DNA of 64,000 nt from Streptomyces sp. NBC_01237 (lineage in GTDB: Bacteria > Actinomycetota > Actinomycetes > Streptomycetales > Streptomycetaceae). How positions within the stretch are numbered: position 1 is the first letter of the stretch; every line of letters begins with the position of its first letter. The translations under genes and the position numbers were made by a program. Below the pieces are notes generated by a model. It made no database searches and was not told the origin of the DNA. It saw only the letters and a program-made list of their open reading frames with translations. Where the stretch lies: positions 62,001-126,000 of the forward strand of contig NZ_CP108509.1 of the NCBI RefSeq assembly GCF_035917275.1, read 5' to 3'. This document shows positions 1 through 64,000 of this stretch, one piece after another.

Positions 1-759
1 CACGGTGAGGCTCCGCTGCTGGATGTGGCGCGTGCGGGTGTCGGCCGGATCCGGGACTACCAGCGTGTCCAGGTTCCCACCTCGCTGCCGTACTACCTGG
101 ACGGCACCGTGGTGGAGCCGCTGGCGCTGCTGCTGAGCGAACTGATGGACAACGCCGCCCGCCACAGCGCGCCGTCCACGCCTGTTCAGGTCTCAGTCCG
201 CGAGGTCCACAACGGGCTGGCCGTCGAGATCCATGACGCGGGGCCCGGCATGACGCCCGAGACAGAGCTGCGCGCCGAGCGCCTGCTGAACAGCGGGGAG
301 AAGGTGCGGCTGACCGACCTCGGAAACCCCGCAACGTTCGGTCTCGCCGGGGTGGCCACGCTGTGCAACCGCTACGGATTCCACGTCATGCTGGATCAGC
401 AGCACTCCTATGGCGGCGGGTGCCGGGCCGTGGTCCTGGTCCCCCGGAATCTACTCGTGGACATCCCCGCCTCCCCCGGCACTCTGCTGGAACCCATACC
501 AGCAGCCTCAAAGTTCACGACGGCACCGCCTGCCGTGGGCTCACCGCCTCCGCCTGCTGAGAGCGGCAGTGTCGACCGGGCGCCGGACGGGCTGCCTCAG
601 CGTCGCCGCACTGCGCGCACACCGAGGGAGCAACCGACTCCCCCTGCATCTCCGGCCCCCCGGCCCCCCGGGCAGTCCGCCGGCAACGCTCTGGCGGCCT
701 TCGCCCGCGGAACCAGCAACCACAACCACCCTGATGACCGTGAGGAGCACACCAAGTGA
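1..759 (+). CDS. cvnA: Conservon sensor ATPase CvnA, 5' end outside window
   Basis: C-terminal part of a conservon sensor with a histidine-kinase-type ATPase domain. The frame is open from base 1, so the start and any membrane sensor region lie upstream. Seen: an N-box (ELMDNAARHS), a G1 box (DAGPGM) and a glycine-rich lid (GLAGVA), followed by a proline-rich tail of about 90 residues. In known Cvn systems CvnA sits at the membrane and works with the roadblock protein CvnB, CvnC and the small GTPase CvnD in a G-protein-like complex. The stop overlaps the cvnB start (GTGA), so the genes are translationally coupled. The order of the next three genes makes the call secure. Confidence 0.88.
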   Translation, partial: HGEAPLLDVARAGVGRIRDYQRVQVPTSLPYYLDGTVVEPLALLLSELMDNAARHSAPSTPVQVSVREVHNGLAVEIHDAGPGMTPETELRAERLLNSGEKVRLTDLGNPATFGLAGVATLCNRYGFHVMLDQQHSYGGGCRAVVLVPRNLLVDIPASPGTLLEPIPAASKFTTAPPAVGSPPPPAESGSVDRAPDGLPQRRRTARTPREQPTPPASPAPRPPGQSAGNALAAFARGTSNHNHPDDREEHTK

Positions 760-1157
760 ACCCCCTCCCCGACATGAACTGGCTCTTGGACAACCTCGTC
801 TCCTACCCCCACGCCGTTAACGCCGTGGTCCTGTCCGCCGACGGACTGTCCCGGCACCGCTCGAAGGGGGTGGATGACGCGCTGGCAGACAGGGTCGCGG
901 CCCTTTCCTCCGGCCTGGCCTCGCTCGCGAAGAGCGGCGCTCGCTTCGTCACCTCCAGCCCCACCCCCTACGAGCTGACCATGATCCGCTACGGAGACGG
1001 CTACCTCTTCATCATCGCCGCAGGCCAGGGCTCCTTCCTGGTGGCCTCGGCCACGATCGAGGTCGATGTCTCCGTGTTCACCGACCGGATGACCCACGTC
1101 GTCGGGCAGATGCACACCGAACTCGGGGTCAGCGCAAGGCAGGCCGGACAGGGATGA
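756..1157 (+). CDS. cvnB: Roadblock/LC7 protein CvnB
   Basis: 133-residue roadblock/LC7-family protein, the usual length. The sequence opens with LDNLVSYPHAVNAVVLSADG, the typical roadblock first strand, and has the later strands around YLFIIAAG and FLVASA. In conservons this protein binds the GTPase CvnD and probably controls its nucleotide state. The GTG start overlaps the cvnA stop and the stop overlaps the cvnC start (ATGA), fixing both ends within one operon. Confidence 0.9.
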   Translation: MNPLPDMNWLLDNLVSYPHAVNAVVLSADGLSRHRSKGVDDALADRVAALSSGLASLAKSGARFVTSSPTPYELTMIRYGDGYLFIIAAGQGSFLVASATIEVDVSVFTDRMTHVVGQMHTELGVSARQAGQG

Positions 1158-1510
1158 GCGGCGTCGGGCGTGAGGGGGGCGACCACCTGGTTCGCGCTTA
1201 TGTGATCACCGGTGGCAGAGCTAGGCCCTCCCGTAACCACTTCGATCTCATCACGCTGGTCGTCCTCGCCGCCCGGCTCAACCGCTCCGGCATCAATCCC
1301 GAGGCCTGTCGGATTCTCGACCTGCTCGCGCGGGAGGCCCAGTCGGTCGCGGAACTCAGTGCCGCTCTTGATCTTCCGGTGAGTGTGCTGCGTGTCCTGC
1401 TCGCCGACCTGATGGAGGCCGGGCACATCACCACCAACGGCAGGATCCTCGACTCCCGTGCCGACCGCTCACTCCTGGAGGCCGTCCGTGCCGGACTGCA
1501 AAAGCTCTGA
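1154..1510 (+). CDS. cvnC: DUF742 protein CvnC
   Basis: 118-residue DUF742 protein, third gene of the conservon. It has the family N-terminus (LVRAYVITGGRARPSR) followed by a winged-helix-like section (AQSVAELSAALDLPVSVLRV, then a wing around GHITTN). Its biochemical role in the Cvn complex is not well defined. The ATG overlaps the cvnB stop. The reading frame overlaps the likely cvnD start by about 23 bases, as is common in this operon type. Confidence 0.9.
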   Translation: MSGVGREGGDHLVRAYVITGGRARPSRNHFDLITLVVLAARLNRSGINPEACRILDLLAREAQSVAELSAALDLPVSVLRVLLADLMEAGHITTNGRILDSRADRSLLEAVRAGLQKL

Positions 1511-2078
1511 GCCGCCGTCCCTGCGGGGCGACGAGACCACCGTGAAGATTCTCGTCGTCGGCCACTTCGGTGCCGGCAAGACCACACTCGTGCACGGGCT
1601 GTCCGAGATCAAGCCGCTCAGCACCGAGGAGGTCATGACGAGCGCCGGGATCGGAATCGACCACGACGAGACACCCGGCAAGACCACCACCACGGTCGCC
1701 ATGGACTTCGGGCGCCTCCACCTCAGCGACGAGCTCGTCCTGTATCTGTTCGGCGCACCCGGCCAGATGCGCTTCCACGAGATCTTCGAGGACCTCGCCG
1801 TTGGTGCACTCGGCGCCCTTGTCCTGACCGGCACAAGCAGGCTGGAAGACACCTTCCCCGTCCTTGAACAGATCGAGTACTTGGGCCTGCCCTACCTGGT
1901 GGCGGTGAACACCTTCGACGGCGAGCCCCAATATCCCGAGGAGCGGCTGCGCGAGGCGATGGACCTCGCCCCGGGGACACGGGTCGTGCGCTGCGACGCC
2001 CGCGACCGGACCAGCACCCGTGACGCCCTGATCGACCTGGTCACCTACCTGCTCTCCCTCGAACCGGAGCCCGCCTGA
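1488..2078 (+). CDS. cvnD: Small GTP-binding protein CvnD
   Basis: Ras-like GTPase of the conservon. Visible motifs: P-loop GHFGAGKTT, switch-II-like FGAPGQMRF, and an NTFD version of the NKxD base-recognition motif. I chose GTG 1488, inside cvnC, because it leaves about 18 residues before the first strand KILVVG, similar to CvnD proteins I recall. GTG 1542 is an alternative that would start directly at that strand. Its stop overlaps the first P450 (ATGA), coupling the switch to its putative output genes. Confidence 0.88.
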   Translation: MPDCKSSEPPSLRGDETTVKILVVGHFGAGKTTLVHGLSEIKPLSTEEVMTSAGIGIDHDETPGKTTTTVAMDFGRLHLSDELVLYLFGAPGQMRFHEIFEDLAVGALGALVLTGTSRLEDTFPVLEQIEYLGLPYLVAVNTFDGEPQYPEERLREAMDLAPGTRVVRCDARDRTSTRDALIDLVTYLLSLEPEPA

Positions 2079-3346
2079 TGCAACAGCCCCAGCCAACCGC
2101 GTCCGCCGGGCAGTGCCCCGTGCGCCCGCCCGTCCCGCCTCCGGCCGGACCGCTGCAGATCTATGGGCCCGCCTTCGATCAGGACCCCCACGCCACCTAC
2201 CAGCAGCTGCGCCAGCAGGGCCCCATCGCCCCCGTCGAGATCTCCCCCGGCGTGTACGGGTATCTGGTGGTCAGCTACTGGAGCGCCCTGTACGTCCTGC
2301 GCAACACCCCGCACCTGTTCGCCAAGGACTCGCGGCTGCACTGGACCGCCCTTCGCGACGGCCAGGTACCGGCCGACAGTCCCGCCCGGATGATGATGCA
2401 GCCGAGGGACAATGCCCTGTGGAAGGACGGTGAAGAGCACCAGCAGCTGCGCGGCGCGATCACCGGCGCCCTGGCCCGGGTCGACACCTATGACCTGGCC
2501 GCGGCCATCACGCGGATCGCCGACCAGCTAATAGACGCGTTCGCCGGCGACGGTCACGCAGACCTGGTCACCCGGTTCGCCGATCCGCTGGCGATGATGA
2601 CCGTCACCGAACTGTTCGACGCCCCGCCCGAGATCGGCTCCCGGATCGTCAAACACGTCACCACCCTGTTCGCCGCCGGTCCAGACGCGGCCCAGGCCAA
2701 CACGCTGCTGGAGGCCGCCTGCCTGGAACTCGTCCACGCCAAGCGGACCCGGCCCGGCCGCGACGTCGTCACCTACCTCATCCAGGCCGGTCTCACGGAC
2801 CCAGAGCTCGTGCAGACCCTGCTGCTCCTCTTCGGTGCGGCGGCCCCGCCCGCCGCCAAGGCCATCGGCCGCACCACTCAGCGCTACCTCACCGACGCCC
2901 ACCTGGCCCAGCACGTCCACACCGGGGTCCGGCCCGTGGCCGCGGCCTTGGAAGCAGTGCTGTGGGACGACCCGCCGGTCTCCAACTACAGCCCCCTGTT
3001 CGCGCGTTCCCCAATGCCGATCCACGGTGCCTTCGTCCAGCCCAGCTACCCGATCCTGATCAGCTTCGCCGCCGCGAACTCCGACCCCGGCCTCGGGCTC
3101 GCCCCAGCAGCACGCGCCGGCAACCGCGGCCACATCGCCTTCAGCGCCGGCGTCCATGGCTGTCCTGCGCAGGGCATGGGGCGGCTCATCGTCGAAACCG
3201 CCGTCGAACGGCTCCTGGACCGCCTGTCCGGTCTCGCCCTCGCCATCCCCGACAGCGACGTGCCCAACCTCCCGGGCACGTTCCTCGCCGGGCCCGCATC
3301 TCTGCCCGTGAGCTTCCGCCCCGCCGCACCCGCCCTCGGAAGGTGA
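2078..3346 (+). CDS. cvnE: Cytochrome P450-like protein (CvnE type) with degenerate catalytic motifs
   Basis: 422-residue P450-fold protein coupled to cvnD. The haem-ligand region is recognisable with a cysteine (FSAGVHGCPAQG). Two other hallmarks are missing. The I-helix reads LLLFGAAAPPAAKAIG, without the A/G-G-x-x-T oxygen-activating threonine. The K-helix ExxR position reads LEAVLWDDPP, with no arginine. It probably binds haem but may not be an ordinary monooxygenase; a ligand-sensing or partner role is an inference. The next gene is an intact P450, so the pair could have divided functions. Confidence 0.82.
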   Translation: MQQPQPTASAGQCPVRPPVPPPAGPLQIYGPAFDQDPHATYQQLRQQGPIAPVEISPGVYGYLVVSYWSALYVLRNTPHLFAKDSRLHWTALRDGQVPADSPARMMMQPRDNALWKDGEEHQQLRGAITGALARVDTYDLAAAITRIADQLIDAFAGDGHADLVTRFADPLAMMTVTELFDAPPEIGSRIVKHVTTLFAAGPDAAQANTLLEAACLELVHAKRTRPGRDVVTYLIQAGLTDPELVQTLLLLFGAAAPPAAKAIGRTTQRYLTDAHLAQHVHTGVRPVAAALEAVLWDDPPVSNYSPLFARSPMPIHGAFVQPSYPILISFAAANSDPGLGLAPAARAGNRGHIAFSAGVHGCPAQGMGRLIVETAVERLLDRLSGLALAIPDSDVPNLPGTFLAGPASLPVSFRPAAPALGR

Positions 3347-3351
3347 ACCCC

Positions 3352-4638
3352 ATGACCACGCCTACCGGCCAGGCCCGCTGCCCCTACCGCATCGACGCGA
3401 CCGGCTCCGACATCCACGGCGAGGCCGACGCCCTGCGCGCACGCGGTCCGGCGACCCGGGTCGTTCTGCCCGGACTTCCCGACACCATCCCTACCTGGGT
3501 GGTCACCGACCCCGGGCTCATACGCCGCCTCCTCGCGCACAAGAGCATCTCCAAGGACGCCTCCCAGCACTGGCCCGCCCTGCGCGACGGCCTGGTCCCG
3601 GCCGACTGGTCCGAGCGGGTCTGGGTCGACGTCACCAACGCCCTCGGCGCCTACGGGCCCGAGCACCGCCGGCTGCGCCGTCCGATCGCCGACGCGTTCC
3701 AGACCCGCCGCGTGCGCGCCCTGATCCCCCGGATCGAGGCCATCACCCACGACCTGCTCGACGCCCTCCAAGCCGGCCACAGCCCCGACGAAGTCACCGA
3801 CCTGCGCCAGCACTTCACCGCGAAGCTGCCCCTGGCCGTCGTCAACATCATCCTGGGGGTCCCCGAGGGCCAGCACGACGCCTTCCGGAAGGCGGTGGGT
3901 AGCCTGTTCACCACCACGGAGAGCGGCGAGGAAGCCCAAGCGACGGTCAAGCGGGTCTACGAGCTCATCAGCCAGCTGATCGAGCACAAGAAGCAGACGC
4001 CCGGCGACGACATCACCTCCGCCCTGATCGACGCACACCAGCGCGACGAGCTCACCGCCGGGGAGCTGGCGGACTCCTTGATGCTGCTCATCGGCGCCGG
4101 GCACGAGACCACCGTCGGCCTGCTCACCCACGGCACGGTGAACCTCACCACCCACCGCGACCAACTCGACCTCGCCATCCACGGCCAGATCCCCTGGCCC
4201 GACGTGGTCGAGGAAACGCTGCGCCACCAGGCCCCCATCGCAACGATCCTGCCCCGCTTCGCCGTCGACGACGTCACCGACGACGTCACGGGCCACACCT
4301 TCCCCGCGGGCGACCTCATCGTCATCCACTACGCCGCCGCAGGCCGCGACCCCGCCGTGCACGGACCGAACGCGGGCGCGTTCGACATCACCCGCCCCGA
4401 CCACCGGCACCTGGCCTTCGGCCACGGCGTCCACGTGTGCCCCGGTGCCGAACTCGCCCGCCTCGAAGGACGCATCGCCTTCGCCGCCCTCTTCGACCGC
4501 TTCCCCAACCTCGAACTCGCTGTCGACCCCGCCCGACTGAAGCCCTTGCCCAGCTACATCTCCAACAGCCTGCAGACCCTCCCCGTTCGCCTGGGGCACC
4601 CGCAGGGCGCACGCCGACCGGCCGAGGGGCACCGATGA
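3352..4638 (+). CDS. Cytochrome P450, intact motifs
   Basis: 428-residue soluble bacterial P450 with all classic motifs: I-helix AGHETT, K-helix EETLR, and haem loop FGHGVHVCPGAELARLE. It should catalyse an oxidation using external ferredoxin and reductase, neither of which is in the window; the substrate is unknown. ATG 3352 lies five bases after the stop of the preceding P450 and was preferred because the upstream extension of the frame runs through that gene. Its end overlaps the next gene by four bases. Conservons often carry P450s at this position. Confidence 0.9.
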   Translation: MTTPTGQARCPYRIDATGSDIHGEADALRARGPATRVVLPGLPDTIPTWVVTDPGLIRRLLAHKSISKDASQHWPALRDGLVPADWSERVWVDVTNALGAYGPEHRRLRRPIADAFQTRRVRALIPRIEAITHDLLDALQAGHSPDEVTDLRQHFTAKLPLAVVNIILGVPEGQHDAFRKAVGSLFTTTESGEEAQATVKRVYELISQLIEHKKQTPGDDITSALIDAHQRDELTAGELADSLMLLIGAGHETTVGLLTHGTVNLTTHRDQLDLAIHGQIPWPDVVEETLRHQAPIATILPRFAVDDVTDDVTGHTFPAGDLIVIHYAAAGRDPAVHGPNAGAFDITRPDHRHLAFGHGVHVCPGAELARLEGRIAFAALFDRFPNLELAVDPARLKPLPSYISNSLQTLPVRLGHPQGARRPAEGHR

Positions 4639-5531
4639 CCGGCCAGAACTGCCTCGTATCGCTGCCCGCAGAGCCTGTTTCTGCAGCCGCCGCGTCGGTC
4701 ACCCGGGCGATGAGCTGGCTCATGGGCGAGCGCACCCAGTCCCTCCCGTCGGATCGTGCACTGGCGCAGCAGCTGGAGAAGACCGTCCCTTGGCTCGAGG
4801 AGTCTCTGGAAATCAACAGGGCATTCCTCTACCACTGCGCGGAATTCCTCACCCGACAGGTCGACATCGACCAGTTCGTCACCCTGAGCGCGGGCCCCTA
4901 CCGGCCGTGGCCCGGCCGCCGCACTGACCTCCAGCCCCCGTGCGGTGCCGTGCCGGGTTCCGTCGTCGTCCACGTGCACACCCCTACCGGAACGGGTGAA
5001 GCAGGCCCGTCCTGCAACCACCCACACACCTACGCGGGCCTCGATCAGATGCTCTCGCTGCTCAGTACACCTGCCCTGGAGGCACTGGACCACCGCCGAC
5101 CGGTCGGCGTTCTGATCGACGACCCGGGCGCCTGGACGGACAGCGATCATCTGGTGCTCGGGCTGGACAGGCTGCGTGACTGGCTGCCGCCGGGCAGCGC
5201 GATCGCGCTGACCCACGCCACCACCGACCTGGCGCCCGCCAAGGTCCGGCCCCAGGAGGACCACGCAGTGCGCCTCCGCGCCGAGGCGACCGGCCGCCCG
5301 TACCAGCCTCGCACCCGTGCGGAAATCGAGAGCATGCTCGCTCCGTGGCCGCTGGCTGGCGAGGGAGTCGTCGCGACCGGCGGCTTCTTCCCCGACCACG
5401 CCCACGCCCAACTGCCCGAGCACCATTCCAGTGCCTACGCAGCTGTGGCCCTGCATCCCCTCCAGGCGGACCGGCAGGCTGGCCCCGGCACCGCGGCCGT
5501 ACCCGCGAGCAACGCTTGCGGGGTTCCGTGA
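4635..5531 (+). CDS. Methyltransf_19 (DUF574)-like SAM methyltransferase, divergent
   Basis: 298-residue member of the actinobacterial S-adenosyl methyltransferase family formerly DUF574. The N-terminal family block is present (TRAMSWLMGE, then DRALAQQLEKTVPWL and INRAFL), as are the C-terminal strands (GVLIDDPG, GSAIALTHAT). The segment that normally holds the glycine-rich SAM loop and acidic hinge is replaced by QFVTLSAGPYRPWP and a proline-rich stretch, so SAM binding is doubtful. The protein at 6633-8474 keeps the motif and is a useful comparison. It is coupled to the upstream P450 (ATGA). Confidence 0.72.
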   Translation: MTGQNCLVSLPAEPVSAAAASVTRAMSWLMGERTQSLPSDRALAQQLEKTVPWLEESLEINRAFLYHCAEFLTRQVDIDQFVTLSAGPYRPWPGRRTDLQPPCGAVPGSVVVHVHTPTGTGEAGPSCNHPHTYAGLDQMLSLLSTPALEALDHRRPVGVLIDDPGAWTDSDHLVLGLDRLRDWLPPGSAIALTHATTDLAPAKVRPQEDHAVRLRAEATGRPYQPRTRAEIESMLAPWPLAGEGVVATGGFFPDHAHAQLPEHHSSAYAAVALHPLQADRQAGPGTAAVPASNACGVP

Positions 5532-5617
5532 CCCGGAAGAACACGGCGCGCCTGATGGTGTTCGTCCTGGCCATCGCCACGATCACCATGGCCGCGAGCT
5601 TCCCACCCCTGCACTGA
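5528..5617 (+). CDS. 29-residue membrane micropeptide
   Basis: GTG 5528 overlaps the stop of the methyltransferase-like gene (GTGA) and opens a 29-codon frame: a basic N-terminus (MTRKNTAR), one hydrophobic helix (LMVFVLAIATITMAAS) and a short tail. The arrangement matches 11920-12018, another tiny coupled gene with a basic start and single helix. That supports a real micropeptide rather than chance. Function unknown. Confidence 0.55.
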   Translation: MTRKNTARLMVFVLAIATITMAASFPPLH

Positions 5618-5669
5618 CAGAAATACCCGCCCACGCGCAGTCACCCATCCCCCGCCGAAAGGAGCGACC

Positions 5670-6077
5670 GTGCCGATCCCCGGGACCACCAGCAACTCCG
5701 AGACTCAGGCCGAGGGTGTCCTGGACCAACCGTCCCCGAGCCGGCGGGAGAACCGGCCGTCGCGGCTTCGGAAGCGGACCGACAGGACCACAGACATGGA
5801 TCACTCCACACCCACGCCGACCGACGACCTCACCATCTGCGAACCGGGCCCCTGCAAGCACTCCCCCAGATGCCCTGACGCCGAGGCCCCCGACCGGTAC
5901 GCCGCGAAGATGGTGACCGTCAACCACGTGCAAGGCTGGGGCGTCCTGTGCAACGGGATCATCGCCTTCGAGGACACCAACCGGCTCAACGGAGCGGGCG
6001 TGCCCGCCCCCGCTACGCGGCCCGGGACTCCGGCAACGAAGCAGACCGGAACCGCGCGGACGGAGGCCGTGTTGTGA
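5670..6077 (+). CDS. DUF5999 family protein with N-terminal extension
   Basis: The C-terminal half matches the small Streptomyces DUF5999 family: a His/Cys pattern (CKHSPRCPDAEAPDR) then GWGVLCNGIIAFEDT. The family is usually only about 60-70 residues, so this 135-residue version carries about 50 extra N-terminal residues. GTG 5670 was chosen because a strong ribosome site (AAAGGAG) lies six bases upstream; ATG 5796 would give the usual length but has a poor site. Function is unknown; such proteins often sit beside regulators. The stop overlaps the next start (GTGA). Confidence 0.65.
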   Translation: MPIPGTTSNSETQAEGVLDQPSPSRRENRPSRLRKRTDRTTDMDHSTPTPTDDLTICEPGPCKHSPRCPDAEAPDRYAAKMVTVNHVQGWGVLCNGIIAFEDTNRLNGAGVPAPATRPGTPATKQTGTARTEAVL

Positions 6078-6640
6078 CGGCCGGCATGGGGGCGACCCTC
6101 GCCGTCAGCGACACGGTGGGGCATATGGCCAGTCAACGCGAAGCCCGGGCTCGATGGCAGCGCGACCAGCTGCAGACCCGCTTGCGGGCGACCATCTCGA
6201 ACTACCCGTACGGTGCCGCCCTCCCTGCGACCCCTGACCTGGCGGAGCAGCTCGGAGAGCTGCCCGAGCACGTGCGGGTGGCGCTGATGGCCTTGGAGAC
6301 CGCTGGCGAGATCGCGCGATGCGGAGGCAGAAGGGCGTACCGCTACCGGCTGCGGCCGGAGGAGACGCATCCGCAGGACGCCGATTTCGACCGTGCCGTG
6401 CGGGCCGGGATTGCCACCGGCCGCTACGCCCCCGGATCTCCGTTGCCGACCGGGCTGCTCCGCGGCCGCCATGGGGTGGCGTCCCTCCATGTGGCTCGCG
6501 CCTGCCGACTGCTGATCGCCGACCGACTCGTGACCTTCCGCAGGGGCCACGCCGGGCCGGGCTACTACGTCGTGAAGTCCCCCAACATCGCCTCACAGGC
6601 AGCTGCCACCCGGAAAGAAGAAGGCAAGAACCGTGTCTGA
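6074..6640 (+). CDS. GntR-like double winged-helix regulator
   Basis: 188-residue protein with two winged-helix-like modules. The first runs around LQTRLRATISNYPYGAALPA to AGEIARCGGR; the second around DRAVRAGIATGRYAPGSPLP and RLVTFRRGHAGPGYYVV. The pattern of minimal promoter-opening helix, 'PGSPLP' and wing resembles GntR N-terminal domains, but no effector-binding domain follows. Relatives in this window are at 12015, 14325 and 21802, all sharing a G-P-x-G-x-x-Y-Y-type wing ending or the GntR-like phrase. It is coupled on both sides. Confidence 0.6.
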   Translation: MTAGMGATLAVSDTVGHMASQREARARWQRDQLQTRLRATISNYPYGAALPATPDLAEQLGELPEHVRVALMALETAGEIARCGGRRAYRYRLRPEETHPQDADFDRAVRAGIATGRYAPGSPLPTGLLRGRHGVASLHVARACRLLIADRLVTFRRGHAGPGYYVVKSPNIASQAAATRKEEGKNRV

Positions 6641-8474
6641 GCAGGAACCGCCTACCGACGCGGCAGCTACCGACGAAGAGCCGCCCGGCACCCGGAACAC
6701 CGCGATGCCGTGGCCGCCACGCGTCTATGACTTTCTGACCGGCGGAAGCGAACACTTCACAGCCGACAAGGTGTTCGGGCGGCAGATCGCGGAGCAGGTG
6801 CCCTGGGTGCAGCGTTCGATGTGGATCAACAAGGTGCATCGGACGAAGGCGGCTCTGGTCCTGGCTGAGGAGCTGGGCATCACCCAGGTCATCGATCTCG
6901 GCTGCGGGTACCCCTCCTGCTGGGGCACCATGGGCGGGTCCGGGGTGCAGGAGGGTTGCGAGCACATTCCGCCGCACACCTTCGACGTCGTGGAGGCGGT
7001 CCACAAGGCTCATGCCCGAGTGGTGTACGCCGATAACGATGGCTACGTGTACGGCCACGCGAAGACACAACTCGACGAGTTCCGGGGCACGAGTGCGGTG
7101 AAGGCGGACGCCCGGGACATCCCCGCGCTGCTCACCGACCACGGAGTCATCGAGCACCTCGACCTCGACCGGCCGGTCGGCGTCATCCTGCACGATGTCC
7201 TGCCCTGGCTCACCGGCGACGAGGCGGCCCTCACCCTGCGCAGCCTCCACGAGCTGCTCCCCCTGGGCAGCGCGGTCTCCATCACTCACGCCACGGGCGA
7301 CGACGACCCCACGACCATGTCCACCCTCGCCGGCGCATACGCCGAGAAGGGCCTGGACTACCGGCCGCGGTCCAGGGCCGCCATCGAAGAGCTCCTCGGC
7401 CCGTGGGAGCTGCTTCCTCCCGGGCTTCGGCCCACGGGCCGATGGCGCGAGGGCGAGCCCCCGCACATTCCGAGGCACCTGCGAACCACCTGGAACCTGC
7501 CGGCCGACGCATCACATGCGTACGCGGCCGTGACCGCGCCCAAGACGACCCGGCCCGAGCCGACGACCGTCACCGGCCTCCTGGCCCGGGAGCCCGCACG
7601 CGCACCGGGGCTGCTCCTGGTCGGTGCCACGCTGAAAGCGCTGCGCGAGCACCAGGGCGTCGCCCTGCCGGCGGCCGCCGGGCGTATGTCCGTGCCGCCG
7701 CTGGCTCTCGGTCTGTGGGAGTCGGGAAGCCACCGGCTGGACGGGCGGATCAGGCGGGTTCTCGAGGCGGTGAGCCTGGACGACTACCCTGCCCAGCGTC
7801 TTCTCGAACGGCTGCTGCCCTCCGCGGAGGGAATGTGGTCCTCCGGACTGCCGTGGGAGCGGGAGGAGTTCAGCGACCCCTACCCCGGGAACACGGACCG
7901 GGCGAACGCCGCGCTGCGGGCATCGACCGGCGTGCGCACGTTCGCGCTCGACCGGATCCCCGAAGCCTTCCAAACCGCCGAATACGCCAGCCTGTTCCCC
8001 CGCGGGCACCTCATCGGCCCCGTCACCGGATCTCTCCCCCCGATCGCCGCCCCCCAGGCACAGGACACCGATTCGCGCACCTGGGAGCTCGTCCTGGACG
8101 AGTGTCTCCTCGAACGCCACTACGGCCGCCCCGAGGTCATGGCCGGGCAACTGGATCACCTGCTCTTCCTGGACACCCTCCCCCACGTCACTGTTCGGGT
8201 GCTCCGCCTCGACACCCCCTTCGCGATGCCGGTCGCCAGCATCACCGAGCACACTCTCACCGGCGGGACGTTGTGGCGGCTGAACGGGTTCGCCTACCGC
8301 GGTCTCTCACGGGGCGATGCGTGCCGCCTGATGCTCGACCGGGCACTCGACCATTCCGAATCCGAGACGATGAGCCGAACCCTGCTCGAACAGGCCCGCG
8401 GTAAGGCCCTCAGCACCGTGGAGTCCACCATCGGCGCGCCGTCTGCTCCCACCGAGGAGGCGAGCGATGCGTAG
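6633..8474 (+). CDS. Fusion of Methyltransf_19 methyltransferase and DUF5753 regulatory domain
   Basis: 613 residues. Residues about 25-310 are a SAM methyltransferase with an intact SAM region (VIDLGCGYPS, acidic hinge VVYADND, motif VGVILHDVLPWL). Residues about 330-590 are an HTH-remnant plus DUF5753, the ligand-like domain of WhiJ-type Streptomyces regulators (RTFALDRIPEAFQTAEYA, ELVLDECLLERHYG, MAGQLDHLLFL). The frame is continuous with no sign of misassembly. Known DUF5753 proteins normally follow a standard XRE helix-turn-helix; here the HTH segment (LKALREHQGVALPAAAGRMS) is weak. The GTG start overlaps the upstream stop by eight bases. Confidence 0.8.
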   Translation: MSEQEPPTDAAATDEEPPGTRNTAMPWPPRVYDFLTGGSEHFTADKVFGRQIAEQVPWVQRSMWINKVHRTKAALVLAEELGITQVIDLGCGYPSCWGTMGGSGVQEGCEHIPPHTFDVVEAVHKAHARVVYADNDGYVYGHAKTQLDEFRGTSAVKADARDIPALLTDHGVIEHLDLDRPVGVILHDVLPWLTGDEAALTLRSLHELLPLGSAVSITHATGDDDPTTMSTLAGAYAEKGLDYRPRSRAAIEELLGPWELLPPGLRPTGRWREGEPPHIPRHLRTTWNLPADASHAYAAVTAPKTTRPEPTTVTGLLAREPARAPGLLLVGATLKALREHQGVALPAAAGRMSVPPLALGLWESGSHRLDGRIRRVLEAVSLDDYPAQRLLERLLPSAEGMWSSGLPWEREEFSDPYPGNTDRANAALRASTGVRTFALDRIPEAFQTAEYASLFPRGHLIGPVTGSLPPIAAPQAQDTDSRTWELVLDECLLERHYGRPEVMAGQLDHLLFLDTLPHVTVRVLRLDTPFAMPVASITEHTLTGGTLWRLNGFAYRGLSRGDACRLMLDRALDHSESETMSRTLLEQARGKALSTVESTIGAPSAPTEEASDA

Positions 8475-8721
8475 CACGTCCGGAAACCCGGTCCGTCCGC
8501 CCCGTATCCCGCCGCTCACCCCAGGGAACACACCCGCCACGCCCTCCCGGGCTCCGCGCACGATGAGCGCACCGCCACCACAGCGTGAGGAAAGGGATAG
8601 GCCGCATCCCCTAGGCGAGCGCCGCCCGCAGAGCCCTGGAGAGAGTTCCGCCGGTCCGGTCTGCCCCGGATCCACGCACCTCCACGCCCCAACCCGCACG
8701 ATATGTAATGAATTGGGATAG
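8467..8721 (+). CDS. Small proline/arginine-rich protein, coupled
   Basis: 84-codon frame starting at an ATG that overlaps the upstream stop by eight bases and ending two bases before the next ATG. The product is rich in Pro, Arg and Ser with no recognisable domain. The neat fit between two genes suggests translation, if only as a coupling leader. The composition is also what a chance GC-rich frame would give. Confidence 0.35.
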   Translation: MRSTSGNPVRPPRIPPLTPGNTPATPSRAPRTMSAPPPQREERDRPHPLGERRPQSPGESSAGPVCPGSTHLHAPTRTICNELG

Positions 8722-8723
8722 TC

Positions 8724-9530
8724 ATGTACCGCTTCGCTGCTCAGGCAAGCCCGGTGACGCACGCGCCACCGTCCAGCGTGCCGCCTCGCTGCGATGCTCC
8801 CGGCCCGCTGGACACGGCCCACACCCCCTTCATCGCCCTCACCGAGGGCGAAGGACGCCTGGACACCAGCGGCCTGGTGACCGGACCCGACGGATGGATC
8901 GACTACAAGGAACCGGGGCCCTACGACCGGTACCCCGACACGGAGTTCCTCCTCGCCCGCACGGCCGGCACAGCGCCGTCCGGACGACCCGTCGCAACAG
9001 TGCTCTGCCCCTACCGGCAGGCGCACTGCATCCTCAACCGCCTGTGCCAAGGCTGCGGCGCCCCCGCAGCGCGCAGCGAGCACGGCATCCTGTACGTCCT
9101 GCCTGCCCGTCGGCGCGACGGGAGTGCGGCGGCTTTCAGCGGTCCCAGTGACATGCCGCCTTCCTGCGCCCGCTGCGCGTTCCACTTCTGCCCGGTTCTG
9201 GCGGATCAGGGGCGGAACCTGCAGTGGGTGAAGCAGAGTGAGCTGATCGCGGTGTACGGAACGGTCTTCCCGCCGCCCGGCGCGGGCGGCCTGCGTATGC
9301 TGCCGGAGCAGCAGGTGCTCCTGGAGGACGAGCAGACGCTGTCCGCCACGGTCGTGACCCGCCTCGTGTGTGATCTTCGGCAGATCACCCAGGCCGATCC
9401 CGGGCATCTCCTGACCCTCGCCCGCCAACCGTTGCCCAACGCGCGGCCTGCCCCTGCGGAACCCCGCACCCAAGACGATGCCGCGATCTCCGGCAGCGGG
9501 CCGTCCACTGTGCGCGGGAGGACGTCATGA
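8724..9530 (+). CDS. Cysteine-rich hypothetical protein, possible zinc site
   Basis: 268 residues, no family recognised. The middle holds two cysteine clusters: CPYRQAHCILNRLCQGCG (near residues 93-110) and CARCAFHFC (near 150-158), a spacing that could bind one or two zinc ions. The tail after about residue 240 is disordered. It sits in the coupled regulator run, and its stop overlaps the next gene by four bases (ATGA). A DNA- or protein-binding role is possible but not shown. Confidence 0.55.
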   Translation: MYRFAAQASPVTHAPPSSVPPRCDAPGPLDTAHTPFIALTEGEGRLDTSGLVTGPDGWIDYKEPGPYDRYPDTEFLLARTAGTAPSGRPVATVLCPYRQAHCILNRLCQGCGAPAARSEHGILYVLPARRRDGSAAAFSGPSDMPPSCARCAFHFCPVLADQGRNLQWVKQSELIAVYGTVFPPPGAGGLRMLPEQQVLLEDEQTLSATVVTRLVCDLRQITQADPGHLLTLARQPLPNARPAPAEPRTQDDAAISGSGPSTVRGRTS

Positions 9531-10996
9531 GCACCGAACTCCCCTTCACACCGCGGGAGACGGAAGTCGCCATCCTGCTCGCCGAGGGACTGAGCACGCA
9601 GGAGATCGATCACAGGCTCGGGATCAAGTCGTCGGCACGTCTTCTCCGCAACGCGAAGCACAAGGCGGGCGTCACCACACCACGCTCGCTGGTCTACGTC
9701 AGCCTGGCCCGCCAGTGGATACCCCGGCCGCCGGTCCGTGAGGCACCGGCGCAGCTGAGCGAACTGGAGGAACTCTTGTGGGCCGGTCTGCGCATCGACG
9801 TGCCCGACGCGCAGCTTCCCAGGGCGCTCTCCCAGCTGGCACGGACATCGAAGGGCCGGGTCAGCAGCATCCTGGAGAACCTCAAGGAGCGTCACCAGCT
9901 GAACTACTGCGGGCTCATCACCCGCGCCTTCGCGGTCGGCCTGCTGTCCGGTCGTGAAGGCACACACCTTTCACGGTCGGCGGGCAGCGTTTCCGCTGCG
10001 GCGTCGACATCGGTGGCAGAGCCTCGGCAGGTGACTGGGGCGCAGAACGGCCCGTCGCGCAGCAGCAGGTGGAATCTGACCGAGCGCCAGCAGTTCGTGC
10101 TCGACGTGCTGCCCAGCAGCCGGAGCATCGAGAAGGCCGCCGAGCAGCTCGGCATCAGGTCGAAGAGCGTCCGCAGGCATCTCCAGACCATCTCCCGGTC
10201 CGTCGGCGTCACCTCACTGCGCGCGCTCACCCACCAGGCCCTTGCGAACGGTCTTCTCGACCCTCCGGAACTGCGCCCGGGCCCCGAGGCGACGGCGGAG
10301 GTCGCGGCCGTGTGGCGCAGTGTCGTCCTGGATGTTCCCGACGCCGAACTGCCGGCCGAGATCGCGGCGGTCAGTGGGCTGCCGGGCGAGCGGGTGCGCT
10401 CGGTGCTGCAGCAGATGCGGGCCGGAGGTGAAGCGGACTGGCAGCTGGTGGTCCGTGGTTGGGCCAGCGGCGTCATCACCGCGCAGGACGTCATCACGCG
10501 CCCCGGGCGGCGCTCTGGACGCCGCCCTTCCAGCATGCGGTCCACCTCGTCGTCGGCCCCGGCCGGGCCCGCCCCGCTCGCACTCATCCCTCCCGGCATG
10601 ACCTGGCGGGACCCCTTCCCCCCGTCACCCGGCCCGCACCCTCTCCACGGGACCGTCAGCGGAGGGGACTTCGCCTTCCTCATCGTGCAACCGGAGGTCT
10701 GCCGCGCCTTCCTGCACCGTGTCGGAGCCGAGCAGTGGGGGCCCGTGCTCGCCCGGCCCGAAACCGGCACCGCACTGCTGATCGCCCACGCCGACAGCAT
10801 CCCCACCCGGTGGCGGACCCCCCGGGGCCGCCGGGCCGCCGCCCACACCCGCATACACCTGCCCGGCGAGCACACCCCCGGCCGCGACGGCAGCCACTGG
10901 GCCGTGCCGCCCGCCGCACCTCTGTGGACCACCCCGCGGCTCCACTGGCTCCTCGACGAAACCCACCCGTCCGCCCCGGAAGGCCACCATGCGTAA
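9527..10996 (+). CDS. LuxR-type HTH protein with duplicated HTH module
   Basis: 489 residues. Two LuxR/GerE-like helix-turn-helix segments (residues about 5-63, TPRETEVAILLAEGLSTQEI; about 182-243, LTERQQFVLDVL) are each followed by a copy of a second module (about 78-142 and 258-318) sharing the phrase DVPDA-Q/E-LP, so HTH plus module is tandemly duplicated. Residues about 350-480 form a third domain (VSGGDFAFLIVQP, WGPVLARPETGTALLI) that also occurs in the protein at 25276-26283. That domain faintly resembles primase/polymerase-like proteins, which I cannot confirm. Confidence 0.65.
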   Translation: MSTELPFTPRETEVAILLAEGLSTQEIDHRLGIKSSARLLRNAKHKAGVTTPRSLVYVSLARQWIPRPPVREAPAQLSELEELLWAGLRIDVPDAQLPRALSQLARTSKGRVSSILENLKERHQLNYCGLITRAFAVGLLSGREGTHLSRSAGSVSAAASTSVAEPRQVTGAQNGPSRSSRWNLTERQQFVLDVLPSSRSIEKAAEQLGIRSKSVRRHLQTISRSVGVTSLRALTHQALANGLLDPPELRPGPEATAEVAAVWRSVVLDVPDAELPAEIAAVSGLPGERVRSVLQQMRAGGEADWQLVVRGWASGVITAQDVITRPGRRSGRRPSSMRSTSSSAPAGPAPLALIPPGMTWRDPFPPSPGPHPLHGTVSGGDFAFLIVQPEVCRAFLHRVGAEQWGPVLARPETGTALLIAHADSIPTRWRTPRGRRAAAHTRIHLPGEHTPGRDGSHWAVPPAAPLWTTPRLHWLLDETHPSAPEGHHA

Positions 10997-11123
10997 CCGT
11001 CCCGGCCCGGCCGGCCGCTCCCGGCCCCACACCCGCTGCGGAACGGCCGCCGCCACCCCGACCCCGGCTCCCCACGCACCGGCCCGCCCTTCCCTCCGCA
11101 GGAACGCCGAGTGCTGCTCATGA
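10989..11123 (+). CDS. 44-residue linking micro-ORF
   Basis: ATG 10989 overlaps the upstream stop by eight bases. The frame runs 44 codons and ends at 11123, inside the start of the DUF5753 gene (an ATGA at 11120). Product basic and proline-rich, with no domain. Such bracketing is typical of translational coupling in this run. It may encode a functional peptide or only carry ribosomes across the gap. Confidence 0.35.
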   Translation: MRNRPGPAGRSRPHTRCGTAAATPTPAPHAPARPSLRRNAECCS

Positions 11124-11920
11124 CAGACAGCAAGCCGCACCACACCGCAGCAGTCCTGGGCGCGATCCTGAGCGACGCGCGCCGGCGACGGTTCATGCTC
11201 CTCGCGGAACCGGCCGCCCTCCTCGGCGTGAGCCCGGACACCGTGGCCGCCATCGAGCACGGCACCCACCGGATCAGCCCCGCCGCTCTCGCGGCCCTGG
11301 CCGTGCTCTACCGGTGCGGACAGGACGCATGGGCCCTGCAATGTCTCCTGGTGCCCGGCACCCCGGACGACCCGGCGGTCCAGGACAAAGAGCCGGGCCA
11401 CGCAGCACGTCTCGCAGCCTGTACGCGCCAGGCCGGCCGCGTGCGGTGGCTGTCGACCACACTGCTCCCGCCCCCCGTGCAGACCCCCCGCTACGCGCGG
11501 AACGTCGCCGAGCCCTCCACCCTGCTCCCCGGTGCCCCGCTGGACCCGCCCGCCGACACCGTCTACATCCTCGACTCACGCGTGATCGAACGCGGCAGCG
11601 GGACACCCGCCGTCATGGCCGAGCAGCTCCACCATCTGCTGAGCCTGGTGGACCACGGCACCTCGATCCGGATCGTGCCGGCCGCCCACCCCATCCCGCA
11701 GCCTCCCGGCCACCACGTGGAGATGACCCTGCCCGGCGGGCCCGTCCTGGCCCGCCCGGGACCCGACTGGGTGGACTACCAGCCGCCCGGCACCTGGTCG
11801 GACCGGACCGACGGCGTCCTCGGCACCACCGATCCGACGTCCTCCCGAGCCCTGCTCGAACAGGCAGCCCGGAAGCACACCTGGGCCGCCCGGTCGGTGC
11901 ACGAACCCGGGACACGGTGA
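11111..11920 (+). CDS. XRE/DUF5753 regulator (WhiJ-like)
   Basis: 269-residue regulator with an N-terminal helix-turn-helix (ARRRRFMLLAEPAALLGVSP, VAAIEHGTHRISP) and a DUF5753 domain (residues about 90-265: RYARNVAEPS, YILDSRVIERGSGTPAVMA, HHLLSLVDHGTSIRIVP, LLEQAARKHTW). Family members such as WhiJ act with small DUF397/BldB-like partners, none of which is recognisable here. GTG 11111 has an AGGA site eight bases upstream; ATG 11120 is the alternative. The DUF5753 domain is also present in the 6633-8474 fusion. Confidence 0.85.
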   Translation: MLLMTDSKPHHTAAVLGAILSDARRRRFMLLAEPAALLGVSPDTVAAIEHGTHRISPAALAALAVLYRCGQDAWALQCLLVPGTPDDPAVQDKEPGHAARLAACTRQAGRVRWLSTTLLPPPVQTPRYARNVAEPSTLLPGAPLDPPADTVYILDSRVIERGSGTPAVMAEQLHHLLSLVDHGTSIRIVPAAHPIPQPPGHHVEMTLPGGPVLARPGPDWVDYQPPGTWSDRTDGVLGTTDPTSSRALLEQAARKHTWAARSVHEPGTR

Positions 11921-12018
11921 TGTCGCGCCCCACCCGCACCCAAGTCCTCGCCCATGTCGTGACCGTGCTGCTCGTCCTCGGCTCGGTCATCACCGCCGCG
12001 ACTGTCCGCCCCCGATGA
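11920..12018 (+). CDS. 32-residue membrane micropeptide
   Basis: ATG 11920 overlaps the DUF5753 stop (TGATG) and the frame ends at 12018, overlapping the next ATG (ATGA). The product has a polar basic start (MSRPTRTQ), one hydrophobic helix (VVTVLLVLGSVITAATV) and a basic end (RPR). Size, topology and coupling mirror 5528-5617. Function unknown. Confidence 0.55.
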   Translation: MSRPTRTQVLAHVVTVLLVLGSVITAATVRPR

Positions 12019-12959
12019 GAGCCGCTTTCCCCATGACACCCACCGTCCCGCCCACCGCAACGCTGCGCTGCGACCCGGCCGAGGTCCCCCCGGCAACGAC
12101 CGGCCCCCAGCCCCCCTACCTGGCGGCCGCTGCCGAGATCCGCGCACGGATCGCCGACGGCCTCTACACACCAGGCGCCCGCCTCACCATGGCCCACCTG
12201 ACCGGCTGCACGGACCATGCCCCCGCCGACCTGCACAAGGCCCTGGACCACCTGGCCCACCTGGCCGACATACACGCTGTCCATGCCGTCAACGGACGGT
12301 GGTACGTCCGGGACGACCGCCCGTCCGGCCACACCGCGCGCCGCGCCGCGCACCTGCTCGGCACCGTCATCGGCCAGGGCGCCTACCCGCCCGGCACACG
12401 TCTACCCGTGCGACAGGTACTCGCCCGGATCCTCCTCGCCACACCGGCCGACGTGACCCAGGCACTGAACCTGCTCGCCGATCAGAGAGTCCTGCTGCCC
12501 GGCCGCGCCCGCCCCCACGTCGCCCAGCCACCGGGCGGCCTTCCCCCCGAGCAGTGGCCGCAGCGCCTGCTGGCGATCACCGGCCAGGACCCGACCCGGC
12601 AACAGGAGAGCGCGCCCTTCAGCCGGCCGGACATCCAGGCCACCCTGGACGCCGCGCTCCACCACTGGCAGCACGGCACCTGCCTGCCCGCACGCGACAT
12701 GACCCTCCAGGAAACCCTGCAGCACGATGTCCTGGCCCGCCTGGCCCGCAACACCTACAGGCGAGCGGCCACACGGCCGCTGGAACACTCCCGCCTCCGC
12801 CAGGCCGCCGCCCGGGCCACCGCATGCCGTCAACTGCCCACCGTCGCCGTGCCATTGCACGAACGGCAGTACCGGTTCACGGTCCTGGAGACCGCACTCG
12901 CCGACCTCGCCCACGAACTCACCGAACCCACCCGGCCCGGCCGGGACCCTCGCCGGTGA
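12015..12959 (+). CDS. GntR-like double winged-helix protein
   Basis: 314 residues. Two GntR-like winged-helix units are visible: residues about 35-100 (AAEIRARIADGLYTPGARLT, ADLHKALDHLAHLADIHAV, GRWYVRDD) and about 108-170 (LLGTVIGQGAYPPGTRLPVR, DVTQALNLLADQRVLLP). The C-terminal 140 residues are helical and unrecognised. Related to the 6074-6640 product in layout. Coupled to the micropeptide upstream. Confidence 0.6.
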   Translation: MRAAFPMTPTVPPTATLRCDPAEVPPATTGPQPPYLAAAAEIRARIADGLYTPGARLTMAHLTGCTDHAPADLHKALDHLAHLADIHAVHAVNGRWYVRDDRPSGHTARRAAHLLGTVIGQGAYPPGTRLPVRQVLARILLATPADVTQALNLLADQRVLLPGRARPHVAQPPGGLPPEQWPQRLLAITGQDPTRQQESAPFSRPDIQATLDAALHHWQHGTCLPARDMTLQETLQHDVLARLARNTYRRAATRPLEHSRLRQAAARATACRQLPTVAVPLHERQYRFTVLETALADLAHELTEPTRPGRDPRR

Positions 12960-13105
12960 CCCCACCGGCATGCTCGGCGCCACCAACAGTGGCGCACCCG
13001 GCCGCCCCGCCCTCTGCCCGCCACGAGGAACAGACCATGCCCGGCTTCACCGCTGACCGCAGCCGACGCTCTCAACGTCGCCGTCACAGCGCCGCAGAGC
13101 GTTGA
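12956..13105 (+). CDS. Possible 49-residue coupled ORF
   Basis: GTG 12956 overlaps the upstream stop (GTGA) and the frame ends at 13105. The product is Ala/Pro-rich then Arg-rich (RSRRSQRRRH), with no domain. Weak case resting only on the overlap. The following 13106-13267 holds no gene and supplies the leader of the next one. Confidence 0.25.
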   Translation: MTPPACSAPPTVAHPAAPPSARHEEQTMPGFTADRSRRSQRRRHSAAER

Positions 13106-13267
13106 TGCCGGTTCCCCTTTCGCCGCAGCCGTACCCGTCCGTTCCTGACCGACCCGCCCATCCGTAGCAGCCCCGCCCGCCATTCACCAGCGCTTCCAGC
13201 GCGCCTTCACGACCACTCACACCCGCCTGCCCGCCGCAGGCAGGCCAAAGCAGGAGAACTGACCGAG

Positions 13268-14143
13268 ATGACCGAGCTCACCGTCCTCGACAACACCGGA
13301 AAGACAGGAGAAGTGCACGACGATCTGGTCGGACGGATCAGCGAGTCCCTGGCCGAAGCAGCACCCATGGTGAGGGATGTGACGAAGCTCGGTCTGCCCC
13401 GCGCCACCTACGATCTCCGCGACCGCTCCGGCTGGGTTGCCGAATACGGGAGGCGAGCCAGGGGTGCAGCAGAACGGGATTCGGCGCACTACGAACTGTC
13501 CCGATTCCACAAGCAGTTGGCCTCCGGAATGCCGCGTGTCGCCACGAGGATCGCCGACCGGGCATGGACGCTCGCCGATCCCGAGCCGGTGGTCGACAGC
13601 CAGTACAAGCCGACCATCCTGATCTCGGTGGACGCCCTGGAGCACCAGGGCGTACTGGAGAATCCCGCGGCCCTGACCGAGCGGCTGATCCGCTCGCTCG
13701 CCCACCTTGCGCAGATCACCGCGAGCCGAGGCGTGGTCGTCCCGCCCAGGATCTGGCCGCCCCACGCCTCCCACCCTTCACGGCCGGCGCACCGGCTGAT
13801 GGACGGGCATGCCCAGTGGGTCGTCGATGCGGTGGCGCCTTCCCTTCTCGGCCAGCCCGACGAGCGGCGACGGCTGAAGCCGTCAGCCCGCCATCGCCGT
13901 CAGGCGTTCCTGACTCAGTTGTTCGACTGCGGCCGGACCGAGCGCCGCGCCCGGCAAGGAGCCCGCTTCGTCGCGCAGGCCATTGCCGGGAGTGGCCACG
14001 CCGAGTTCAACGCGGTATGGCGCAATGCGGGACTGGTACCGACCGAGCGGGAACTCGCGCGCCCCGACGAGTGGCTGGGCCGCAGGGCCACCCTGGCCGC
14101 GGCTCCGGGCGTAGAGCCCGCGGCCGTACACCCGCCTGAGTAG
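13268..14143 (+). CDS. Zincin_2 (DUF2342)-like protein lacking the HExxH motif
   Basis: 291 residues. The C-terminal half follows the actinobacterial zincin-like family DUF2342: RLMDGHAQWVVDAV (family EGHAxxVMDAV), an RRRL block, and GARFVAQAIAGSGHAEFNAV followed by LVPTERELARPDEWLGR. At the place where the family has HExxH this protein has LIRSLAHLAQI, so the zinc-binding glutamate and second histidine are absent. It is therefore probably not a protease. The ATG is preceded by GGAGAACTGACCGAG, an adequate site. Confidence 0.6.
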   Translation: MTELTVLDNTGKTGEVHDDLVGRISESLAEAAPMVRDVTKLGLPRATYDLRDRSGWVAEYGRRARGAAERDSAHYELSRFHKQLASGMPRVATRIADRAWTLADPEPVVDSQYKPTILISVDALEHQGVLENPAALTERLIRSLAHLAQITASRGVVVPPRIWPPHASHPSRPAHRLMDGHAQWVVDAVAPSLLGQPDERRRLKPSARHRRQAFLTQLFDCGRTERRARQGARFVAQAIAGSGHAEFNAVWRNAGLVPTERELARPDEWLGRRATLAAAPGVEPAAVHPPE

Positions 14144-14324
14144 CAGCCGCCCCACAGACGTGCCGCGCCTTGCCCGCCCTGACGCGGCTCTGCGCACGGC
14201 GAGACCCCAGGACGTGCCCCGCTACTGGGCAGCCCCCAGAACGACACCCCAGCTACATCCCCGTACGCCCGGCTTGCTCCCCTCCGGGACCCGCCCCGCA
14301 ACCCTGACCCGAAGGACCGGCTCC

Positions 14325-14621
14325 ATGGCTCCCGCACCAACCGACAGCACCACCCTTTCCCGCACCGCGGAGATCCTGCAGAAGGTTCACCAGCAGCTGG
14401 CGAGCCGCAGACCCGGCGACGCGGTCCCCGCAGGACTCATCGCGCACCGCCTCCGAATCAGCCACACCGCTGTCCTGGAGGCACTGGCCGAACTCGCTGA
14501 CCGCAACGTCGTCGAGCACCTGCCCAAGGGGCCCCACGGCCCCGCCTACTACATGCCCCGCACTGCGATCGCACCGGCTCGTCACCGTGCCGAACACGGA
14601 CGGAGCACGCATGTCCGATAG
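14325..14621 (+). CDS. Single winged-helix protein
   Basis: 98 residues forming one GntR/MarR-like winged helix: VPAGLIAHRLRISHTAVLEA then LADRNVVEHLPKGPHGPAYY, the last part being the wing. ATG 14325 has a GAAGGA site nine bases upstream. It overlaps by 11 bases a frame that looks like the start of a helicase gene (14611). The same arrangement occurs at 21802-22158 with an intact helicase, so this is one of two copies of a winged-helix/helicase cassette. Confidence 0.65.
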   Translation: MAPAPTDSTTLSRTAEILQKVHQQLASRRPGDAVPAGLIAHRLRISHTAVLEALAELADRNVVEHLPKGPHGPAYYMPRTAIAPARHRAEHGRSTHVR

Positions 14622-14700
14622 TGCCGTTGTGCGGCCGCGCCAGCAGACATATTCCGCTGCCGCATCAGAGGTACTCGCTCCTTCTTGGTGGTGCGGAGAC
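14611..14700 (+). pseudogene. Remnant of the 5' end of an HA-type helicase gene
   Basis: From ATG 14611 the frame reads MSDSAVVRPRQQ, then AAASEVLA, matching MSDTPVLWPHQQ and DAAAEALA at the start of the helicase at 22151; DNA similarity fades near 14690, before the P-loop. The frame remains open to 14928 but the rest shows no helicase motifs. I read it as a decayed or truncated copy left next to the cas operon. The remaining bases to 14924 hold no gene. Confidence 0.6.
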
Positions 14701-14924
14701 CGGCATCAATCAGACCTCGCCAGAGATAACGGTGACCTCAGATGTGCAATGTCCGAGCGCCGAACCGGTCGATCACAGCCCGAAAACCAGGAACACGTCA
14801 CGCAGGGCGTTGCTTCTCGTGGGCCCATCCGGGCGGCGACCAGCAACTGCGCGGCGGGACCGAGCTTCCCGGCCTCCCCCACCTTTCTTTCTCTTCGTTG
14901 GTCACGCACCAGGAGCACAGCATC

Positions 14925-16658
14925 GTGAGTTCTCAGACCACCCGGGCCATATCCGCGCCCGCGCCTCCGGATCAGGCCAAGCACGCGTTCGTCCTGAGCC
15001 ACGCGACACCCAGCCTTCCCGGAGTCCGGTGGGATGCACGATGGCGTCTGCCCGTATACCGGGGGCGGCGTCTTCCTCGTGCTCTTCTTCCGTATGCGGC
15101 ACGGCTGCACTCGCTGGAGTGGCTGGTCGAGGACATTCTCAACGGGCGTATGCCACCGCCCCCTCCCGTAGAGCGTGAGCGTCCGGCTCTGCGAGACCAC
15201 CAGGTCCAGCCGGTGCGGCTGATGGCACAGGCGCATGCGTCCGGGGCGCCGGGCTTCCTGCTGGCCTATCCGACGGGGTCGGGCAAGACCGCCATGCTCA
15301 TCAACGCCACCCTCGACCTCCCGAAGGTGAAGGCCGTGCTCGTGGTGACCAAGCTGGACGTGGTCCCCGCGTGGCGCAGCGCCATCAGCTACTTCGGCAG
15401 CGGCGGCAAACGGTGGGTGGTGATCCACTCCGAGCAATTGTGGCGGCTGTTCGATCACCCCGTGCGGCAGCTGAACTCTCTGCCGGCTGACAAGGCCGCC
15501 GGGTACGCGGCCGAGGGAGGTATTCCGCGCGTCCGGTTCGACGCCGTCATCGTGGACGAGTCGCACATGATGGTCTCCCCCGACTCCGTGCGCTCCCGGC
15601 TGATCGACCGGCTCGTCCTGCCCGATCGCGTGACCGGGAGCCGCCCGTGGTTCGCACGCGCCTCGGCCTCCCCCTTCTCCAGCCCGGAGGAAACGGGCTA
15701 CGTGAGCGATCTGCTGGCCCACGTCGCTGAAGTTCCTGCGCCGGGCCGGCTGAGCATGGCCGAGCACAGGACGTGGCTGCAGAAGCAGTTCGGCTTCGCG
15801 TTGAACACCGGGCAGGACGGGCGGTGGGACCACAGCGTGAGCGGGACCGACGTGAAGAGCATCGAGTCGCTGCTGTTCTCCGGGGCGGTGGGCACGACCG
15901 CGACCGCCGAGCAGATCGGCCTTCCCACGCTGACTCGGGAACTGCGCCCGGTAGAGCTGTCCCCGGAGGACCGGGACCGCTACGAAGCCGCTTGGACACA
16001 GTTCCGTGCGCTTCACGGGCTGGAAATCGGGGACGGCACGGCCGACGACAGGTCCCCCGCCCTGCGTCAGGTGCAGAAGGCGTCGCTGCTCAAGGCGCCG
16101 AAGGTCGCCGAGATCGTGGCCGGGCTGGTGGAGGACGGCTATCAGGTGGTGGTCCCCGCCTGGTATCTCGACAACGTCTCCGCCCTTTCCCGTCTCACCG
16201 CGGCGGCCCTGGCGGCGCGCGGGCTGCCGGACCGGGTCGTGGAGATCACCGGGGCCTCGCGGGGGCTGCGGGAGATGAAGCGGCAGGCGTTCCAGGCGGG
16301 GCAGGCGCTCGTCGCGGTCGTCAACTCGCTGGAGGGCATCAACCTGCACGCGGGTGAACGCGGTGGCGCGGGCAAGGGCAAGGACGCCACGAAGACGCCC
16401 CGGGCCTGCGTGATCGCCGACGTACTGACCGGCGGGAAGCGCAGCCTGCAGGCGGAGGGACGCACGCAGCGCGACGGGGAGCGGTCGCTGACGCTGTACG
16501 TCTACGCCGAGGGCACCACCGAGCAGCAGTGGCTGGCCCGGATGCTGCGCGCCACGGCCGGAACACAGGCCCTGGTCCAGTCCCCCGCGGAAGCTCAGGC
16601 TCTGCAGGATCTGGCGGACCAGCTGTCCGTGCAGCAGGAGGAGGCGGAGCACCAGTGA
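14925..16658 (+). CDS. SNF2-like SF2 helicase coupled to the cas operon
   Basis: 577-residue superfamily 2 ATPase. Motif I is YPTGSGKTAML (residues about 115-125), motif II DESH (211-214), motif III-like ARASASPFS, and motif VI QAEGRTQRDG, closest in style to SNF2/SWI2-type enzymes. No HD nuclease domain is fused, so this is not Cas3. GTG 14925 has AGGAG nine bases upstream. The stop overlaps the cas8e start (GTGA), so helicase and Cascade subunits should be made in fixed ratio. The likely role is an ATP-driven motor for the RNA-guided complex, taking the place of Cas3 (inference). Confidence 0.8.
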   Translation: MSSQTTRAISAPAPPDQAKHAFVLSHATPSLPGVRWDARWRLPVYRGRRLPRALLPYAARLHSLEWLVEDILNGRMPPPPPVERERPALRDHQVQPVRLMAQAHASGAPGFLLAYPTGSGKTAMLINATLDLPKVKAVLVVTKLDVVPAWRSAISYFGSGGKRWVVIHSEQLWRLFDHPVRQLNSLPADKAAGYAAEGGIPRVRFDAVIVDESHMMVSPDSVRSRLIDRLVLPDRVTGSRPWFARASASPFSSPEETGYVSDLLAHVAEVPAPGRLSMAEHRTWLQKQFGFALNTGQDGRWDHSVSGTDVKSIESLLFSGAVGTTATAEQIGLPTLTRELRPVELSPEDRDRYEAAWTQFRALHGLEIGDGTADDRSPALRQVQKASLLKAPKVAEIVAGLVEDGYQVVVPAWYLDNVSALSRLTAAALAARGLPDRVVEITGASRGLREMKRQAFQAGQALVAVVNSLEGINLHAGERGGAGKGKDATKTPRACVIADVLTGGKRSLQAEGRTQRDGERSLTLYVYAEGTTEQQWLARMLRATAGTQALVQSPAEAQALQDLADQLSVQQEEAEHQ

Positions 16659-18544
16659 CGGCTACTGCGGCCACTGCGGCGTTCCGCCCGTCCGTGAGCC
16701 TGGCCGAACTGCCCTTCATAGAGGTGGCGTACCCGTGCGGGAAGCTGGCGCTTCTGTCGCTCGCGCAGGTTCTGGAACAGGGCGACCGGGTCCGTCTCGT
16801 CACCACCGACCCCTTGTTGTGGGCGGCGACGGTGCGGCTGCTGCTCGCCGTCGCCTACGCGGCAGGATCCGCGCCTTCGGGGAAGCAGCAGTACCGGCAC
16901 CAGGTTCTCCACGGGCTCGACCTCGAACCCGCGGCCCGCTGGGTGCGCGCCCACGCCGGTGATCTGGACCTCTTCGATCCCCACAAGCCGCTCTTCCAGG
17001 ACGGGTCGCTGCACGCGGTGGCAGAGGGACGGCCCGACGCGGCGATCCCGGTGCTGTACCTCGATGTGACCGCGGCGGTCCGGCGGCCGCTGCTCTCCGA
17101 TCATCGCCATCTGCACGCCTCCGTTCCCGTGTCCGCCGCCCGCGCGGCAGGTCTGATTCTGGTCCAGCAGATGTGGTGCTTGAGCGGTCGGATCACTGGC
17201 AACGAATCCGTCTACGGCAAGGGGTCCACCTTCGGGTCCCGGTCTGCGGCGTGCGGCGGGCTGGTCATCCAGCCGGACGGCACCGTTTCCCAGGTGCTGA
17301 GCTGGCGGCTGATCCCTGTCCTCGGCAGAGGGCCCGGCACAGCGCACTGGACCTACACCTCACGCCCGGCGCGCGGGCAACGGCAGGCACCCGCCAGTGA
17401 GAGCGGTGCGCTGACGTGGCATCACCGGCGGATCCTGCTGCTGGCGCAGGATGAGGGCACCGTCGCGCGGGTGCTGTTCGCCCAGGGCAGGCGTCCCGGC
17501 AAGCAGACTGCCCCTCTCACCGACCGGCCCGGCTGCCGAGACCTCCTGACAACCGAGTCGGGGGCTCCGCTGCCCGCGAGGGCGGTGACCGGCGAAGAGG
17601 ACACCGCCCCGCTGCTGCACAGCTGGTGGACCGCGCCCGCGGGCAGCTGGGCACACACCGCCCGCCGCGCCGCTGAGGCTCTCGGCTGTCAGCCGCCGGA
17701 CGTCCGCGTCACCGGCCTGACCGTCAGCCTCAAGAAGATCGACAACGTCCGCCACGTCTTCCTGCCGGGCTCGCTGCTCGGCGACTTCCGAGGGAAAGGC
17801 GCCGCCGCCCACGTCATGAACACCCGCGCCCAGGCCGCCGAAGCCCGGCCGGGTTTCGGCTCCACGCACCTGCACCAGGAGACTTTCATGCGCTCGTCCG
17901 ACACCGAGCGGACCACCGCGCTGCTCGACGACCTCGCCGCCGGCGACCTTGGCCTGTTCGTCACCGCAGACACCCCCCGCCGCCCGGCGGAAACGGACGA
18001 CCCGGTCGACGTACTGACCCGGAAGCTGGGTACCTGGGCGCGCAGCCACCGCACCCGGGCGCTCATGGCTGACCTCGCCGCCTGGGCAGCCGAACCGAAC
18101 CCGACCAACCCGGCCTACGCCTCGGTTACCAGGCTCGTGCCCGAGGAACTCCACGAGGCGGCCATGCTCACCGCCGCCCTGTTCGCCGCCCACCGCCGGG
18201 CCGCCTCCAGCGCACCGGTGTACGGAAACGCGCCGATCGCCCGGCTGATGCGGGCGGGCGGCACCGGCCGCCGGCGCGGCCCCGGACACCGCGCCACCCG
18301 CGCGTCCGTGACCCTGGTCCTGGACGCCCAGTGCCTGGAGGACCTCCGGGCCCCGCTCCTGCATCTGGTCCGTGATGCCGCGAGGGGCGGTATGACGCCG
18401 GACTGGACCTGGCTCCTGCACGACCTCTCCCACTGGGGGCCGGCTGTCCGGCAAGCGTGGCGAGCGCAGTTCTACACCGCCAGCCCTCTGCCTCCCCGCC
18501 GCGAACAGCCCGCCTCCGCCGACGAAGGACACCTCGCCGCATGA
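16655..18544 (+). CDS. cas8e: Cas8e-Cas11 (Cse1-Cse2) fusion protein
   Basis: 629 residues. Residues about 1-445 are Cse1/Cas8e-like: FIEVAYPCGKLALLSLAQVL, LLLAVAYAAG, and LDLFDPHKPLFQ (family DLF.P..PFLQ), with a central R/G-rich loop (TGNESVYGKG). Residues about 450-610 match Cse2/Cas11: VLTRKLGTWARSHRTRALMA, a central helix bundle, then LLHLVRDAARGGMTPDWTWL and HDLSHWGPAVRQAWRAQFY. In canonical I-E loci these are two genes. Together they would give the large and small subunits of the surveillance complex. Overlaps the helicase and cas7 genes by four bases each. Confidence 0.85.
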   Translation: MTATAATAAFRPSVSLAELPFIEVAYPCGKLALLSLAQVLEQGDRVRLVTTDPLLWAATVRLLLAVAYAAGSAPSGKQQYRHQVLHGLDLEPAARWVRAHAGDLDLFDPHKPLFQDGSLHAVAEGRPDAAIPVLYLDVTAAVRRPLLSDHRHLHASVPVSAARAAGLILVQQMWCLSGRITGNESVYGKGSTFGSRSAACGGLVIQPDGTVSQVLSWRLIPVLGRGPGTAHWTYTSRPARGQRQAPASESGALTWHHRRILLLAQDEGTVARVLFAQGRRPGKQTAPLTDRPGCRDLLTTESGAPLPARAVTGEEDTAPLLHSWWTAPAGSWAHTARRAAEALGCQPPDVRVTGLTVSLKKIDNVRHVFLPGSLLGDFRGKGAAAHVMNTRAQAAEARPGFGSTHLHQETFMRSSDTERTTALLDDLAAGDLGLFVTADTPRRPAETDDPVDVLTRKLGTWARSHRTRALMADLAAWAAEPNPTNPAYASVTRLVPEELHEAAMLTAALFAAHRRAASSAPVYGNAPIARLMRAGGTGRRRGPGHRATRASVTLVLDAQCLEDLRAPLLHLVRDAARGGMTPDWTWLLHDLSHWGPAVRQAWRAQFYTASPLPPRREQPASADEGHLAA

Positions 18545-19794
18545 CCACGCGCGCCACCGACCTCACCCCCCGCCCGCTGCCCGACCGCGGGCAGCCCACC
18601 GACGTCACCGACAGCCCCGGACCGTTCGTGGTCGTCCACTCCCTCACCTCCCTGGTCGGGATGAACCTCAACATGGACATGGACCACCTGCCCAAAACCC
18701 TCCGCTACGGGGGAGCGGAACGGATGCGGGTCTCCTCCCAGTCCCTCGCCCGGGCCGCCCGCGAGTACCTGCGCACCGACGGCACCCAGCAGCACGCGGG
18801 CGCCCACGCTCTCTCCACCCGGTCGCTCCCGACGGCCGTGACCCAGCAGCTGGAAGCGGAACACGGCGTCGACGCCGCAGACGCCCACCCGCTGGCGGCC
18901 CTCGTCGTGGCCGCCAGCGGCCTCAGCATCAATCCGTCCAGGCCCGGCCAGACGAAGGTCATGGCCTACGTCCCGGCCGACGCCCCCGCCCGGCTGGCCC
19001 GGATCGTCATGACCCACCTGGACGACCTCGACGGCCCGCGGGAGGCCATGGAGGACACCATCGCGGAGTGGGTGGCCGCATCCCAGAGCGCAGGCACGTC
19101 CCGCGCCGGCGACAGCGACCCGGGGACCCCGCTCAGCGGCCTTCCGGTGGCACTGGTCACCGCGGCCCAGGATGTCCTGGCACCGGGGACCGTGGAGGAG
19201 ATCGCCCTCTTCGGCCGACTGCTCACCGAACTCCCCCGTCCAGACAGGCGGATCTTCTCCGCCGCCCATATCGCCCACGGCTTCGGGGCCGACCCGCTCA
19301 ACCGACTCACCGACGAGTTCACAGCCCATGACGACTACCAGGAGGGCGGCGTCTTCAGCAGGTCAGGGATGCTGGGCCGCCAGTACCTCGTCTCGGGCAC
19401 CCTCTACCGGCAGGCCGCACTGGACCGGCACCAGCTGCGGCAGACGCTGGCCCTCTCGGGGCGCAGCGGGGCGGACGTCGAAGCGCTGGCCCAGAGCGCC
19501 GAGCGCCGCTGGACACGCGCCATCGTCCGCAGCCTGCCCAAAGCCAGACGCTCACGCCACGGATCCGCACCCCGCCCGGCCCTCGCCGTCGTCGCGACCT
19601 GCGACGAAGCCCTGACCGCCGGCCCCGCCTTCGAGGAACCGGTCACCTCACAGCCCGCGGGCCCCCACGCCGCCGCACGCCTGGCCGCCTACCTCCACCA
19701 CCTCGGCCTTCGGCAGGGAACAGCCCTGTGGCAGCCGCCGGCCGGCGAGGCCCCTCCCGAGCTCCCGGACGTACTGACCGTGAAGGGATACTGA
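18541..19794 (+). CDS. cas7e: Cas7e (Cse4) crRNA-backbone subunit
   Basis: 417-residue Cas7 of the Cse4 family. The N-terminal signature is clear: VVHSLTSLVGMNLNMDMDHL, then YGGAERMRVSSQSLARAARE. Later segments EEIALFGRLLTEL and AAHIAHGFGADPLNRLTDEF also fit. Multiple copies should coat the guide RNA. It is longer than typical Cse4 (about 350-380), with an extra Pro/Ala-rich N-terminus of about 25 residues and an insert near residues 180-200. ATG 18541 overlaps the cas8e stop (ATGA). Confidence 0.9.
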   Translation: MTTRATDLTPRPLPDRGQPTDVTDSPGPFVVVHSLTSLVGMNLNMDMDHLPKTLRYGGAERMRVSSQSLARAAREYLRTDGTQQHAGAHALSTRSLPTAVTQQLEAEHGVDAADAHPLAALVVAASGLSINPSRPGQTKVMAYVPADAPARLARIVMTHLDDLDGPREAMEDTIAEWVAASQSAGTSRAGDSDPGTPLSGLPVALVTAAQDVLAPGTVEEIALFGRLLTELPRPDRRIFSAAHIAHGFGADPLNRLTDEFTAHDDYQEGGVFSRSGMLGRQYLVSGTLYRQAALDRHQLRQTLALSGRSGADVEALAQSAERRWTRAIVRSLPKARRSRHGSAPRPALAVVATCDEALTAGPAFEEPVTSQPAGPHAAARLAAYLHHLGLRQGTALWQPPAGEAPPELPDVLTVKGY

Positions 19795-19795
19795 C

Positions 19796-20536
19796 GTGGA
19801 AACCGTGCTGCTCCGGCTCACCGGCCCCATGCAGTCCTACGGGACCGCAGCACACTGGGAGGAGCGCGGAACCCGGCGACGCCCCACGAAGAGCACGGTC
19901 ATCGGCCTGGTCGCCAACGCCCTCGGGCTCGCGCACGACGAGCCTCTCCACCACCTCGCCAGCATGACGTTCGCCGTGCGGGCCGACCGGCCCGGCCGGG
20001 AAATACGGGACCAGCAGACCGCCGGTGGCGGGCATTTCCCTCCGGCCGGCGAGAACACCCCGGACTCGGAGAGCCGGTACGGTGCGCCGCGCGACCCCGG
20101 CCTGAACCGGGACGGGACACTGCGCCCCTCCCGGCAGAAACGCAGCCGCGATCCCGTCCTGATCACCAAGCACTACCTCGAGGACGCAGGGTTCCTTGCC
20201 GGGCTCAGCACCGACGACGCAACTCTCGCCGCCGCCATCGACGGCGCCCTGCGCCGGCCCGCCCGGGTGCTCTTCCTCGGCCGGCGCTGCTGTCCGCCCG
20301 CACAGAGCGTCGCCCACGGCATCACCCCGTACGGCCCGGGCCAATGGCCCGGCCGTGTCCCCCTGCTGCCCGAAGCCACCGCGGCCGAGCCCACCGTGTG
20401 GACCGAAGCGCAGCAGCCGGCTGCCGGGGCATGGCCCAGTCCCGAGAACCCACTCCAGTTCTCCACCCGCACCTACACCAATCTGTTCCTGCAGACCTCG
20501 ACCGTCCTGCCACCCGCTCCGGAGCTCTCCCGATGA
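19796..20536 (+). CDS. cas5e: Cas5e (CasD) subunit
   Basis: 246-residue Cas5e. The start is diagnostic: LLRLTGPMQSYGTAAHWEER followed by RRRPTKSTVIGLVANALG. Other family features: DPVLITKHYLEDAGFLAGL and RPARVLFLGRRCCPPAQ. It should cap the 5' handle of the guide RNA and contact Cas8e. The GTG start follows the cas7 stop by one base; the end overlaps cas6 by four bases. Confidence 0.92.
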   Translation: METVLLRLTGPMQSYGTAAHWEERGTRRRPTKSTVIGLVANALGLAHDEPLHHLASMTFAVRADRPGREIRDQQTAGGGHFPPAGENTPDSESRYGAPRDPGLNRDGTLRPSRQKRSRDPVLITKHYLEDAGFLAGLSTDDATLAAAIDGALRRPARVLFLGRRCCPPAQSVAHGITPYGPGQWPGRVPLLPEATAAEPTVWTEAQQPAAGAWPSPENPLQFSTRTYTNLFLQTSTVLPPAPELSR

Positions 20537-21255
20537 CCATCCGCCCCGCGGCCACGTTCACCACACTCAGGTCCGCACTTACCCTCACTCCGCGCGAACA
20601 GGAACGCTGCAACAACGTGCACCACCTCCATGCGCTGGTCCTCTCCGGATTCCCCCTCCCCGCCCCAACCGGAGCCGCTCCCACGCCCCGCAGGGAGAAC
20701 GTGCTGTATGCCGCACACCGCGGTGATCCCCTGACCGACCGACAGCACCGACTCCTGGCAGCGCCGCCCGAACGCGTGCTCGTACAGGCCCCCGTCCAGC
20801 CCGACTGGCAACCACTGATCAACGACGGCCGCCTCACCAGAGCGGACGTGTTCCCGGTCGAACACCATCTGCGCGCCGGTGAGTTCATCGCCATCAGGGT
20901 CATCGCCAACCCCGTGCTGAGGAACCTCGAAACCGGAAAACGACTCAGTCTCACCGCGCCGCACGACGCCGCAGACTGGATGCACCGCCACTTGACGCGC
21001 ATCGGACTGGACACGGCCCCCGGCGACATCACAACGAGCCAGCGAGTCCGTATCACCGGAAGCCGCAGAGGCAGACCCCTCACCGTGATCTGCAGGGACA
21101 CGGCCGCCCGCGGCCGCGTTCGCGACCCCGAACTCCTCGTACGGGCCCTGACCACCGGCATCGGCCCGGCAAAGGCCTACGGCTGCGGGCTGCTGCGCAT
21201 GCGCATTCACCTCACCGAACAGAACGAGGAAGACAAGATCGCGGTTCTCGTCTAG
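20533..21255 (+). CDS. cas6e: Cas6e (CasE) guide-RNA endonuclease
   Basis: 240-residue Cas6e. The N-terminal ferredoxin-like fold contains candidate catalytic histidines (NNVHHLHALVLSGFP, His30/31/33, near the family His26), and the C-terminus has the glycine-rich loop TGIGPAKAYGCGLLRM. It would cleave at the 3' base of repeat hairpins and stay bound. The hairpins just downstream (21287-21520) have the 6-bp stem, 4-nt loop geometry that I-E Cas6 enzymes cut. ATG 20533 overlaps the cas5 stop. Confidence 0.9.
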   Translation: MTIRPAATFTTLRSALTLTPREQERCNNVHHLHALVLSGFPLPAPTGAAPTPRRENVLYAAHRGDPLTDRQHRLLAAPPERVLVQAPVQPDWQPLINDGRLTRADVFPVEHHLRAGEFIAIRVIANPVLRNLETGKRLSLTAPHDAADWMHRHLTRIGLDTAPGDITTSQRVRITGSRRGRPLTVICRDTAARGRVRDPELLVRALTTGIGPAKAYGCGLLRMRIHLTEQNEEDKIAVLV

Positions 21256-21286
21256 GGTCGTTCGCGAAGAGCATCGGCCTTCCCTT

Positions 21287-21362
21287 CCTCACATGCGTGA
21301 GGCTGCACCACGCGCAGGGAGATCGAGACCGGCCTTACCGCCGACTCCCCACAGCGGTGGGG
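21287..21362 (+). CRISPR. Guide-RNA-like unit A (two I-E-type hairpins 60 nt apart)
   Basis: Hairpin 1 is CCTCAC-ATGC-GTGAGG (21287-21302); hairpin 2 is CCCCAC-AGCG-GTGGGG (21347-21362). Both have the 6-bp stem and 4-nt loop of type I-E repeats and differ by a compensated base pair. Cleavage at the 3' base of each would release 60 nt, close to the 61 nt of E. coli crRNA: an 8-nt handle starting CTGCACC, about 31 nt of guide (21311-21341) and a 21-nt 3' hairpin. Lies 31 bases after cas6e. It is not a standard array: only two divergent repeats. Confidence 0.65.
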
Positions 21363-21444
21363 CAGCCGAGCTTCTTCTCGCCCTTCACCTCCCGGGCCCA
21401 TTCCCCGTCCTCAGACCGTCGCGACGCACACTATTCCTCCCTCT

Positions 21445-21520
21445 CCTCACCGTTGTGAGGCTGCACCTTTCGCAGGGAGCTCCAGACCGGCGTGACATCC
21501 GGCTCCCCACAGCAGTGGGG
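21445..21520 (+). CRISPR. Guide-RNA-like unit B, homologous to unit A
   Basis: Second copy, exactly 158 bases downstream. Hairpins CCTCAC-CGTT-GTGAGG (21445-21460) and CCCCAC-AGCA-GTGGGG (21505-21520), again 60 bases apart. The handle CTGCACC is the same as in unit A, and the guide (21469-21499) is identical to unit A's at 23 of 31 positions by my count. Spacers from adaptation would be unrelated, so this looks like a duplicated, conserved guide. The rest of the interval to 21801 shows no gene and no further hairpin of this type. Confidence 0.65.
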
Positions 21521-21801
21521 CACGGGCGCGGAGGCAACCTCTCAGCGCCCCCCGCTTCGGCCTTCCGGTTCCCGATGCGTACGGATGCACCGGAGCCGGA
21601 AGGCTGGGGGCACTCAGCCCTCCCCCGCCCCGGACGACATCCACGCGATGTGCCGCGGCGCCCGCCCCGCAGCGGCGGAGTTGCCTTCCCGCCACTGACC
21701 CGGCCGGTCACCACGCCGACGCGCCCACGGGCCGGGCGCACCGGGACTTCCACCGCTCTCCTTACTTCAACCTGTGCACAGAACACCCGAAATGGATAGA
21801 A

Positions 21802-22158
21802 ATGCGCCATTCCTTGCCGAAGGCGGGTCAGGCACCCGCGCCGCGCGTGCCCACCGCCGAGACCACGCCCCCGGCCACCGGCCGTGTCTTCGCCGACTCC
21901 TCCGGCCCTACCGGGCAGGCGGGCGGCCCCGGCTCCGAGCGGCTGCCCGGCCGGCCCTTCAACCCGGCACAGCTCCTGCCGCGCGACCCCATTCGCCGCA
22001 CGTCGGTGGCGGCACCCGGGGCCCTGGTCGTCGGGGTGCATCTGCTGCTCGAAAAGGACGGTGTGATTGCCCACCGGCCCGAGGGGCCCCACGGTTCTGC
22101 CTTCTACATTGCCGCGCGGCCGGGCATGGTCCAGCCCGGGGAGACTGCCCGTGTCTGA
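21802..22158 (+). CDS. Winged-helix-like protein upstream of helicase
   Basis: 118 residues. The C-terminal half aligns with the 14325-14621 product: VHLLLEKDGVIAHRPEGPHG then SAFYI, against LADRNVVEHLPKGPHG then PAYYM. The N-terminal half is Pro/Ala-rich and lacks a clear recognition helix, so the DNA-binding part may have decayed or diverged. The stop overlaps the helicase GTG by eight bases (GTGTCTGA), the same junction type seen at 6633. Start codon uncertain; ATG 21802 is the first in frame. Confidence 0.5.
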   Translation: MRHSLPKAGQAPAPRVPTAETTPPATGRVFADSSGPTGQAGGPGSERLPGRPFNPAQLLPRDPIRRTSVAAPGALVVGVHLLLEKDGVIAHRPEGPHGSAFYIAARPGMVQPGETARV

Positions 22159-24430
22159 TACTCCCGTTCTGTGGCCGCACCAGCAGGCGGCGTCCGATGC
22201 CGCGGCGGAGGCACTCGCACGCGGCGGGCGGGGAAGCGTGGTGCTGCCCTGCGGTACGGGGAAGACCCTGGTCGCGGCGGACGTCCTGCGCCGGACATCC
22301 GGCCCGGCTGGCGGGCCGGTGCTGTTCACCGCCCCGTATGTGCGCCTGCTCGACCAGACGCTGCGCGAATGGCAGTCCTATCTCGGACCGCAGGCTCTGG
22401 GCACCGTCGTGGCGGTGTGCTCCGACCGGCGGCTGCTGGACGACCACCGCCAGCTCTTCGGTGACCGCGTCCACGTCACGACCGACTCCCAGCAGCTGGC
22501 CGACATCCACCGCAAGTCCACGCGCATCACCATCCTGGCGACGTACCACAGCCTGCCCGTCGTGGCACGCGCCCATGAACTCGGTCTGCCACCAGCCGAG
22601 TTCATCGCAGTCGACGAAGCACACCGCACGACCGGGGCGGAGAACAAGTCGTGGGCCATCGTCCACGACGACAGCCGGATTCCCGGGGTGCGGCGTCTCT
22701 ACCTGACGGCCACCCCCAGGATTGTCGAAGGCACGCGGACGATCAGCATGGGTGACACGGCCGTGTTCGGTCCCCAGTACCGTCTGAGTTTCGGCGAGGC
22801 CAAACGCCTGGGTCTCCTCGCACCGTACGAGGCCGTCGTCTCCGTCATCACGGACGACGATGTCCACGCGGCCACCGCACGCCCGGGTGCCGGGCTCTTC
22901 CTGGACACCGGCCCGCGGGCGGTGTCGCCCACGATGCTGGCCTCACAGCTCGCCCTGCTGCGGGCGGCCCGCGACCGCGGGCTCCGGAAGATCATCACGT
23001 TCCACACCCGGGTAGCCGACGCCCGGTGGTTCGCCACAACCCTCCCCGACGCCGCGGCCCTGCTGGACGGCGACCCGTACCCGGTGCGCGCCGACTGGGT
23101 GCAGGCGAAACAAACCCCGGCCCAGTGGCACGCCGCCCGCAGCCTGCTGGAGGACGACGGGGACGGGCTCGCCGTCGTCGCCAACGCACGCATGCTGGGC
23201 GAGGGCCTCGACATTCCAGCGGTCGACGGCGTGGCATTCATGACCCCGCGGAGCTCAGCGATCGACATCGTCCAGGCCGTGGGCCGGGCCCTGCGGCTGG
23301 GCGGCCGCAGGAACAAGGTCGCCTCCATCCTGATCCCCGTCCATCTCGCGGCCGGCGAGGACCCGCAGACGGCACTGGCCGCGTCGGCGTTCAACGAGGT
23401 GTGGCGGGTCGTGGCCGCGCTCGCTTCCCACGACGAGGACTTCGCCGGCAGGCTCCGCAGGCACCGCCATGACATGGGGGCCCAGCAGTACACGGGCAGC
23501 GGCCAACTCCCCGACTGGCTCAGCCTGTCCGGTGTGCCCGTCCCTCCCGGCTTCGCGGACGCCGTGACCGTGCGGGCCGTGCGGTCGCTGACCGACTCGT
23601 GGGAGGAGTTCCTCGGCGCCTGCTCCTGGTACCGGGACAAGCACGGGGACCTGAACATTCCGGACCACTGCGTCACCCCGTCCGGATATCCGCTCGGCGC
23701 GCGCATCGTCCGCGAGCGGCGCAACCAGCGCGCCGGGGTCCTGCGCCCCGAACGCAAGAAGCAGCTCGACGCACTCGGCATGATCTGGGACGTCATCCAG
23801 CACCGCCTGGACCTGCTGGTGACCGAACTGGAGGCCTTTCACGCTCAGCACGGGCACCTCCTCGTCCCGACCGGCACTCTGACCGGGACCAGGATCAAGG
23901 CACTGCGTCTGAAGCGGCGGTCAGACCGCCTGGACTCCGAGACTGTCAGGCGGCTGGACGCCATCGGCATGGTGTGGGAAATGGACGACGTCTGGCTGCA
24001 GTTCCTCGCGGACCTGCACACATACAAGGCCCGCTTCGGCCATCTGAACGTCCCCCGCCCCTGGATGACGGACGGCGAGAAACCCCGGCATCTCGGGGTT
24101 CAGGTGTCCAACCTCCGCCAGCGGTTCCCGGGCACCGCACCGCCATCAGTCGTGGCTCACCTGGACCGGATCGGGTTCATCCGCAACGCCAAGGATGACC
24201 GCTATCAGCATGCCCTCGCCGCACTGCGGGCCTTCCACACCCAGAACGGCCATGTCCGGGTACCCGCCGGGCTGCAGACCCCGCACCCACACCAGATCAG
24301 CCTCAGAACCTGGCTCCGCAACGCCCAACGCAAGTACCGGAACGGCCAGCTCCCGGAGAACCGGGTCGCCGATCTCCGGTCCCTGAGCGCGCTGCCCCCC
24401 GCACCGGACGCAGACCGGGGACAGCAATGA
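22151..24430 (+). CDS. DEAH-box helicase with helicase-associated (HA) repeats
   Basis: 759 residues. Superfamily 2 core: motif I PCGTGKT (33-39), DEAH (155-158), TAT, and motif VI QAVGRALR. After about residue 480 come four HA-domain repeats of about 60-65 residues, each with a W/Y-x-x-x-L start, an H/N-G-H/D-L-x-V/I-P centre and a closing L-D-x-I/L-G-x-x-W-like end. HA helicases are common in Streptomyces and their substrate is generally unknown. A copy of its 5' end lies at 14611, on the other side of the cas operon. Confidence 0.85.
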   Translation: MSDTPVLWPHQQAASDAAAEALARGGRGSVVLPCGTGKTLVAADVLRRTSGPAGGPVLFTAPYVRLLDQTLREWQSYLGPQALGTVVAVCSDRRLLDDHRQLFGDRVHVTTDSQQLADIHRKSTRITILATYHSLPVVARAHELGLPPAEFIAVDEAHRTTGAENKSWAIVHDDSRIPGVRRLYLTATPRIVEGTRTISMGDTAVFGPQYRLSFGEAKRLGLLAPYEAVVSVITDDDVHAATARPGAGLFLDTGPRAVSPTMLASQLALLRAARDRGLRKIITFHTRVADARWFATTLPDAAALLDGDPYPVRADWVQAKQTPAQWHAARSLLEDDGDGLAVVANARMLGEGLDIPAVDGVAFMTPRSSAIDIVQAVGRALRLGGRRNKVASILIPVHLAAGEDPQTALAASAFNEVWRVVAALASHDEDFAGRLRRHRHDMGAQQYTGSGQLPDWLSLSGVPVPPGFADAVTVRAVRSLTDSWEEFLGACSWYRDKHGDLNIPDHCVTPSGYPLGARIVRERRNQRAGVLRPERKKQLDALGMIWDVIQHRLDLLVTELEAFHAQHGHLLVPTGTLTGTRIKALRLKRRSDRLDSETVRRLDAIGMVWEMDDVWLQFLADLHTYKARFGHLNVPRPWMTDGEKPRHLGVQVSNLRQRFPGTAPPSVVAHLDRIGFIRNAKDDRYQHALAALRAFHTQNGHVRVPAGLQTPHPHQISLRTWLRNAQRKYRNGQLPENRVADLRSLSALPPAPDADRGQQ

Positions 24431-24516
24431 GCCACCTCCCGCTCCCCACCCCGGCACCGAGTGCCAGTCCGGCTGCCACAGACCAACACCCCACACCCAC
24501 AACGAATCAGGACACC

Positions 24517-25070
24517 ATGAGCCGCCGCATCGAGGATTACGCACTCATCGGAGACATGCAGACCGCCGCCCTGGTCCGCCGGGACGGCACGGCCGACTGG
24601 CTGTGCCTGCCCCTCTTCGATTCGCACGCCGTCGAGTCCGGGGACGCGGAGGGACCGCTGGAGCGGTGGCGCGAGCTGCGCGACGACATCCACCGCGACG
24701 TCTGCGAACAGGGCTACGACAAGGAACGCAATACCTTCACCGAGTCGTACGGGTCGAAGGAGCTCGACGCGTCCTTGCTGCTGATTCCGCAGATGGGCTT
24801 CCTGCCGCCGGACGACAAGCGGGTCATCGGCACGATCGAGGCGATCCAGCGTGAGCTGTCCACGGAGGACGGCTTCGTCCTGCGCTACCCCACGGCGGGG
24901 GACGCCGCGGGCGTGGACGGCCTGGAGGGCGACGAGGGCGCGTTCCTGGCCTGCTCGTTCTGGCTCGCCGACGACCTCACGATGATCGGCCGGGTCGATC
25001 GACGACGAGGCCCGCCAGCTCTTCGAGAAGCTGCTGCCCCTGCGCAACGACCTGGACCTGGAAGAGCCCG
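24517..25070 (+). pseudogene. Glycoside hydrolase family 15 pseudogene
   Basis: The frame starts like a GH15 glucoamylase/trehalase-type enzyme (RIEDYALIGDMQTAALVRRD, WLCLPLFDSHA) and jumps directly to the C-terminal part of the family (ERNTFTESYGSKELD, LLIPQMGFLPPDDKRVIGTI, GDEGAFLACSFWLADDL), an apparent deletion of several hundred codons. Near 24995-25003 the frame shifts (the other frame continues EARQLFEKLLPLRNDL), and homology ends by about 25070. A frame running from 24427 to 26283 joins this relic to the next gene, but that fusion is not meaningful. Confidence 0.8.
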
Positions 25071-25275
25071 CCGTGCTGTTGACCTTCCTGCGCACCGTGG
25101 CCCGCGTGATGCGTGCCACGCCGGGCGGCCCGCTCGGGCGGCCCCGGCAGCCCGCCTCGCGCCCCATGGAACTCCTGCTGGAACACCAACGGGCAGGTCC
25201 GCGTCCACCCCGGCCCACAGATCCCACACAGCCGCCCGCCGGCTCTGTTCATTTGAACCCGGAGGTACTCGACCC

Positions 25276-26283
25276 ATGTCCGTTTTGCGGGCCCCCTTCA
25301 CTGTCAGCATCCCCGCCGGCCCTCCGGATCCGCCACCTGACTGGTGGCCCAGCAGCAGCCACCATCAGGCCCTGAAGGGTCTGCTGCAGGGCCTGAGCGA
25401 TACCGCGTACGCCGAGCAGCAGCAGCTGACCGTCAGCACCGTCAGGGACTATCGCCGCAGCTGCCGCGGCGGGTACTCCGTGGGCACGGACCGGGCCCTG
25501 GCCCATCTTGCAGTCAGGGACGGCCTGATCACCGTCGTGCGCCTGCCCGAAGGCGGGGCGGATGATCTTCCCACCGAGGTTCTGGAGGTGTGGCGGCACC
25601 TCGCATTCGATGTACCCGACAGAACCCTGGCAGCCGCCATCGCCAGAGAGACGGGCCTGTCCAGGGACCAGGTCGAGTCCGCTCTGTCGGTGCTGAGATC
25701 CGAGGGCGAGAGCGACTGCGCACTGATCGCCCGCGGCTATGCCTGCGGGGCGCTCACCGGTCGCGAGATGACAGAGCCCAGCTTCCACACCCGTACGGTG
25801 CGCACCGAGTCGCCGTCTCGCCGCCCTCGGTCGGGTGCGCCTCCCGTCCGTCGGCCCCGCGGCATCGACCCTCTCCGTCTCGTGCCCGACGGTGTGCCGT
25901 GGCCGCCTGACGGGATGGGAGTGCTGTCCGGCGATGTGGTCACCGGCCTCGATGTCGACGTGGTGCGCGCGACCCCGGACGCCTGCCGCACCGCGTTGAG
26001 GACTCTGATCCACGCACATGGGCAGTCGTGGGGGCCGGTCCTGGGGGACGTGGAGGGCGGCACCGCGCTGTTTCTCGTGCAGCCCGGGGTGCTGCCTGAT
26101 GGGTGGCGCAGTTCCGGAGGGAGGCTGTGGCGACGGGGCGCCATCCTGCGACGGATTCCCGCGCCATGGGTCCGGGGCGGATCCGGGCTGTACTGGGCCG
26201 TTGAGGGTCAGGGCAAGTACTGGCGGCCCGATGTCCTCGCCGACGCGCTCGCCCCGCCGACAGCCGCGGCCGGCGGGAGATGA
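25276..26283 (+). CDS. HTH protein, paralogue of the 9527-10996 product
   Basis: 335 residues. Residues about 25-90 form a LuxR-like or degenerate HTH (LKGLLQGLSDTAYAEQQQLT). Residues about 100-160 match the DVPD module of the 9527 protein (LEVWRHLAFDVPDRTLAAAI). Residues about 190-330 match its C-terminal domain (VLSGDVVTGLDVDVV, SWGPVLGDVEGGTALFLVQ). So it is a single-module version of the duplicated protein. GGAGG lies ten bases before ATG 25276. Regulator or DNA-binding accessory factor is the likely role; the effector domain is unidentified. Confidence 0.65.
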   Translation: MSVLRAPFTVSIPAGPPDPPPDWWPSSSHHQALKGLLQGLSDTAYAEQQQLTVSTVRDYRRSCRGGYSVGTDRALAHLAVRDGLITVVRLPEGGADDLPTEVLEVWRHLAFDVPDRTLAAAIARETGLSRDQVESALSVLRSEGESDCALIARGYACGALTGREMTEPSFHTRTVRTESPSRRPRSGAPPVRRPRGIDPLRLVPDGVPWPPDGMGVLSGDVVTGLDVDVVRATPDACRTALRTLIHAHGQSWGPVLGDVEGGTALFLVQPGVLPDGWRSSGGRLWRRGAILRRIPAPWVRGGSGLYWAVEGQGKYWRPDVLADALAPPTAAAGGR

Positions 26284-26354
26284 CCCGGGCCCGCACCTGA
26301 CGTCCTGCTCAACCCGGCAGCGTCCGCACGCGATCCCCAACGACCGCAACCGAT

Positions 26355-26377
26355 CCCCCGGGCCGTCGTCCCGGGGG
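26355..26377 (+). terminator. Terminator-like hairpin
   Basis: A perfect 8-bp GC stem (CCCCCGGG / CCCGGGGG) with loop CCGTCGT, followed by TTGTCT. It lies 72 bases after the HTH gene and before the EEP gene, so it probably ends the helicase/HTH transcript. Confidence 0.6.
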
Positions 26378-26536
26378 TTGTCTGCCTGACTCCCGCCCAC
26401 CTCGGTACCGCAAGCACCGTGCCGGCCTGTCTGCCGCACCGGCCACGCCTGGCCCCTGCTGAGCGCCACTGCCGAGTCGGGCCCTTGCCGGTCTCCGTCA
26501 CGGCCGAGTCCGCCCCCATGCCCGAAAGGCACACGT

Positions 26537-27511
26537 ATGAAAACCACGATTACTGCAGTGAACTGGAATATGGAAAAGGGTCTCAACTGGGAAAAAGGGG
26601 CTGCCTGGATCAGATCGCAGCTCCCCGACATCTACTTTCACCAGGAGGTGCAGCCGGGCCAGCTCGACCAGCTGTCGGAGCTGCTCGGCATGGACGGATA
26701 CATCGCCGTGCCCCTGCCCGGCAGCTCGAACGACAACGCGATCTTCGTCCGTCGGGGCGGGCCACTGGTGTGTACGGAGGAGTACCCGCAGGCATGGGCG
26801 CCGTGGCACGCACCGGCGAACATCGCCATCAAGCTCCGTGACCCCGACGGCACGCTCAGCCCCCGCCAGATCAGCTGCGTCAGCATGCACGCCTGCTACT
26901 TTTCGCCCGAGCTGCGGATCGTCGAAGCGCGCTGGTGCACCACCCTGGCCAAGGCCGGCTGGCTGGCCATGCTGTTCGGCGACATGAACAGCTACCGCGA
27001 CGGCACGAGCATCGCGTGGGAGGAGTACACCGACCTCGCCTTCGTCACCAACCGCACCTACGAGTACGACAACCGCCTGCACACCGACGTGCGCCCTGAC
27101 CGCGTACTCCTGGCCGCGGGGTTCACCGAGATGGCCCGCCACGCAGCCCAGAACCTGCAGCAGCCCAATGCCATGGCCGCCACATCCGGCTACCGCGACT
27201 ACCCCGGGCGCCCCTCCGGCGCCAGGTACTGCATCGACCGCGGATACCTCAGTGCGGAACTCGCTCCAGCCCTGACCCGCTTCAGCGTCTGCGACACCCT
27301 CGACCTACGTCGACTGTCCGATCACCTGCCCCTTCGGGCCGAGTTCGACGCGACGGCACTGCGCACGATCCTTCACCGCCCCGCACAGACGTATCAGCCG
27401 CACGACAACCGGCACGCCGGAAGCGGGAACCAGGCCCCTTCCCCGGTCAGCCGAGTCCAGCCGTCCCCCATCCCCGAGGCGAGCCGGCACATGCACGGGG
27501 AGGGGATGTGA
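26537..27511 (+). CDS. Endonuclease/exonuclease/phosphatase (EEP) family protein
   Basis: 324 residues with the EEP active-site order: N-terminal NWNMEKG (metal-coordinating Asn), HQEV (catalytic Glu), MHACYF, GDMNSY (Asp/Asn pair) and C-terminal LSDHLPL (Asp-His). It should be a Mg-dependent phosphodiesterase on nucleic acid, or a phosphatase; the exact substrate is unclear. No signal peptide, so it is intracellular. The last 60 residues are disordered. GAAAGG precedes the ATG by seven bases. Its place near the cas and helicase modules makes it a candidate nuclease partner, but a terminator separates them. Confidence 0.82.
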   Translation: MKTTITAVNWNMEKGLNWEKGAAWIRSQLPDIYFHQEVQPGQLDQLSELLGMDGYIAVPLPGSSNDNAIFVRRGGPLVCTEEYPQAWAPWHAPANIAIKLRDPDGTLSPRQISCVSMHACYFSPELRIVEARWCTTLAKAGWLAMLFGDMNSYRDGTSIAWEEYTDLAFVTNRTYEYDNRLHTDVRPDRVLLAAGFTEMARHAAQNLQQPNAMAATSGYRDYPGRPSGARYCIDRGYLSAELAPALTRFSVCDTLDLRRLSDHLPLRAEFDATALRTILHRPAQTYQPHDNRHAGSGNQAPSPVSRVQPSPIPEASRHMHGEGM

Positions 27512-27885
27512 AGGGACGCCTCACTGCCGGCCAGCTCCGGCCCGTCACCGGGCCGCTCGCCGCCCGCCGTCCGGGACGGACGCACCCCACGGTGATCGAA
27601 CACGCGGAAGGGCAGTACCCGGTGCTGTTCCCGCCAACCGGCGCAGTCACAGGTCGCCGGAAGGACCCCAGCGGCCGTCCCCTCCGCGACCGGTCCGTAC
27701 ACCGCCTCCCCCCGGTGGCCGCCGTGGCGCCGGCCGGACGGTCCCGGGATCTTGGCTCCGAAGCAAGGTCGTATACCGCCGCTCACGGCGGCTCCGCCGA
27801 TCTGCTCTTCACCGTTGACCGCACACCGAGTCCGCCTGCCTCAGAAAGGAACAAGACCAGACGTGCCCCAATACATCACGCCTGA
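27508..27885 (+). CDS. Hypothetical basic protein, coupled to EEP gene
   Basis: 125-codon frame whose GTG overlaps the EEP stop, with a good GGAGGGG ribosome site. It overlaps the next gene by 23 bases. The product is Arg/Pro-rich and has no recognisable domain, so it may be only a coupling reading frame. Function unknown. Confidence 0.35.
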   Translation: MKGRLTAGQLRPVTGPLAARRPGRTHPTVIEHAEGQYPVLFPPTGAVTGRRKDPSGRPLRDRSVHRLPPVAAVAPAGRSRDLGSEARSYTAAHGGSADLLFTVDRTPSPPASERNKTRRAPIHHA

Positions 27886-28420
27886 ACCGCCATTCACTCT
27901 TCCCGATACCGAGCTCACGCGGCACCCTGAACGCAGTGTCAGAGTCAACCGCATCGCATCCGTTCTCACGGTCCTCGGCAGCAGTGCACTGCTCGGTCTG
28001 ATCGCCGCCAACGTCATCAGCATCGTCTACGTGCTCGTGACCGACTCCAACGACTGGCACGACACGCTGGCCTGGTGGGACCCGGCCATGACACTCACGT
28101 GCCTGATTCCGGCCGCCGTCTGCGCCTGGCGCTGGAACCGCATCAAGGCCGCCTGGCACTTCCGGGGCTACCACCTCGGCGACGAAGAACTGCACATCCG
28201 CACAGGACTGCTCACCCGCAAACTCACGGGCCTCGCCTATTCCCGAATCCAGTCGGTCACGGTCCACTCCGGCCCCATCCAGCGGCGCTTCAACCTCGCC
28301 ACACTGACCATCCAAACCGCCGCCGGGAGTGACACCATCGAGGACCTCGACCCGCAGGTCGCACATGACCTGCACAGCAGGCTCACCGAACTCGGCCGAG
28401 TGCGGGGGCCTCTGGTATGA
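27863..28420 (+). CDS. bPH2 (DUF304) membrane protein, YdbS-like
   Basis: 185 residues. Two hydrophobic helices (SVLTVLGSSALLGLIAANVI and MTLTCLIPAAVCAW), then a bacterial PH domain of the YdbS type (YHLGDEELHIRTGLLTRKLT, then YSRIQSVTVHSGPIQRRFNL). In Bacillus, YdbS and YdbT form a membrane pair, and the next gene is the YdbT-like partner. GTG 27863 has AAAGGA upstream at a slightly long spacing. The stop overlaps the next start (ATGA). Confidence 0.82.
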   Translation: MPQYITPEPPFTLPDTELTRHPERSVRVNRIASVLTVLGSSALLGLIAANVISIVYVLVTDSNDWHDTLAWWDPAMTLTCLIPAAVCAWRWNRIKAAWHFRGYHLGDEELHIRTGLLTRKLTGLAYSRIQSVTVHSGPIQRRFNLATLTIQTAAGSDTIEDLDPQVAHDLHSRLTELGRVRGPLV

Positions 28421-29775
28421 GCCAGTCCCTCGAAGGCCGCCTCCATCCGGTCACCCCGCTCCGCCACAGCTGGGCTGTTCTCCTCGCCCTGGGTACCCTC
28501 GTCTACCAACTGCGCGATCTTTTCAGTGTCGGCACTACCGGCAGCGAAGAGAAGATCGACATACCCGCTTGGGCAGCATGCGTCACCGCGGCGCTCGCAG
28601 TCGCACTCGTTGTCGGCCTGTTCGCTACTGCCTGGCGGCACAGCCACTACAGCGTCAACGGAAACACCCTCGGATATCGCAGCGGCCTGCTCTTCAAGGT
28701 CCGGCACCAGTGCGACCTCCACCATGTTCAGAATGTCGACATCCTGAGGCCGTTCCTCGGAAGGATCATCGGGATCTGCACCCTCCACATCGTCATGTCA
28801 GGTACGACGATGTCCCTGTCCTACCTCACCCTCAACCAGGCCCGCGCGCTGAGGGCTCGCATCCTGGCCGAGGACACTGCTGCCCAAAAGCTCTACCAGG
28901 TGAAAACCAGGGACCTTTTCATCTCTCTCCTTCTCGACCTCGGTCCCAACCTCCGATCAGTCGTCCTGGCCACCATCGGCCTGCTCCCGTACATCCTCTC
29001 CGGCCGGACCTTCGCTCTGTCGACCCTGATCGCTTTCACCCCCAAGGTCTGGGGCCTCACGGGAAAGCGGCTCTTCGTCTACAGCGGATGGACCGTCACC
29101 CGCAATGCCGAGGGCAGCTACCGCGCCGACTTCGGCGCGGTCGATGCGCAACAGTGCACCTTCCGCGACACCCGGGTCGCCTCGATCGAGCTCCATCAGC
29201 CCCTGCTGTGGCGAAGGTTCGACTGGGTCAGGGTCGAGGTCGAGGTGGCCAAGGTTCCGAGAGAACTCGGCCTCAAGGTTCCGAGCGAGCTCCAAGAGCG
29301 CGCCTTGGGGCGGGGGCTCGACTGGGTCCTTCACAAACTTGCCGGTGGTCGCACCAATGATGTTCTTGTCCCCGTCTGTCCGCGCGCTGTCGCCGCGAAG
29401 CTGGTGCTCCACCTCCTCGGGCCGGATGCTGTGGCCCACCTGCACGAGCCGATCCCGGCACCGCCGGAAGCACGCAGGGCCACACCCTTCCACAGAGCAC
29501 TCGGGTACCGTCTCGAGAACGGATACTTCACCGCGTGGTCCGGAACCTTCTTCCGAAGCACCACTGCGGTATGTCCCGCCGCACGAGTCCAGACCCTCAC
29601 CGTCGAGCAGGGCCCGTGGCAGCGCAGACTCGGCCTGGTCACCGTCAACGCCAACATGGCGGGCGGCACCAGGGTGCAGGCCGCCCACCGCACCACCGCC
29701 GAAGCGGCGGACCTGGCGCCCCACCTGTACATCCAGTCGATGCGACAGGCCCGTGCCGCCGAAGCTTCGCCGTGA
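28417..29775 (+). CDS. Multi-bPH2 membrane protein, YdbT-like
   Basis: 452 residues, the larger partner of the bPH2 pair. Predicted helices lie near residues 20-35 and 50-70 and around SVVLATIGLLPYILSG. PH-like repeats are visible at GNTLGYRSGLLFKVRHQCDL (with HHVQNVDILRPFLG) and again near the C-terminus at GYFTAWSGTFFRSTT (with VQTLTVEQGPWQRRLGL). B. subtilis YdbS/YdbT are linked to resistance to an antimicrobial, so an envelope-protection role is plausible here; this is inference from family. Confidence 0.82.
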   Translation: MSQSLEGRLHPVTPLRHSWAVLLALGTLVYQLRDLFSVGTTGSEEKIDIPAWAACVTAALAVALVVGLFATAWRHSHYSVNGNTLGYRSGLLFKVRHQCDLHHVQNVDILRPFLGRIIGICTLHIVMSGTTMSLSYLTLNQARALRARILAEDTAAQKLYQVKTRDLFISLLLDLGPNLRSVVLATIGLLPYILSGRTFALSTLIAFTPKVWGLTGKRLFVYSGWTVTRNAEGSYRADFGAVDAQQCTFRDTRVASIELHQPLLWRRFDWVRVEVEVAKVPRELGLKVPSELQERALGRGLDWVLHKLAGGRTNDVLVPVCPRAVAAKLVLHLLGPDAVAHLHEPIPAPPEARRATPFHRALGYRLENGYFTAWSGTFFRSTTAVCPAARVQTLTVEQGPWQRRLGLVTVNANMAGGTRVQAAHRTTAEAADLAPHLYIQSMRQARAAEASP

Positions 29776-30298
29776 AGTGCTGGGGTGGCCCACCAGGTCA
29801 TCACCACACACGCAGCCCAAGGTCCGCAGGCTACCCATCAGGCCGCGGGTGAAGCAGCTCGCACAGCGCAGGGCAGCTTTGTTCACGTCGCAGAGCAGAG
29901 ACGGCATCGTCCCGGAGACCGCCCAGGTCCAATTCGGCGCGGCCGAAACGAACCGAACCGGAGCTCAGACACCCTCGGCGGGCCGGCACCATCCCTTCCC
30001 GCCCGCACCGCGCCGTCCGGCAGTGGTACGCGCCGCCGGACCGCCACGGCGCAGCGGTCTGTCTGCTGCGCTCCCCAGCCGCAGTACCGGACGCGCCCCA
30101 CCCGGTGAGCCAGGACACATGACCACTCGGTGCCGGTATCCACCACCCGTCAGGAACACCCGACGTGGTGGACGTCGGCACCGGTCCAGTACGCCACCGG
30201 CGTCCACCGCCGGGCCGGTCCGCACACACGGACCGGAAACGCCGCCGGACCATGTCCGGCCGCCCGCACCCGCACCCGCTCCGTCTGAAAGGCCCGTC
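29776..30298 (+). other. 523-base interval without a supported gene
   Basis: Several short frames cross this stretch but all are Arg/Pro/Ala-rich and carry no motif. The end supplies the ribosome site (GAAAGG) of the DUF3825 gene. No hairpin or repeat stood out. Confidence 0.5.
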
Positions 30299-31225
30299 GT
30301 GTCATTCACCCCCGCCGCCCCGTCCGCAATGGACTACGCGCATCCGACCAGCCGTCCCTACGACAACACGCCGCCCGGCGCCAGGACTTCTGAAACGCCT
30401 GGTGCGGACAGGCACTCGCCCGCTCGCGGCAAGCTGCGTGCCTTCGCCTGGCTCGGCCACAGCCGTACCGTGGAGGAGCGGCTGGCGGGCACGGGGTCCG
30501 AGGACCGGTTCGATGAGCTGGCCCGGATGGCCGTGCAGGAGCCCTGGGAGATGCCCATGACGGCAGAGCCCGGCTCCCTCGGGATTCTCAAGTACTACGT
30601 GACCTGGACCTTCGAGCAGGCTCTGCTCACAGAGGCCGTCCTGCCGAGCCCCGACGCCGACATGTGCGTCTTCAACACCGGGCTGATCACCCGGCAGCAC
30701 GAGGACATCTACGGGATCTTCCGGCCGAACCACCGGCCCGATCAGCAGGACTGGATACTGGCCGGCTGGCTGGTGGCGGGCGCACCTCAGCTGGACGTCT
30801 TTCCCGAGCTCCCGTCGGCAGCCGTGTATTCGCAGGACCCTCTCTCCTACGTCTACGACTGGGACCTCCCCCTGGACTTCTCCGCCCGCCAGCTCATCCC
30901 CTTGATCTCCGGCCTTCTCCCGGCCGGGCTCAAGGAGTTCTCCCTCGGTCTGGAACTCATGCTCGCCGGTGCGGTGAACCGCGCCCGCGACATCGCGAAA
31001 CGCTATCCGGGTACGGCGGTACCCGCGTGGCAGCCGGGCGGAACAGAGATACAGCTCCTGCTGCCTCTCTACCTTGCTGATCCCGCGACGCCGGACGCGG
31101 CACTGGTGCTATCGCGCGGTGACACGACCTACCGCTGCACCGCCATCGTGTCGCCCGCCCAGGGGTACAAGGAGGCACGGCTCATCACGCGGCCGACCGC
31201 GCACTGGCTCGATTCCCTCACGTAG
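30299..31225 (+). CDS. DUF3825 domain protein
   Basis: 308 residues, of which about 50-305 match DUF3825: AFAWLGHSRTVEERLA, YYVTWTFEQALL, FNTGLITRQHEDIYGIFRPN, the run AVNRARDIAKRYPGTAVPAW, and IQLLLPLYL. In other bacteria this domain is often fused to or near RNA-related or HTH domains; its activity is unknown. Here it stands alone behind a 50-residue disordered N-terminus. GTG 30299 has GAAAGG six bases upstream; ATG 30329 is an alternative. Confidence 0.82.
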   Translation: MSFTPAAPSAMDYAHPTSRPYDNTPPGARTSETPGADRHSPARGKLRAFAWLGHSRTVEERLAGTGSEDRFDELARMAVQEPWEMPMTAEPGSLGILKYYVTWTFEQALLTEAVLPSPDADMCVFNTGLITRQHEDIYGIFRPNHRPDQQDWILAGWLVAGAPQLDVFPELPSAAVYSQDPLSYVYDWDLPLDFSARQLIPLISGLLPAGLKEFSLGLELMLAGAVNRARDIAKRYPGTAVPAWQPGGTEIQLLLPLYLADPATPDAALVLSRGDTTYRCTAIVSPAQGYKEARLITRPTAHWLDSLT

Positions 31226-31315
31226 ACCACCCAGCAAGCCGTGCCGAGTTCCCCGACGACGACCTGTCGGACCTGCGTGACCGGCTGGCGGAGCGCACCC
31301 TCGTCTGAGACGAGG

Positions 31316-31364
31316 GGCGAAGGCCGGACCGCCGGGGCACCCCGCCGGCGCCCCGGCCTTCGCC
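31316..31364 (+). terminator. Strong terminator hairpin
   Basis: Twelve-base arms GGCGAAGGCCGG (31316-31327) and CCGGCCTTCGCC (31353-31364) with a second GC stem inside. It lies after the DUF3825 gene. Just before it, 31230-31308 encodes what looks like the last two dozen residues of another protein (DLSDLRDRLAERTLV then stop), probably a relic. Confidence 0.7.
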
Positions 31365-31439
31365 GCTTGCTGTGTCCTCATCGACCCTGCCCGCAGGTTT
31401 GATGCCCGTACTTGGACCACGTCCGACAGGAGCCCTGCT

Positions 31440-32117
31440 GTGCCCGACTCCGGAGCGAGTATCCATGCATGGCACATCGACGAACGGGACCATCAGCGCC
31501 ATACGGAACGGCGCGGACGCCGGTTCGCCTACACGAGCCTCGATCCCGCACGTACGGCGCTGGTCGTGATCGACATGGTGCCGTTCTTCGTCGATGCCAA
31601 CCCCTACGCCCGCGGCATCGTCCCGAACATCCAGCACCTCGCCGACCGCCTGCGGAGCGCCGGCGGTACGGTCGCCTGGGTCCTGCCCGCGCGCACCGAA
31701 CGCACTGAGACCGGCGACGAATTCCACGGCCCCGAAGCAGCCGAAATGTTCCGCACCGCCGGCGGTACCGGACCGCTGCGGGACCGGCTCTGGCACGGCC
31801 TCACCCCCGGCACCGATGACCTCCTGGTGGAGAAGTCCGCACCCAGCGCCTTCTTCCCCGGCCGCTGCCCGCTGCCCGAACTGCTCCGGAAACGCGACGT
31901 GAACACGGTTCTGATCACCGGCACGGTCACCAATGTGTGCTGCGAGTCATCGGCCCGCGACGCCTGGACCCTCGGCTACCGGGTCATCATGATCGCCGAC
32001 GCCAACGCGACCGGCCGCGACCAGGACCACAACGCCACACTGCGCACGGTCTACCGGTCTTTCGGGGACGTCCGGCCCACCGCAGATGTCCGCGCCCTGA
32101 TTGACGCGCAGACGTAA
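31440..32117 (+). CDS. Isochorismatase-family cysteine hydrolase
   Basis: 225 residues. The catalytic triad is visible: Asp in VVIDMVPFF, Lys in LVEKSAPSAF and Cys in TGTVTNVCCESSARDA, with the cis-peptide region preceding the cysteine. It is an intracellular amidase or isochorismatase-like hydrolase; the precise substrate (nicotinamide, carbamoyl compounds or other) cannot be read from sequence. About 40 extra N-terminal residues precede the core. It stands alone, after a terminator and with no coupled neighbour. Confidence 0.88.
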   Translation: MPDSGASIHAWHIDERDHQRHTERRGRRFAYTSLDPARTALVVIDMVPFFVDANPYARGIVPNIQHLADRLRSAGGTVAWVLPARTERTETGDEFHGPEAAEMFRTAGGTGPLRDRLWHGLTPGTDDLLVEKSAPSAFFPGRCPLPELLRKRDVNTVLITGTVTNVCCESSARDAWTLGYRVIMIADANATGRDQDHNATLRTVYRSFGDVRPTADVRALIDAQT

Positions 32118-32353
32118 AGGCGACAGGGGGCCGTGCGGCAGCCGTGATGGCTGGTCTGCGGGAATCCGTGTACTGCGACGCCACAGTGCCGACAGCGGGT
32201 CTGCCACCGCCGGACCCCCTGTTCCGGCCGCAGTATCGCGATCGAGCTTTACGGGAGCGAAGCGCCCGCGATAAACCGAAGAGAAACCGCATCAGTGACG
32301 TCACACCATTGATGGGAGCGGCCCGTTTGAAGACACCCCACAAGGAACACACC

Positions 32354-33022
32354 ATGAACCCTTCGACCAGCAGGACCGTTTCACCGCCGACCGACACCGA
32401 CTGGCGTGCTGATGGGGTGAATGAAATACAACAACTTCCACCCGGCTTGCGGAGCGATCTGCGATATTTTGCCTATTATCTGGGCAACGGAACTCTACTT
32501 TGTCCTGTCTATGACGAGCTCGATTACGACGAGGTCATCACGCGTTATGACGACACGGTGGGGCGGTTGTTCGCGATCTTGCTCGATAGCTATGACCGCC
32601 CGCTGGACGACGATAAGGTGGATTCGTTCGCTGACTACGACCGGGTGAGGGCGTGGCTCGCGGCTGAGTGCGACCAGGCGCGCTACAAGGCACCCGCGTT
32701 GAGTGATGCCGAGCTTCGTCTGTCGGATTTCGACGAGAAATGGAAAGACGCGGTCGTGGCGTTCGCCTGCAAGCTTGGAAGCGGCACTCTTGCCCCGAAG
32801 GTGCTGAAGGGGATCGACTATGTGCCGTATCTAGTCGAGGGCGGTTCCCTCCCGGAGGATGTCGTCATGGTGTTCGCCAACGTGCTGAGGGTCACTTCGG
32901 ACGGAACGCCGACCAATGCAGGGCACGCCGAGCATCGAGCGGCGCAGAAACTGCGGGAGTGGCTTGAGCCCGGCTACCAGCCGGATCCGCCGATGGAGAT
33001 CTGGGAGTTCAACCTCGTCTAA
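32354..33022 (+). CDS. Hypothetical protein with internal duplication
   Basis: 222 residues, soluble and acidic. Two related halves: LRYFAYYLGNGTL (residues about 34-46) and VVAFACKLGSGTLAPKVLKG (about 133-152), each followed by an acidic segment and a 'DYDRVRAWL' or 'HRAAQKLREWL' helix. The ATG has AAGGAACACACC upstream. GC is visibly lower than in the neighbours, suggesting acquisition. It resembles small Streptomyces proteins often found beside toxin or immunity genes, but I cannot name a family with confidence. Confidence 0.6.
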   Translation: MNPSTSRTVSPPTDTDWRADGVNEIQQLPPGLRSDLRYFAYYLGNGTLLCPVYDELDYDEVITRYDDTVGRLFAILLDSYDRPLDDDKVDSFADYDRVRAWLAAECDQARYKAPALSDAELRLSDFDEKWKDAVVAFACKLGSGTLAPKVLKGIDYVPYLVEGGSLPEDVVMVFANVLRVTSDGTPTNAGHAEHRAAQKLREWLEPGYQPDPPMEIWEFNLV

Positions 33023-33430
33023 CCTCGGGCTTTCACGAACTGGGCGGTCCGCAACTTGACCACAGCTGGGAGAAGTACCCCTGACCAGCGGCATCGGCAC
33101 TTGTCGAGCGTCCGGTTGGGTGCGAGGAGAGAAGCACCCCTCAGGTGAAGCGGGCGTACGATCTTGCCCCGAGCGCTCCCCGATCGCCATCGCGTGTCCG
33201 TCTATGCGCGCAGTGATGAGGTCGCCCGCACGGTATAGATTGGGACCCGGGGTGCGGTCAGGGTCGTTTGCCTCATCACCATCGCGTGATGGAATCCGCG
33301 TAGCCAACTTCGCGGAGTCTCCTGATCACGTTGTCCGACGGCTGGTCAGAAGAGCGGAAAATGCCCCTGCCCAGCAATAATGCGGATTGTCTAGGCCCTC
33401 GTTCCCGCGCCCGTCGGAGGCACTTTCCAG
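33023..33430 (+). other. 408-base interval without a supported gene
   Basis: An 86-codon frame at 33120-33380 exists but has no start context or motif. The interval leads into the IS1380-type fragment and may be IS-flanking relic sequence. Confidence 0.4.
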
Positions 33431-34096
33431 GTGAGTAGGCGTATCGGGTGGTACCCGCGTGTCCGCGTCGAGGGCGGTGGCCGCGGGACGGTTTCTCAGG
33501 CGGGGGCGGTGCTGCTGGTCGAGACGGTCCGCACGTCCGGCCTGGACACCGCGGTATCGGCGGCAATGGCGCCGTGGCGCAAGCCGCGAACGGTGCACGA
33601 TCCGGGCAAGATCCTGCTGGATGTGGCCCTGGCCGTCGCGCTCGGCGGCGACTGTCTGGCCGACATCGGCATGGTGCGGGCCGAGCCCGACGTGTTCGGC
33701 CCGGTGGCCTCCGATCCGACGGTCTCCCGTCTCGTCGATGCTCTCGCCACAGCCGGGCCGAAGACACTCGCTGCGATCCGGTCGGCGCGGGCAGAATGCC
33801 TGCTCGGCGAGGCAGCGGGCCTCCTCACCCCGACCGCCGGCCAGGGACCGGCAGCCGGCTTCCGCCGCTCCGGCATCCTTCACGGCCTCCACCTCGTCCG
33901 CGCCAGCATCGGTGCCCGCGACATCGAAGCCACCGCCCACTGGATCACCACCCTCTCCACCCACATCCCTCACGTGCAGTCCATCCGCTGCCGGGCCCTC
34001 CTGTCGGTCGTGCGTAACAAAGCGGGCAGTCAACTGCGCGCAGCCCACCGCACAGATGTACTCGACGCCATCAGCAGGGCACTATCGAGGGCATGA
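33431..34096 (+). pseudogene. IS1380-family transposase N-terminus joined to an unrelated C-terminus
   Basis: The first about 120 codons match the N-terminus of IS1380-type transposases (ILLDVALAVALGGDCLADIG, FGPVASDPTVSRLVDALA). After about 33790 the same frame continues into a helical segment (GILHGLHLVRASIGARDIEA, then HRTDVLDAISRALSRA) resembling the C-terminal repeats of Streptomyces XRE regulators. The DDE catalytic core is missing, so the element is dead. The open in-frame join could produce a chimeric protein, but a deletion scar is more likely. Confidence 0.65.
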
Positions 34097-34707
34097 CGAC
34101 CCAGCTGCTCCCGACTGCGGCACGAGCGTGGACGATGGCCGCCGTCTCCTATGACAGTCCGGCTGCACGCGAGCTCACCCAGGCCCTTCAGCGCGAACAG
34201 CATGGGATCTACGGGCGGGCCGATGACCCCGAGACCACGGCGGCCGCAGAGTTCGAGTCACCCTGCGGCGTTTTTCTGGTCACGGAACGCGCGGACGGAA
34301 TCGCTCTGGCTTGCGGCGGATGGCGCACCGTCGGACTCACTACTGCTGAGGTCAAGCGCATGTACGTGGCCCCGGCCGCCCGCGGACAGGGATATGGGCG
34401 GCGGCTCCTGGAGGCCCTGGAACAAGACGCGTCACGCCATGGCATGACCAAGGTGATCCTGGAGACCGGCGTCAGCAACCACGTAGCGCTCGCCCTGTAC
34501 AAACGCTGTGGTTACACCCTGGTCGAGCCCTACGTCCTTGGCCGGGACCCAAGGATCAACCGGGCGCTGAGCAAGGATCTGAGCCTGCCGTGGGAGGTTC
34601 AGCCGGAGTACGGGACGGAACGGCTGGCATTGCCGCACAAGCTCAATGATCCGGACTCGACTACGGGGCCGAGCTGGCTGCCCTTGCGCGTTGGGCGGCT
34701 CAGCTGA
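34093..34707 (+). CDS. GNAT family N-acetyltransferase
   Basis: 204 residues with the GNAT fold: ALACGGWRTV, motif A VKRMYVAPAARGQGYGRRLL, and motif B ILETGVSNHVALALYKRCGY. Acetyl-CoA dependent; the substrate is unknown. ATG 34093 overlaps the preceding stop (ATGA); ATG 34135 is another possible start. The last 50 residues lie beyond the usual domain. Confidence 0.85.
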   Translation: MTTQLLPTAARAWTMAAVSYDSPAARELTQALQREQHGIYGRADDPETTAAAEFESPCGVFLVTERADGIALACGGWRTVGLTTAEVKRMYVAPAARGQGYGRRLLEALEQDASRHGMTKVILETGVSNHVALALYKRCGYTLVEPYVLGRDPRINRALSKDLSLPWEVQPEYGTERLALPHKLNDPDSTTGPSWLPLRVGRLS

Positions 34708-35273
34708 TGCCATCGCATCTTCGGCATCTGCTGACGATCACACCACCAGGATCAGGATCATCTCGTCGGCCACCAGGAGCATGAACGCGTCCACGGTCGG
34801 CACGCGGGCCACTCAGGCGACGGCGCGCCCGATGACAGCCGTGCACCAGGTGTTCCCCCGCCGGTGGGCAACAGCCTCCATCGCAGGGGGAGCAGCGGGT
34901 CGAGCGGTCCGGCGCTCCGCCGGACGGCCTCCGCGCGGACCTGGTCGTACAAATCCCGGGACGGCGTGCCGCGGTACCGGGTGCCGGGAGTGGAGGCGCG
35001 ACGCGGCGCAGCAGGAGCGGTCACGGCTGTCGGACGTGGCGAGACAGTCGGCGTGAGCGAGGCCGGGGCGCGGTGTATGGGTCGAGGCCGAGGTCGAGGC
35101 CTTCGGCGCGTGCGATTCTCGCCGCTGTACGTGCGAGCCGGCGGGGACGATCTACGGCCACCATGGTCGATCGCTAGCTGCGCTGTGCCTGGCTGCCGCG
35201 CGAATTCACCGGTATCTGCCAGAGTCCCGCAGCGTCGGTGTCAGCCGCTGATGTCATCGGAAGCCGGTCGTCC
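34708..35273 (+). other. 566-base interval without a supported gene
   Basis: Short frames on both strands are Arg/Pro-rich with no recognisable domains. The interval lies between IS fragments and is probably eroded sequence. Confidence 0.4.
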
Positions 35274-35513
35274 TCACGGACTCTCGCCCGTCGTTGCCCC
35301 GCCGCCCGTGTCACCCTTCTGCCGGACGGCCCTGCGCCGATCCTTGAGGTGCCGAATGATGAGCCAGACACCCCCGAGGGCAACGACGGGGCAGAAGATC
35401 CGGCCAAAGACCGTCGCGCTGGTGAACGCTCCAGCGATGCTCCCGGCAAGGAGCACTGCGTAATAGACCAGCATGGTCGGGTGTTCAGCGTGCTGATCGC
35501 TTCTGACGGTCAT
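35274..35513 (-). CDS. Small two-helix membrane protein
   Basis: 79 residues from an ATG at 35513, preceded on its own strand by a G-rich stretch. Two hydrophobic segments are clear: MLVYYAVLLAGSIAGAFTSA and VFGRIFCPVVALGGVWLIIR, then a basic tail (HLKDRRRAVRQK). No family is recognised. Confidence 0.5.
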   Translation of the reverse strand: MTVRSDQHAEHPTMLVYYAVLLAGSIAGAFTSATVFGRIFCPVVALGGVWLIIRHLKDRRRAVRQKGDTGGGATTGESP

Positions 35514-35595
35514 GGATCCCCCCTGCGACCACAGTATCGGTCTGATGAACGCCTCATCCGCACCGGCTGCGCCAGACGCACAGCGGCTTCGGAGA

Positions 35596-35813
35596 TGACC
35601 AGGTGCGGCAGGCTCGAAGCCGCCGGCGTCCACCTGCGCTACGGCCCCGACGGCTGCCTCGCCGGCGTCACCCTGCTGGAGCGGGGCTGCCTGATGTCGG
35701 CCGGCCTGGGCATCGTCAAACTCCTCGAAGGACGCCGGGGGCAGACCTACCCCGACATGGAATGGGAACCCAAGGCCGCCTTCGCGGCAGTGGCGCAGCG
35801 GTATCGGAGATGA
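35596..35813 (+). pseudogene. Possible C-terminal gene fragment
   Basis: An open frame reads AAGVHLRYGPDGCLAGVTLL through GLGIVKLLEGRRGQTYPDME and ends at 35813. It looks protein-like but is shorter than any family I know, and the upstream part of the frame is low-complexity. It may be the tail of a lost gene. Confidence 0.25.
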
Positions 35814-35817
35814 CAGG

Positions 35818-36150
35818 CCAGCGCCGGTCTACCACCGCCGCGACCTGCGGGCCAACGGCGTGTTGTACCTGTGCGGGTTACTGATGCCGGGCGTCGCCGG
35901 CAACTGCTGGTCGATCGCGGAGGCAGTCGGACTGGACCGACCGTATCGCCCGCACCACCTGCTCGACGCGCCTGCTGGGAGAAGGACGGTGCGAGAGACG
36001 TGGCGCCGCGTTCCTGACCCGGCACCTCGGCGCCGACGGCGGGGCCCTGATCTTCGACGAGACGGGGCAGGCGAAGAAGGGGACGAAGACCGCGGCCGTG
36101 GGTCGGCAGTATTCCGGCGCGATGGACCGGGTCGAGAACGTGATCGTCTC
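35818..36150 (+). pseudogene. IS701-family transposase fragment, frameshifted
   Basis: Pieces of an IS701-type (DDE_5) transposase in two frames: HRRDLRANGVLYLCGLLMPG with VAGNCWSIAEAVGLDRPYR, then FLTRHLGADGG with LIFDETGQAKKGTKTAAVGR and QYSGAMDRVENVIV. The first catalytic Asp lies in the FDETG motif; the rest of the catalytic domain is missing, cut at the secreted-protein gene. Confidence 0.75.
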
Positions 36151-36653
36151 TAGCCGTTGTTGCGGGTCCAGGTTTCCGCGGAGCAGCTGCCGCTGGAGCT
36201 GCATATGGCCACCCGGATGCCGCTGCCCTGGCTTCCGTACGCGTTCGGATATGTACTGTCCTCGTAGAAATCCTTGTTGCAGCGGCCCCAGGTACCCGTG
36301 ACGGAGATCGCACATTCGCCCTGGCGGTACAGCTGCCAAGAGCTGCCGTTCCACAGGTAGTTGCTCCAGCGGGCGTATGCGCCACTCGTGTTCGCGACCA
36401 GATAAATCCCGTCTCCGTACATCTGGAAGCACGATTCACCGGCGCTGGACTCCGCACAGGGGCCCGTGCTGTAAACGGGGCCACCGAGCACCGCTTGATC
36501 GTATTCCGTTGCCGCAGCCGACACGCCGGCAACGGCCGACGCCGTATCCGAATTCGCCGCTGCGGGGCTTGCCGAGGTGGCCAGGCCGATGGTCATCAGC
36601 ACGGCCACGACCGCTCCGAAATTCCGTGCTCGCTTGATGGTGTTCCGTAACAC
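36150..36653 (-). CDS. Secreted small protein
   Basis: 167 residues. GTG 36653 follows GGAGGGTTT closely on the minus strand. The N-terminus is a Sec signal: basic MLRNTIKRARN, hydrophobic FGAVVAVLMTIGLA, and an ASPAAANS-like cleavage region. The mature part of about 130 residues is rich in Ser, Gly and Tyr with six cysteines (GPCAESSAGESCFQMYGDGI; GECAISV; WGRCNKDF; AICSSSGSC), suggesting disulfides. Family not recognised; perhaps an extracellular inhibitor or bacteriocin-like protein. Confidence 0.65.
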   Translation of the reverse strand: MLRNTIKRARNFGAVVAVLMTIGLATSASPAAANSDTASAVAGVSAAATEYDQAVLGGPVYSTGPCAESSAGESCFQMYGDGIYLVANTSGAYARWSNYLWNGSSWQLYRQGECAISVTGTWGRCNKDFYEDSTYPNAYGSQGSGIRVAICSSSGSCSAETWTRNNG

Positions 36654-36989
36654 AAACCCTCCTTCGCTGGCACCAGCGTCCACGCTGTCCGGACGGTGGC
36701 GCTCAAGGCTCCCGAAGTGCATGAAAGGACCGTCGGATTGGCGGGAAGTCGGAATTTCTCCGCACCGAAGACCCCCGTCCCCCAAGGTGCCTCGTAGTTC
36801 AGGCACCGGCATGTCCGCAGACGAGCATCGCTCATGACTCGCCGAGCCGTCCAGGAAACAATGAGCCAGCCTGACGGCTCATTCGTGGGGGCCGGTGGCG
36901 CATCCGGACTGTAATAGTCGTAGGACGCCGTGTCGATCAGGTAGACGCCGAGGTAAGTGGCGATCCGGCCCGGATCATGCCCGGTCCCA
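36654..36989 (+). other. 336-base interval, promoter side of the secreted gene
   Basis: No supported gene. It must contain the minus-strand promoter for 36150-36653. A 6-bp hairpin (TGAGCC at 36862 and GGCTCA at 36876) is present; its significance is unknown. Confidence 0.4.
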
Positions 36990-37460
36990 CGCGAGACTGG
37001 TTATCCGGGGGTATGGCGCAAGCTCACCGGGGCGCTGGTCGGCTTACCGGTAGCCGCGCCGACGCGGCGAGTGCGCTGGCCCAGGCCCGCCGCCGCGTCG
37101 GAGCGAAGCCGCTGCGGTGGCTGTTCGGCCTGCTACGCGGCCCGGCCGCCGGCGTCGGCACCGCCGGTGTGTGGTGGCGGGAGCTGCTGGTGGTCGCACT
37201 CGACGGCACCATCCTGACCGTGCCTGACACCTCCGCCGTCTTGACCAGGTTCACCAAACAGGCGGGCAACCACGGCGGGACCGGATACCCGCAGGTCCGC
37301 CTGCTCGCCCTGGTCGCCTGCGGCACCCGCACCCTCATCGACGCGGTCTTCGGCCCCACCACCTCGGGCGAGACCACCTACGCGCCACCCCTGCTGCCCA
37401 GCCTCCGGGCTGGGATGATCCTGCTCGCTGAGGTTGATCCCGGGGAGTGGACACCGGATT
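36990..37460 (+). pseudogene. IS4-family transposase fragment
   Basis: Parts of an IS4-type transposase in two frames: GYPGVWRKLTGALVGLPV, then after a frameshift near 37035-37060 ALAQARRRVGAKPLRWLFGL, LVVALDGTILTVPDT, VRLLALVACGTRTLIDAVFG and MILLAEVDPGEW. The C-terminal catalytic part is lost at the junction with the IS3 fragment. Confidence 0.7.
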
Positions 37461-37790
37461 TCATGCGGCGAGTGAAAGCGTACGTGATGTGATCAGTTGC
37501 TGTTCGAACTCGGCTGGTGTGAGGTATCCGAGGGCGGAGTGCCGCCGGCGCCGGTTGTAGTACGACAGCCAGCGGAACACCTCAAGCCGTGTCTGCGCCT
37601 TCGAGGTCCAGCGTCTTCCGTGAAGCAGTTCTCGTTTGAGGCCCTGGAAGAACGACTCGGCCAGGGCATTGTCGTAGCTCGAGCCGATCCGGCCCATGCT
37701 GCGGCGGATGCCGTGCCGGCGGCAGACGTCGGCGAAGGAGGCCGCGTTGTACTGGGCACCCCTGTCGGTGTGGAAGACGACGCCGTCCAC
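37461..37790 (-). pseudogene. IS3-family OrfB C-terminal fragment
   Basis: About 109 residues of an IS3-type integrase-core transposase: VVFHTDRGAQY, GRIGSSYDNALAESFFQGLK, and WLSYYNRRRRHSALGYLTPA. The second Asp (HTDRG) and the Glu (AESFF) of the DDE triad are present but the N-terminal half is gone, so it is inactive. It abuts the end of the IS4 fragment. Confidence 0.85.
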
Positions 37791-37883
37791 CCGGCCGCAG
37801 CGGGCAGCCCCCGTTCTCCGGAAGGCGCAAACTTGGTCCGTTCCTGCGACTTTCCTGCTCCATTTCTGGTTCAGAAGTGGTAT

Positions 37884-39083
37884 CTACGCAGGTCGGAAGG
37901 CCCCCAGCAGGTCAAGAACCGTGCGGTGGTAGAGGGCGTGAACGAGCGGGAGGTCAGTGAGCCGGGCGCACTCGTCCGTGCCGTGCAATCCCTCGTACCT
38001 TGTCCCGAAACCGGCGGTAGCGGGCACGTTGTGCCCGGCAAGGAGATTGCCGATGTTGGAGGGTCCCGCCGTCTTCGCCTTCACCCCGGCCCCAAGGACG
38101 TCAGCGCTGCGGAACATCGCCGCGGCGGGCTCCTGGTCGGGCCCCAGGCGGAAGGGCGGCCAGCACGCAACCTCCACGACCTCGGTCGGCACCGGCGGTG
38201 GCAGCTGGGCATCGAGCTGCGCGACGACGTCTCCGACCAGGGCGGCGGCCGCGGGCCCGTCGAGGGCCGGCGTCAGCCTCACGTCGACGTTCAGGTCGAC
38301 ACGGTCCGGGGTCACCGACCACCCGGACCCGCCCGCGATCGACGTCACCGAGAGCTTCGCCGGCAACGGGAACCGGTAGTCGGCTCCGGGCAGTTCAGCG
38401 GAATCGAGCAGCTGGACAAGACGGGCGGCCCGGGAGACCGCGCTCACCACGTTCTTGCTGGAGCCGGAATGGCCGGCGGGGGCGTGCACGGTGACGACCG
38501 CGCGCCACAGCCCCCGCCCCCCGACGACAACGTCGTCGAGCCCCGGGTATCCGATCATGACACCGGACGGGCGCCGTGCGTCCGGGTCCGCCAGGAACGC
38601 CCGCGCACCGCCGAACTGGCCCGTGTGCTCATCCACATCAAGGAGCACACTCAGCCCGCCCGCAAGCCGGCCGGACACCCTCTGGACGTCCTCGGCGACA
38701 TGACAGAACACACTCGCCGCGAGCTTGCTGTCCGCCGCTCCTCTCCCCCGCAGCCAGCCACCGACCACGTCCCCGGCCGTGGGAGGGAAACTCCACGCCT
38801 CCTCGTCGCCGAACGGCGCAGTGTCCAGGCACGCGTCCAGCGTCCACCACGAACCCGGCCGTCCCCCCTCGATCTCCACCAGGAGTCCCACACACCCGGC
38901 ATCCGGTCCGTAGAGGCGGCGGTAGGGAAGCGACCTCTCTCTCAGCCACAATTCGACCCGGTCCAGGACCGGCCCGTAGTCGTCGAGGCCACCACGGCTC
39001 GGCAGCCGCACAAGGTCCTGGGCCAGACGGACCACCGACTCCGCCCTCTTCCCGGCCAACTCCACAAAGTCGAAACCGTTCAC
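37884..39083 (-). CDS. M20-family peptidase homologue with altered metal ligands
   Basis: 399 residues with the ArgE/DapE/M20 layout: LDACLDTAPFGDEEAW, GGWLRGRGAADSKLAASVF, LLDVDEHTGQFGGARAFLAD, dimerisation-domain PAGHSGSSKNVVSA, and C-terminal YEGLHGTDECARL. Against the family, the first metal His (H-x-D) is Cys, the second Glu of the DEE motif is His, and the later Glu of the G-E-P region is Tyr. Catalytic Asp and Glu remain. Activity and metal are therefore uncertain. GTG 39083 overlaps the upstream stop and follows GGGAGAG. Confidence 0.75.
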   Translation of the reverse strand: MNGFDFVELAGKRAESVVRLAQDLVRLPSRGGLDDYGPVLDRVELWLRERSLPYRRLYGPDAGCVGLLVEIEGGRPGSWWTLDACLDTAPFGDEEAWSFPPTAGDVVGGWLRGRGAADSKLAASVFCHVAEDVQRVSGRLAGGLSVLLDVDEHTGQFGGARAFLADPDARRPSGVMIGYPGLDDVVVGGRGLWRAVVTVHAPAGHSGSSKNVVSAVSRAARLVQLLDSAELPGADYRFPLPAKLSVTSIAGGSGWSVTPDRVDLNVDVRLTPALDGPAAAALVGDVVAQLDAQLPPPVPTEVVEVACWPPFRLGPDQEPAAAMFRSADVLGAGVKAKTAGPSNIGNLLAGHNVPATAGFGTRYEGLHGTDECARLTDLPLVHALYHRTVLDLLGAFRPA

Positions 39084-39862
39084 GTCTCTCCCAGCAACTC
39101 GGGTCCGGATCGTACGGGCAGGCGGCGCAGGGCGTGGAGGGTCTCCACGGGCCGCGCTGACGCACACGCTTCCCGGCCGTGCTGGACCAGCCCAATGGCG
39201 GCTTCACTCCCCAGCGCCACACCGCAGTCGAAGCCGTCCGCCCCATGAAAACTGGGCAGGGGAATCACGGCCGCGTTCTCCGATGCAACGAAGTGACGCT
39301 CCAGCGCAAAGGGTTTTTCCACGAGCCCGATGTGCAAGGACTGCACACCGTTGCGGCGCTCCGCCGGATCACGCAGAGCAAGGAGCCGCGCGAGATGCTC
39401 CCGGAGCTCCCTGTGCCGCGGCGGCCCGTACAGCACCCGGTAGTGAACCAGATCCGGAGTCCGGGACAGGACGCTCTCGATCGCCGACAGATATCCGGGT
39501 TCACGCGACCGTGCCCCTGTCACCACGAGCTGTTCCTTCGCTCCGAGGACAACGTCGATCATGGCTCCGACGAGGTCGACATGTCGCGTCAGAAGCCGGG
39601 TGACGTTTCCGGTGCCCATTTCGGCGAGGCTGGTGGTTGCCTCCTGCCCGTCCTGGTGCGCGAACAGCACACGGGAAGGATGCCCGAACAGCTTGCACAG
39701 CGCCTGCCGGCTCTTCGGCCCCGTCCGCCTCCGCCCCGTCTCCCAGGCGCTCAGCAAGGTCGGACTCGTTGCTCCGCCCGAGATCTTATTGAGAAGGTCG
39801 CACACTTCCTCCAGCGCGAGGTTCAGATCGAGCCGCGCCGCTTTTAAGGCCGATGGCTTCAT
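39080..39862 (-). CDS. XRE-family regulator with C-terminal sensing domain
   Basis: 260 residues. N-terminal HTH (LNLALEEVCDLLNKISGGAT, SPTLLSAWETGRRRTGPKSR). Residues about 80-255 form an alpha/beta domain (VGAMIDVVLGAKEQLVVTGA, VHYRVLYGPPRHRELREHLA, FVASENAAVIPLPSF) of a kind found on other Streptomyces HTH proteins, loosely phospholipase-D-like but without an HKD motif. It is coupled to the M20 gene and probably controls it in response to a ligand. ATG 39862 chosen as the start of the conserved part. Confidence 0.7.
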   Translation of the reverse strand: MKPSALKAARLDLNLALEEVCDLLNKISGGATSPTLLSAWETGRRRTGPKSRQALCKLFGHPSRVLFAHQDGQEATTSLAEMGTGNVTRLLTRHVDLVGAMIDVVLGAKEQLVVTGARSREPGYLSAIESVLSRTPDLVHYRVLYGPPRHRELREHLARLLALRDPAERRNGVQSLHIGLVEKPFALERHFVASENAAVIPLPSFHGADGFDCGVALGSEAAIGLVQHGREACASARPVETLHALRRLPVRSGPELLGET

Positions 39863-40213
39863 GCCGACCAGCGTGACAGGAGAGCGGCCCGCGTTCACAC
39901 CCCATTCAGCAACTCGCAGAGTCCAGCCCGAACGCACCGATCAGCACATCTGCCCTGCCCCTACCGGCCGCGACCGCACCATGCACCCGGCTGCCGACCT
40001 CGCCCGGGACGGGGCAGCGCAGGTTCCGGGGCTGGCAGCGTCGAAGTGCGCTGTCAGTGATGGGTGGTGTACCCGGGCGGAATCGTCCTACGAGATGGGT
40101 CTCTCTGGCCGGGCAGGCAGCGCAACGCTGGCCCGCGGCGCCACTGGGCGCCCCCGTCGTCCGTGGGTAGGTCCTGTGCAGGTGGTCCTGGACGGCGGGG
40201 CCGGGGACTTGAC
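39863..40213 (+). other. 351-base interval between two minus-strand regulators
   Basis: No supported gene. It should hold the promoter of the XRE/M20 pair. No clear repeat or hairpin seen. Confidence 0.4.
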
Positions 40214-41433
40214 TCACATGGCGGCCATGCGGGTTCTGACGGCGAGTGCGTCTCGGAGGTTGCGGGCCGACCCGGTGTCCTGGGCGATGGTCACGGCCGC
40301 GTTGATGACGCTGTCCGCGGCTTCACGTTCACCGGAATCGAGGTAGATGGAGGCGGAGGACGTCAGCATCTCCGCGGCACCGCGGACTGAATCCGTCGGC
40401 CAGGACGCATGGGCGAAGTCGAGAGCCTCCCTGCCCCGCCGGAGTGCTCCCGGGGTGCTGGTTCCCAGGCGGACCATGGCGTGTCCGACCCATTTCTGGA
40501 TCTCCGCCATGTCGAGGTATCCGATGTAGGGAGGCATTTCGCCGTCGTCCGCTGTCTCCAGCAATTTCCATGCTGCCCGGATGTCGGTGTCTGCGGGACG
40601 CACATGTATCAGTGCTGCGTGATGGTGGGCGCGCACCGCGTGGAGCCAGGATCTGACGGCGGGGTGGGCGAGAGTCCCTGCGACATGGAGGGCACGGTCG
40701 GCGATCGCGAGGGCTTCGGTGAGGCGGCCCGGTCGGCGGCGACGCGGCTGTACTGACCCAGGAGGTTGGCGGCCACGGAGAGGTCACCCGCCGCCTGGGC
40801 GTGATCGGCGGCGGTGAGGTAGTACCCGGCCGCCATTTCCGTCATCCCCTGGTCGTAGGTGAGGAAGCCGACGAAGCCGCCGGTGTCGGCGGCGAGCGCG
40901 GCGATACACGCCCGGTCGGCCGAACTCGTAGTGCGGTGCAGCCAGTTGATCACCTGACGGTGGTGGTCGCATGCCTGTGCATAGACGGATGACGCTCCGC
41001 AGAGGTTGTCCATTCGTCCCTGTGCCGCCCGGATGGCACGGTGAGCGTTCATGAGGTCGTCGTTGCCGGCCAGGAGCCCGTCCTTGCCGGGGATCAGGGT
41101 GGTGCTGTTCATGACGAATATTCCCGCGCCCGTTTTGAGTAATGCTCGTCGATGCATGTCGTCCCCTCCCAGGTGCCCGCCGGCTGATGCCGTCAAGGCT
41201 GCGTCCTTTCGCTCTCTTTGTTCAGCTTTTGCCAGTGCTGTCAGTGTGCCGTCCGCCCCCAGGGCTGCGTCCAGCGCGTCCGCGATGGGGCAGCTGGGGT
41301 GGCGACGGCCGTTCTCCAGGTCCGACACCAGCGATTTGCTGCATTGGGCTCGCCTGGCGAGCTCTCGGTAGGACAGGCCTCTCTGACTGCGGAGTGCGGC
41401 CAACTGCCGTCGGAAGGACGTTGTTTCACTCAC
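40214..41433 (-). pseudogene. XRE/TPR regulator gene with a frameshift
   Basis: GTG 41433 is preceded by a very good AAGGAG site. The N-terminus is an XRE HTH (FRRQLAALRSQRGLSYRELA, SKSLVSDLENGRRHP) followed by TPR-like helices (YYLTAADHAQAAGDLSVAAN). Near 40735 the frame breaks (after QYSRVAADRA) and homology continues in another frame (AALIHVRPADTDIRAAWKLL, ASIYLDSGEREAADSVI) to 40214. One missing base in a GC run would explain it. Either a real pseudogene or a sequence error. The intact protein would be about 405 residues and lies divergent from the 41681-49228 operon. Confidence 0.75.
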
Positions 41434-41517
41434 GGTGGGCTCCTTCGTGTCCGCAACGGGGTCTGCGCCGACTCCGGCCACCAGCAGACACCATCGGCGA
41501 CCTGCGACGCAGGGGTC

Positions 41518-41558
41518 TCCGCAGTTTTGCGGACAGTCTGCGGACAGTTTGCGGACAC
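41518..41558 (+). promoter_or_regulatory. Helically phased TGCGGACA repeats between regulator and nucleotide operon
   Basis: TGCGGACA occurs at 41528, 41539 and 41550, an exact 11-base period, so the copies lie on one face of the helix. An inverted copy TGTCCGCA lies at 41448-41455 and an inverted half TCCGCA at 41518-41523. The cluster sits in the 247-base region between the divergent XRE gene and the P-loop kinase gene, the expected place for the XRE operator. Confidence 0.6.
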
Positions 41559-41680
41559 CCATGGTCTGCCGGTCGGGGCCTCCGGTCTGCATCATGGGTG
41601 TCACGAAAGCCGACGGGGCCGAAGCCCCAGGCACGGCGCACATCCGACTCACTGCATGCATGCACACAAGGGGGACTGCC

Positions 41681-42238
41681 ATGCCCAGATTGGCCTTGCA
41701 CGGGAGACCCGGCGCGGGGAAATCCACGCTGGCCGGGATGCTCGTGGAGGAGTTGTGCAATGCCGGGGCGCAGCCGTTCCGGCTGAAGGTGGGTGCTCCG
41801 CTGTACGAGTTGCAGGCACTGGTCCGCGCAGCGGCCGGACGTCCGCTGCTGAACAGGGACGACCAGGACGGCGAACTGCTGAACTGCCTCGGTCTGCAGA
41901 TGCGGCGTATCAATCCCGCGGCACTGACGGACCAGTTCGTCCTCCGTGTGAAGCAGGCGGAACAGCTTTACCCCCGTGCCGTGCTGCTCTGCGACGACGT
42001 ACGGGGGCCGGACGCCGACGTGGTTTCCGGGCTCGGGTTCCGGATGGTGCACGTCGCCGCACCGGACGAGGTGCGTCGGGCCCGCAAGGCGGGGCGTAGG
42101 GACCTGTCCGCCGGGGACGATAATCATCCGACGGAGGAGCCCGTCACGGCCGGCTCCTGGCGGTGTGTCGAGAACGACGGAGACCTGGACGCGCTGCGAG
42201 CGCGGGCGAAGTCCCTCGTCGCGGAGGTGCTCCGGTGA
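41681..42238 (+). CDS. P-loop nucleotide/nucleoside kinase-like protein
   Basis: 185 residues. Walker A GRPGAGKSTLAGML at the N-terminus, then strand-loop AVLLCDDVRGPDADVV and FRMVHVAAPDEVRRAR, the pattern of adenylate/dephospho-CoA-type kinases. The substrate is unknown; the operon context (deaminases, GalU) suggests a nucleotide. ATG 41681 was chosen for the AAGGGGG site and because the Walker motif follows at once. First gene of a nine-gene operon; the stop overlaps the next start (GTGA). Confidence 0.78.
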   Translation: MPRLALHGRPGAGKSTLAGMLVEELCNAGAQPFRLKVGAPLYELQALVRAAAGRPLLNRDDQDGELLNCLGLQMRRINPAALTDQFVLRVKQAEQLYPRAVLLCDDVRGPDADVVSGLGFRMVHVAAPDEVRRARKAGRRDLSAGDDNHPTEEPVTAGSWRCVENDGDLDALRARAKSLVAEVLR

Positions 42239-42780
42239 TCCTGTCGGGGCCTGAGATCATGCGCCAGCGGGCGGCGAATGCTCTCACCATCGAGCCGTTC
42301 GACGAACGACAGCTCAACCCTGTCTCCTACAACTACCGGCTGGGTGGCACCCTGCGTGTCCACCGGTCGCAGGTGCTGGACACCCGGGCCCAGCACGGGC
42401 TGTCGGAATTCGAGATCCCGCCGGACGGTGTGGTTCTGCGGCCCGGGCGGATCTACCTGGGTACGACAGCCGAGGTGATTGGCAGCGACGAATTCGTGCC
42501 GTGGCTGATCGGCCGGTCCTCGGTGGGACGTCTCGGCATGTTCCTGCAGTTCAGCGCCGCACTGGGCAACCGGGGCTCCTGCCACCGCTGGACCCTGGAG
42601 ATCAAGGTCGTCCAGCCCCTGCGGGTCTATACCGGGATGACGGTCGGCCAGGTGATGTTCATGACCGCCCGGGGGGCGCCGCACGCGTACACCGGATTCT
42701 TCGGACACATCAGCCAGGCCCTGCCACCGGCCGCAGGCCGGCTGGCAGGTCCCTCTCCGCTGGAAGGAAGCGCACCGTGA
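42235..42780 (+). CDS. dCTP deaminase/dUTPase-superfamily protein 1
   Basis: 181 residues of the trimeric dUTPase-like fold. Family landmarks: LSGPEIMRQ, LNPVSYNYRLG, PDGVVLRPGRIYLGTTAEVI, GRSSVGRLGM, and TLEIKVVQPLRVYTGMTVGQ. The Glu of the T-L-E motif that acts in dCTP deaminases is present, but the usual A-G-x-I-D-P-G-F stretch is AALGNRGSCHR. It could deaminate or bind a modified pyrimidine nucleotide. It overlaps its paralogue by four bases. Confidence 0.82.
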   Translation: MILSGPEIMRQRAANALTIEPFDERQLNPVSYNYRLGGTLRVHRSQVLDTRAQHGLSEFEIPPDGVVLRPGRIYLGTTAEVIGSDEFVPWLIGRSSVGRLGMFLQFSAALGNRGSCHRWTLEIKVVQPLRVYTGMTVGQVMFMTARGAPHAYTGFFGHISQALPPAAGRLAGPSPLEGSAP

Positions 42781-43307
42781 TTCTGACCGGTCCCGAGATC
42801 ATCGGGGAACACAAGGCCGGACGGCTCCACGTTGAGCCGTTCGACACGGCGCGGGTGCAGCCCAACTCGTACGATGTCGCCCTGGGCCCGACCCTTCTGC
42901 GGTACACCGAATCGCCCCTCGATGTCCGTGCGGCCAACGCCACCGAAGAGATACTGATCCCGCCGGAGGGCGTGCTGCTGCAGCCGGACCGGATCTATCT
43001 GGGCTCCACCGTCGAAGTGATAGGCAGCGACCACTACGTGCCGATCCTTCACGCACGGTCCGGCGCGGCGCGGCTGGGGCTGTTCTGCCACGTCACCGCC
43101 GATCTCATCGACGTCGGGTCGAAGGGGCAGCTGACGTTCCAGCTGCACGCCGTCGAGCCGTTGCGCGTCCACGCCGGGGACGTCCTGGGCCAGGTCACGT
43201 TCATGCATGTGCAGGGGAGGCGCCTGCTCTACACCGGGAAGTACCAGGGATCGGTCGGCCCTCAGGCGTCCAGGAGCCATCTGGACCGTGCGAGGGAGCT
43301 GGTATGA
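42777..43307 (+). CDS. dCTP deaminase/dUTPase-superfamily protein 2
   Basis: 176 residues, paralogue of the preceding gene (shared LTGPEII, QPNSYDVALG, PPEGVLLQPDRIYLGSTVEV). Here the Asp stretch is kept (VTADLIDVGSKGQ) but the catalytic-position Glu is Gln (LTFQLHAVEP) and R-S-S is R-S-G. So each paralogue keeps a different half of the usual active site, which may mean a mixed trimer or different chemistry. Coupled to the genes on both sides. Confidence 0.82.
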   Translation: MILTGPEIIGEHKAGRLHVEPFDTARVQPNSYDVALGPTLLRYTESPLDVRAANATEEILIPPEGVLLQPDRIYLGSTVEVIGSDHYVPILHARSGAARLGLFCHVTADLIDVGSKGQLTFQLHAVEPLRVHAGDVLGQVTFMHVQGRRLLYTGKYQGSVGPQASRSHLDRARELV

Positions 43308-43801
43308 CGCGCGTGGTCACCGACCCTGCCGCGGGGGTGTCCGACCGGCGGGCCGCAGCGCTCGTCACGGTGGCTTTCGACACCATCAGCAGGCGGTACG
43401 TGGAGGACCGGCATCAGATCGCCGCTGCGCTGCTCGACGCGGACGGCGGTGTTCACGTCGGGCTACACCTTGACGCGATGGTCGGCCGGGCTGCCGTGTG
43501 CGCCGAGGCGGGCGCCCTGTCCGCGGTCCGCCTCGTCACCGGGGCGCCGCTGCTGATGATCGCCGCTGTCCGCTACCCGAAGCCCTCCGAGAGCGGCGGC
43601 GCCCGCATCGTTCCGCCCTGTGGCCTGTGCCGGGAACTGCTGCTCGACCACGGCCCCGGCCTCCACGTACCCGTCCCCGCTCATGGCGGCACGGTACGGC
43701 TCGTGGCACTGTCCCAGCTCCTGCCGGCCAAGTACGTCGGCACGAAGTGGCCCGCCCCCGTCCTTCCCTCCGCAGAATTCCTGACCGAGGAGACCTCATG
43801 A
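43304..43801 (+). CDS. Cytidine deaminase-like enzyme
   Basis: 165 residues with the cytidine deaminase zinc site: CAE in RAAVCAEAGALSAV and PCxxC in PPCGLCRELLLDH. This is the homotetrameric CDA/blasticidin-S-deaminase type with Cys as first ligand. It is slightly longer than free-standing CDA (about 130-140) owing to an N-terminal extension. It would deaminate a cytidine-type nucleoside or antibiotic. Part of the overlapping operon. Confidence 0.88.
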   Translation: MTRVVTDPAAGVSDRRAAALVTVAFDTISRRYVEDRHQIAAALLDADGGVHVGLHLDAMVGRAAVCAEAGALSAVRLVTGAPLLMIAAVRYPKPSESGGARIVPPCGLCRELLLDHGPGLHVPVPAHGGTVRLVALSQLLPAKYVGTKWPAPVLPSAEFLTEETS

Positions 43802-44709
43802 CGCAGCCCGACTTCCGCACCCCCGAGCTGGACGCCCTGGCCGAGCGGATCATCCCCGCCACCCACTTCGAGTTCCCGACCGAGACCGCCCGCGACCGGT
43901 TCTTCCACAACACCCGAATGCTCGACGTCAAACAGCACGTGCACAACGCCTACCGGACCAACCCCCGGTCCATGGTCGACCACATGATCACCAATCTGCA
44001 GCTCTCCGGAACGCAGGACCTGCTCGACCTGGGATGCGGCAACGGATTCATCCTGGAGCACCTGCGGCCCCACCTCGCCGACGGCACCATCACTGGCCTC
44101 GACAACGCCCCCGCCGTCCTGGACGCAGCCCGCCGGCGTCTCCACGGCACCGCCACCCCGTGTTCGTGGATCGAGTCCAGCGCGGACGACCTGACGATGC
44201 TCGCCGACGACTCCTTCGACCGGGTCATGGCCAACTACATGATCCACTACGTGCCCGACCTCGACCGGTGCTTCACCGCCATACGGCGGGTCATGCGCCC
44301 GGGCGGCATCTTCCAGCTGACCACGGACCGGGCCGACAGCATGCTGGAAATGTACGACGTACACTTCGAAGCGCTCCGCGCCCTGGACGCGCCCGACGAC
44401 CTGTTCAAGGCCACCCCCAAGGGGCGCCTGTCGCTGGACACCGGAGCCGCGCAGCTGGCCGAGTACTTCGAGCACGTGGAGAAGGTCACCTGGCAGGACC
44501 AGCTCAGGTTCACCGACCCGGCGCCGTTCATGCGGTTCTACGAGGTCGGGCACAACCACTGCTGTGCCTCATCCGTCCCCGACTCCCGGTTCGACGACGG
44601 TTTCTACGCCCGGCTGCGCGGTCTGGTGGAGGCGGAGGTCGTCCGCCGGATTCAGGCCGACGGGTACTTCGCGGTGACGAAGTTCACCGGGAGTTTCCTC
44701 TGCCGCTGA
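43798..44709 (+). CDS. Class I SAM-dependent methyltransferase
   Basis: 303 residues with motif I LLDLGCGNGFILEHL, motif II-like ITGLDNAPAVLDAA, and post-motif FDRVMANYMIHYV and RPGGIFQLTTDR. Small-molecule methyltransferase type; the acceptor is unknown. The C-terminal 80 residues (FMRFYEVGHNHC) may form the substrate pocket. ATG overlaps the deaminase stop. A 131-base gap follows before galU, which may have its own promoter. Confidence 0.85.
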   Translation: MTQPDFRTPELDALAERIIPATHFEFPTETARDRFFHNTRMLDVKQHVHNAYRTNPRSMVDHMITNLQLSGTQDLLDLGCGNGFILEHLRPHLADGTITGLDNAPAVLDAARRRLHGTATPCSWIESSADDLTMLADDSFDRVMANYMIHYVPDLDRCFTAIRRVMRPGGIFQLTTDRADSMLEMYDVHFEALRALDAPDDLFKATPKGRLSLDTGAAQLAEYFEHVEKVTWQDQLRFTDPAPFMRFYEVGHNHCCASSVPDSRFDDGFYARLRGLVEAEVVRRIQADGYFAVTKFTGSFLCR

Positions 44710-44840
44710 CGCGTAGGCGGTGTCGTGTGGCTCGAACGGTCGAGTGCCCTGCCGGTCCCGGTACCTGTGGCGGCCGGGGTTGGTAGCGTCCCCGTGCCGT
44801 GCCGGTTCTGGTGTGGCACTCGACCGACAGAGAGGGCCTC

Positions 44841-45749
44841 ATGGCCACCACGATCCGCCGGGCGGTCATTCCCGCCGCCGGCATCGGCTCCCGGCTGCTG
44901 CCGCTGACCAAGGCGATCCCCAAAGAGATGCTGCCGGTCGGCGACAAGCCGGTCATCGAGCACACCGTGTGCGAGCTCGTGGACTCCGGGATCACCGACA
45001 TCACCATCGTCGTGTCCGCGGGCAAGGGGCTCATCCAGGATCATTTCCGGCCTTCCCCAGCACTCGCGGAGCAGCTCCGGGCCGACGGGAAAGACCGATT
45101 CGCCGACGCGGTGGACCAGGTCGCCGAGCTGTCCCACAAAGGGCACATCACCTACCTCGACCAGCACGGCCCGTACGGGAACGGCACTCCGGTGCTGAAC
45201 GCGTCCCACAATTTCGGCGAGGAGCCGATGTTGGTGCTGTGGCCCGATGACGTGTTCGTCTCCGAAGTCCCCCGCGCCCAGCAGCTGATCCGGGCGTACG
45301 AGGCGACGCGGTGCCCGGTGCTGGCCCTGATGCCGATGGACCGGTCCGAGTCCCACCGTTACGGCGTCCCTGTGGTGAAGGAGGACATGGGCGGCGGGAT
45401 GCTGCGGATCACCGGGCTGGTGGAGAAGCCGAAACCGGCCGACGCACCGTCCGAGTTCGCGGCCATCGGCGGATACGTCGTCACCCCCGGCGTGGTCGAC
45501 GAGCTGCGCGAGCAGACCCGCCGCTGGTACGCGGCCGGCGACACGACGGCCGAGGTGTACCTCACCGACGCCATCAACGCCTACGCCTCGACCCGCGCGG
45601 CCTACGGACAGGTCATCCAGGGCCGCTGGTTCGACACGGGAAACCCCGCCTCCTACCTCGAAGCACAGTTCGCCACCGCCCTGCAGCACCCCGAATACGG
45701 TCCGCGCCTGCGCGAACTGGCGCGGAGCATGGACACCCCCAACAGCTGA
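44841..45749 (+). CDS. galU: UTP-glucose-1-phosphate uridylyltransferase
   Basis: 302 residues, full length. Family motifs: AVIPAAGIGSRLLPLTKAIP (nucleotide-binding loop), KEMLPVGDKPVIEH, VLWPDDVF (metal-binding Asp region), GLVEKPKP, and GRWFDTGNPASYLEA. Makes UDP-glucose from UTP and glucose-1-phosphate, presumably supplying the glycosyltransferase two genes downstream. ATG 44841 has AGAGAGG upstream; a longer start at GTG 44799 is less likely. As an operon member it is probably a second, dedicated galU copy. Confidence 0.93.
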   Translation: MATTIRRAVIPAAGIGSRLLPLTKAIPKEMLPVGDKPVIEHTVCELVDSGITDITIVVSAGKGLIQDHFRPSPALAEQLRADGKDRFADAVDQVAELSHKGHITYLDQHGPYGNGTPVLNASHNFGEEPMLVLWPDDVFVSEVPRAQQLIRAYEATRCPVLALMPMDRSESHRYGVPVVKEDMGGGMLRITGLVEKPKPADAPSEFAAIGGYVVTPGVVDELREQTRRWYAAGDTTAEVYLTDAINAYASTRAAYGQVIQGRWFDTGNPASYLEAQFATALQHPEYGPRLRELARSMDTPNS

Positions 45750-45801
45750 CCGCTCCCTTCGGGCCCGCCCCTTGGGAGAGGGGCCGGCCCGAAGGAGAAC
45801 C

Positions 45802-46935
45802 GTGAAGCCCCAATACGAACCCGTCATCGATCAGCACGACACCTGGCTCGCCGTCAACCCGGTCCAGGGCTGCCCCAAAGACTGCTCGTACTGCTACCTG
45901 AAGGACCTGGGCCTCACCCTCGCCAAGCCCGCCGAGCTCGCCACCCCGGCCGACACCCTCACCCAGCTCCTCGCGAGCCGCTACTACCACCCCCGTCTGA
46001 TCCTCGCCCTCTACACCTGCACCGACGCCCTCGCCACGCCCCGCACCCGCGCCCACCTCATCGCGCTCCTCGACGTCCTCGGCGACTCACCGGTCCGCAA
46101 CCCGGTCTGCCTCATCACCAAGTGCGCCGTCACCGACGACGTCGTCGCCTGCATCCGACGCAACCAGGCCAAGGGCCTGCGCGTCATCGTCTACCTCTCC
46201 TACTCCGGTCTCGGGCCCGACATCGAACGCGGCATCGACCACGGTGCGCTGAAGGACAACTTCCCCCGCCTCCACGCCGCGGACATTCCAGTCATCCACT
46301 ACTGGCGCCCGGCACTGCCGCAGAACAGCACCTCGGCCGTCATCGAATCGGTCATGGACCTGGCCTCCCGGTACGCGCGGTGCTCGGTCGCCGTCGGGAC
46401 CAAGGTCAAACCGACAGCGAAGGATCAGATCACCGCACTGTGGCCGCAGCTCGCCGACCCTGCGCTCGACCCACAGGCAGCCGACTCCGTCTGGCCACGG
46501 ACCACGTGGGACTGGCTTCGCGACCGACCCCGGCGCTACGACACCCACCCCGTCTACCAGACCAACTGCTGCGCGCTGGCCTACGTCCTGGGCGAGCCCG
46601 ACCACGGCGGTATCTGGAACTCCCCCACCTGCCTCAACGCCAACCACTGCCCGCCCGAGCAACGCAACCGGTGCGCCGCCCCCGTTCCCTCCCAGCAGCC
46701 GGTGACACCAGCCCAGATCAGCGAGCGGCTCCGCGTGATCGGGCTCACGGATCTCCCCCACTCCTACGACCGGCGGACCCGCACGCTGGTCCTGAGCGAC
46801 CCGGTGCCGCTGCGCGACCAGCACAACCTTGCCCAGGTTCTGCGCATCAGCGTCCGCGCTCCCCAAGCACCCGGAGAACGGTACTGGTCCGGCCGCCTGG
46901 CAGGAGGAACACCCCTCATCGTCGACGCCTCCTGA
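45802..46935 (+). CDS. Radical SAM protein
   Basis: 377 residues. The 4Fe-4S motif CPKDCSYCYL (CxxxCxxC) lies near residues 24-33. The rest fits a partial TIM barrel (LILALYTCTDALA, VCLITKCAV, VIVYLSYSGLG, VIHYWRP), somewhat like spore-photoproduct-lyase relatives. A second cysteine group near the C-terminus (QTNCCALAY, TCLNANHCP, RNRCAA) may hold another metal cluster. Substrate unknown. GTG 45802 chosen for its GAAGGAG site. It probably modifies the nucleotide/sugar product of the operon. Confidence 0.85.
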   Translation: MKPQYEPVIDQHDTWLAVNPVQGCPKDCSYCYLKDLGLTLAKPAELATPADTLTQLLASRYYHPRLILALYTCTDALATPRTRAHLIALLDVLGDSPVRNPVCLITKCAVTDDVVACIRRNQAKGLRVIVYLSYSGLGPDIERGIDHGALKDNFPRLHAADIPVIHYWRPALPQNSTSAVIESVMDLASRYARCSVAVGTKVKPTAKDQITALWPQLADPALDPQAADSVWPRTTWDWLRDRPRRYDTHPVYQTNCCALAYVLGEPDHGGIWNSPTCLNANHCPPEQRNRCAAPVPSQQPVTPAQISERLRVIGLTDLPHSYDRRTRTLVLSDPVPLRDQHNLAQVLRISVRAPQAPGERYWSGRLAGGTPLIVDAS

Positions 46936-46968
46936 CCAGCCGCCCACTTCACCTCACCGGAGAAATCC

Positions 46969-48534
46969 ATGGCACCGACATCCCGCCCCCTTTCGCTGGA
47001 CACCGGAGTCCTGTTCTGGCCGCGCGGCGGCAGCGCACAGGTCATCCGCTATCTCCTGCGCGAACTGAACAGCCGGGGCTGGACCACCACGCTCCACGCC
47101 GGATCACTCGGCAAGCCCGGCGACCCCTCCCACGGCTCCACGTTCTACAAAGACCTGACCCTCCACCCCTACGACTACAACGACGCCCAGCACCGGTTCC
47201 TCACGGGCCGGAACCCGCAAGGCGGCCCCCGCCCCTTCCACCCCTCCTACGAAGACCGCGGCCACTGCCCCGACCCCCTATTCCCCGCGGTACCCCCGAA
47301 CGACGCCGACCGCATCACCCGCGCGTGGACCGACCACCTCACCCGCCACCGCAGCCCCGACACCGGCATGCTCCACCTGCACCACCTCAGCCCCCTGCAG
47401 ACCGGCGCACGCAGCGCGTACCCGTCCGTCCCCCGCGTCACCACCCTTCACGGCACCGAACTCAAACTCATCGACGGCATGACCAGGCGCCTCCGCCTCG
47501 TCCGGTCCGCCGGCACCTTCCCCCAGGACCTCGCCCGCACCCTGCACACCGACAACCCCCACCGCACCGGTGAAGCACACCGTCTGGCATGCACCGCCCG
47601 CCTCGACGACACCGACACCGAACTGCTCACCACCACCGACTGGCAGAAATGGGCCCACTGCGAGTACTGGCTCACCCGGATGCGCCAGGCCGCCCACCAC
47701 GCCGGCGACCTCGCGGTCGTCTCCGACCAGGACCAGGAACTCGCCCAGCGCCTGCTCCACCTCGACACCCCGCCGCCGGTCATCCCCAACGGCGTGGACA
47801 CCACCGCCTTCCAGCCGCACGGCCTCACCCCCGACGAACGCATGCGACACCTCCGCCACTGGCTCGTTGCCGACCCCCAGGGCTGGGCACCGGGACAGGC
47901 CCCCGGCAGCATCCGCTACACCGACCGGGACCTGAAACGCCTCCTGGACCGCCACGGCCGGCCGCGGCCACTGCTTCTCTGGGTCGGCAGATACCTCGAC
48001 TTCAAACGCGTGCCCATCCTGCTCCAGGCATTCGCAGCCCTGCGCACCCGGCTGGACCCCGCCCCGGCCCTGCTGATGTGGGGCGGATACCCCGGCGAGT
48101 ACGAAGGCGTCCACCCCGCCGACATCGCGGCCCACCGAGGCATCCAGAAAGACGTCTTCTTCGCCGGCTGGCGCGGACACGACGAACTGCCCACCGGCCT
48201 GAACTGCGCCGACCTGCTCGTCGCCCCCGCCGTCAACGAACCCTTCGGCATGGTCTACCTGGAGGCCATGGCCTGCGGAACCCCACCCGTCGCCACCGCC
48301 ACCGGCGGCCCGCTGCGCACCATCACCCCCACCGGCCCGACCGCGACCGGGTGGCTCGTCAAACCCGACGACACCAACGACCTCGCTGACACCCTCACCA
48401 CCGCCCTGGCCGACCCGGCCGAACTCGCCCGCCGCGGCGCCAACGGCCGCACCCGCACCCTGACCACCTACAGCTGGTCCCACACCGCCGACCGCTACCT
48501 CGACCTCTACAACCACGCCCGCACACACGCATAG
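46969..48534 (+). CDS. GT4-type glycosyltransferase
   Basis: 521 residues with the GT-B fold: N-terminal FWPRGGSAQVIRYLLRELNS, hinge VVSDQDQELAQRLL and PPPVIPNGVDTTAF, then C-terminal LLLWVGRYLDFKRVPILLQA, FFAGWRGHDELP and the nucleotide-sugar motif NEPFGMVYLEAMACGTPPVA (E-x7-E). It is longer than typical GT4 enzymes because of an insertion of about 120 residues between residues 110 and 240. It probably uses UDP-glucose from GalU. A GGAG site lies upstream. Confidence 0.9.
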   Translation: MAPTSRPLSLDTGVLFWPRGGSAQVIRYLLRELNSRGWTTTLHAGSLGKPGDPSHGSTFYKDLTLHPYDYNDAQHRFLTGRNPQGGPRPFHPSYEDRGHCPDPLFPAVPPNDADRITRAWTDHLTRHRSPDTGMLHLHHLSPLQTGARSAYPSVPRVTTLHGTELKLIDGMTRRLRLVRSAGTFPQDLARTLHTDNPHRTGEAHRLACTARLDDTDTELLTTTDWQKWAHCEYWLTRMRQAAHHAGDLAVVSDQDQELAQRLLHLDTPPPVIPNGVDTTAFQPHGLTPDERMRHLRHWLVADPQGWAPGQAPGSIRYTDRDLKRLLDRHGRPRPLLLWVGRYLDFKRVPILLQAFAALRTRLDPAPALLMWGGYPGEYEGVHPADIAAHRGIQKDVFFAGWRGHDELPTGLNCADLLVAPAVNEPFGMVYLEAMACGTPPVATATGGPLRTITPTGPTATGWLVKPDDTNDLADTLTTALADPAELARRGANGRTRTLTTYSWSHTADRYLDLYNHARTHA

Positions 48535-48565
48535 TCCACCCCACCACCACAGAAAGGCCCCGACC

Positions 48566-49228
48566 ATGCCACCCATCAAGGGCGTCCTGTTCGACATGAA
48601 CGGCCTGTTCCGCATCTGGAACAACACCGGCGCCGCGCACAGCGAAGCCCTGGCCGAACTGCCTCCCGGCACCATCGCCCGCTACGCGTACGACCATCCC
48701 GCCTACCGCACCGCACGCGTCGGCATCATGACCGACACCGAGTGGGCCCAGGACGTGGCCAGCCGCCTGGCAGCCGACTTCCATCGCCCGCTCAACGACA
48801 TACGCGAAGCACTGGTCCCCTGGCGGCAGGACCGAGGCACCCCCGTGTCCACGATGATCGCTCTCCTGAACGAGGTACGCCGACACGTGCCCACAGGAGT
48901 CCTCTCCAACTGCACCGACGCATTGGCCACCGACCTCCAACACCACGGAATCACCTTCGACCACATCTGCTCCTCCGCCGAGCTCGGCGTCGACAAGCCC
49001 TCCCCCCATGCTTTTCGCCTCGCAGCAGACCGCATGGGACTCCCGCCCACGGCGCTCGCGTACTTCGACGACGAGCCCACCTTCGTCACCGCCGCCCTCA
49101 GTACCGGACTGCACGCCCACCTATACCGCACCCCGGAACGGACGGAACATACACTGCGGAGCATGGGGCTCCGCCTGCCGATAGCGACCACCCGGCGCGT
49201 GAACCCAGAAGCATTGATCCAGGAGTGA
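48566..49228 (+). CDS. HAD-family hydrolase with FDMNG motif I
   Basis: 220 residues of HAD subfamily IA: motif I VLFDMNGLF, motif II TGVLSNCTD, motif III GVDKPSPHAF, and motif IV LAYFDDEPTFVTAA. In phosphatases motif I is DxD; here the second Asp is Asn, which normally weakens phosphoryl transfer to water, so the protein may be slow, act as a mutase-like or non-phosphatase HAD, or bind only. Probably the last gene of the operon (AAAGG site, 31 bases after the glycosyltransferase). Confidence 0.85.
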   Translation: MPPIKGVLFDMNGLFRIWNNTGAAHSEALAELPPGTIARYAYDHPAYRTARVGIMTDTEWAQDVASRLAADFHRPLNDIREALVPWRQDRGTPVSTMIALLNEVRRHVPTGVLSNCTDALATDLQHHGITFDHICSSAELGVDKPSPHAFRLAADRMGLPPTALAYFDDEPTFVTAALSTGLHAHLYRTPERTEHTLRSMGLRLPIATTRRVNPEALIQE

Positions 49229-49344
49229 CGACCGCCCCGACGAAGCATCAGCGGCGAACGCGGACCGGACCATGACCGCTTTCCCAGCGAGCAGTTGTAC
49301 GACGGCGGGCACCGGTTCCCCCTTTCCAGAAGAGATCCTCGGGT

Positions 49345-49724
49345 GCGGTGGCGTCGGCGAGGACCGCCACCCCGACACCCTCACCGAGGCGGAACAGCTA
49401 CGCCTCAAGGCCGTTCTGGTCCACTGCCCCGAACTGGATGCACTCACCGGACACGTCCGGTCCTTCGCCGAGATCCTCACCGAGCGGCAAGGCCAGCGGC
49501 TGCCCGAGTGGCTCGACGCCGTCCGCAACGACAACCTGCCCGGCCTCCACACCCTCGCCGCCGGCATCGACCGAGACCGTGACGCTGTCATCGCCGGTCT
49601 CACCCTGCCCTGGAACTCGGGCGTCGTAGAGGGGCACGTCAACCGGATCAAGATGCTCAAGCGGCAGATGTTCGGCCGAGCCGGATTCCTGCTCCTCCGA
49701 AAGCGAGTGCTGCTCTACAGGTGA
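49345..49724 (+). pseudogene. ISL3-family transposase C-terminal fragment
   Basis: About 120 residues of an ISL3-type transposase tail: HVRSFAEILTERQGQRLPEW, GLTLPWNSGVVEGHVNRIKM, and LKRQMFGRAGFLLLRKRVLL. The Glu of the catalytic triad lies in VVEGHVN. The first two thirds are missing, so it is inactive. It marks a rearrangement boundary just after the nucleotide operon. Confidence 0.85.
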
Positions 49725-49732
49725 CCGACGCG

Positions 49733-50200
49733 TCAGGACGGCTGTCCCACTGGCTCGTACCCCTCATCGATTCGGCGAGGAGCCACGCCGAGAACCAAGT
49801 TCTCCATGGCGTGAGGCATCGGTCCGAAGCTGGCAACCCAGGTCTCGACGAGATAGATCACGCCCCCTTCATCGATGCCCAGGAAAAACCGGCCGTGGTC
49901 CAGCTCGCCGAGCGGGTAGAGATGGCGCCCGATCGCTTCGCCCCACTCCGTGAATCGGTCATCCTCGCCCCAGGCCAGCTCGGGGTCCAGCTCGAACGGC
50001 GTGCGTGCACAGCTGATCCCTGGTCCGCTGACGTTCACAGTCAAACCGCCGAACTCTTGCAGGAAGGCTTCCGCAGCGTCGTGCATCGCGAGGTCGACTG
50101 CTTCGAACATGTATCGCCAGCGGGCCGTGTCTACCTTCCGTCCAGGCGTCCAGCCCGACGCCTCCAACACCTCATCTACCTCTCGCGACCAGCTACTCAT
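49733..50200 (-). CDS. SUKH-3 domain immunity protein
   Basis: 155 residues matching the SUKH-3 family: VLEASGWTPGRKVDTARW, AFLQEFGGLTVNVSGPG, PFELDPELAWGEDDRFTEWG, and LYPLGELDHGRFFLGIDEGG with YLVETWVASFG. SUKH proteins neutralise polymorphic or contact-dependent toxins, often nucleases. No toxin gene adjoins; the nearest nuclease is the NucA/NucB protein at 52446. ATG 50200 gives the family's usual length. Confidence 0.88.
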   Translation of the reverse strand: MSSWSREVDEVLEASGWTPGRKVDTARWRYMFEAVDLAMHDAAEAFLQEFGGLTVNVSGPGISCARTPFELDPELAWGEDDRFTEWGEAIGRHLYPLGELDHGRFFLGIDEGGVIYLVETWVASFGPMPHAMENLVLGVAPRRIDEGYEPVGQPS

Positions 50201-50393
50201 CTGGGGCCCCGACTCCTCAGCTATGGGTGAGCAGTGATCATCTCAGCGGCCGACGTCACTGAACAGTGTGTGAGCGCCTCACGGAAAGCGAGCCAGAACC
50301 CGAGTTTGACGGCGTTGCGGTTCTTGCCAGGTCAGCAGCGTGATGCTCCTGGTGAAAGACGCTGGGAAGGTGGGAGAATAGGCTGCGCTGGCC

Positions 50394-51170
50394 ATGGATA
50401 CGAACGCCGAACCCGAGCAGACCCGGCACACCACGAACGCTGCTGGTCCGCCGATCCGGCGGCTGTTCCAGGACGTCATCGCCGACCGCATGCAGGGCCC
50501 CCGGCCGCCCCAGGCCGCGATGCTGTTCGACGGCGAGGTTGACCCTTGCTGGGACGACCGGAGCCTCCTCGGCGACTTCTATGGCGAGATCCTTCACCAG
50601 GACACCTGCCAGCCGTCCACTGCTGACGGCCTCGCCCTGGTCACGGCCCTCGCAGTCGACGACCGCGTTCCCGCCCGACACCGGTTCCAAGCCGTCGACC
50701 TGCTGTTCAGGGCTGCCACTGTCGCTGAGCGCCATCTCGCCGAGACCTGGCCGGCCATCCCACAGCATGCCGATCCCGACAGTGAGGCCCGGGCCCGCAG
50801 CGCGGTCCAGGCTCACGTTCCAACTCTGCTGGCCCGCTGGTCGGCCGAATGCCCAGCGGTTCGCCTAGCTCTCGCCGGACTCGCCGTGATCATTCCGACG
50901 GACCGCACCCTGCCCGCCCTGACACCGCGCCTGCGGACCTTCACGCATCAGCACCCCCAGGGCACCGACATCGGCGACTACGTGCGCTTCGTCCTCGTCC
51001 TGGCCACCCAGAACGACGACCAGATCCTCACGGCGACGGAGAAGCTCACTGACGCCTACTGGACGGGAACAGCGCGCGAAGTGCCAGCCCGGCCACGAGC
51101 CCTCCACCTCCTCGGCCAGATGCTGACGAAGGTCGGAATCGGACTCACCCGAGCACCCGCCAGGCAGTGA
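50394..51170 (+). CDS. Hypothetical helical protein
   Basis: 258 residues, all-helical by composition, with leucine- and alanine-rich segments suggesting HEAT-like or immunity-type repeats (GLALVTALAVDDRVPARHRF, AVDLLFRAATVAERHLAETW, YVRFVLVLATQNDDQILTAT). No family is named with confidence. It is divergent from the SUKH-3 gene, sharing a 193-base promoter region, so it may be another immunity protein. Confidence 0.6.
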   Translation: MDTNAEPEQTRHTTNAAGPPIRRLFQDVIADRMQGPRPPQAAMLFDGEVDPCWDDRSLLGDFYGEILHQDTCQPSTADGLALVTALAVDDRVPARHRFQAVDLLFRAATVAERHLAETWPAIPQHADPDSEARARSAVQAHVPTLLARWSAECPAVRLALAGLAVIIPTDRTLPALTPRLRTFTHQHPQGTDIGDYVRFVLVLATQNDDQILTATEKLTDAYWTGTAREVPARPRALHLLGQMLTKVGIGLTRAPARQ

Positions 51171-51264
51171 CGCACCGCGCGTCTCTGATGCTGCTATTTC
51201 TCGTGAACATTGACGGGCCTCAAGATCCGCAACCGCTGCCCAAACTGGCGGACAAACGCTGCCC

Positions 51265-51555
51265 CTAGAAGTGAACGAAACCACACCGGGCGAGGTTGTC
51301 CCGCAGTGACTGGGCGGGGATCGACAGCACGAGGTAGTCCGCCCCGGCCAGCGCGGCTGCCGCGTCGGTGGTCGCGGTCAGTGAGGCGGGCAGGGTGACG
51401 TCCGGCCAGTACGCCGGGTTGCGGTGTGTCCGGTTGATGCCGTCGGCGATCTCGTCCCGGCGGGCGTGGACGATGACGTCGGAGCCGGCGTCCGCGAGGA
51501 TCTTGGCGACGGCTGTTCCCCAGGACCCGGCCGACAGGACCGCCGCGCGGGTACG
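51265..51555 (-). pseudogene. gpsA-like N-terminal fragment
   Basis: The minus strand has an open frame without a start that reads [20 protein letters not shown], then [20 protein letters not shown], the Rossmann N-terminus of NAD(P)-dependent glycerol-3-phosphate dehydrogenase. About 95 codons are present and the frame then hits a stop; the substrate-binding half is missing. It lies next to a YcaO fragment, indicating joined debris. Confidence 0.75.
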
Positions 51556-51666
51556 GTGCTCGCTCGCTGCGGGGCCTCTCGGTGATGACGGTCAGGCTGG
51601 CGTCTTCGGGGTGGCGGCCGGGCCGGGCTATCGTATCGGCCGCCCGCGTACCGGGCCGTCGCAGTG

Positions 51667-52020
51667 TCAGCAGGACCGCCCGCCGGTCTGCTGGTCCCGG
51701 TAGAGCACGTCCCGCTCGACTACCTCGTCAAGGGCGTGGAGCAGCGCTTCGTTGCGGGTGTTGCCGCACGCCGGGCTGGTGCTGGTCGCGCGCAGCAAGC
51801 CGGGGCTCCACTCCGGGCGTTGCATCCGGCGGCGGACCACGTCGGCCGACACCAGCGCGCTGCGGCCCCTGACCAGGCCGGTGCCTGTTCTCCAGTCCCC
51901 CACACCAGCGCGGGAAGGGCTGGTTCGGGAAGCCGGGTGGCTAAGTTCCTGACGACGGTCAGCACGGAGGGCACGGACGGCGGTGTCGGCACGGACGGCG
52001 GTGTCGGCGCTGCACTTCAC
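51667..52020 (-). pseudogene. YcaO-domain fragment
   Basis: The minus strand reads ALVSADVVRRRMQRPEWSPG, LLRATSTSPACGNTRNEALL and HALDEVVERDVLYRD, a typical internal block of YcaO cyclodehydratases (S-N/T-G-x-A-x-G-N-T-R-x-E-A-x-x-H, then E-x-x-E-R-D). Both flanks are missing. YcaO proteins act in thiazole/oxazole or thioamide peptide biosynthesis; this is only a relic. Confidence 0.7.
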
Positions 52021-52445
52021 GATGCGGCGGGTTCGAGGAACGTGGGTACTCGTTGAGCTGTCGGGTAGTCAGCGAGGCGTGGTGCACGGTCCTGAACGAG
52101 TCTCGCGCAGCTGTGCGGCAGCCCGTGACCCTCCCCGTGTACGGCAGGCCCTCGGTCCGTTCCCTGAACGGCGACGCCTGATATGGGCAGATGGAGTGCT
52201 CTACGGCGAGATGCACGATGCCCAGTCGCTCGTCGGCCTCGTCAGCAGTCGGGTAGGGGCACCATGCTCGGCGGACTCGACGACGGGCCTGCGCGGACCG
52301 GTCGAAGCGCCGGTACGGCGGTCGGCGAGCCATCCAAGCGTTCCCGCCAAATCTGGCTTGTCGGCAGCTGTGTTCTACCCCCGGAGCCACCTAATGTCAT
52401 GTTCCGAACATTCCTGTCCGGTTCGGCTTTGGGGGATGAACTGTC
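52021..52445 (+). other. 425-base interval without a supported gene
   Basis: Only shadow frames. The stretch just before 52446 has slightly lower GC and presumably carries the promoter for the secreted nuclease. Confidence 0.4.
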
Positions 52446-53789
52446 GTGCTGAGAACTGGTTTGACCACGGCTCTGACTGCCGCGGTGCTCGCTCTAAGCG
52501 CCCTCAGTGCCTCAGGGGCTCCAGCGCAGGCAACTGCTCCCACGCCTTCGGTGGTGGCCGCGACGATCCCCAGGCCACCGCTTCCGCCGGTGGACACCGG
52601 CCCCAAGTCAGGGCCCGGGGCGACGGTGCACGACAGCTGCCGGGACCTGCCCGCCGCTCTGGCCCGTGCCAAGCAGGCAGGGCGTCGCACCTTGTCCTGT
52701 TCCAGGACGGGACTCCCGCCCAGCGCGGCCGCCAGAGCAGCAGCGGCGCAGCGCACCGTCTCCACGGCGGCACCTGCGCAGCGGGGTGGTGCGGCGTCAC
52801 TCTCACTGCCGCCACCGAGCTGGTGTTTCGAGTCGGAACACCAGGATGGGCACTGGTGGTTCACCCGTGAGGATGCCTGCGCGTGGACAGAGGGGCTTCA
52901 TACGCTCTACAACGTCAACACCGGTCTGCCTATGGGGACGATCGAGTACCACACCTTTGAGTACACGTGGGCGCGCGCGGTCGCGAATCTTCGCTCGGCG
53001 TACACGGTTTCGCTCACGCCGTGGCGCGTGACCGGCGTCGGGATTGCGGGAACCACTCTTCTGGCCAGGGGAACCTGTGAAAGCAACTGTGTGGTCGAGC
53101 AAGCCCCGCCTGTTCGTCAGCCGTTGGCCATGAACGTGGAGACGACCGCGGGTCTCAACATGCTTGCCACGACGACGGGCAGAGGCGCAAGCGGAGATGT
53201 CTGGGCGCGTATGAACCTTCAGTTCGACACGCCAGGAGGTGCGCCCGTCACCACGCGTGATGTTCGTTCGCTGGGCCTGCGCTGTGACAACGCCCTCCCG
53301 GGAAACAACACCAGCCCCGGCTGCGTGTTCTCCGGCTCCCGACCGATTCTGGTACTGCACTACAACGATCCCTCCGCGGGATGGAACGCACTCAATGTGG
53401 GCTGGTCCATCTATACCGGCCTTCCGGCCGAGCTCACCCGGCTGCTCAACCCTGCGGATTCGAAGGGCAACGGAGACCGAGCCTGCCCGAGCGGCGGCGC
53501 CTACCCCCGCCCCGTCGGCTACGAGTGCGACGAATACCCTTTCCGGTCCACCCAGGAAGGCGCGAAGACCAGCGGCACCCCGTTTGCTCCCAGGACGTTC
53601 TCGTTCTGCCAGCTCAACGACACCTGGCCGAATACGCCCGTGGTGAGCACCGATGTTGGCCCCCTGGGGTGGAGCCGCTGCAACATCCCAGGGCCGGACA
53701 ACCAGGCCGGCGGTCAGATCCTTTCGAAGTTCTACATCGATCAGCGGGTTCTGTCGGGGGAGAAGTTCCTCGTCGTCCCGACGGACTAG
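52446..53789 (+). CDS. Secreted protein with NucA/NucB-type nuclease domain
   Basis: 447 residues. N-terminal Sec signal (LRTGLTTALTAAVLALSALS, then ASGAPAQA), a Pro/Ala-rich linker, a central domain (residues about 120-300), and a C-terminal NucA/NucB deoxyribonuclease-like block: PVGYECDEYPFRSTQEGAKT and later QILSKFYIDQRVLSGEKFLV. The C-D-E-Y-P-F-x-S-T-x-E-G signature is characteristic. It probably acts outside the cell as a DNase toxin or for nutrient release. GTG 52446 starts the signal peptide. The gene downstream may encode its immunity protein. Confidence 0.8.
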   Translation: MLRTGLTTALTAAVLALSALSASGAPAQATAPTPSVVAATIPRPPLPPVDTGPKSGPGATVHDSCRDLPAALARAKQAGRRTLSCSRTGLPPSAAARAAAAQRTVSTAAPAQRGGAASLSLPPPSWCFESEHQDGHWWFTREDACAWTEGLHTLYNVNTGLPMGTIEYHTFEYTWARAVANLRSAYTVSLTPWRVTGVGIAGTTLLARGTCESNCVVEQAPPVRQPLAMNVETTAGLNMLATTTGRGASGDVWARMNLQFDTPGGAPVTTRDVRSLGLRCDNALPGNNTSPGCVFSGSRPILVLHYNDPSAGWNALNVGWSIYTGLPAELTRLLNPADSKGNGDRACPSGGAYPRPVGYECDEYPFRSTQEGAKTSGTPFAPRTFSFCQLNDTWPNTPVVSTDVGPLGWSRCNIPGPDNQAGGQILSKFYIDQRVLSGEKFLVVPTD

Positions 53790-53807
53790 CAGGAGGAATC
53801 AGCAGGC

Positions 53808-54353
53808 ATGGCGGGACTGCAGGACGGCCGGGTCTGGGCGAGCCACCACCTTTTCTACCTGACCTCAGGTCCGCCCATGCCTGACAGGGTTTGGCTGCCG
53901 TCACCAGCGACCGCCGGTCTCGTCACCGCCAGGGAAGGGGCGATCATGGTCGAGACCGGCATCCATACAGGCGACGTGAGGCTGGCCATCGAGGTACTCG
54001 ACCGTGAACCGCCGCTTTCCGCCGGTTGGGAAGACGTGGCCGAGGTGTCAGTGGTCGTGCCCAACGGAATTCTGCGGGTGCAGGAACTCATGGAGCCATC
54101 GGTCTTTCCCGATCTGCCCCTCCAAGGACCGGGCAGCTACCGGATTCGCGTTCACGCCAATGGGCGGGAGTTCGGCCACCGCGGTGTCGAATTCGCCGAG
54201 CGCTATCTGATGTCCCTCTGGATGGCGCCCCTGGCGGATGATGCCGTGGTGCACCTGACGGCCCATTCCCGGTGTCAGGCCCGTGCAAGGGCGATGGCCT
54301 CGAATGCAACCGCCCTCGCTCGCGCACCCCGCCCGCCCCGCTCCCCGCGATAG
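53808..54353 (+). CDS. Putative partner (immunity) of the NucA/NucB protein
   Basis: 181 residues, 18 bases after the nuclease gene with a GGAGG site. No signal peptide; mixed alpha/beta with conserved-looking strands (VRLAIEVLDREPPLSAGWED, VAEVSVVVPNGILRVQEL, SYRIRVHANGREFGHRGVEF). Immunity function is inferred only from position and cytoplasmic nature. The last 40 residues are basic and low-complexity. Confidence 0.55.
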   Translation: MAGLQDGRVWASHHLFYLTSGPPMPDRVWLPSPATAGLVTAREGAIMVETGIHTGDVRLAIEVLDREPPLSAGWEDVAEVSVVVPNGILRVQELMEPSVFPDLPLQGPGSYRIRVHANGREFGHRGVEFAERYLMSLWMAPLADDAVVHLTAHSRCQARARAMASNATALARAPRPPRSPR

Positions 54354-54365
54354 CGAGCGGAGGTG

Positions 54366-55796
54366 TCAGAGCGGTTGCAGTGCGTCATGGATGCGTGCGC
54401 GGCTGTCCTTGGTGGCCGACGTGCTGGGGGCGGCCGCGAGTTCGTCGTCCAGCTCGCGCAGGCGGTCGCCGACGCGGGTGGAGGTGATGCTGCCCATCAG
54501 CGTCAGTGCGTTGGTGGTGGCGGTGGCAGCGGCTTCGGGCTGGTCGGCGCGGACGTGGGCTCGTGCCAGGGCGATCTGGTCGAAGGCCCGGCTGCGTACC
54601 CGTTCGGCGGGCCGGTCGGCGGTGCCCCGCTCGATAAGCGTGATGGCGTTCCCGGCTCGGTCGGGGGCGTACTCGGCGGCGATGAACTCGCACACGCCGA
54701 CGGTGACGCGGTATTCGGCGGGGTCGAACCAAGCGGCCCAGCCGGGGGTTGTCTCGGTGTCGTCGTCGGCGAGGGCCTGTTCGGCGGCCCCGTTGGCACG
54801 GGTCATGTCGTCGATGTGTCCAAGGACCGCGTGGGAGCGTGCTTCGAGCGAACACAGCAGGGCCTTCAGCCGGCCCGGGCGGAGTTTGCGGGTGCCGTAC
54901 TGGGCGGCCTGAACAAGGTCGAGGGCATCCTCCGCGTGTCCGAGGTGGTTGGCCTGCCGGGCGAGGCAGTTCATCAGGTGCCCGCCGATCCCGGCACCGT
55001 CGGGTCCGGCCTGCTTGGCGGCCTGAAGGCCCAGGAGCAGGTAGTGCTGGGCGTGCGCGTGGGCCCCGGCGTCGTGGGTCATCCAGCCGGCGACGGAAGC
55101 GAGTTCCGCGACGGCAACGAACAGTGCACGGCCCGTCTCCTCGGTGTAGGTGCGGGTGCGGATCAGCTGAGTGACGTGCTGGAGCTGGCCGACGACCGCG
55201 AGGCGGGACAGGCCCCCGCCGTGCGCGTTGTCCAGTTCGCGGAACGCGCCGGTGGTCGCCTCGATCCGCGCCACGTCCGGCATACCGAGGCGGCCCCCGG
55301 GCCCGGCCGCAGGCAGGGGTTCGAGGCCGTTCAGATGCAGCCAGGGCTGGACAGCGTTCACGAGGGCAACGCCGGACAGGGGGTGCGCGCGGGACAGGGT
55401 GCGGTCGTCGGTCACGGCATCGCTCCGGGTGGTTTCGAGTAGGGCGGCCACAACCCCCAGGGCGGACCACGTGTCTCCTCCCCGGGGCAGTCCGCCTGCG
55501 GTCAGGCCCAGGTCGGCCGCAGTGAGCGTGCGCCCGTCGCACAAGTTGCTCATCGCCTCGGCGAGGAACACGGGGACGGGATGGCGGGGCCGTTCGCCCT
55601 TGTTGATCCACCGGGAGACACGCGAGCTGTCGGTCTGGATGTCCCGGCGCCCGTGCCGGGCCGCAACGCGGCCGACTTCCGTCGCGATCCGGCTGTAGCT
55701 GGCGCCCGAGGTACGCACCCAGTGCGCCAGGGCTTCATTGGGTCCGGACTGCGCCACCGTGTCCACCTGGTCCGAGTGAGGAAGTGCTGCGGGCAT
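54366..55796 (-). CDS. HTH-TPR transcriptional regulator
   Basis: 476 residues. An HTH near residues 20-65 (ALAHWVRTSGASYSRIATEV, SSRVSRWINKGERPRHPVPV) and then TPR-like helices across residues 200-450 (MNCLARQANHLGHAEDALDL, ARAHVRADQPEAAATATTNA). This design is widespread in Streptomyces as peptide- or metabolite-sensing regulators. ATG 55796 was taken as the start of the conserved part. It is divergent from queC and may regulate it. Confidence 0.78.
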   Translation of the reverse strand: MPAALPHSDQVDTVAQSGPNEALAHWVRTSGASYSRIATEVGRVAARHGRRDIQTDSSRVSRWINKGERPRHPVPVFLAEAMSNLCDGRTLTAADLGLTAGGLPRGGDTWSALGVVAALLETTRSDAVTDDRTLSRAHPLSGVALVNAVQPWLHLNGLEPLPAAGPGGRLGMPDVARIEATTGAFRELDNAHGGGLSRLAVVGQLQHVTQLIRTRTYTEETGRALFVAVAELASVAGWMTHDAGAHAHAQHYLLLGLQAAKQAGPDGAGIGGHLMNCLARQANHLGHAEDALDLVQAAQYGTRKLRPGRLKALLCSLEARSHAVLGHIDDMTRANGAAEQALADDDTETTPGWAAWFDPAEYRVTVGVCEFIAAEYAPDRAGNAITLIERGTADRPAERVRSRAFDQIALARAHVRADQPEAAATATTNALTLMGSITSTRVGDRLRELDDELAAAPSTSATKDSRARIHDALQPL

Positions 55797-56258
55797 GGCC
55801 GAGAGGGTGCGAGTCCAGGCTACGCCGCGCAGCGTGAACTCCGCCCAGTCCAAGAGCTGTTCGCAGTGATTCGCAGCGGTATCGCCACGCTGCGGCTCTC
55901 GTGGAGCGCAGGCAAGCGCAAGGGGTTCCGCCGTGGAGACGCAGCGGGTGCAGGGGGTGAACTGTGCTCAGCCCGGCAGGCACGGCGCCGGGTGCACAAC
56001 GGAAGGACTGTTCGGCCTGCTGATCGGGTTCGGGGCCGGTGACCAGGATGTCGCACCGGCCTCGGAGCATCTGATCCGGCAGTGCTCACGAAGGGACCGA
56101 TGCCTCGTCCTGCCCGCTTCGGCCTCACTGCTGCCAGGCGGTGACGGAACTGGTCCGACCCCGCTCGCGCGGCTTGCGGATTCTTCCCGTCAGCCGACCC
56201 CAGGTCCACAAGATCCACTGCCCCGGGCACGGTCCGGGGACCTCGGAAGGGCACATTC
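55797..56258 (+). other. 462-base divergent promoter interval
   Basis: Lies between the HTH-TPR regulator and queC. No supported gene; should contain promoters in both directions. No riboswitch-like structure was recognised by eye, though a preQ1-type element cannot be excluded. Confidence 0.4.
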
Positions 56259-56969
56259 ATGCCTCGAACTGCTCTACCGCGTCACGCGGTACTCATCTTC
56301 TCCGGCGGCCTGGACAGCGCCGTCACGGCCTACAGACTCCGGGACGGGGGCGTCACCCTGAGCCTGCTGTCGTTCGACTACGGGCAGCGCCACGTCAAGG
56401 AACTGGCCCACGCCGCGCACCTGGCCGATCAGCTCAGCGTGTCCCACGACGTCGTCGACCTGACGTCCCTGGGCCGGATTCTGGGCGGTTCCGCCCTGAC
56501 TGACCCGGCCATCGCGGTTCCGCACGGCCACTACCGTACCGAGACCATGAGCAGCACGGTCGTCCCGAACCGGAACGCGATCATGCTGGAGGTCGCGGCC
56601 GGCGCCGCGGTGGCAGCGGGGGCGGACGCGGTGGCATTCGGCGCGCACTCCGGGGACCACGCGGTCTACCCGGACTGCCGGCCGGAGTTCTTCACCCTCA
56701 TCGAAGCGTCCATGAAGGCCGGGAACGACGGGCACATGGACGCCGACTTCCAGCTGGTCGCCCCGTTCCTGAACCTCACCAAGGCCGACATCGTGCGCGA
56801 GGGTGCCCGACTGGGGGTGCCATTCGAGCTGACCTGGTCGTGCTACGAGGGCGGCGACGTGCACTGCGGTGCCTGCGGAACCTGCGTCGAGCGTCGGGAG
56901 GCGTTCGACGGGGCCGGGGTGGCCGATCCGACCGTCTACGCAATGACGCCGAAGGGAACAGTCCAGTGA
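56259..56969 (+). CDS. queC: 7-cyano-7-deazaguanine synthase
   Basis: 236 residues, usual QueC length. ATP-pyrophosphatase loop IFSGGLDSAV; FDYGQRHVKEL; NRNAIMLEVAAGAAVAAGAD; and the zinc site CYEGGDVHCGACGTCVERRE (four cysteines). Converts 7-carboxy-7-deazaguanine to preQ0 with ammonia and ATP. It feeds queuosine, deazaguanine DNA modification or nucleoside antibiotics. QueE and GTP cyclohydrolase are not in the window, and the adjoining queD is truncated. GGAAGG precedes the ATG. Confidence 0.93.
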   Translation: MPRTALPRHAVLIFSGGLDSAVTAYRLRDGGVTLSLLSFDYGQRHVKELAHAAHLADQLSVSHDVVDLTSLGRILGGSALTDPAIAVPHGHYRTETMSSTVVPNRNAIMLEVAAGAAVAAGADAVAFGAHSGDHAVYPDCRPEFFTLIEASMKAGNDGHMDADFQLVAPFLNLTKADIVREGARLGVPFELTWSCYEGGDVHCGACGTCVERREAFDGAGVADPTVYAMTPKGTVQ

Positions 56970-57145
56970 CCAGCTCTCAGCCTCTCTTCCGGATCGGGAA
57001 GAGTTTCCGCTTCGAGGCCACGCGGCAGCTGCCCGACGGCCGCTTCGACGGTCACTCGTTCACCGTGGAAGCAGTGCTGTCCTCCTCGGTGCTCAGCCCG
57101 GTGGGCCCCGGCCTGAAGGAGGCCATTGTGCGCTACGGCTTTCGC
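56966..57145 (+). pseudogene. queD: Truncated queD (6-carboxytetrahydropterin synthase)
   Basis: GTG 56966 overlaps the queC stop. The frame begins like QueD-type proteins (RIGKSFRFEATRQLPDG, GHSFTVEAVLSS), including the H-G/S-H metal region in part, then loses homology near 57140, where the minus-strand TetR gene ends. Only about 55-60 of about 120-150 residues remain, so it is inactive. The break suggests a deletion or insertion joined the TetR region to a 7-deazaguanine cluster. Confidence 0.75.
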
Positions 57146-57874
57146 GGCACACCACACAGGGCGAGGAGATCGTCCATCATGTTCTCGAACAAGGGCGGGT
57201 AATCATCGAATGACGAGGCCAGGTGTCCGTAGACGGCCATGCAGAGCAGCCCGTAGATCTGCCGCCAGCATGTGATCATTACCATGGCGACCCCTGGCGG
57301 GTAGTCGTGCTCCATCAGCCGCCCGTACGCCGTCACCTGTGCCCGAAGGCGCGGCTCCATCTCTTTCACAGACGGGTACCGCAGGATGTCCCGACGCCAC
57401 AGCTGCGCGAACGTTTGTCCGAATAGTCCGCCCAACTCCCGAATCAGCACCTGGTCGACGTGTTGCCCGGAGGCGACCAACCGTGCGTAGCCTGCGCCCA
57501 TGAGGAGATCGAACTCACCAGGGTTCGCGACCGACCATTCCAGCACTGCCCTTGCAGCCGCGTACAGTTGCCCCCCCGAAATCCTCCGGGCCCATCACCC
57601 CCGCCGCCTTGGCAACCGTCGACACGAAATCACGCGTAACCCCTTGGTAGACCGCCAGCGTGAGACCCGGCTTTCCCTCGAAGTAGCGATACAACGCCGG
57701 CGGAGTGACCCCTACTTCCCGGGCAACCGCTGACAGGCTGAGGGCCTCGACGCCCTGCGTGGCGATGAGCCGGCGCGCCGCTGCGAGCGCGTCGTGCTCC
57801 AACTCGACGCGCAGGCGCTCCCGACGTGACGCGGGCCGACCGGCATCTCCCATGGCGGAGGGGCGCATCCTCAC
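57133..57874 (-). pseudogene. TetR-family regulator gene with a homopolymer frameshift
   Basis: N-terminal TetR HTH (DALAAARRLIATQGVEALSL, SAVAREVGVTPPALYRYFEG) and a C-terminal ligand domain (WSVANPGEFDLLMGAGYARL, MVMITCWRQIYGLLCMAVYG) are in different frames. The break falls in a run of seven C (plus strand, near 57571-57577). With six, the frame would read DFGGQLYAAARAVLEWSVAN without interruption. Either a sequencing error, a recent mutation or a switchable tract. An intact product would be about 246 residues. Confidence 0.8.
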
Positions 57875-57895
57875 CTCTCAATGACTTCGAGCGAA

Positions 57896-57940
57896 GCAAC
57901 TCAGCCAAGCCATCACGAAGTTGACGGATCGCTGAGTTGC
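57896..57940 (+). promoter_or_regulatory. Perfect 10-base inverted repeat, likely TetR operator
   Basis: GCAACTCAGC (57896-57905) and GCTGAGTTGC (57931-57940) are exact reverse complements 25 bases apart, between the TetR gene and the divergent gene at 58024. A second inverted pair, GTGACACC (57942-57949) and GGTGTCAC (57985-57992), lies beside it. Both could bind the TetR product and control the two divergent promoters. Confidence 0.6.
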
Positions 57941-58023
57941 AGTGACACCATGTTATGTGGTTAATACCTTTCACTCTATTGATGGGTGTCACGCCTCACC
58001 CTGGCGCTGTGAAGGGATAGCGC

Positions 58024-60537
58024 ATGACCATGCAACGCAGACGGGCCTGGTGGCTCGGCGTCCTCGTGGTGCTGGCACTACTGGCCGGAGGCGGGGTCAC
58101 CTTCTGGAAGATCCAAGAATCCAACACCCGCCTTGCCATCGAGATCAAAGGTCTGCCTGGCAAGGCCCACCCAGCCGTCACGGTCACTGGGGCCGGCGGG
58201 TTCAAGCGGTCAGTGGCGGCCTCCACCACTATGGAGGTACCCCCCGGACCCGTCCGTGTTACACCAGCACCGTTCAGGGCCGCAAAGGCCACCTTCTACA
58301 CCCCGGACGACATGCTGACCGTCACGATCGGCAGAGGTAAGTCCGGACACGTGACGGTCGACTACCGGATTGCTGTCTCCGACAAGGCCCGCATCCTCGA
58401 CTACACCGGCCCCGGCCTCGCCAGGTCAACCACAGGTAATGAAAAGGAACTTCTCTTCAGGGCTGACGCCAAGAGCGCACAGAACCTAGAGGTCGGTGAC
58501 ATCCTGCTGGCTGCTGAGGGACCGAAAACTCCGCTCGGCCTGCTTCGCAGGGTTGTGAGTCTCGAGCGCCGCGGAGATCTTCTGGCAGTCCAAACCGCCT
58601 CGGCTCGCCTCAACGAAGCCATGCCCAAGGCAGTACTACGGTTCACACGTACGCCGCCTAAAGCGTCCACTCCAGAAAGCGAGATGCGGCCGGCTGCGTA
58701 TCGGGCCGAGGATCCCAGCCCCACACCGGAGGAGAAGCCCGGGGAGGGTGAATTCGCAATCAAGATGAACACGTGGCAACAGAAGCTGAAACATGGGGAG
58801 GTTGCGTGTGGCACCGGGGTCCCCCTGGTGAAACTAGAAACCACCTGGCCTAACGTCGACCTCAGCGGTAGTGAGATCGGGTTCAATCTGCGTGACGCCG
58901 TGTGGGCCGATATCCAGGCCAAGGTCGAGTATTCGGCCAAGGTCACTCTCGGCACTCCGCACGGGGCTCAATGCAGCTACGAATATGAAAGTCCGGACCT
59001 GTTCAAGCTTCCGGCGCGATTGGTGAAACTTGTCCGGGTTGGACCGTTCAGCGTGAGGCCGGCGGTGACCGGAATCGGAGGTTTGGAAGCCAAGGCAGAA
59101 GGCGGAATGAAGATCGAGTCAGGTGGGAAGCAGGACTGGAAGTTCACTTCCCGGCTCAGTCTCCTTCCTCATGCTTCAGGAACTTTGGACGGCCCAAAGC
59201 CATTCACAACCTCGATCTCGGGCGTCAGCGAGGGAAAACTTAAGGGAAAGCTCGGGTTGCGGATTAAGCTTGAGGCGAGCGATCTCATCGAAGTCTTCAT
59301 CACCGACTTCTACTTGGACGCAGCTCTTGCACTTGAAGGAAGCGTTGACCCACTTGCGGGCCAAGGCAAAGTGGAGGGATTCGCCGAAGCTGGCGTTGGA
59401 ATAGAGTTCAAACCTGGCGAATTCAAGACACGAGAGATTGGTGCCACGTTCGCGTCGCCGAAGTACACATTCTGGGAGTCCGACAAGCTGATGCCGCCGC
59501 TAGCTTTCGCCACGGACCACGCCATCAAGGTGAAGTCCGGCATGGGCAGTCCCGACACCGTCGCCACGCTCCCCGCAGGCATGGCGGTCCGCCAGATTAC
59601 CTGGTCACCGGATGGTAAAAGACTCGCGTGGAGCACAGCCCCGACAAGGTCCGGCCATAATACGGGGCGCATCTACCTGGCAGATCTCGCGACGGGCGAC
59701 GTCGGCAATTGGGAGTGCTGGAGCTGTCGGATCTCTTTCGGGGGAGACCGCCTGCTCTCCATGTGGGACAAGACGCTGGGTGGCGAGGAAGCGGGCTTCG
59801 CCTGGTATCGCATCGGGCAAAATGAGCCCAGCACGGTGCAATTGGAAAACCCTGCGACGCTCCACCACGGACAGACCCAGGACGAAGTCTGGGAGGTGGC
59901 CAGGAAATACTGCGGAACCGGAGGATGCGCGACGATAGACCTATACGGCGAAGCGGCGAGATCGGGTGATTCACTCATCGGAATTCCGTGGAACGACTGC
60001 CGTCCCAAGCTGTTTCGCGTCAACTCGCGCCTCCAGGCATCCGCCCTCACGGTGGCCAACACCTACCCCGACGTGATCGAACCCGGACCCGACGGGCGGT
60101 TGCTGCTCTCCGGAGTGAATTCCGGTGGTTGTGACGAACTAGGGAAGCCAAGTCATCTAGAGTTCTCGGAAGTGTCCAAGACCGGGCAGTTGAGCACGGT
60201 GCCGGCTCCCGCTCACTACCATTCCTGGGAGCCGTGCTACCTCTGGTACGACGAGAAGAAGAACCCTCACGCCGTTCTCGCTCCTCCGATGGATGATGGT
60301 GACGTTCTAACCCAGGAGTACCCCTGCTTCCAGCAGATGCCCAGGAAATTCAGGACTCTGAAGAAACAAGGAAAGTCCTGGGAAGAGAGCGGTGACGCTG
60401 CACTGCTGCGGAGAACTCAAGGGGACTGGAGCGCCGAGCTACACGTCGGTGGCCGGTTGACGGCTAAGAATTCTAGCCAGCGTTTCCGCGTATCCGAGCG
60501 CGTGCGAACATTCGCCTGGAGTTCAGGGGCATCGTAG
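58024..60537 (+). CDS. Membrane-anchored protein with C-terminal beta-propeller-like region
   Basis: 837 residues. Basic start then one transmembrane helix (WWLGVLVVLALLAGGGVTFW), so most of the protein faces outward. Residues about 40-500 are beta-rich and unrecognised. Residues about 500-830 include a TolB/PD40-like repeat (ITWSPDGKRLAWS) and further weak blades, and contain many cysteines (GNWECWSCRISFGG, ARKYCGTGGC). GC is clearly lower and codon use is less biased than in the neighbours, suggesting transfer. Divergent from the TetR gene. Function unknown. Confidence 0.65.
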   Translation: MTMQRRRAWWLGVLVVLALLAGGGVTFWKIQESNTRLAIEIKGLPGKAHPAVTVTGAGGFKRSVAASTTMEVPPGPVRVTPAPFRAAKATFYTPDDMLTVTIGRGKSGHVTVDYRIAVSDKARILDYTGPGLARSTTGNEKELLFRADAKSAQNLEVGDILLAAEGPKTPLGLLRRVVSLERRGDLLAVQTASARLNEAMPKAVLRFTRTPPKASTPESEMRPAAYRAEDPSPTPEEKPGEGEFAIKMNTWQQKLKHGEVACGTGVPLVKLETTWPNVDLSGSEIGFNLRDAVWADIQAKVEYSAKVTLGTPHGAQCSYEYESPDLFKLPARLVKLVRVGPFSVRPAVTGIGGLEAKAEGGMKIESGGKQDWKFTSRLSLLPHASGTLDGPKPFTTSISGVSEGKLKGKLGLRIKLEASDLIEVFITDFYLDAALALEGSVDPLAGQGKVEGFAEAGVGIEFKPGEFKTREIGATFASPKYTFWESDKLMPPLAFATDHAIKVKSGMGSPDTVATLPAGMAVRQITWSPDGKRLAWSTAPTRSGHNTGRIYLADLATGDVGNWECWSCRISFGGDRLLSMWDKTLGGEEAGFAWYRIGQNEPSTVQLENPATLHHGQTQDEVWEVARKYCGTGGCATIDLYGEAARSGDSLIGIPWNDCRPKLFRVNSRLQASALTVANTYPDVIEPGPDGRLLLSGVNSGGCDELGKPSHLEFSEVSKTGQLSTVPAPAHYHSWEPCYLWYDEKKNPHAVLAPPMDDGDVLTQEYPCFQQMPRKFRTLKKQGKSWEESGDAALLRRTQGDWSAELHVGGRLTAKNSSQRFRVSERVRTFAWSSGAS

Positions 60538-60680
60538 ACGCCCCTCTCGCTGTCATCATGCCCAGCATCTGGCGGTGACCGGACCTCAGCTCATGGCAGG
60601 CGCGGTCAGCATCGCGTCCGCTGACGGACAGGCGGGGGAGAACCAGACAGCGCTCCCCCGCCACTCGATCGGAGGCAGGA

Positions 60681-61156
60681 TTGTTAGTTCAGAGAAACTG
60701 GATGAACGGTGAGGCGGTCCTGGAGATGGCCGACCGGGTCGCCACACCGGGTGCCGCAGTGGCGATCATGGGCGACGGGAGCCTATGGACCCACAACGCC
60801 GACTGGACTCGGGCGCTGCGCGAGTTGATCCAGCTCCACCTGGGCGCCGAGCGCCGGGCGGGCGCCCGCCGTTCCAACGCCGAGCCCCGCCGCTCGTACG
60901 AGGAGGACCTCGCCGCTCAGCGTTCAACGACGTCACCGAACACCTTTTCCCCGTAACCCGCACCTGGGCGCCGCAGGAGGTACTCGGCTACCTGCGCACC
61001 ACGTCCTTCGCCGGGGCCGGCCTCTTCGCAGAACGGCACCAGGCGTTCGAGGACGAGGCCCTCGCCCTTCTCCATGCGCACGCGGTGGACGGGTCTCTGG
61101 TCGAGGAAGCGACATTCAGGGTTCTGCTCGCCCGGCGTCCGGAGGGAGCGCGATGA
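60681..61156 (+). pseudogene. C-terminal fragment of a SAM methyltransferase, frameshifted
   Basis: The first part (LEMADRVATPGAAVAIMGDG, ALRELIQLHLG) is the late core of a class I methyltransferase whose SAM-binding N-terminus is missing. Near 60915 the frame changes, and the tail continues (FNDVTEHLFPVTRTWAPQEV, LGYLRTTSFAGAGLFAERHQ) to 61156. The tail resembles that of small-molecule methyltransferases. Two defects make it a relic. Its end overlaps the next start (GATGA). Confidence 0.7.
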
Positions 61157-62244
61157 GCGGCCAGCGGCACACCGAGCCGGTGGACGTCCACCTGATCCTG
61201 CGTCGGGAGACCGCCGACGGGCCGCAGGTTCTGCTGTCCCGGCGGGCTGGTCAGGTGTACGCCGCCGGCCTGTGGCACCTACCGTCGGGGCATCTGAACG
61301 GTCCGCATGAGGACGTGGTCACCGCCCTGATCCGCGAGGCGCGGGAGGAGACCGGGGTCGTCATCGACCCGGCCGACGTGCGGTCCGCCGTGACCGTGCA
61401 CCACCGAAGCCCCGGAGGCGCCTCCCGTACCGGGCACTTCTTCGAGGTCCGGCGGTGGAAGGGCGAGCCCGAGATCGCGGAGCCGGACGTCTGTGACGCG
61501 ATGGACTGGGCACCCCTTCACGCCCTGCCCGCCCAGATGGTGGCGTACTGCCGTGCGGGCCTGGACGCCTACACCGCCGGCGCGCGCCTGGCCGTGCACT
61601 TCCAACTGCCCGGCGACAGCATCGCCTTCGACCCCGGCGCCGACCGACTGCGCCTCGTGCCGGACGTGACCGGCCAGGCGTCTACCGCCCGTCCCGACGC
61701 CGCGGTCGTGGAGTTCGCGGAGCAGGCGGTCGGCCGGATCACGCAGTGGACGGATACGTCATGGGCGCGCGAGGAGAGCCGCGTATGGCGGGTCCACGGC
61801 GTCCAGGGCGGCACCTGGTACGTGAAGGTGCACCAGAACGAGCGGTTCCACGGCCGGGAAGTGCGGGGGCTACGGACGTGGGCGCGGGAGCTGGGGGCGT
61901 CCGCGCCCCGGCTGGTCGTCGCCGACGAGACCCTGCGGGCGGTGGTCCTCACCGCGGTGCCGGGCCGCCCGCTGCACGGCACCGTCCTTGCCCCGGAGCG
62001 GGAGAGGGAGGTCTTCCAACGGATCGGCGCGCTGGCCCACCGCATCCACCAGGCATCTCCCCCACGGCCCGCTCCTGCCGACAGCGGCCCAGCCGCGGCC
62101 GAGGCCGACCGGCACCTGGCCGGGGCGCGGTCTCATCTGCTCCCAGGGGATGAGGAGTTCGTCCGCGAGCTCGTTCGGCAGGCCGAGGCCCTGCCACCGC
62201 TGGAGCGGGTGGAGACCCATGGAGATTTCCAGCTCATTCATTAG
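61153..62244 (+). CDS. Nudix hydrolase fused to aminoglycoside-phosphotransferase-like domain, 3'-truncated
   Basis: 363 residues. Residues about 8-140 are a Nudix domain (LLSRRAGQVYAAGLWHLPSG, then ALIREAREETGVVI). Residues about 185-363 are an APH/choline-kinase-like N-lobe and hinge (WYVKVHQNERFHGREVRGLR, VVLTAVPGRPLHG). The protein stops at THGDFQLIH, right at the H-G-D catalytic motif, without the following Asn and D-x-D, so the kinase half cannot be active. The junction near 62230 marks a rearrangement. The Nudix half may still work. Confidence 0.75.
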   Translation: MSGQRHTEPVDVHLILRRETADGPQVLLSRRAGQVYAAGLWHLPSGHLNGPHEDVVTALIREAREETGVVIDPADVRSAVTVHHRSPGGASRTGHFFEVRRWKGEPEIAEPDVCDAMDWAPLHALPAQMVAYCRAGLDAYTAGARLAVHFQLPGDSIAFDPGADRLRLVPDVTGQASTARPDAAVVEFAEQAVGRITQWTDTSWAREESRVWRVHGVQGGTWYVKVHQNERFHGREVRGLRTWARELGASAPRLVVADETLRAVVLTAVPGRPLHGTVLAPEREREVFQRIGALAHRIHQASPPRPAPADSGPAAAEADRHLAGARSHLLPGDEEFVRELVRQAEALPPLERVETHGDFQLIH

Positions 62245-62324
62245 GCAAGTCACTTGTCGGGATTGAGGTTGTCGCCCTGCCTTGTTCAACGAGGTAGTCG
62301 GCTGCAGGGCATGCGGCGGGGTGG

Positions 62325-63092
62325 CTATTGGGCGACGTAGCCGCCGTCGACGGGCAGTGCGATGCCAGTGACGTAGCTGGCGCCGTCGCTGCAGAGCCAG
62401 AGGACGGCCTGGGCGATCTCGTCGGCTGTGCCGAGCCGGTCGATGGCCTGGCCTGCTTCGGCCTGGTGGCGATCGAGTTCTCCGCCTTCGACCATGGCGT
62501 CGACCATGGGGGTGCTGATGGTGCCGGGGCAGACGGCGTTGATTCGGACACCGCGGGAGCCGTATTCGAGGGCGACGCTCTTGGTGAGGCCGATGACGCC
62601 GTGCTTGGAGGCGTGGTAAGCGGCGCGGCCGGGGTTGCCGACGAGGCCGCCGAGGGAGGAGCAGTTGACGATCGCACCGCTGCCCTGCTCCCGCATGTGG
62701 CGCAGTTCGTGCTTCACGCTCGCCCACATACCACGCAAATTGATGCCCTGGACGCGGTCGAACTGCTCCGCGCTCTCGTCGGCGGCGTCGGTGGGCGGGG
62801 GCATGATCCCGGCGTTGTTGTAGGCCATGTCCAGGCGACCGAAGGCTTCGACGGTGCGGTCGACGGCGGCGGCGACCTGGTCCTCGTCGGTGACGTCGCA
62901 GACCAGCGCGAGGACGCGGCGACCGTCGTCGGAGAGTTCCTGGGCAGCGGCGTTGACGGCCTTCTCATTGATGTCGGCGAGGGCGACGGCGGCGCCCGAG
63001 GCGGCGAAGGCGCGGGCGGTGGCCAGGCCCATGCCCGAGGAGGCACCGGTGACGAAGGCGACCTGGCCGGTGAAGTCGTAGGTGGGGTTCAT
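62325..63092 (-). CDS. SDR-family oxidoreductase 1
   Basis: 255-residue classical short-chain dehydrogenase. Cofactor loop VTGASSGMGLATARAF, NNAG motif (AYNNAGIM), catalytic Ser region (IVNCSSLGGLVG) and YHASK (Tyr-Lys), then VCPGTISTPMV. Cytoplasmic NAD(P)-dependent alcohol/ketone oxidoreductase; substrate unknown. 57 bases after a second SDR on the same strand, so probably co-transcribed. Confidence 0.92.
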   Translation of the reverse strand: MNPTYDFTGQVAFVTGASSGMGLATARAFAASGAAVALADINEKAVNAAAQELSDDGRRVLALVCDVTDEDQVAAAVDRTVEAFGRLDMAYNNAGIMPPPTDAADESAEQFDRVQGINLRGMWASVKHELRHMREQGSGAIVNCSSLGGLVGNPGRAAYHASKHGVIGLTKSVALEYGSRGVRINAVCPGTISTPMVDAMVEGGELDRHQAEAGQAIDRLGTADEIAQAVLWLCSDGASYVTGIALPVDGGYVAQ

Positions 63093-63149
63093 AGGGATGA
63101 CTCCTCACGTGGCGTTTCGACAGGTGGTTTCCGTGTGGGATTTCGCAGG

Positions 63150-63917
63150 TCAGGCTGTCTGGCCGCCGTCTACGACGAGTGCGGTACCGGTAGTGAAGGC
63201 GGCGTCCTCCGAGCACAGCCACAGCACGGCCGAGGCGATCTCCTCGGGTTTGCCGAGGCGGCCGACGGGTTCGTCGGCGATGAGCCCTTCGCGGCTGCCG
63301 GGGCGGGTGTCGCCGAAGCGGCGGATCATCTCGGTGTCGATGATGCCGGGGCACAGGGCGTTGATACGGATGCCTTCGGCGGCGTGGTCGAGGGCCGCGG
63401 AGCGGGTGAAGCCGATGACGCCGTGCTTGGCGGCGGCGTAGGCGGCCTGGCCCTTGAACCCCTTGACCTCGGCACCGGAAGAGACGTTGACGATCGCCCC
63501 GCCGCCGTCCTGCCGGAGCATCTGGCGGACCTGCGCCCTGGTGCACAGGAACGCACCGGTGAGGCTGACGCCGAGGATGCGGTCCCAGTCGTCCTTGGCG
63601 GTGTCGGCCGCGGACTGGACGGGCTGCTCGACACCGGCGTTATTGAACGCGGCGTCCAGGTGCCCGAAACGCTCCACGGTCCGGTCGACAGCGACCTGGA
63701 CGTCTTCCTCGCTGGTGACGTCGCAGGTCAGGGCGAGGGCTTCCCCGCCGTCGGCCTCGATGAGGCGGGCAGTCTCCCGCAGGCCGTCGGCGGACCGGTC
63801 GACGAGGGCGACCCGCGCGCCGGCGCGGGCGAAGGCCAGGGCCGTGGTGCGGCCGATTCCGGAGGCGGCGCCGGTCACGAACGCGCTCTTGCCGTGGAAG
63901 TCGTAGGTGACGTTCAT
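63150..63917 (-). CDS. SDR-family oxidoreductase 2
   Basis: 255 residues, same length as its neighbour and clearly paralogous. [44 protein letters not shown] and [11 protein letters not shown] carry the cofactor and catalytic residues. First gene of the minus-strand pair; promoter in 63918-64000. The tandem copies probably arose by duplication and may act on related substrates. Confidence 0.92.
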
Positions 63918-64000
63918 GTGAGTCTCTCCTTCGATGGCCGAGCCGTGGCTCGTTCGGGCGGATGTCAGTGGTGTACCGGTGTGGAGGCGTCGTCCCGTAC

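Follow-up and report, generated by a model that had tools for sequence, protein, structure and literature searches.

The two hairpin units directly 3' of cas6e in the window (the whole 64-kb stretch of Streptomyces sp. NBC_01237 DNA that was analysed) are, in a reading that we hold to be slightly better than an even bet (probability roughly 0.53), predicted guide-RNA genes of a type I-E-like module devoid of Cas1, Cas2 and Cas3, which would load Cascade with two fixed guides that silence and do not cut. Judged from the sequences, the system likely silences host genes rather than fights viruses. In the putative pathway, the transcribed units would be cut by Cas6e after each hairpin, and the guide RNA (8-nt handle, 31-nt guide, 3' hairpin) would assemble with Cas8e-Cas11e, Cas7e and Cas5e; this Cascade would bind an AAN-flanked site, where the SNF2-like ATPase could help to block transcription without cleavage. 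Because searches returned no target for either guide of the window, this locus is interpreted through sister loci of other Streptomyces plasmids, and the mechanism argued from the sisters is applied to the window by homology of the whole module.

The Cascade module and its hairpin units

Upstream of the units and on the same strand, the operon encodes a helicase, Cas8e/Cas11e, Cas7e, Cas5e and Cas6e, in this order. The features of the module are (window coordinates, strand, description):

14742-16658, +, full open reading frame of the helicase
14925..16658, +, DEAD/ResIII helicase, resembling SNF2/XPB in profile and fold (start uncertain, GTG chosen by comparison with the S. anulatus locus L062)
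16655..18544, +, Cas8e (Cse1) with a C-terminal Cas11e (Cse2) domain, single gene (GTG start chosen by comparison with L062)
18541..19794, +, Cas7e (ATG start chosen by comparison with L062)
19796..20536, +, Cas5e (Pfam/PADLOC matches)
20533..21255, +, Cas6e, 240 aa (Pfam/PADLOC matches)
21287..21302, +, hairpin 1, CCTCAC-ATGC-GTGAGG, degenerate repeat, with the predicted Cas6 site after 21302 (sequence, covariation, shuffles)
21303..21310, +, predicted 8-nt 5' handle of guide 1, CTGCACCA (sequence; the consensus of 33 repeats is CTGCACCC here)
21311..21341, +, predicted guide 1, 31 nt (sequence)
21347..21362, +, hairpin 2, CCCCAC-AGCG-GTGGGG, 3' end of predicted guide RNA 1 (sequence, covariation, shuffles)
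21445..21460, +, hairpin 3, CCTCAC-CGTT-GTGAGG (sequence, covariation, shuffles)
21461..21468, +, predicted 5' handle of guide 2, CTGCACCT (sequence, repeat consensus)
21469..21499, +, predicted guide 2, 31 nt (sequence)
21505..21520, +, hairpin 4, CCCCAC-AGCA-GTGGGG, 3' end of predicted guide RNA 2 (sequence, covariation, shuffles)
21555..21609, +, long terminator-like hairpin closing the module (folding energy -39.9 kcal/mol, z = -6.0; 87% identity with L062 in this region)

Pfam and PADLOC matched Cas8e, Cas11e, Cas7e, Cas5e and Cas6e in this operon; since the three NCBIfam matches score below their cut-offs, we regard the Cascade as a divergent I-E type. No matches to Cas1, Cas2, Cas3 or HD were obtained in the operon, and in the helicase itself Pfam and PADLOC detected neither an HD nuclease domain nor a Cas3 match. 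Type IV effectors (Csf) and DinG were not matched either; PADLOC models of type IV gave hits for Cas6 alone, with scores below those of the I-E Cas6 models. The helicase has a profile match to XPB, and the structural matches of its model (mean pLDDT 76) are SNF2-family motors (Chd1, ISW1, RapA) and XPB.

The borders of the module were obtained with megablast and a 25-kb query. A single block (14810-21611, + strand) is found in one piece, with 87.6% identity, on the 437-kb plasmid of Streptomyces anulatus (NZ_CP109401.1), and the remainder of the query is absent from the matching block; the similarity stops at 21611, directly past the long terminator-like hairpin. The two replicons therefore have in common a module of 6.8 kb that consists of the helicase, Cascade, both guide units and this hairpin. 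The genome of the window strain gave a single Cas7e match, and a conspecific genome (G019) gave weak Cas7 matches only, so the module looks accessory. Two scans of genome contigs with the Cas7 and helicase alignments yielded no confirmed relative; a search of 391 Streptomyces genomes with the helicase alignment (0 at E <= 1e-20) is uninformative, as this set held no genome known to match. An Rfam scan of the whole window matched nothing.

Hairpin starts are 60 nt apart inside each unit and the units 158 nt apart, with an irregular step of 98 nt from hairpin 2 to hairpin 3; the two 87-nt units are 79% identical. The window contains 47 perfect hairpins with a 6-bp stem and a 4-nt loop, and the only two pairs of them spaced by 60 or 61 nt are exactly these units. 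In 200 dinucleotide shuffles of the window there were on average 0.05 such pairs (maximum 1), and two pairs within 300 nt occurred in none (0/200). If an 8-nt handle is assumed, guides 1 and 2 are equal at 23 of 31 positions (differences at 1, 2, 12, 15, 24, 26, 29 and 30). This geometry and the agreement of the guides had both been proposed in a preliminary description of this DNA, and they stand. Folded alone, unit 1 is predicted to favour another structure, and unit 2 has no stability beyond that of its shuffles (z = 0.28).

Arrays on the sister plasmids

Relatives of the helicase and of Cas7 occur together on 13 Streptomyces plasmids, seven of which belong to S. cellulosae or S. althioticus. 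Eight of the plasmid loci were fetched (L062-L069). All of them have the gene order helicase, Cse1, Cas7, Cas5, Cas6, and the gene table, itself incomplete, lists no cas1, cas2 or cas3 for any of them up to 9 kb from cas7. Furthermore, hairpin units with degenerate repeats stand behind cas6 in all eight loci (2 to 11 hairpins, most spaced by 60-61 nt):

L062, S. anulatus plasmid, closest relative: two units, second hairpin of unit 1 broken
L063 and L064, S. althioticus and S. cellulosae: 11 hairpins behind cas6
L065, NBC_00280: 8 hairpins behind cas6
L066, NBC_00582: irregular hairpins, larger loops
L067, NBC_00445: 3 hairpins behind cas6
L068, NBC_00015: 4 hairpins behind cas6
L069, S. clavuligerus pSCL3: irregular hairpins, larger loops

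In 33 repeats, 99.0% of the stem cells are paired and double changes are present in four of the six pairs, values that none of 500 shuffles reached in either respect; the number of pair types is unexceptional (145/500 shuffles as high). Loops and flanks vary, while stem and handle (consensus CTGCACCC) are common to the repeats. The units keep their form and not their letters. Near-identical repeats with unrelated spacers are not what these loci show: the repeats share the stem and the handle, and the spacers of the window, L063 and L065 are related to each other. The spacers also look like coding sequence: translated from the first base, most guides of L063 and L065 give (E/T)RxxLAALAxD or something close to it.

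Several points of the preliminary description can be judged from these loci. Its compensated stem changes are borne out by the covariation, its I-E geometry agrees with the dedicated Cas6 and Cascade that adjoin the units, and its view of the spacers as duplicated rather than unrelated fits the relatedness just described. The conservation that it expected in relatives carrying the cas operon is seen in all eight loci, two of them irregular. It was mistaken in placing the units "instead of a CRISPR array": the sisters have degenerate arrays, of which the window has a short form. It had missed that the units belong to a longer series, with up to 11 such hairpins behind cas6 in relatives.

Some peculiarities of individual arrays are worth recording. 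Two neighbouring guides of L068 (11818-11961, NBC_00015) are identical letter for letter, with no adaptation genes nearby, apparently by a recent duplication of the unit. L067 has an extra, partnerless CCCCAC/GTGGGG hairpin (12426-12441, NBC_00445) ~640 nt past its array. In a more distant relative (L032, genome G158), a CCCTCC/GGAGGG hairpin lies behind cas6 at 11881-11896, with a poorer second one at 11956.

A gene cassette matched by sister guides

Guide L065_5 agrees at 28 of 32 positions, after AAG, with a SARP-NB-ARC-TPR gene of a linear 2.8-Mb replicon, in the part for the DNA-binding domain. The gene is part of a scattered Streptomyces cassette of three: gene A encodes the SARP-NB-ARC-TPR regulator, gene B a divergent NB-ARC-TPR protein, and gene C a protein without Pfam match (a few relatives of C carry the label CDP-glycerol glycerophosphotransferase). 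SARP-type regulators are a class associated with antibiotic regulation. We fetched 32 cassette loci (the best 30 places and two further ones; L192, and L193-L224 without L201), 29 of which have the complete order C-B-A. At E <= 1e-130, 57 of 295 Streptomyces genomes have relatives of gene A. Where the neighbouring genes were compared (the first 12 loci, genes called by a crude custom script), they differ except for two small ORFs beside C, each common to two loci, and the cassette therefore looks mobile. The genome of the window strain has its own copy (C1:6066862-6074069, corresponding to L192 7863-15070).

Six arrays supplied 25 distinct guides, of which ten score above all 30 of their (mononucleotide) shuffles on the cassettes and 15 do not; the ten come from four arrays, and L065_5 among them counts as the discovery and not as a test, as the cassette was found through it. 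The 25 leave out L068_3 (identical to L068_2), the L064 array (printed sequence as in L063) and the guides of L066, L069 and L032. Compared with neighbouring DNA, the cassette was matched better by 14 of the 25 guides, equally well by nine and worse by two. None of these ten guides matches perfectly (22-28 positions of 31-32). Helix 1 of gene A is matched by two guides of L063 and four of L065, all six in one codon register; L067_1 and L067_2 match the NB-ARC domains of genes A and B, respectively, L068_1 a WP motif of gene B, and L068_2 (two copies) gene C. Note that the matches to B and C are independent of the way the library was built, because both genes entered it only as neighbours of A.

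The flank of the matched sites is mostly AAG, AAA or AAC for eight of the ten guides (loci with at least 20 scored matches): AAG or AAC for L068_2 (11/11 loci) and L068_1 (13/14), and AAG or AAA for L063_3 (12/13), L065_1 (10/11), L063_1 (9/10), L065_3 (9/11), L065_2 (4/5) and L065_5 (3/3). The sites of the L067 guides are preceded by GAC. The codon in front of the helix-1 site encodes a conserved lysine (AAG or AAA in 31 of 33 genes). AAN is also the flank reported for the I-E system of S. avermitilis (PMC12231136).

L063_4, L065_6 and L063_7 have a helix-1-like reading, yet no convincing site; no target was obtained for the L062 guides, nor for any of the four that come from L066, L069 and L032, all irregular loci, although the three best matches of L066_1 all lie in gene A, at the level of shuffles. 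SARP genes in general were rejected as targets, as only genes of the cassette A type (L070, L081) stood out for the L063 and L065 guides. The preliminary description had also seen significance in guide differences that fall on every-sixth positions, and this argument has to be given up: the three such differences of the window pair give P = 0.093, and for ten helix-1 guides aligned with the 33 genes, 27 of 73 mismatches are on every-sixth positions, 18 on other third-codon positions and 28 elsewhere (P = 0.12; the count omits two of 12 such guides, which have below 22 matches). A count of 28/67, obtained with 28 sites from a motif that allowed only three preceding residues, was dropped in favour of this alignment.

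A gene similar to B (34-43% identical to the B gene of L192, in several cases incomplete) is found near the operon on all eight sister plasmids, at most 5 kb away in L062, L063, L064, L065 (two genes), L066 (two genes), L067 and L069 and about 6 kb away in L068; the S. anulatus plasmid bears an A-like gene elsewhere as well. Ten sister guides match the cassette and the plasmids bear a B-like gene, and the element therefore likely turns down the host copy of this gene system, over which it may favour its own version. L068_1 matches the B-like gene of its own plasmid at 17 of 26 scored positions, versus up to 23 for the B genes of the cassettes. More tentatively, plasmids might use a whole type I-E Cascade as a multi-guide gene silencer, whose duplicated, co-evolving guides would cover allelic variants of a single regulator cassette of the host; as the plasmid has its own version of one cassette gene, the host circuit would be switched off and replaced.

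For L068_1, the B-like gene next to the pSCL3 operon is as good a match (24/31, with AAG) as the cassettes are, and rival plasmids may therefore be targets too. This match speaks for an alternative that we regard as unlikely, namely that the units are the degenerate array of a plasmid-borne I-E derivative that serves, as type IV-A does, in the competition of mobile elements, and whose Cascade and helicase would block rival elements that own the cassette or the targets of the window's guides. The module does reside on large plasmids with a helicase in the place of Cas3, the cassette is present also on the 2.8-Mb BHT-5-2 linear replicon, and type IV-A is likewise nuclease-free and plasmid-borne according to PMC11656645. 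However, the ten matching guides are all directed to one cassette, six of them in one codon register, and not to varied transfer genes; furthermore, eight of the fetched cassettes are on contigs of over 7 Mb, that of the window strain's genome included, and adaptation genes are absent nearby.

The window's guides and related systems

Fixed guides with a conserved target, as suggested in the preliminary description, are backed by the common target of the ten sister guides; for the window's two guides, no target emerged above controls in genomes, plasmids or cassettes. On the cassettes, neither guide reaches 20 scored matches at any locus. With up to three mismatches over 26 positions, guide 2 found only itself in 333 Streptomyces genomes, and guide 1 found itself and two weak sites (one for the reversed control). 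Searches of STAND/SARP loci and plasmids with the guides as DNA, and searches with their six-frame peptides, gave nothing above controls. A 23/31 match to guide 1 in cas7 of L063, L064 and L065 (L065 9425, L063 9425) lacks an AAN flank and is probably due to chance.

The units could also be remnants of an array that no longer give working guides. We consider such decay improbable: the irregular 98-nt step, the lack of a target for the two guides and the broken second hairpin of L062 unit 1 would fit it, but all four stems in the window are perfect and the handles are kept. Moreover, in the comparison with L062 guide 2 is the least conserved part (45% identity), while the hairpins (68-88%) and the region of the 3' hairpin (87%) are retained; guide 1 (68%) is unremarkable. 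Least probable is a guard of the CreTA kind, with the units as creA-like antitoxin guides that repress an adjacent toxic gene through short seed pairing with its promoter, since, although creA genes, too, have a guide flanked by divergent degenerate repeats, two in number (PMC8501985), and the window has two isolated units, there is no AAN-flanked site with at least 9/10 seed matches in 20400-22400 (the three such sites in the window and the scanned loci of its own genome all lie elsewhere), and the matches of the sister guides extend along the entire guide and fall on coding sites of a cassette that is distant. Within cas6, guide 1 has a 9/10 seed match at 20687 and guide 2 has one at 20568, neither of them with AAN.

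Nuclease-free silencing by the module thus remains our preferred reading, and by its sequences the system is best classified as a derived variant of type I-E. It shares with type I-E the five proteins Cas8e, Cas11e, Cas7e, Cas5e and Cas6e, the 6-bp stem and 4-nt loop, the period of 60-61 nt and, at most matched sites, the AAN-type flank. Unlike type I-E, the window operon is without cas1, cas2 and cas3, has Cas8e and Cas11e fused and includes an SNF2-like helicase; the repeats are degenerate here, and the spacers of the long arrays are interrelated. Minimal I-E variants of Streptomyces that lack cas1, cas2 and cas3 and lie beside STAND NTPases are described in a review (PMC12231136, on Shmakov 2018), which gives their role as a hypothesis. 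The system perhaps is part of this group: the absence of the same three genes and STAND NTPases nearby are common to both, and the two may be the same or overlapping, as far as the review's description goes, in which helicase, guide units and guide targets are not mentioned (PMC12231136).

The system belongs to none of CreTA, TldR-FliC and type IV-A. With CreTA, as described in PMC8501985, it has in common a guide between two degenerate repeats and, as proposed here, repression by Cascade with partial pairing; it differs in the dedicated Cascade adjoining the units and in the sister targets, which are coding sites of a distant cassette, and an adjacent toxin is only hypothetical. TldR-FliC prophages are described as mobile elements with a nuclease-free, RNA-guided DNA binder aimed at the host counterpart of a gene of which they carry a relative (PMC13418256). 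The sister guides would likewise target the host relative of a plasmid-borne gene, a neighbour relation that fits gene B only; on the other hand, the binder here is Cascade and not an inactive TnpB, there are several guides, and repression is a prediction. Guides of L063, L065, L067 and L068 match A, B or C, whereas the window, with no relatives of A, B or C within its 64 kb, has no such neighbour. Type IV-A resembles the system in large plasmids, a helicase, no nuclease and often no adaptation genes (PMC11656645), and is unlike it in that the proteins here are those of I-E and not Csf, the helicase is SNF2/XPB-like and not DinG, and the matched guides share one cassette. These guides or targets are nowhere described in the literature covered (mostly titles and beginnings of abstracts, subscription papers and preprints excepted).

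If the silencing reading is true, CRISPR arrays may quit recording invaders and turn into fixed multi-guide regulators of host genes, and the system would be a Cascade counterpart of TldR. It would also supply testable targets for the minimal I-E variants near STAND NTPases in Streptomyces, and plasmid carriage could be tied to SARP-type regulators.

The surroundings of the module offer two further observations. Directly downstream of it lies a second, different helicase with four stretches of helicase-associated (HA) domains (window 22067-24430). Close by is a gene of glycoside hydrolase family 15 (window 24427-26283); on the plasmids of S. althioticus and S. cellulosae, too, the operon has a gene of this family in its vicinity (L063 957-2825), and close relatives of it are present on further plasmids.
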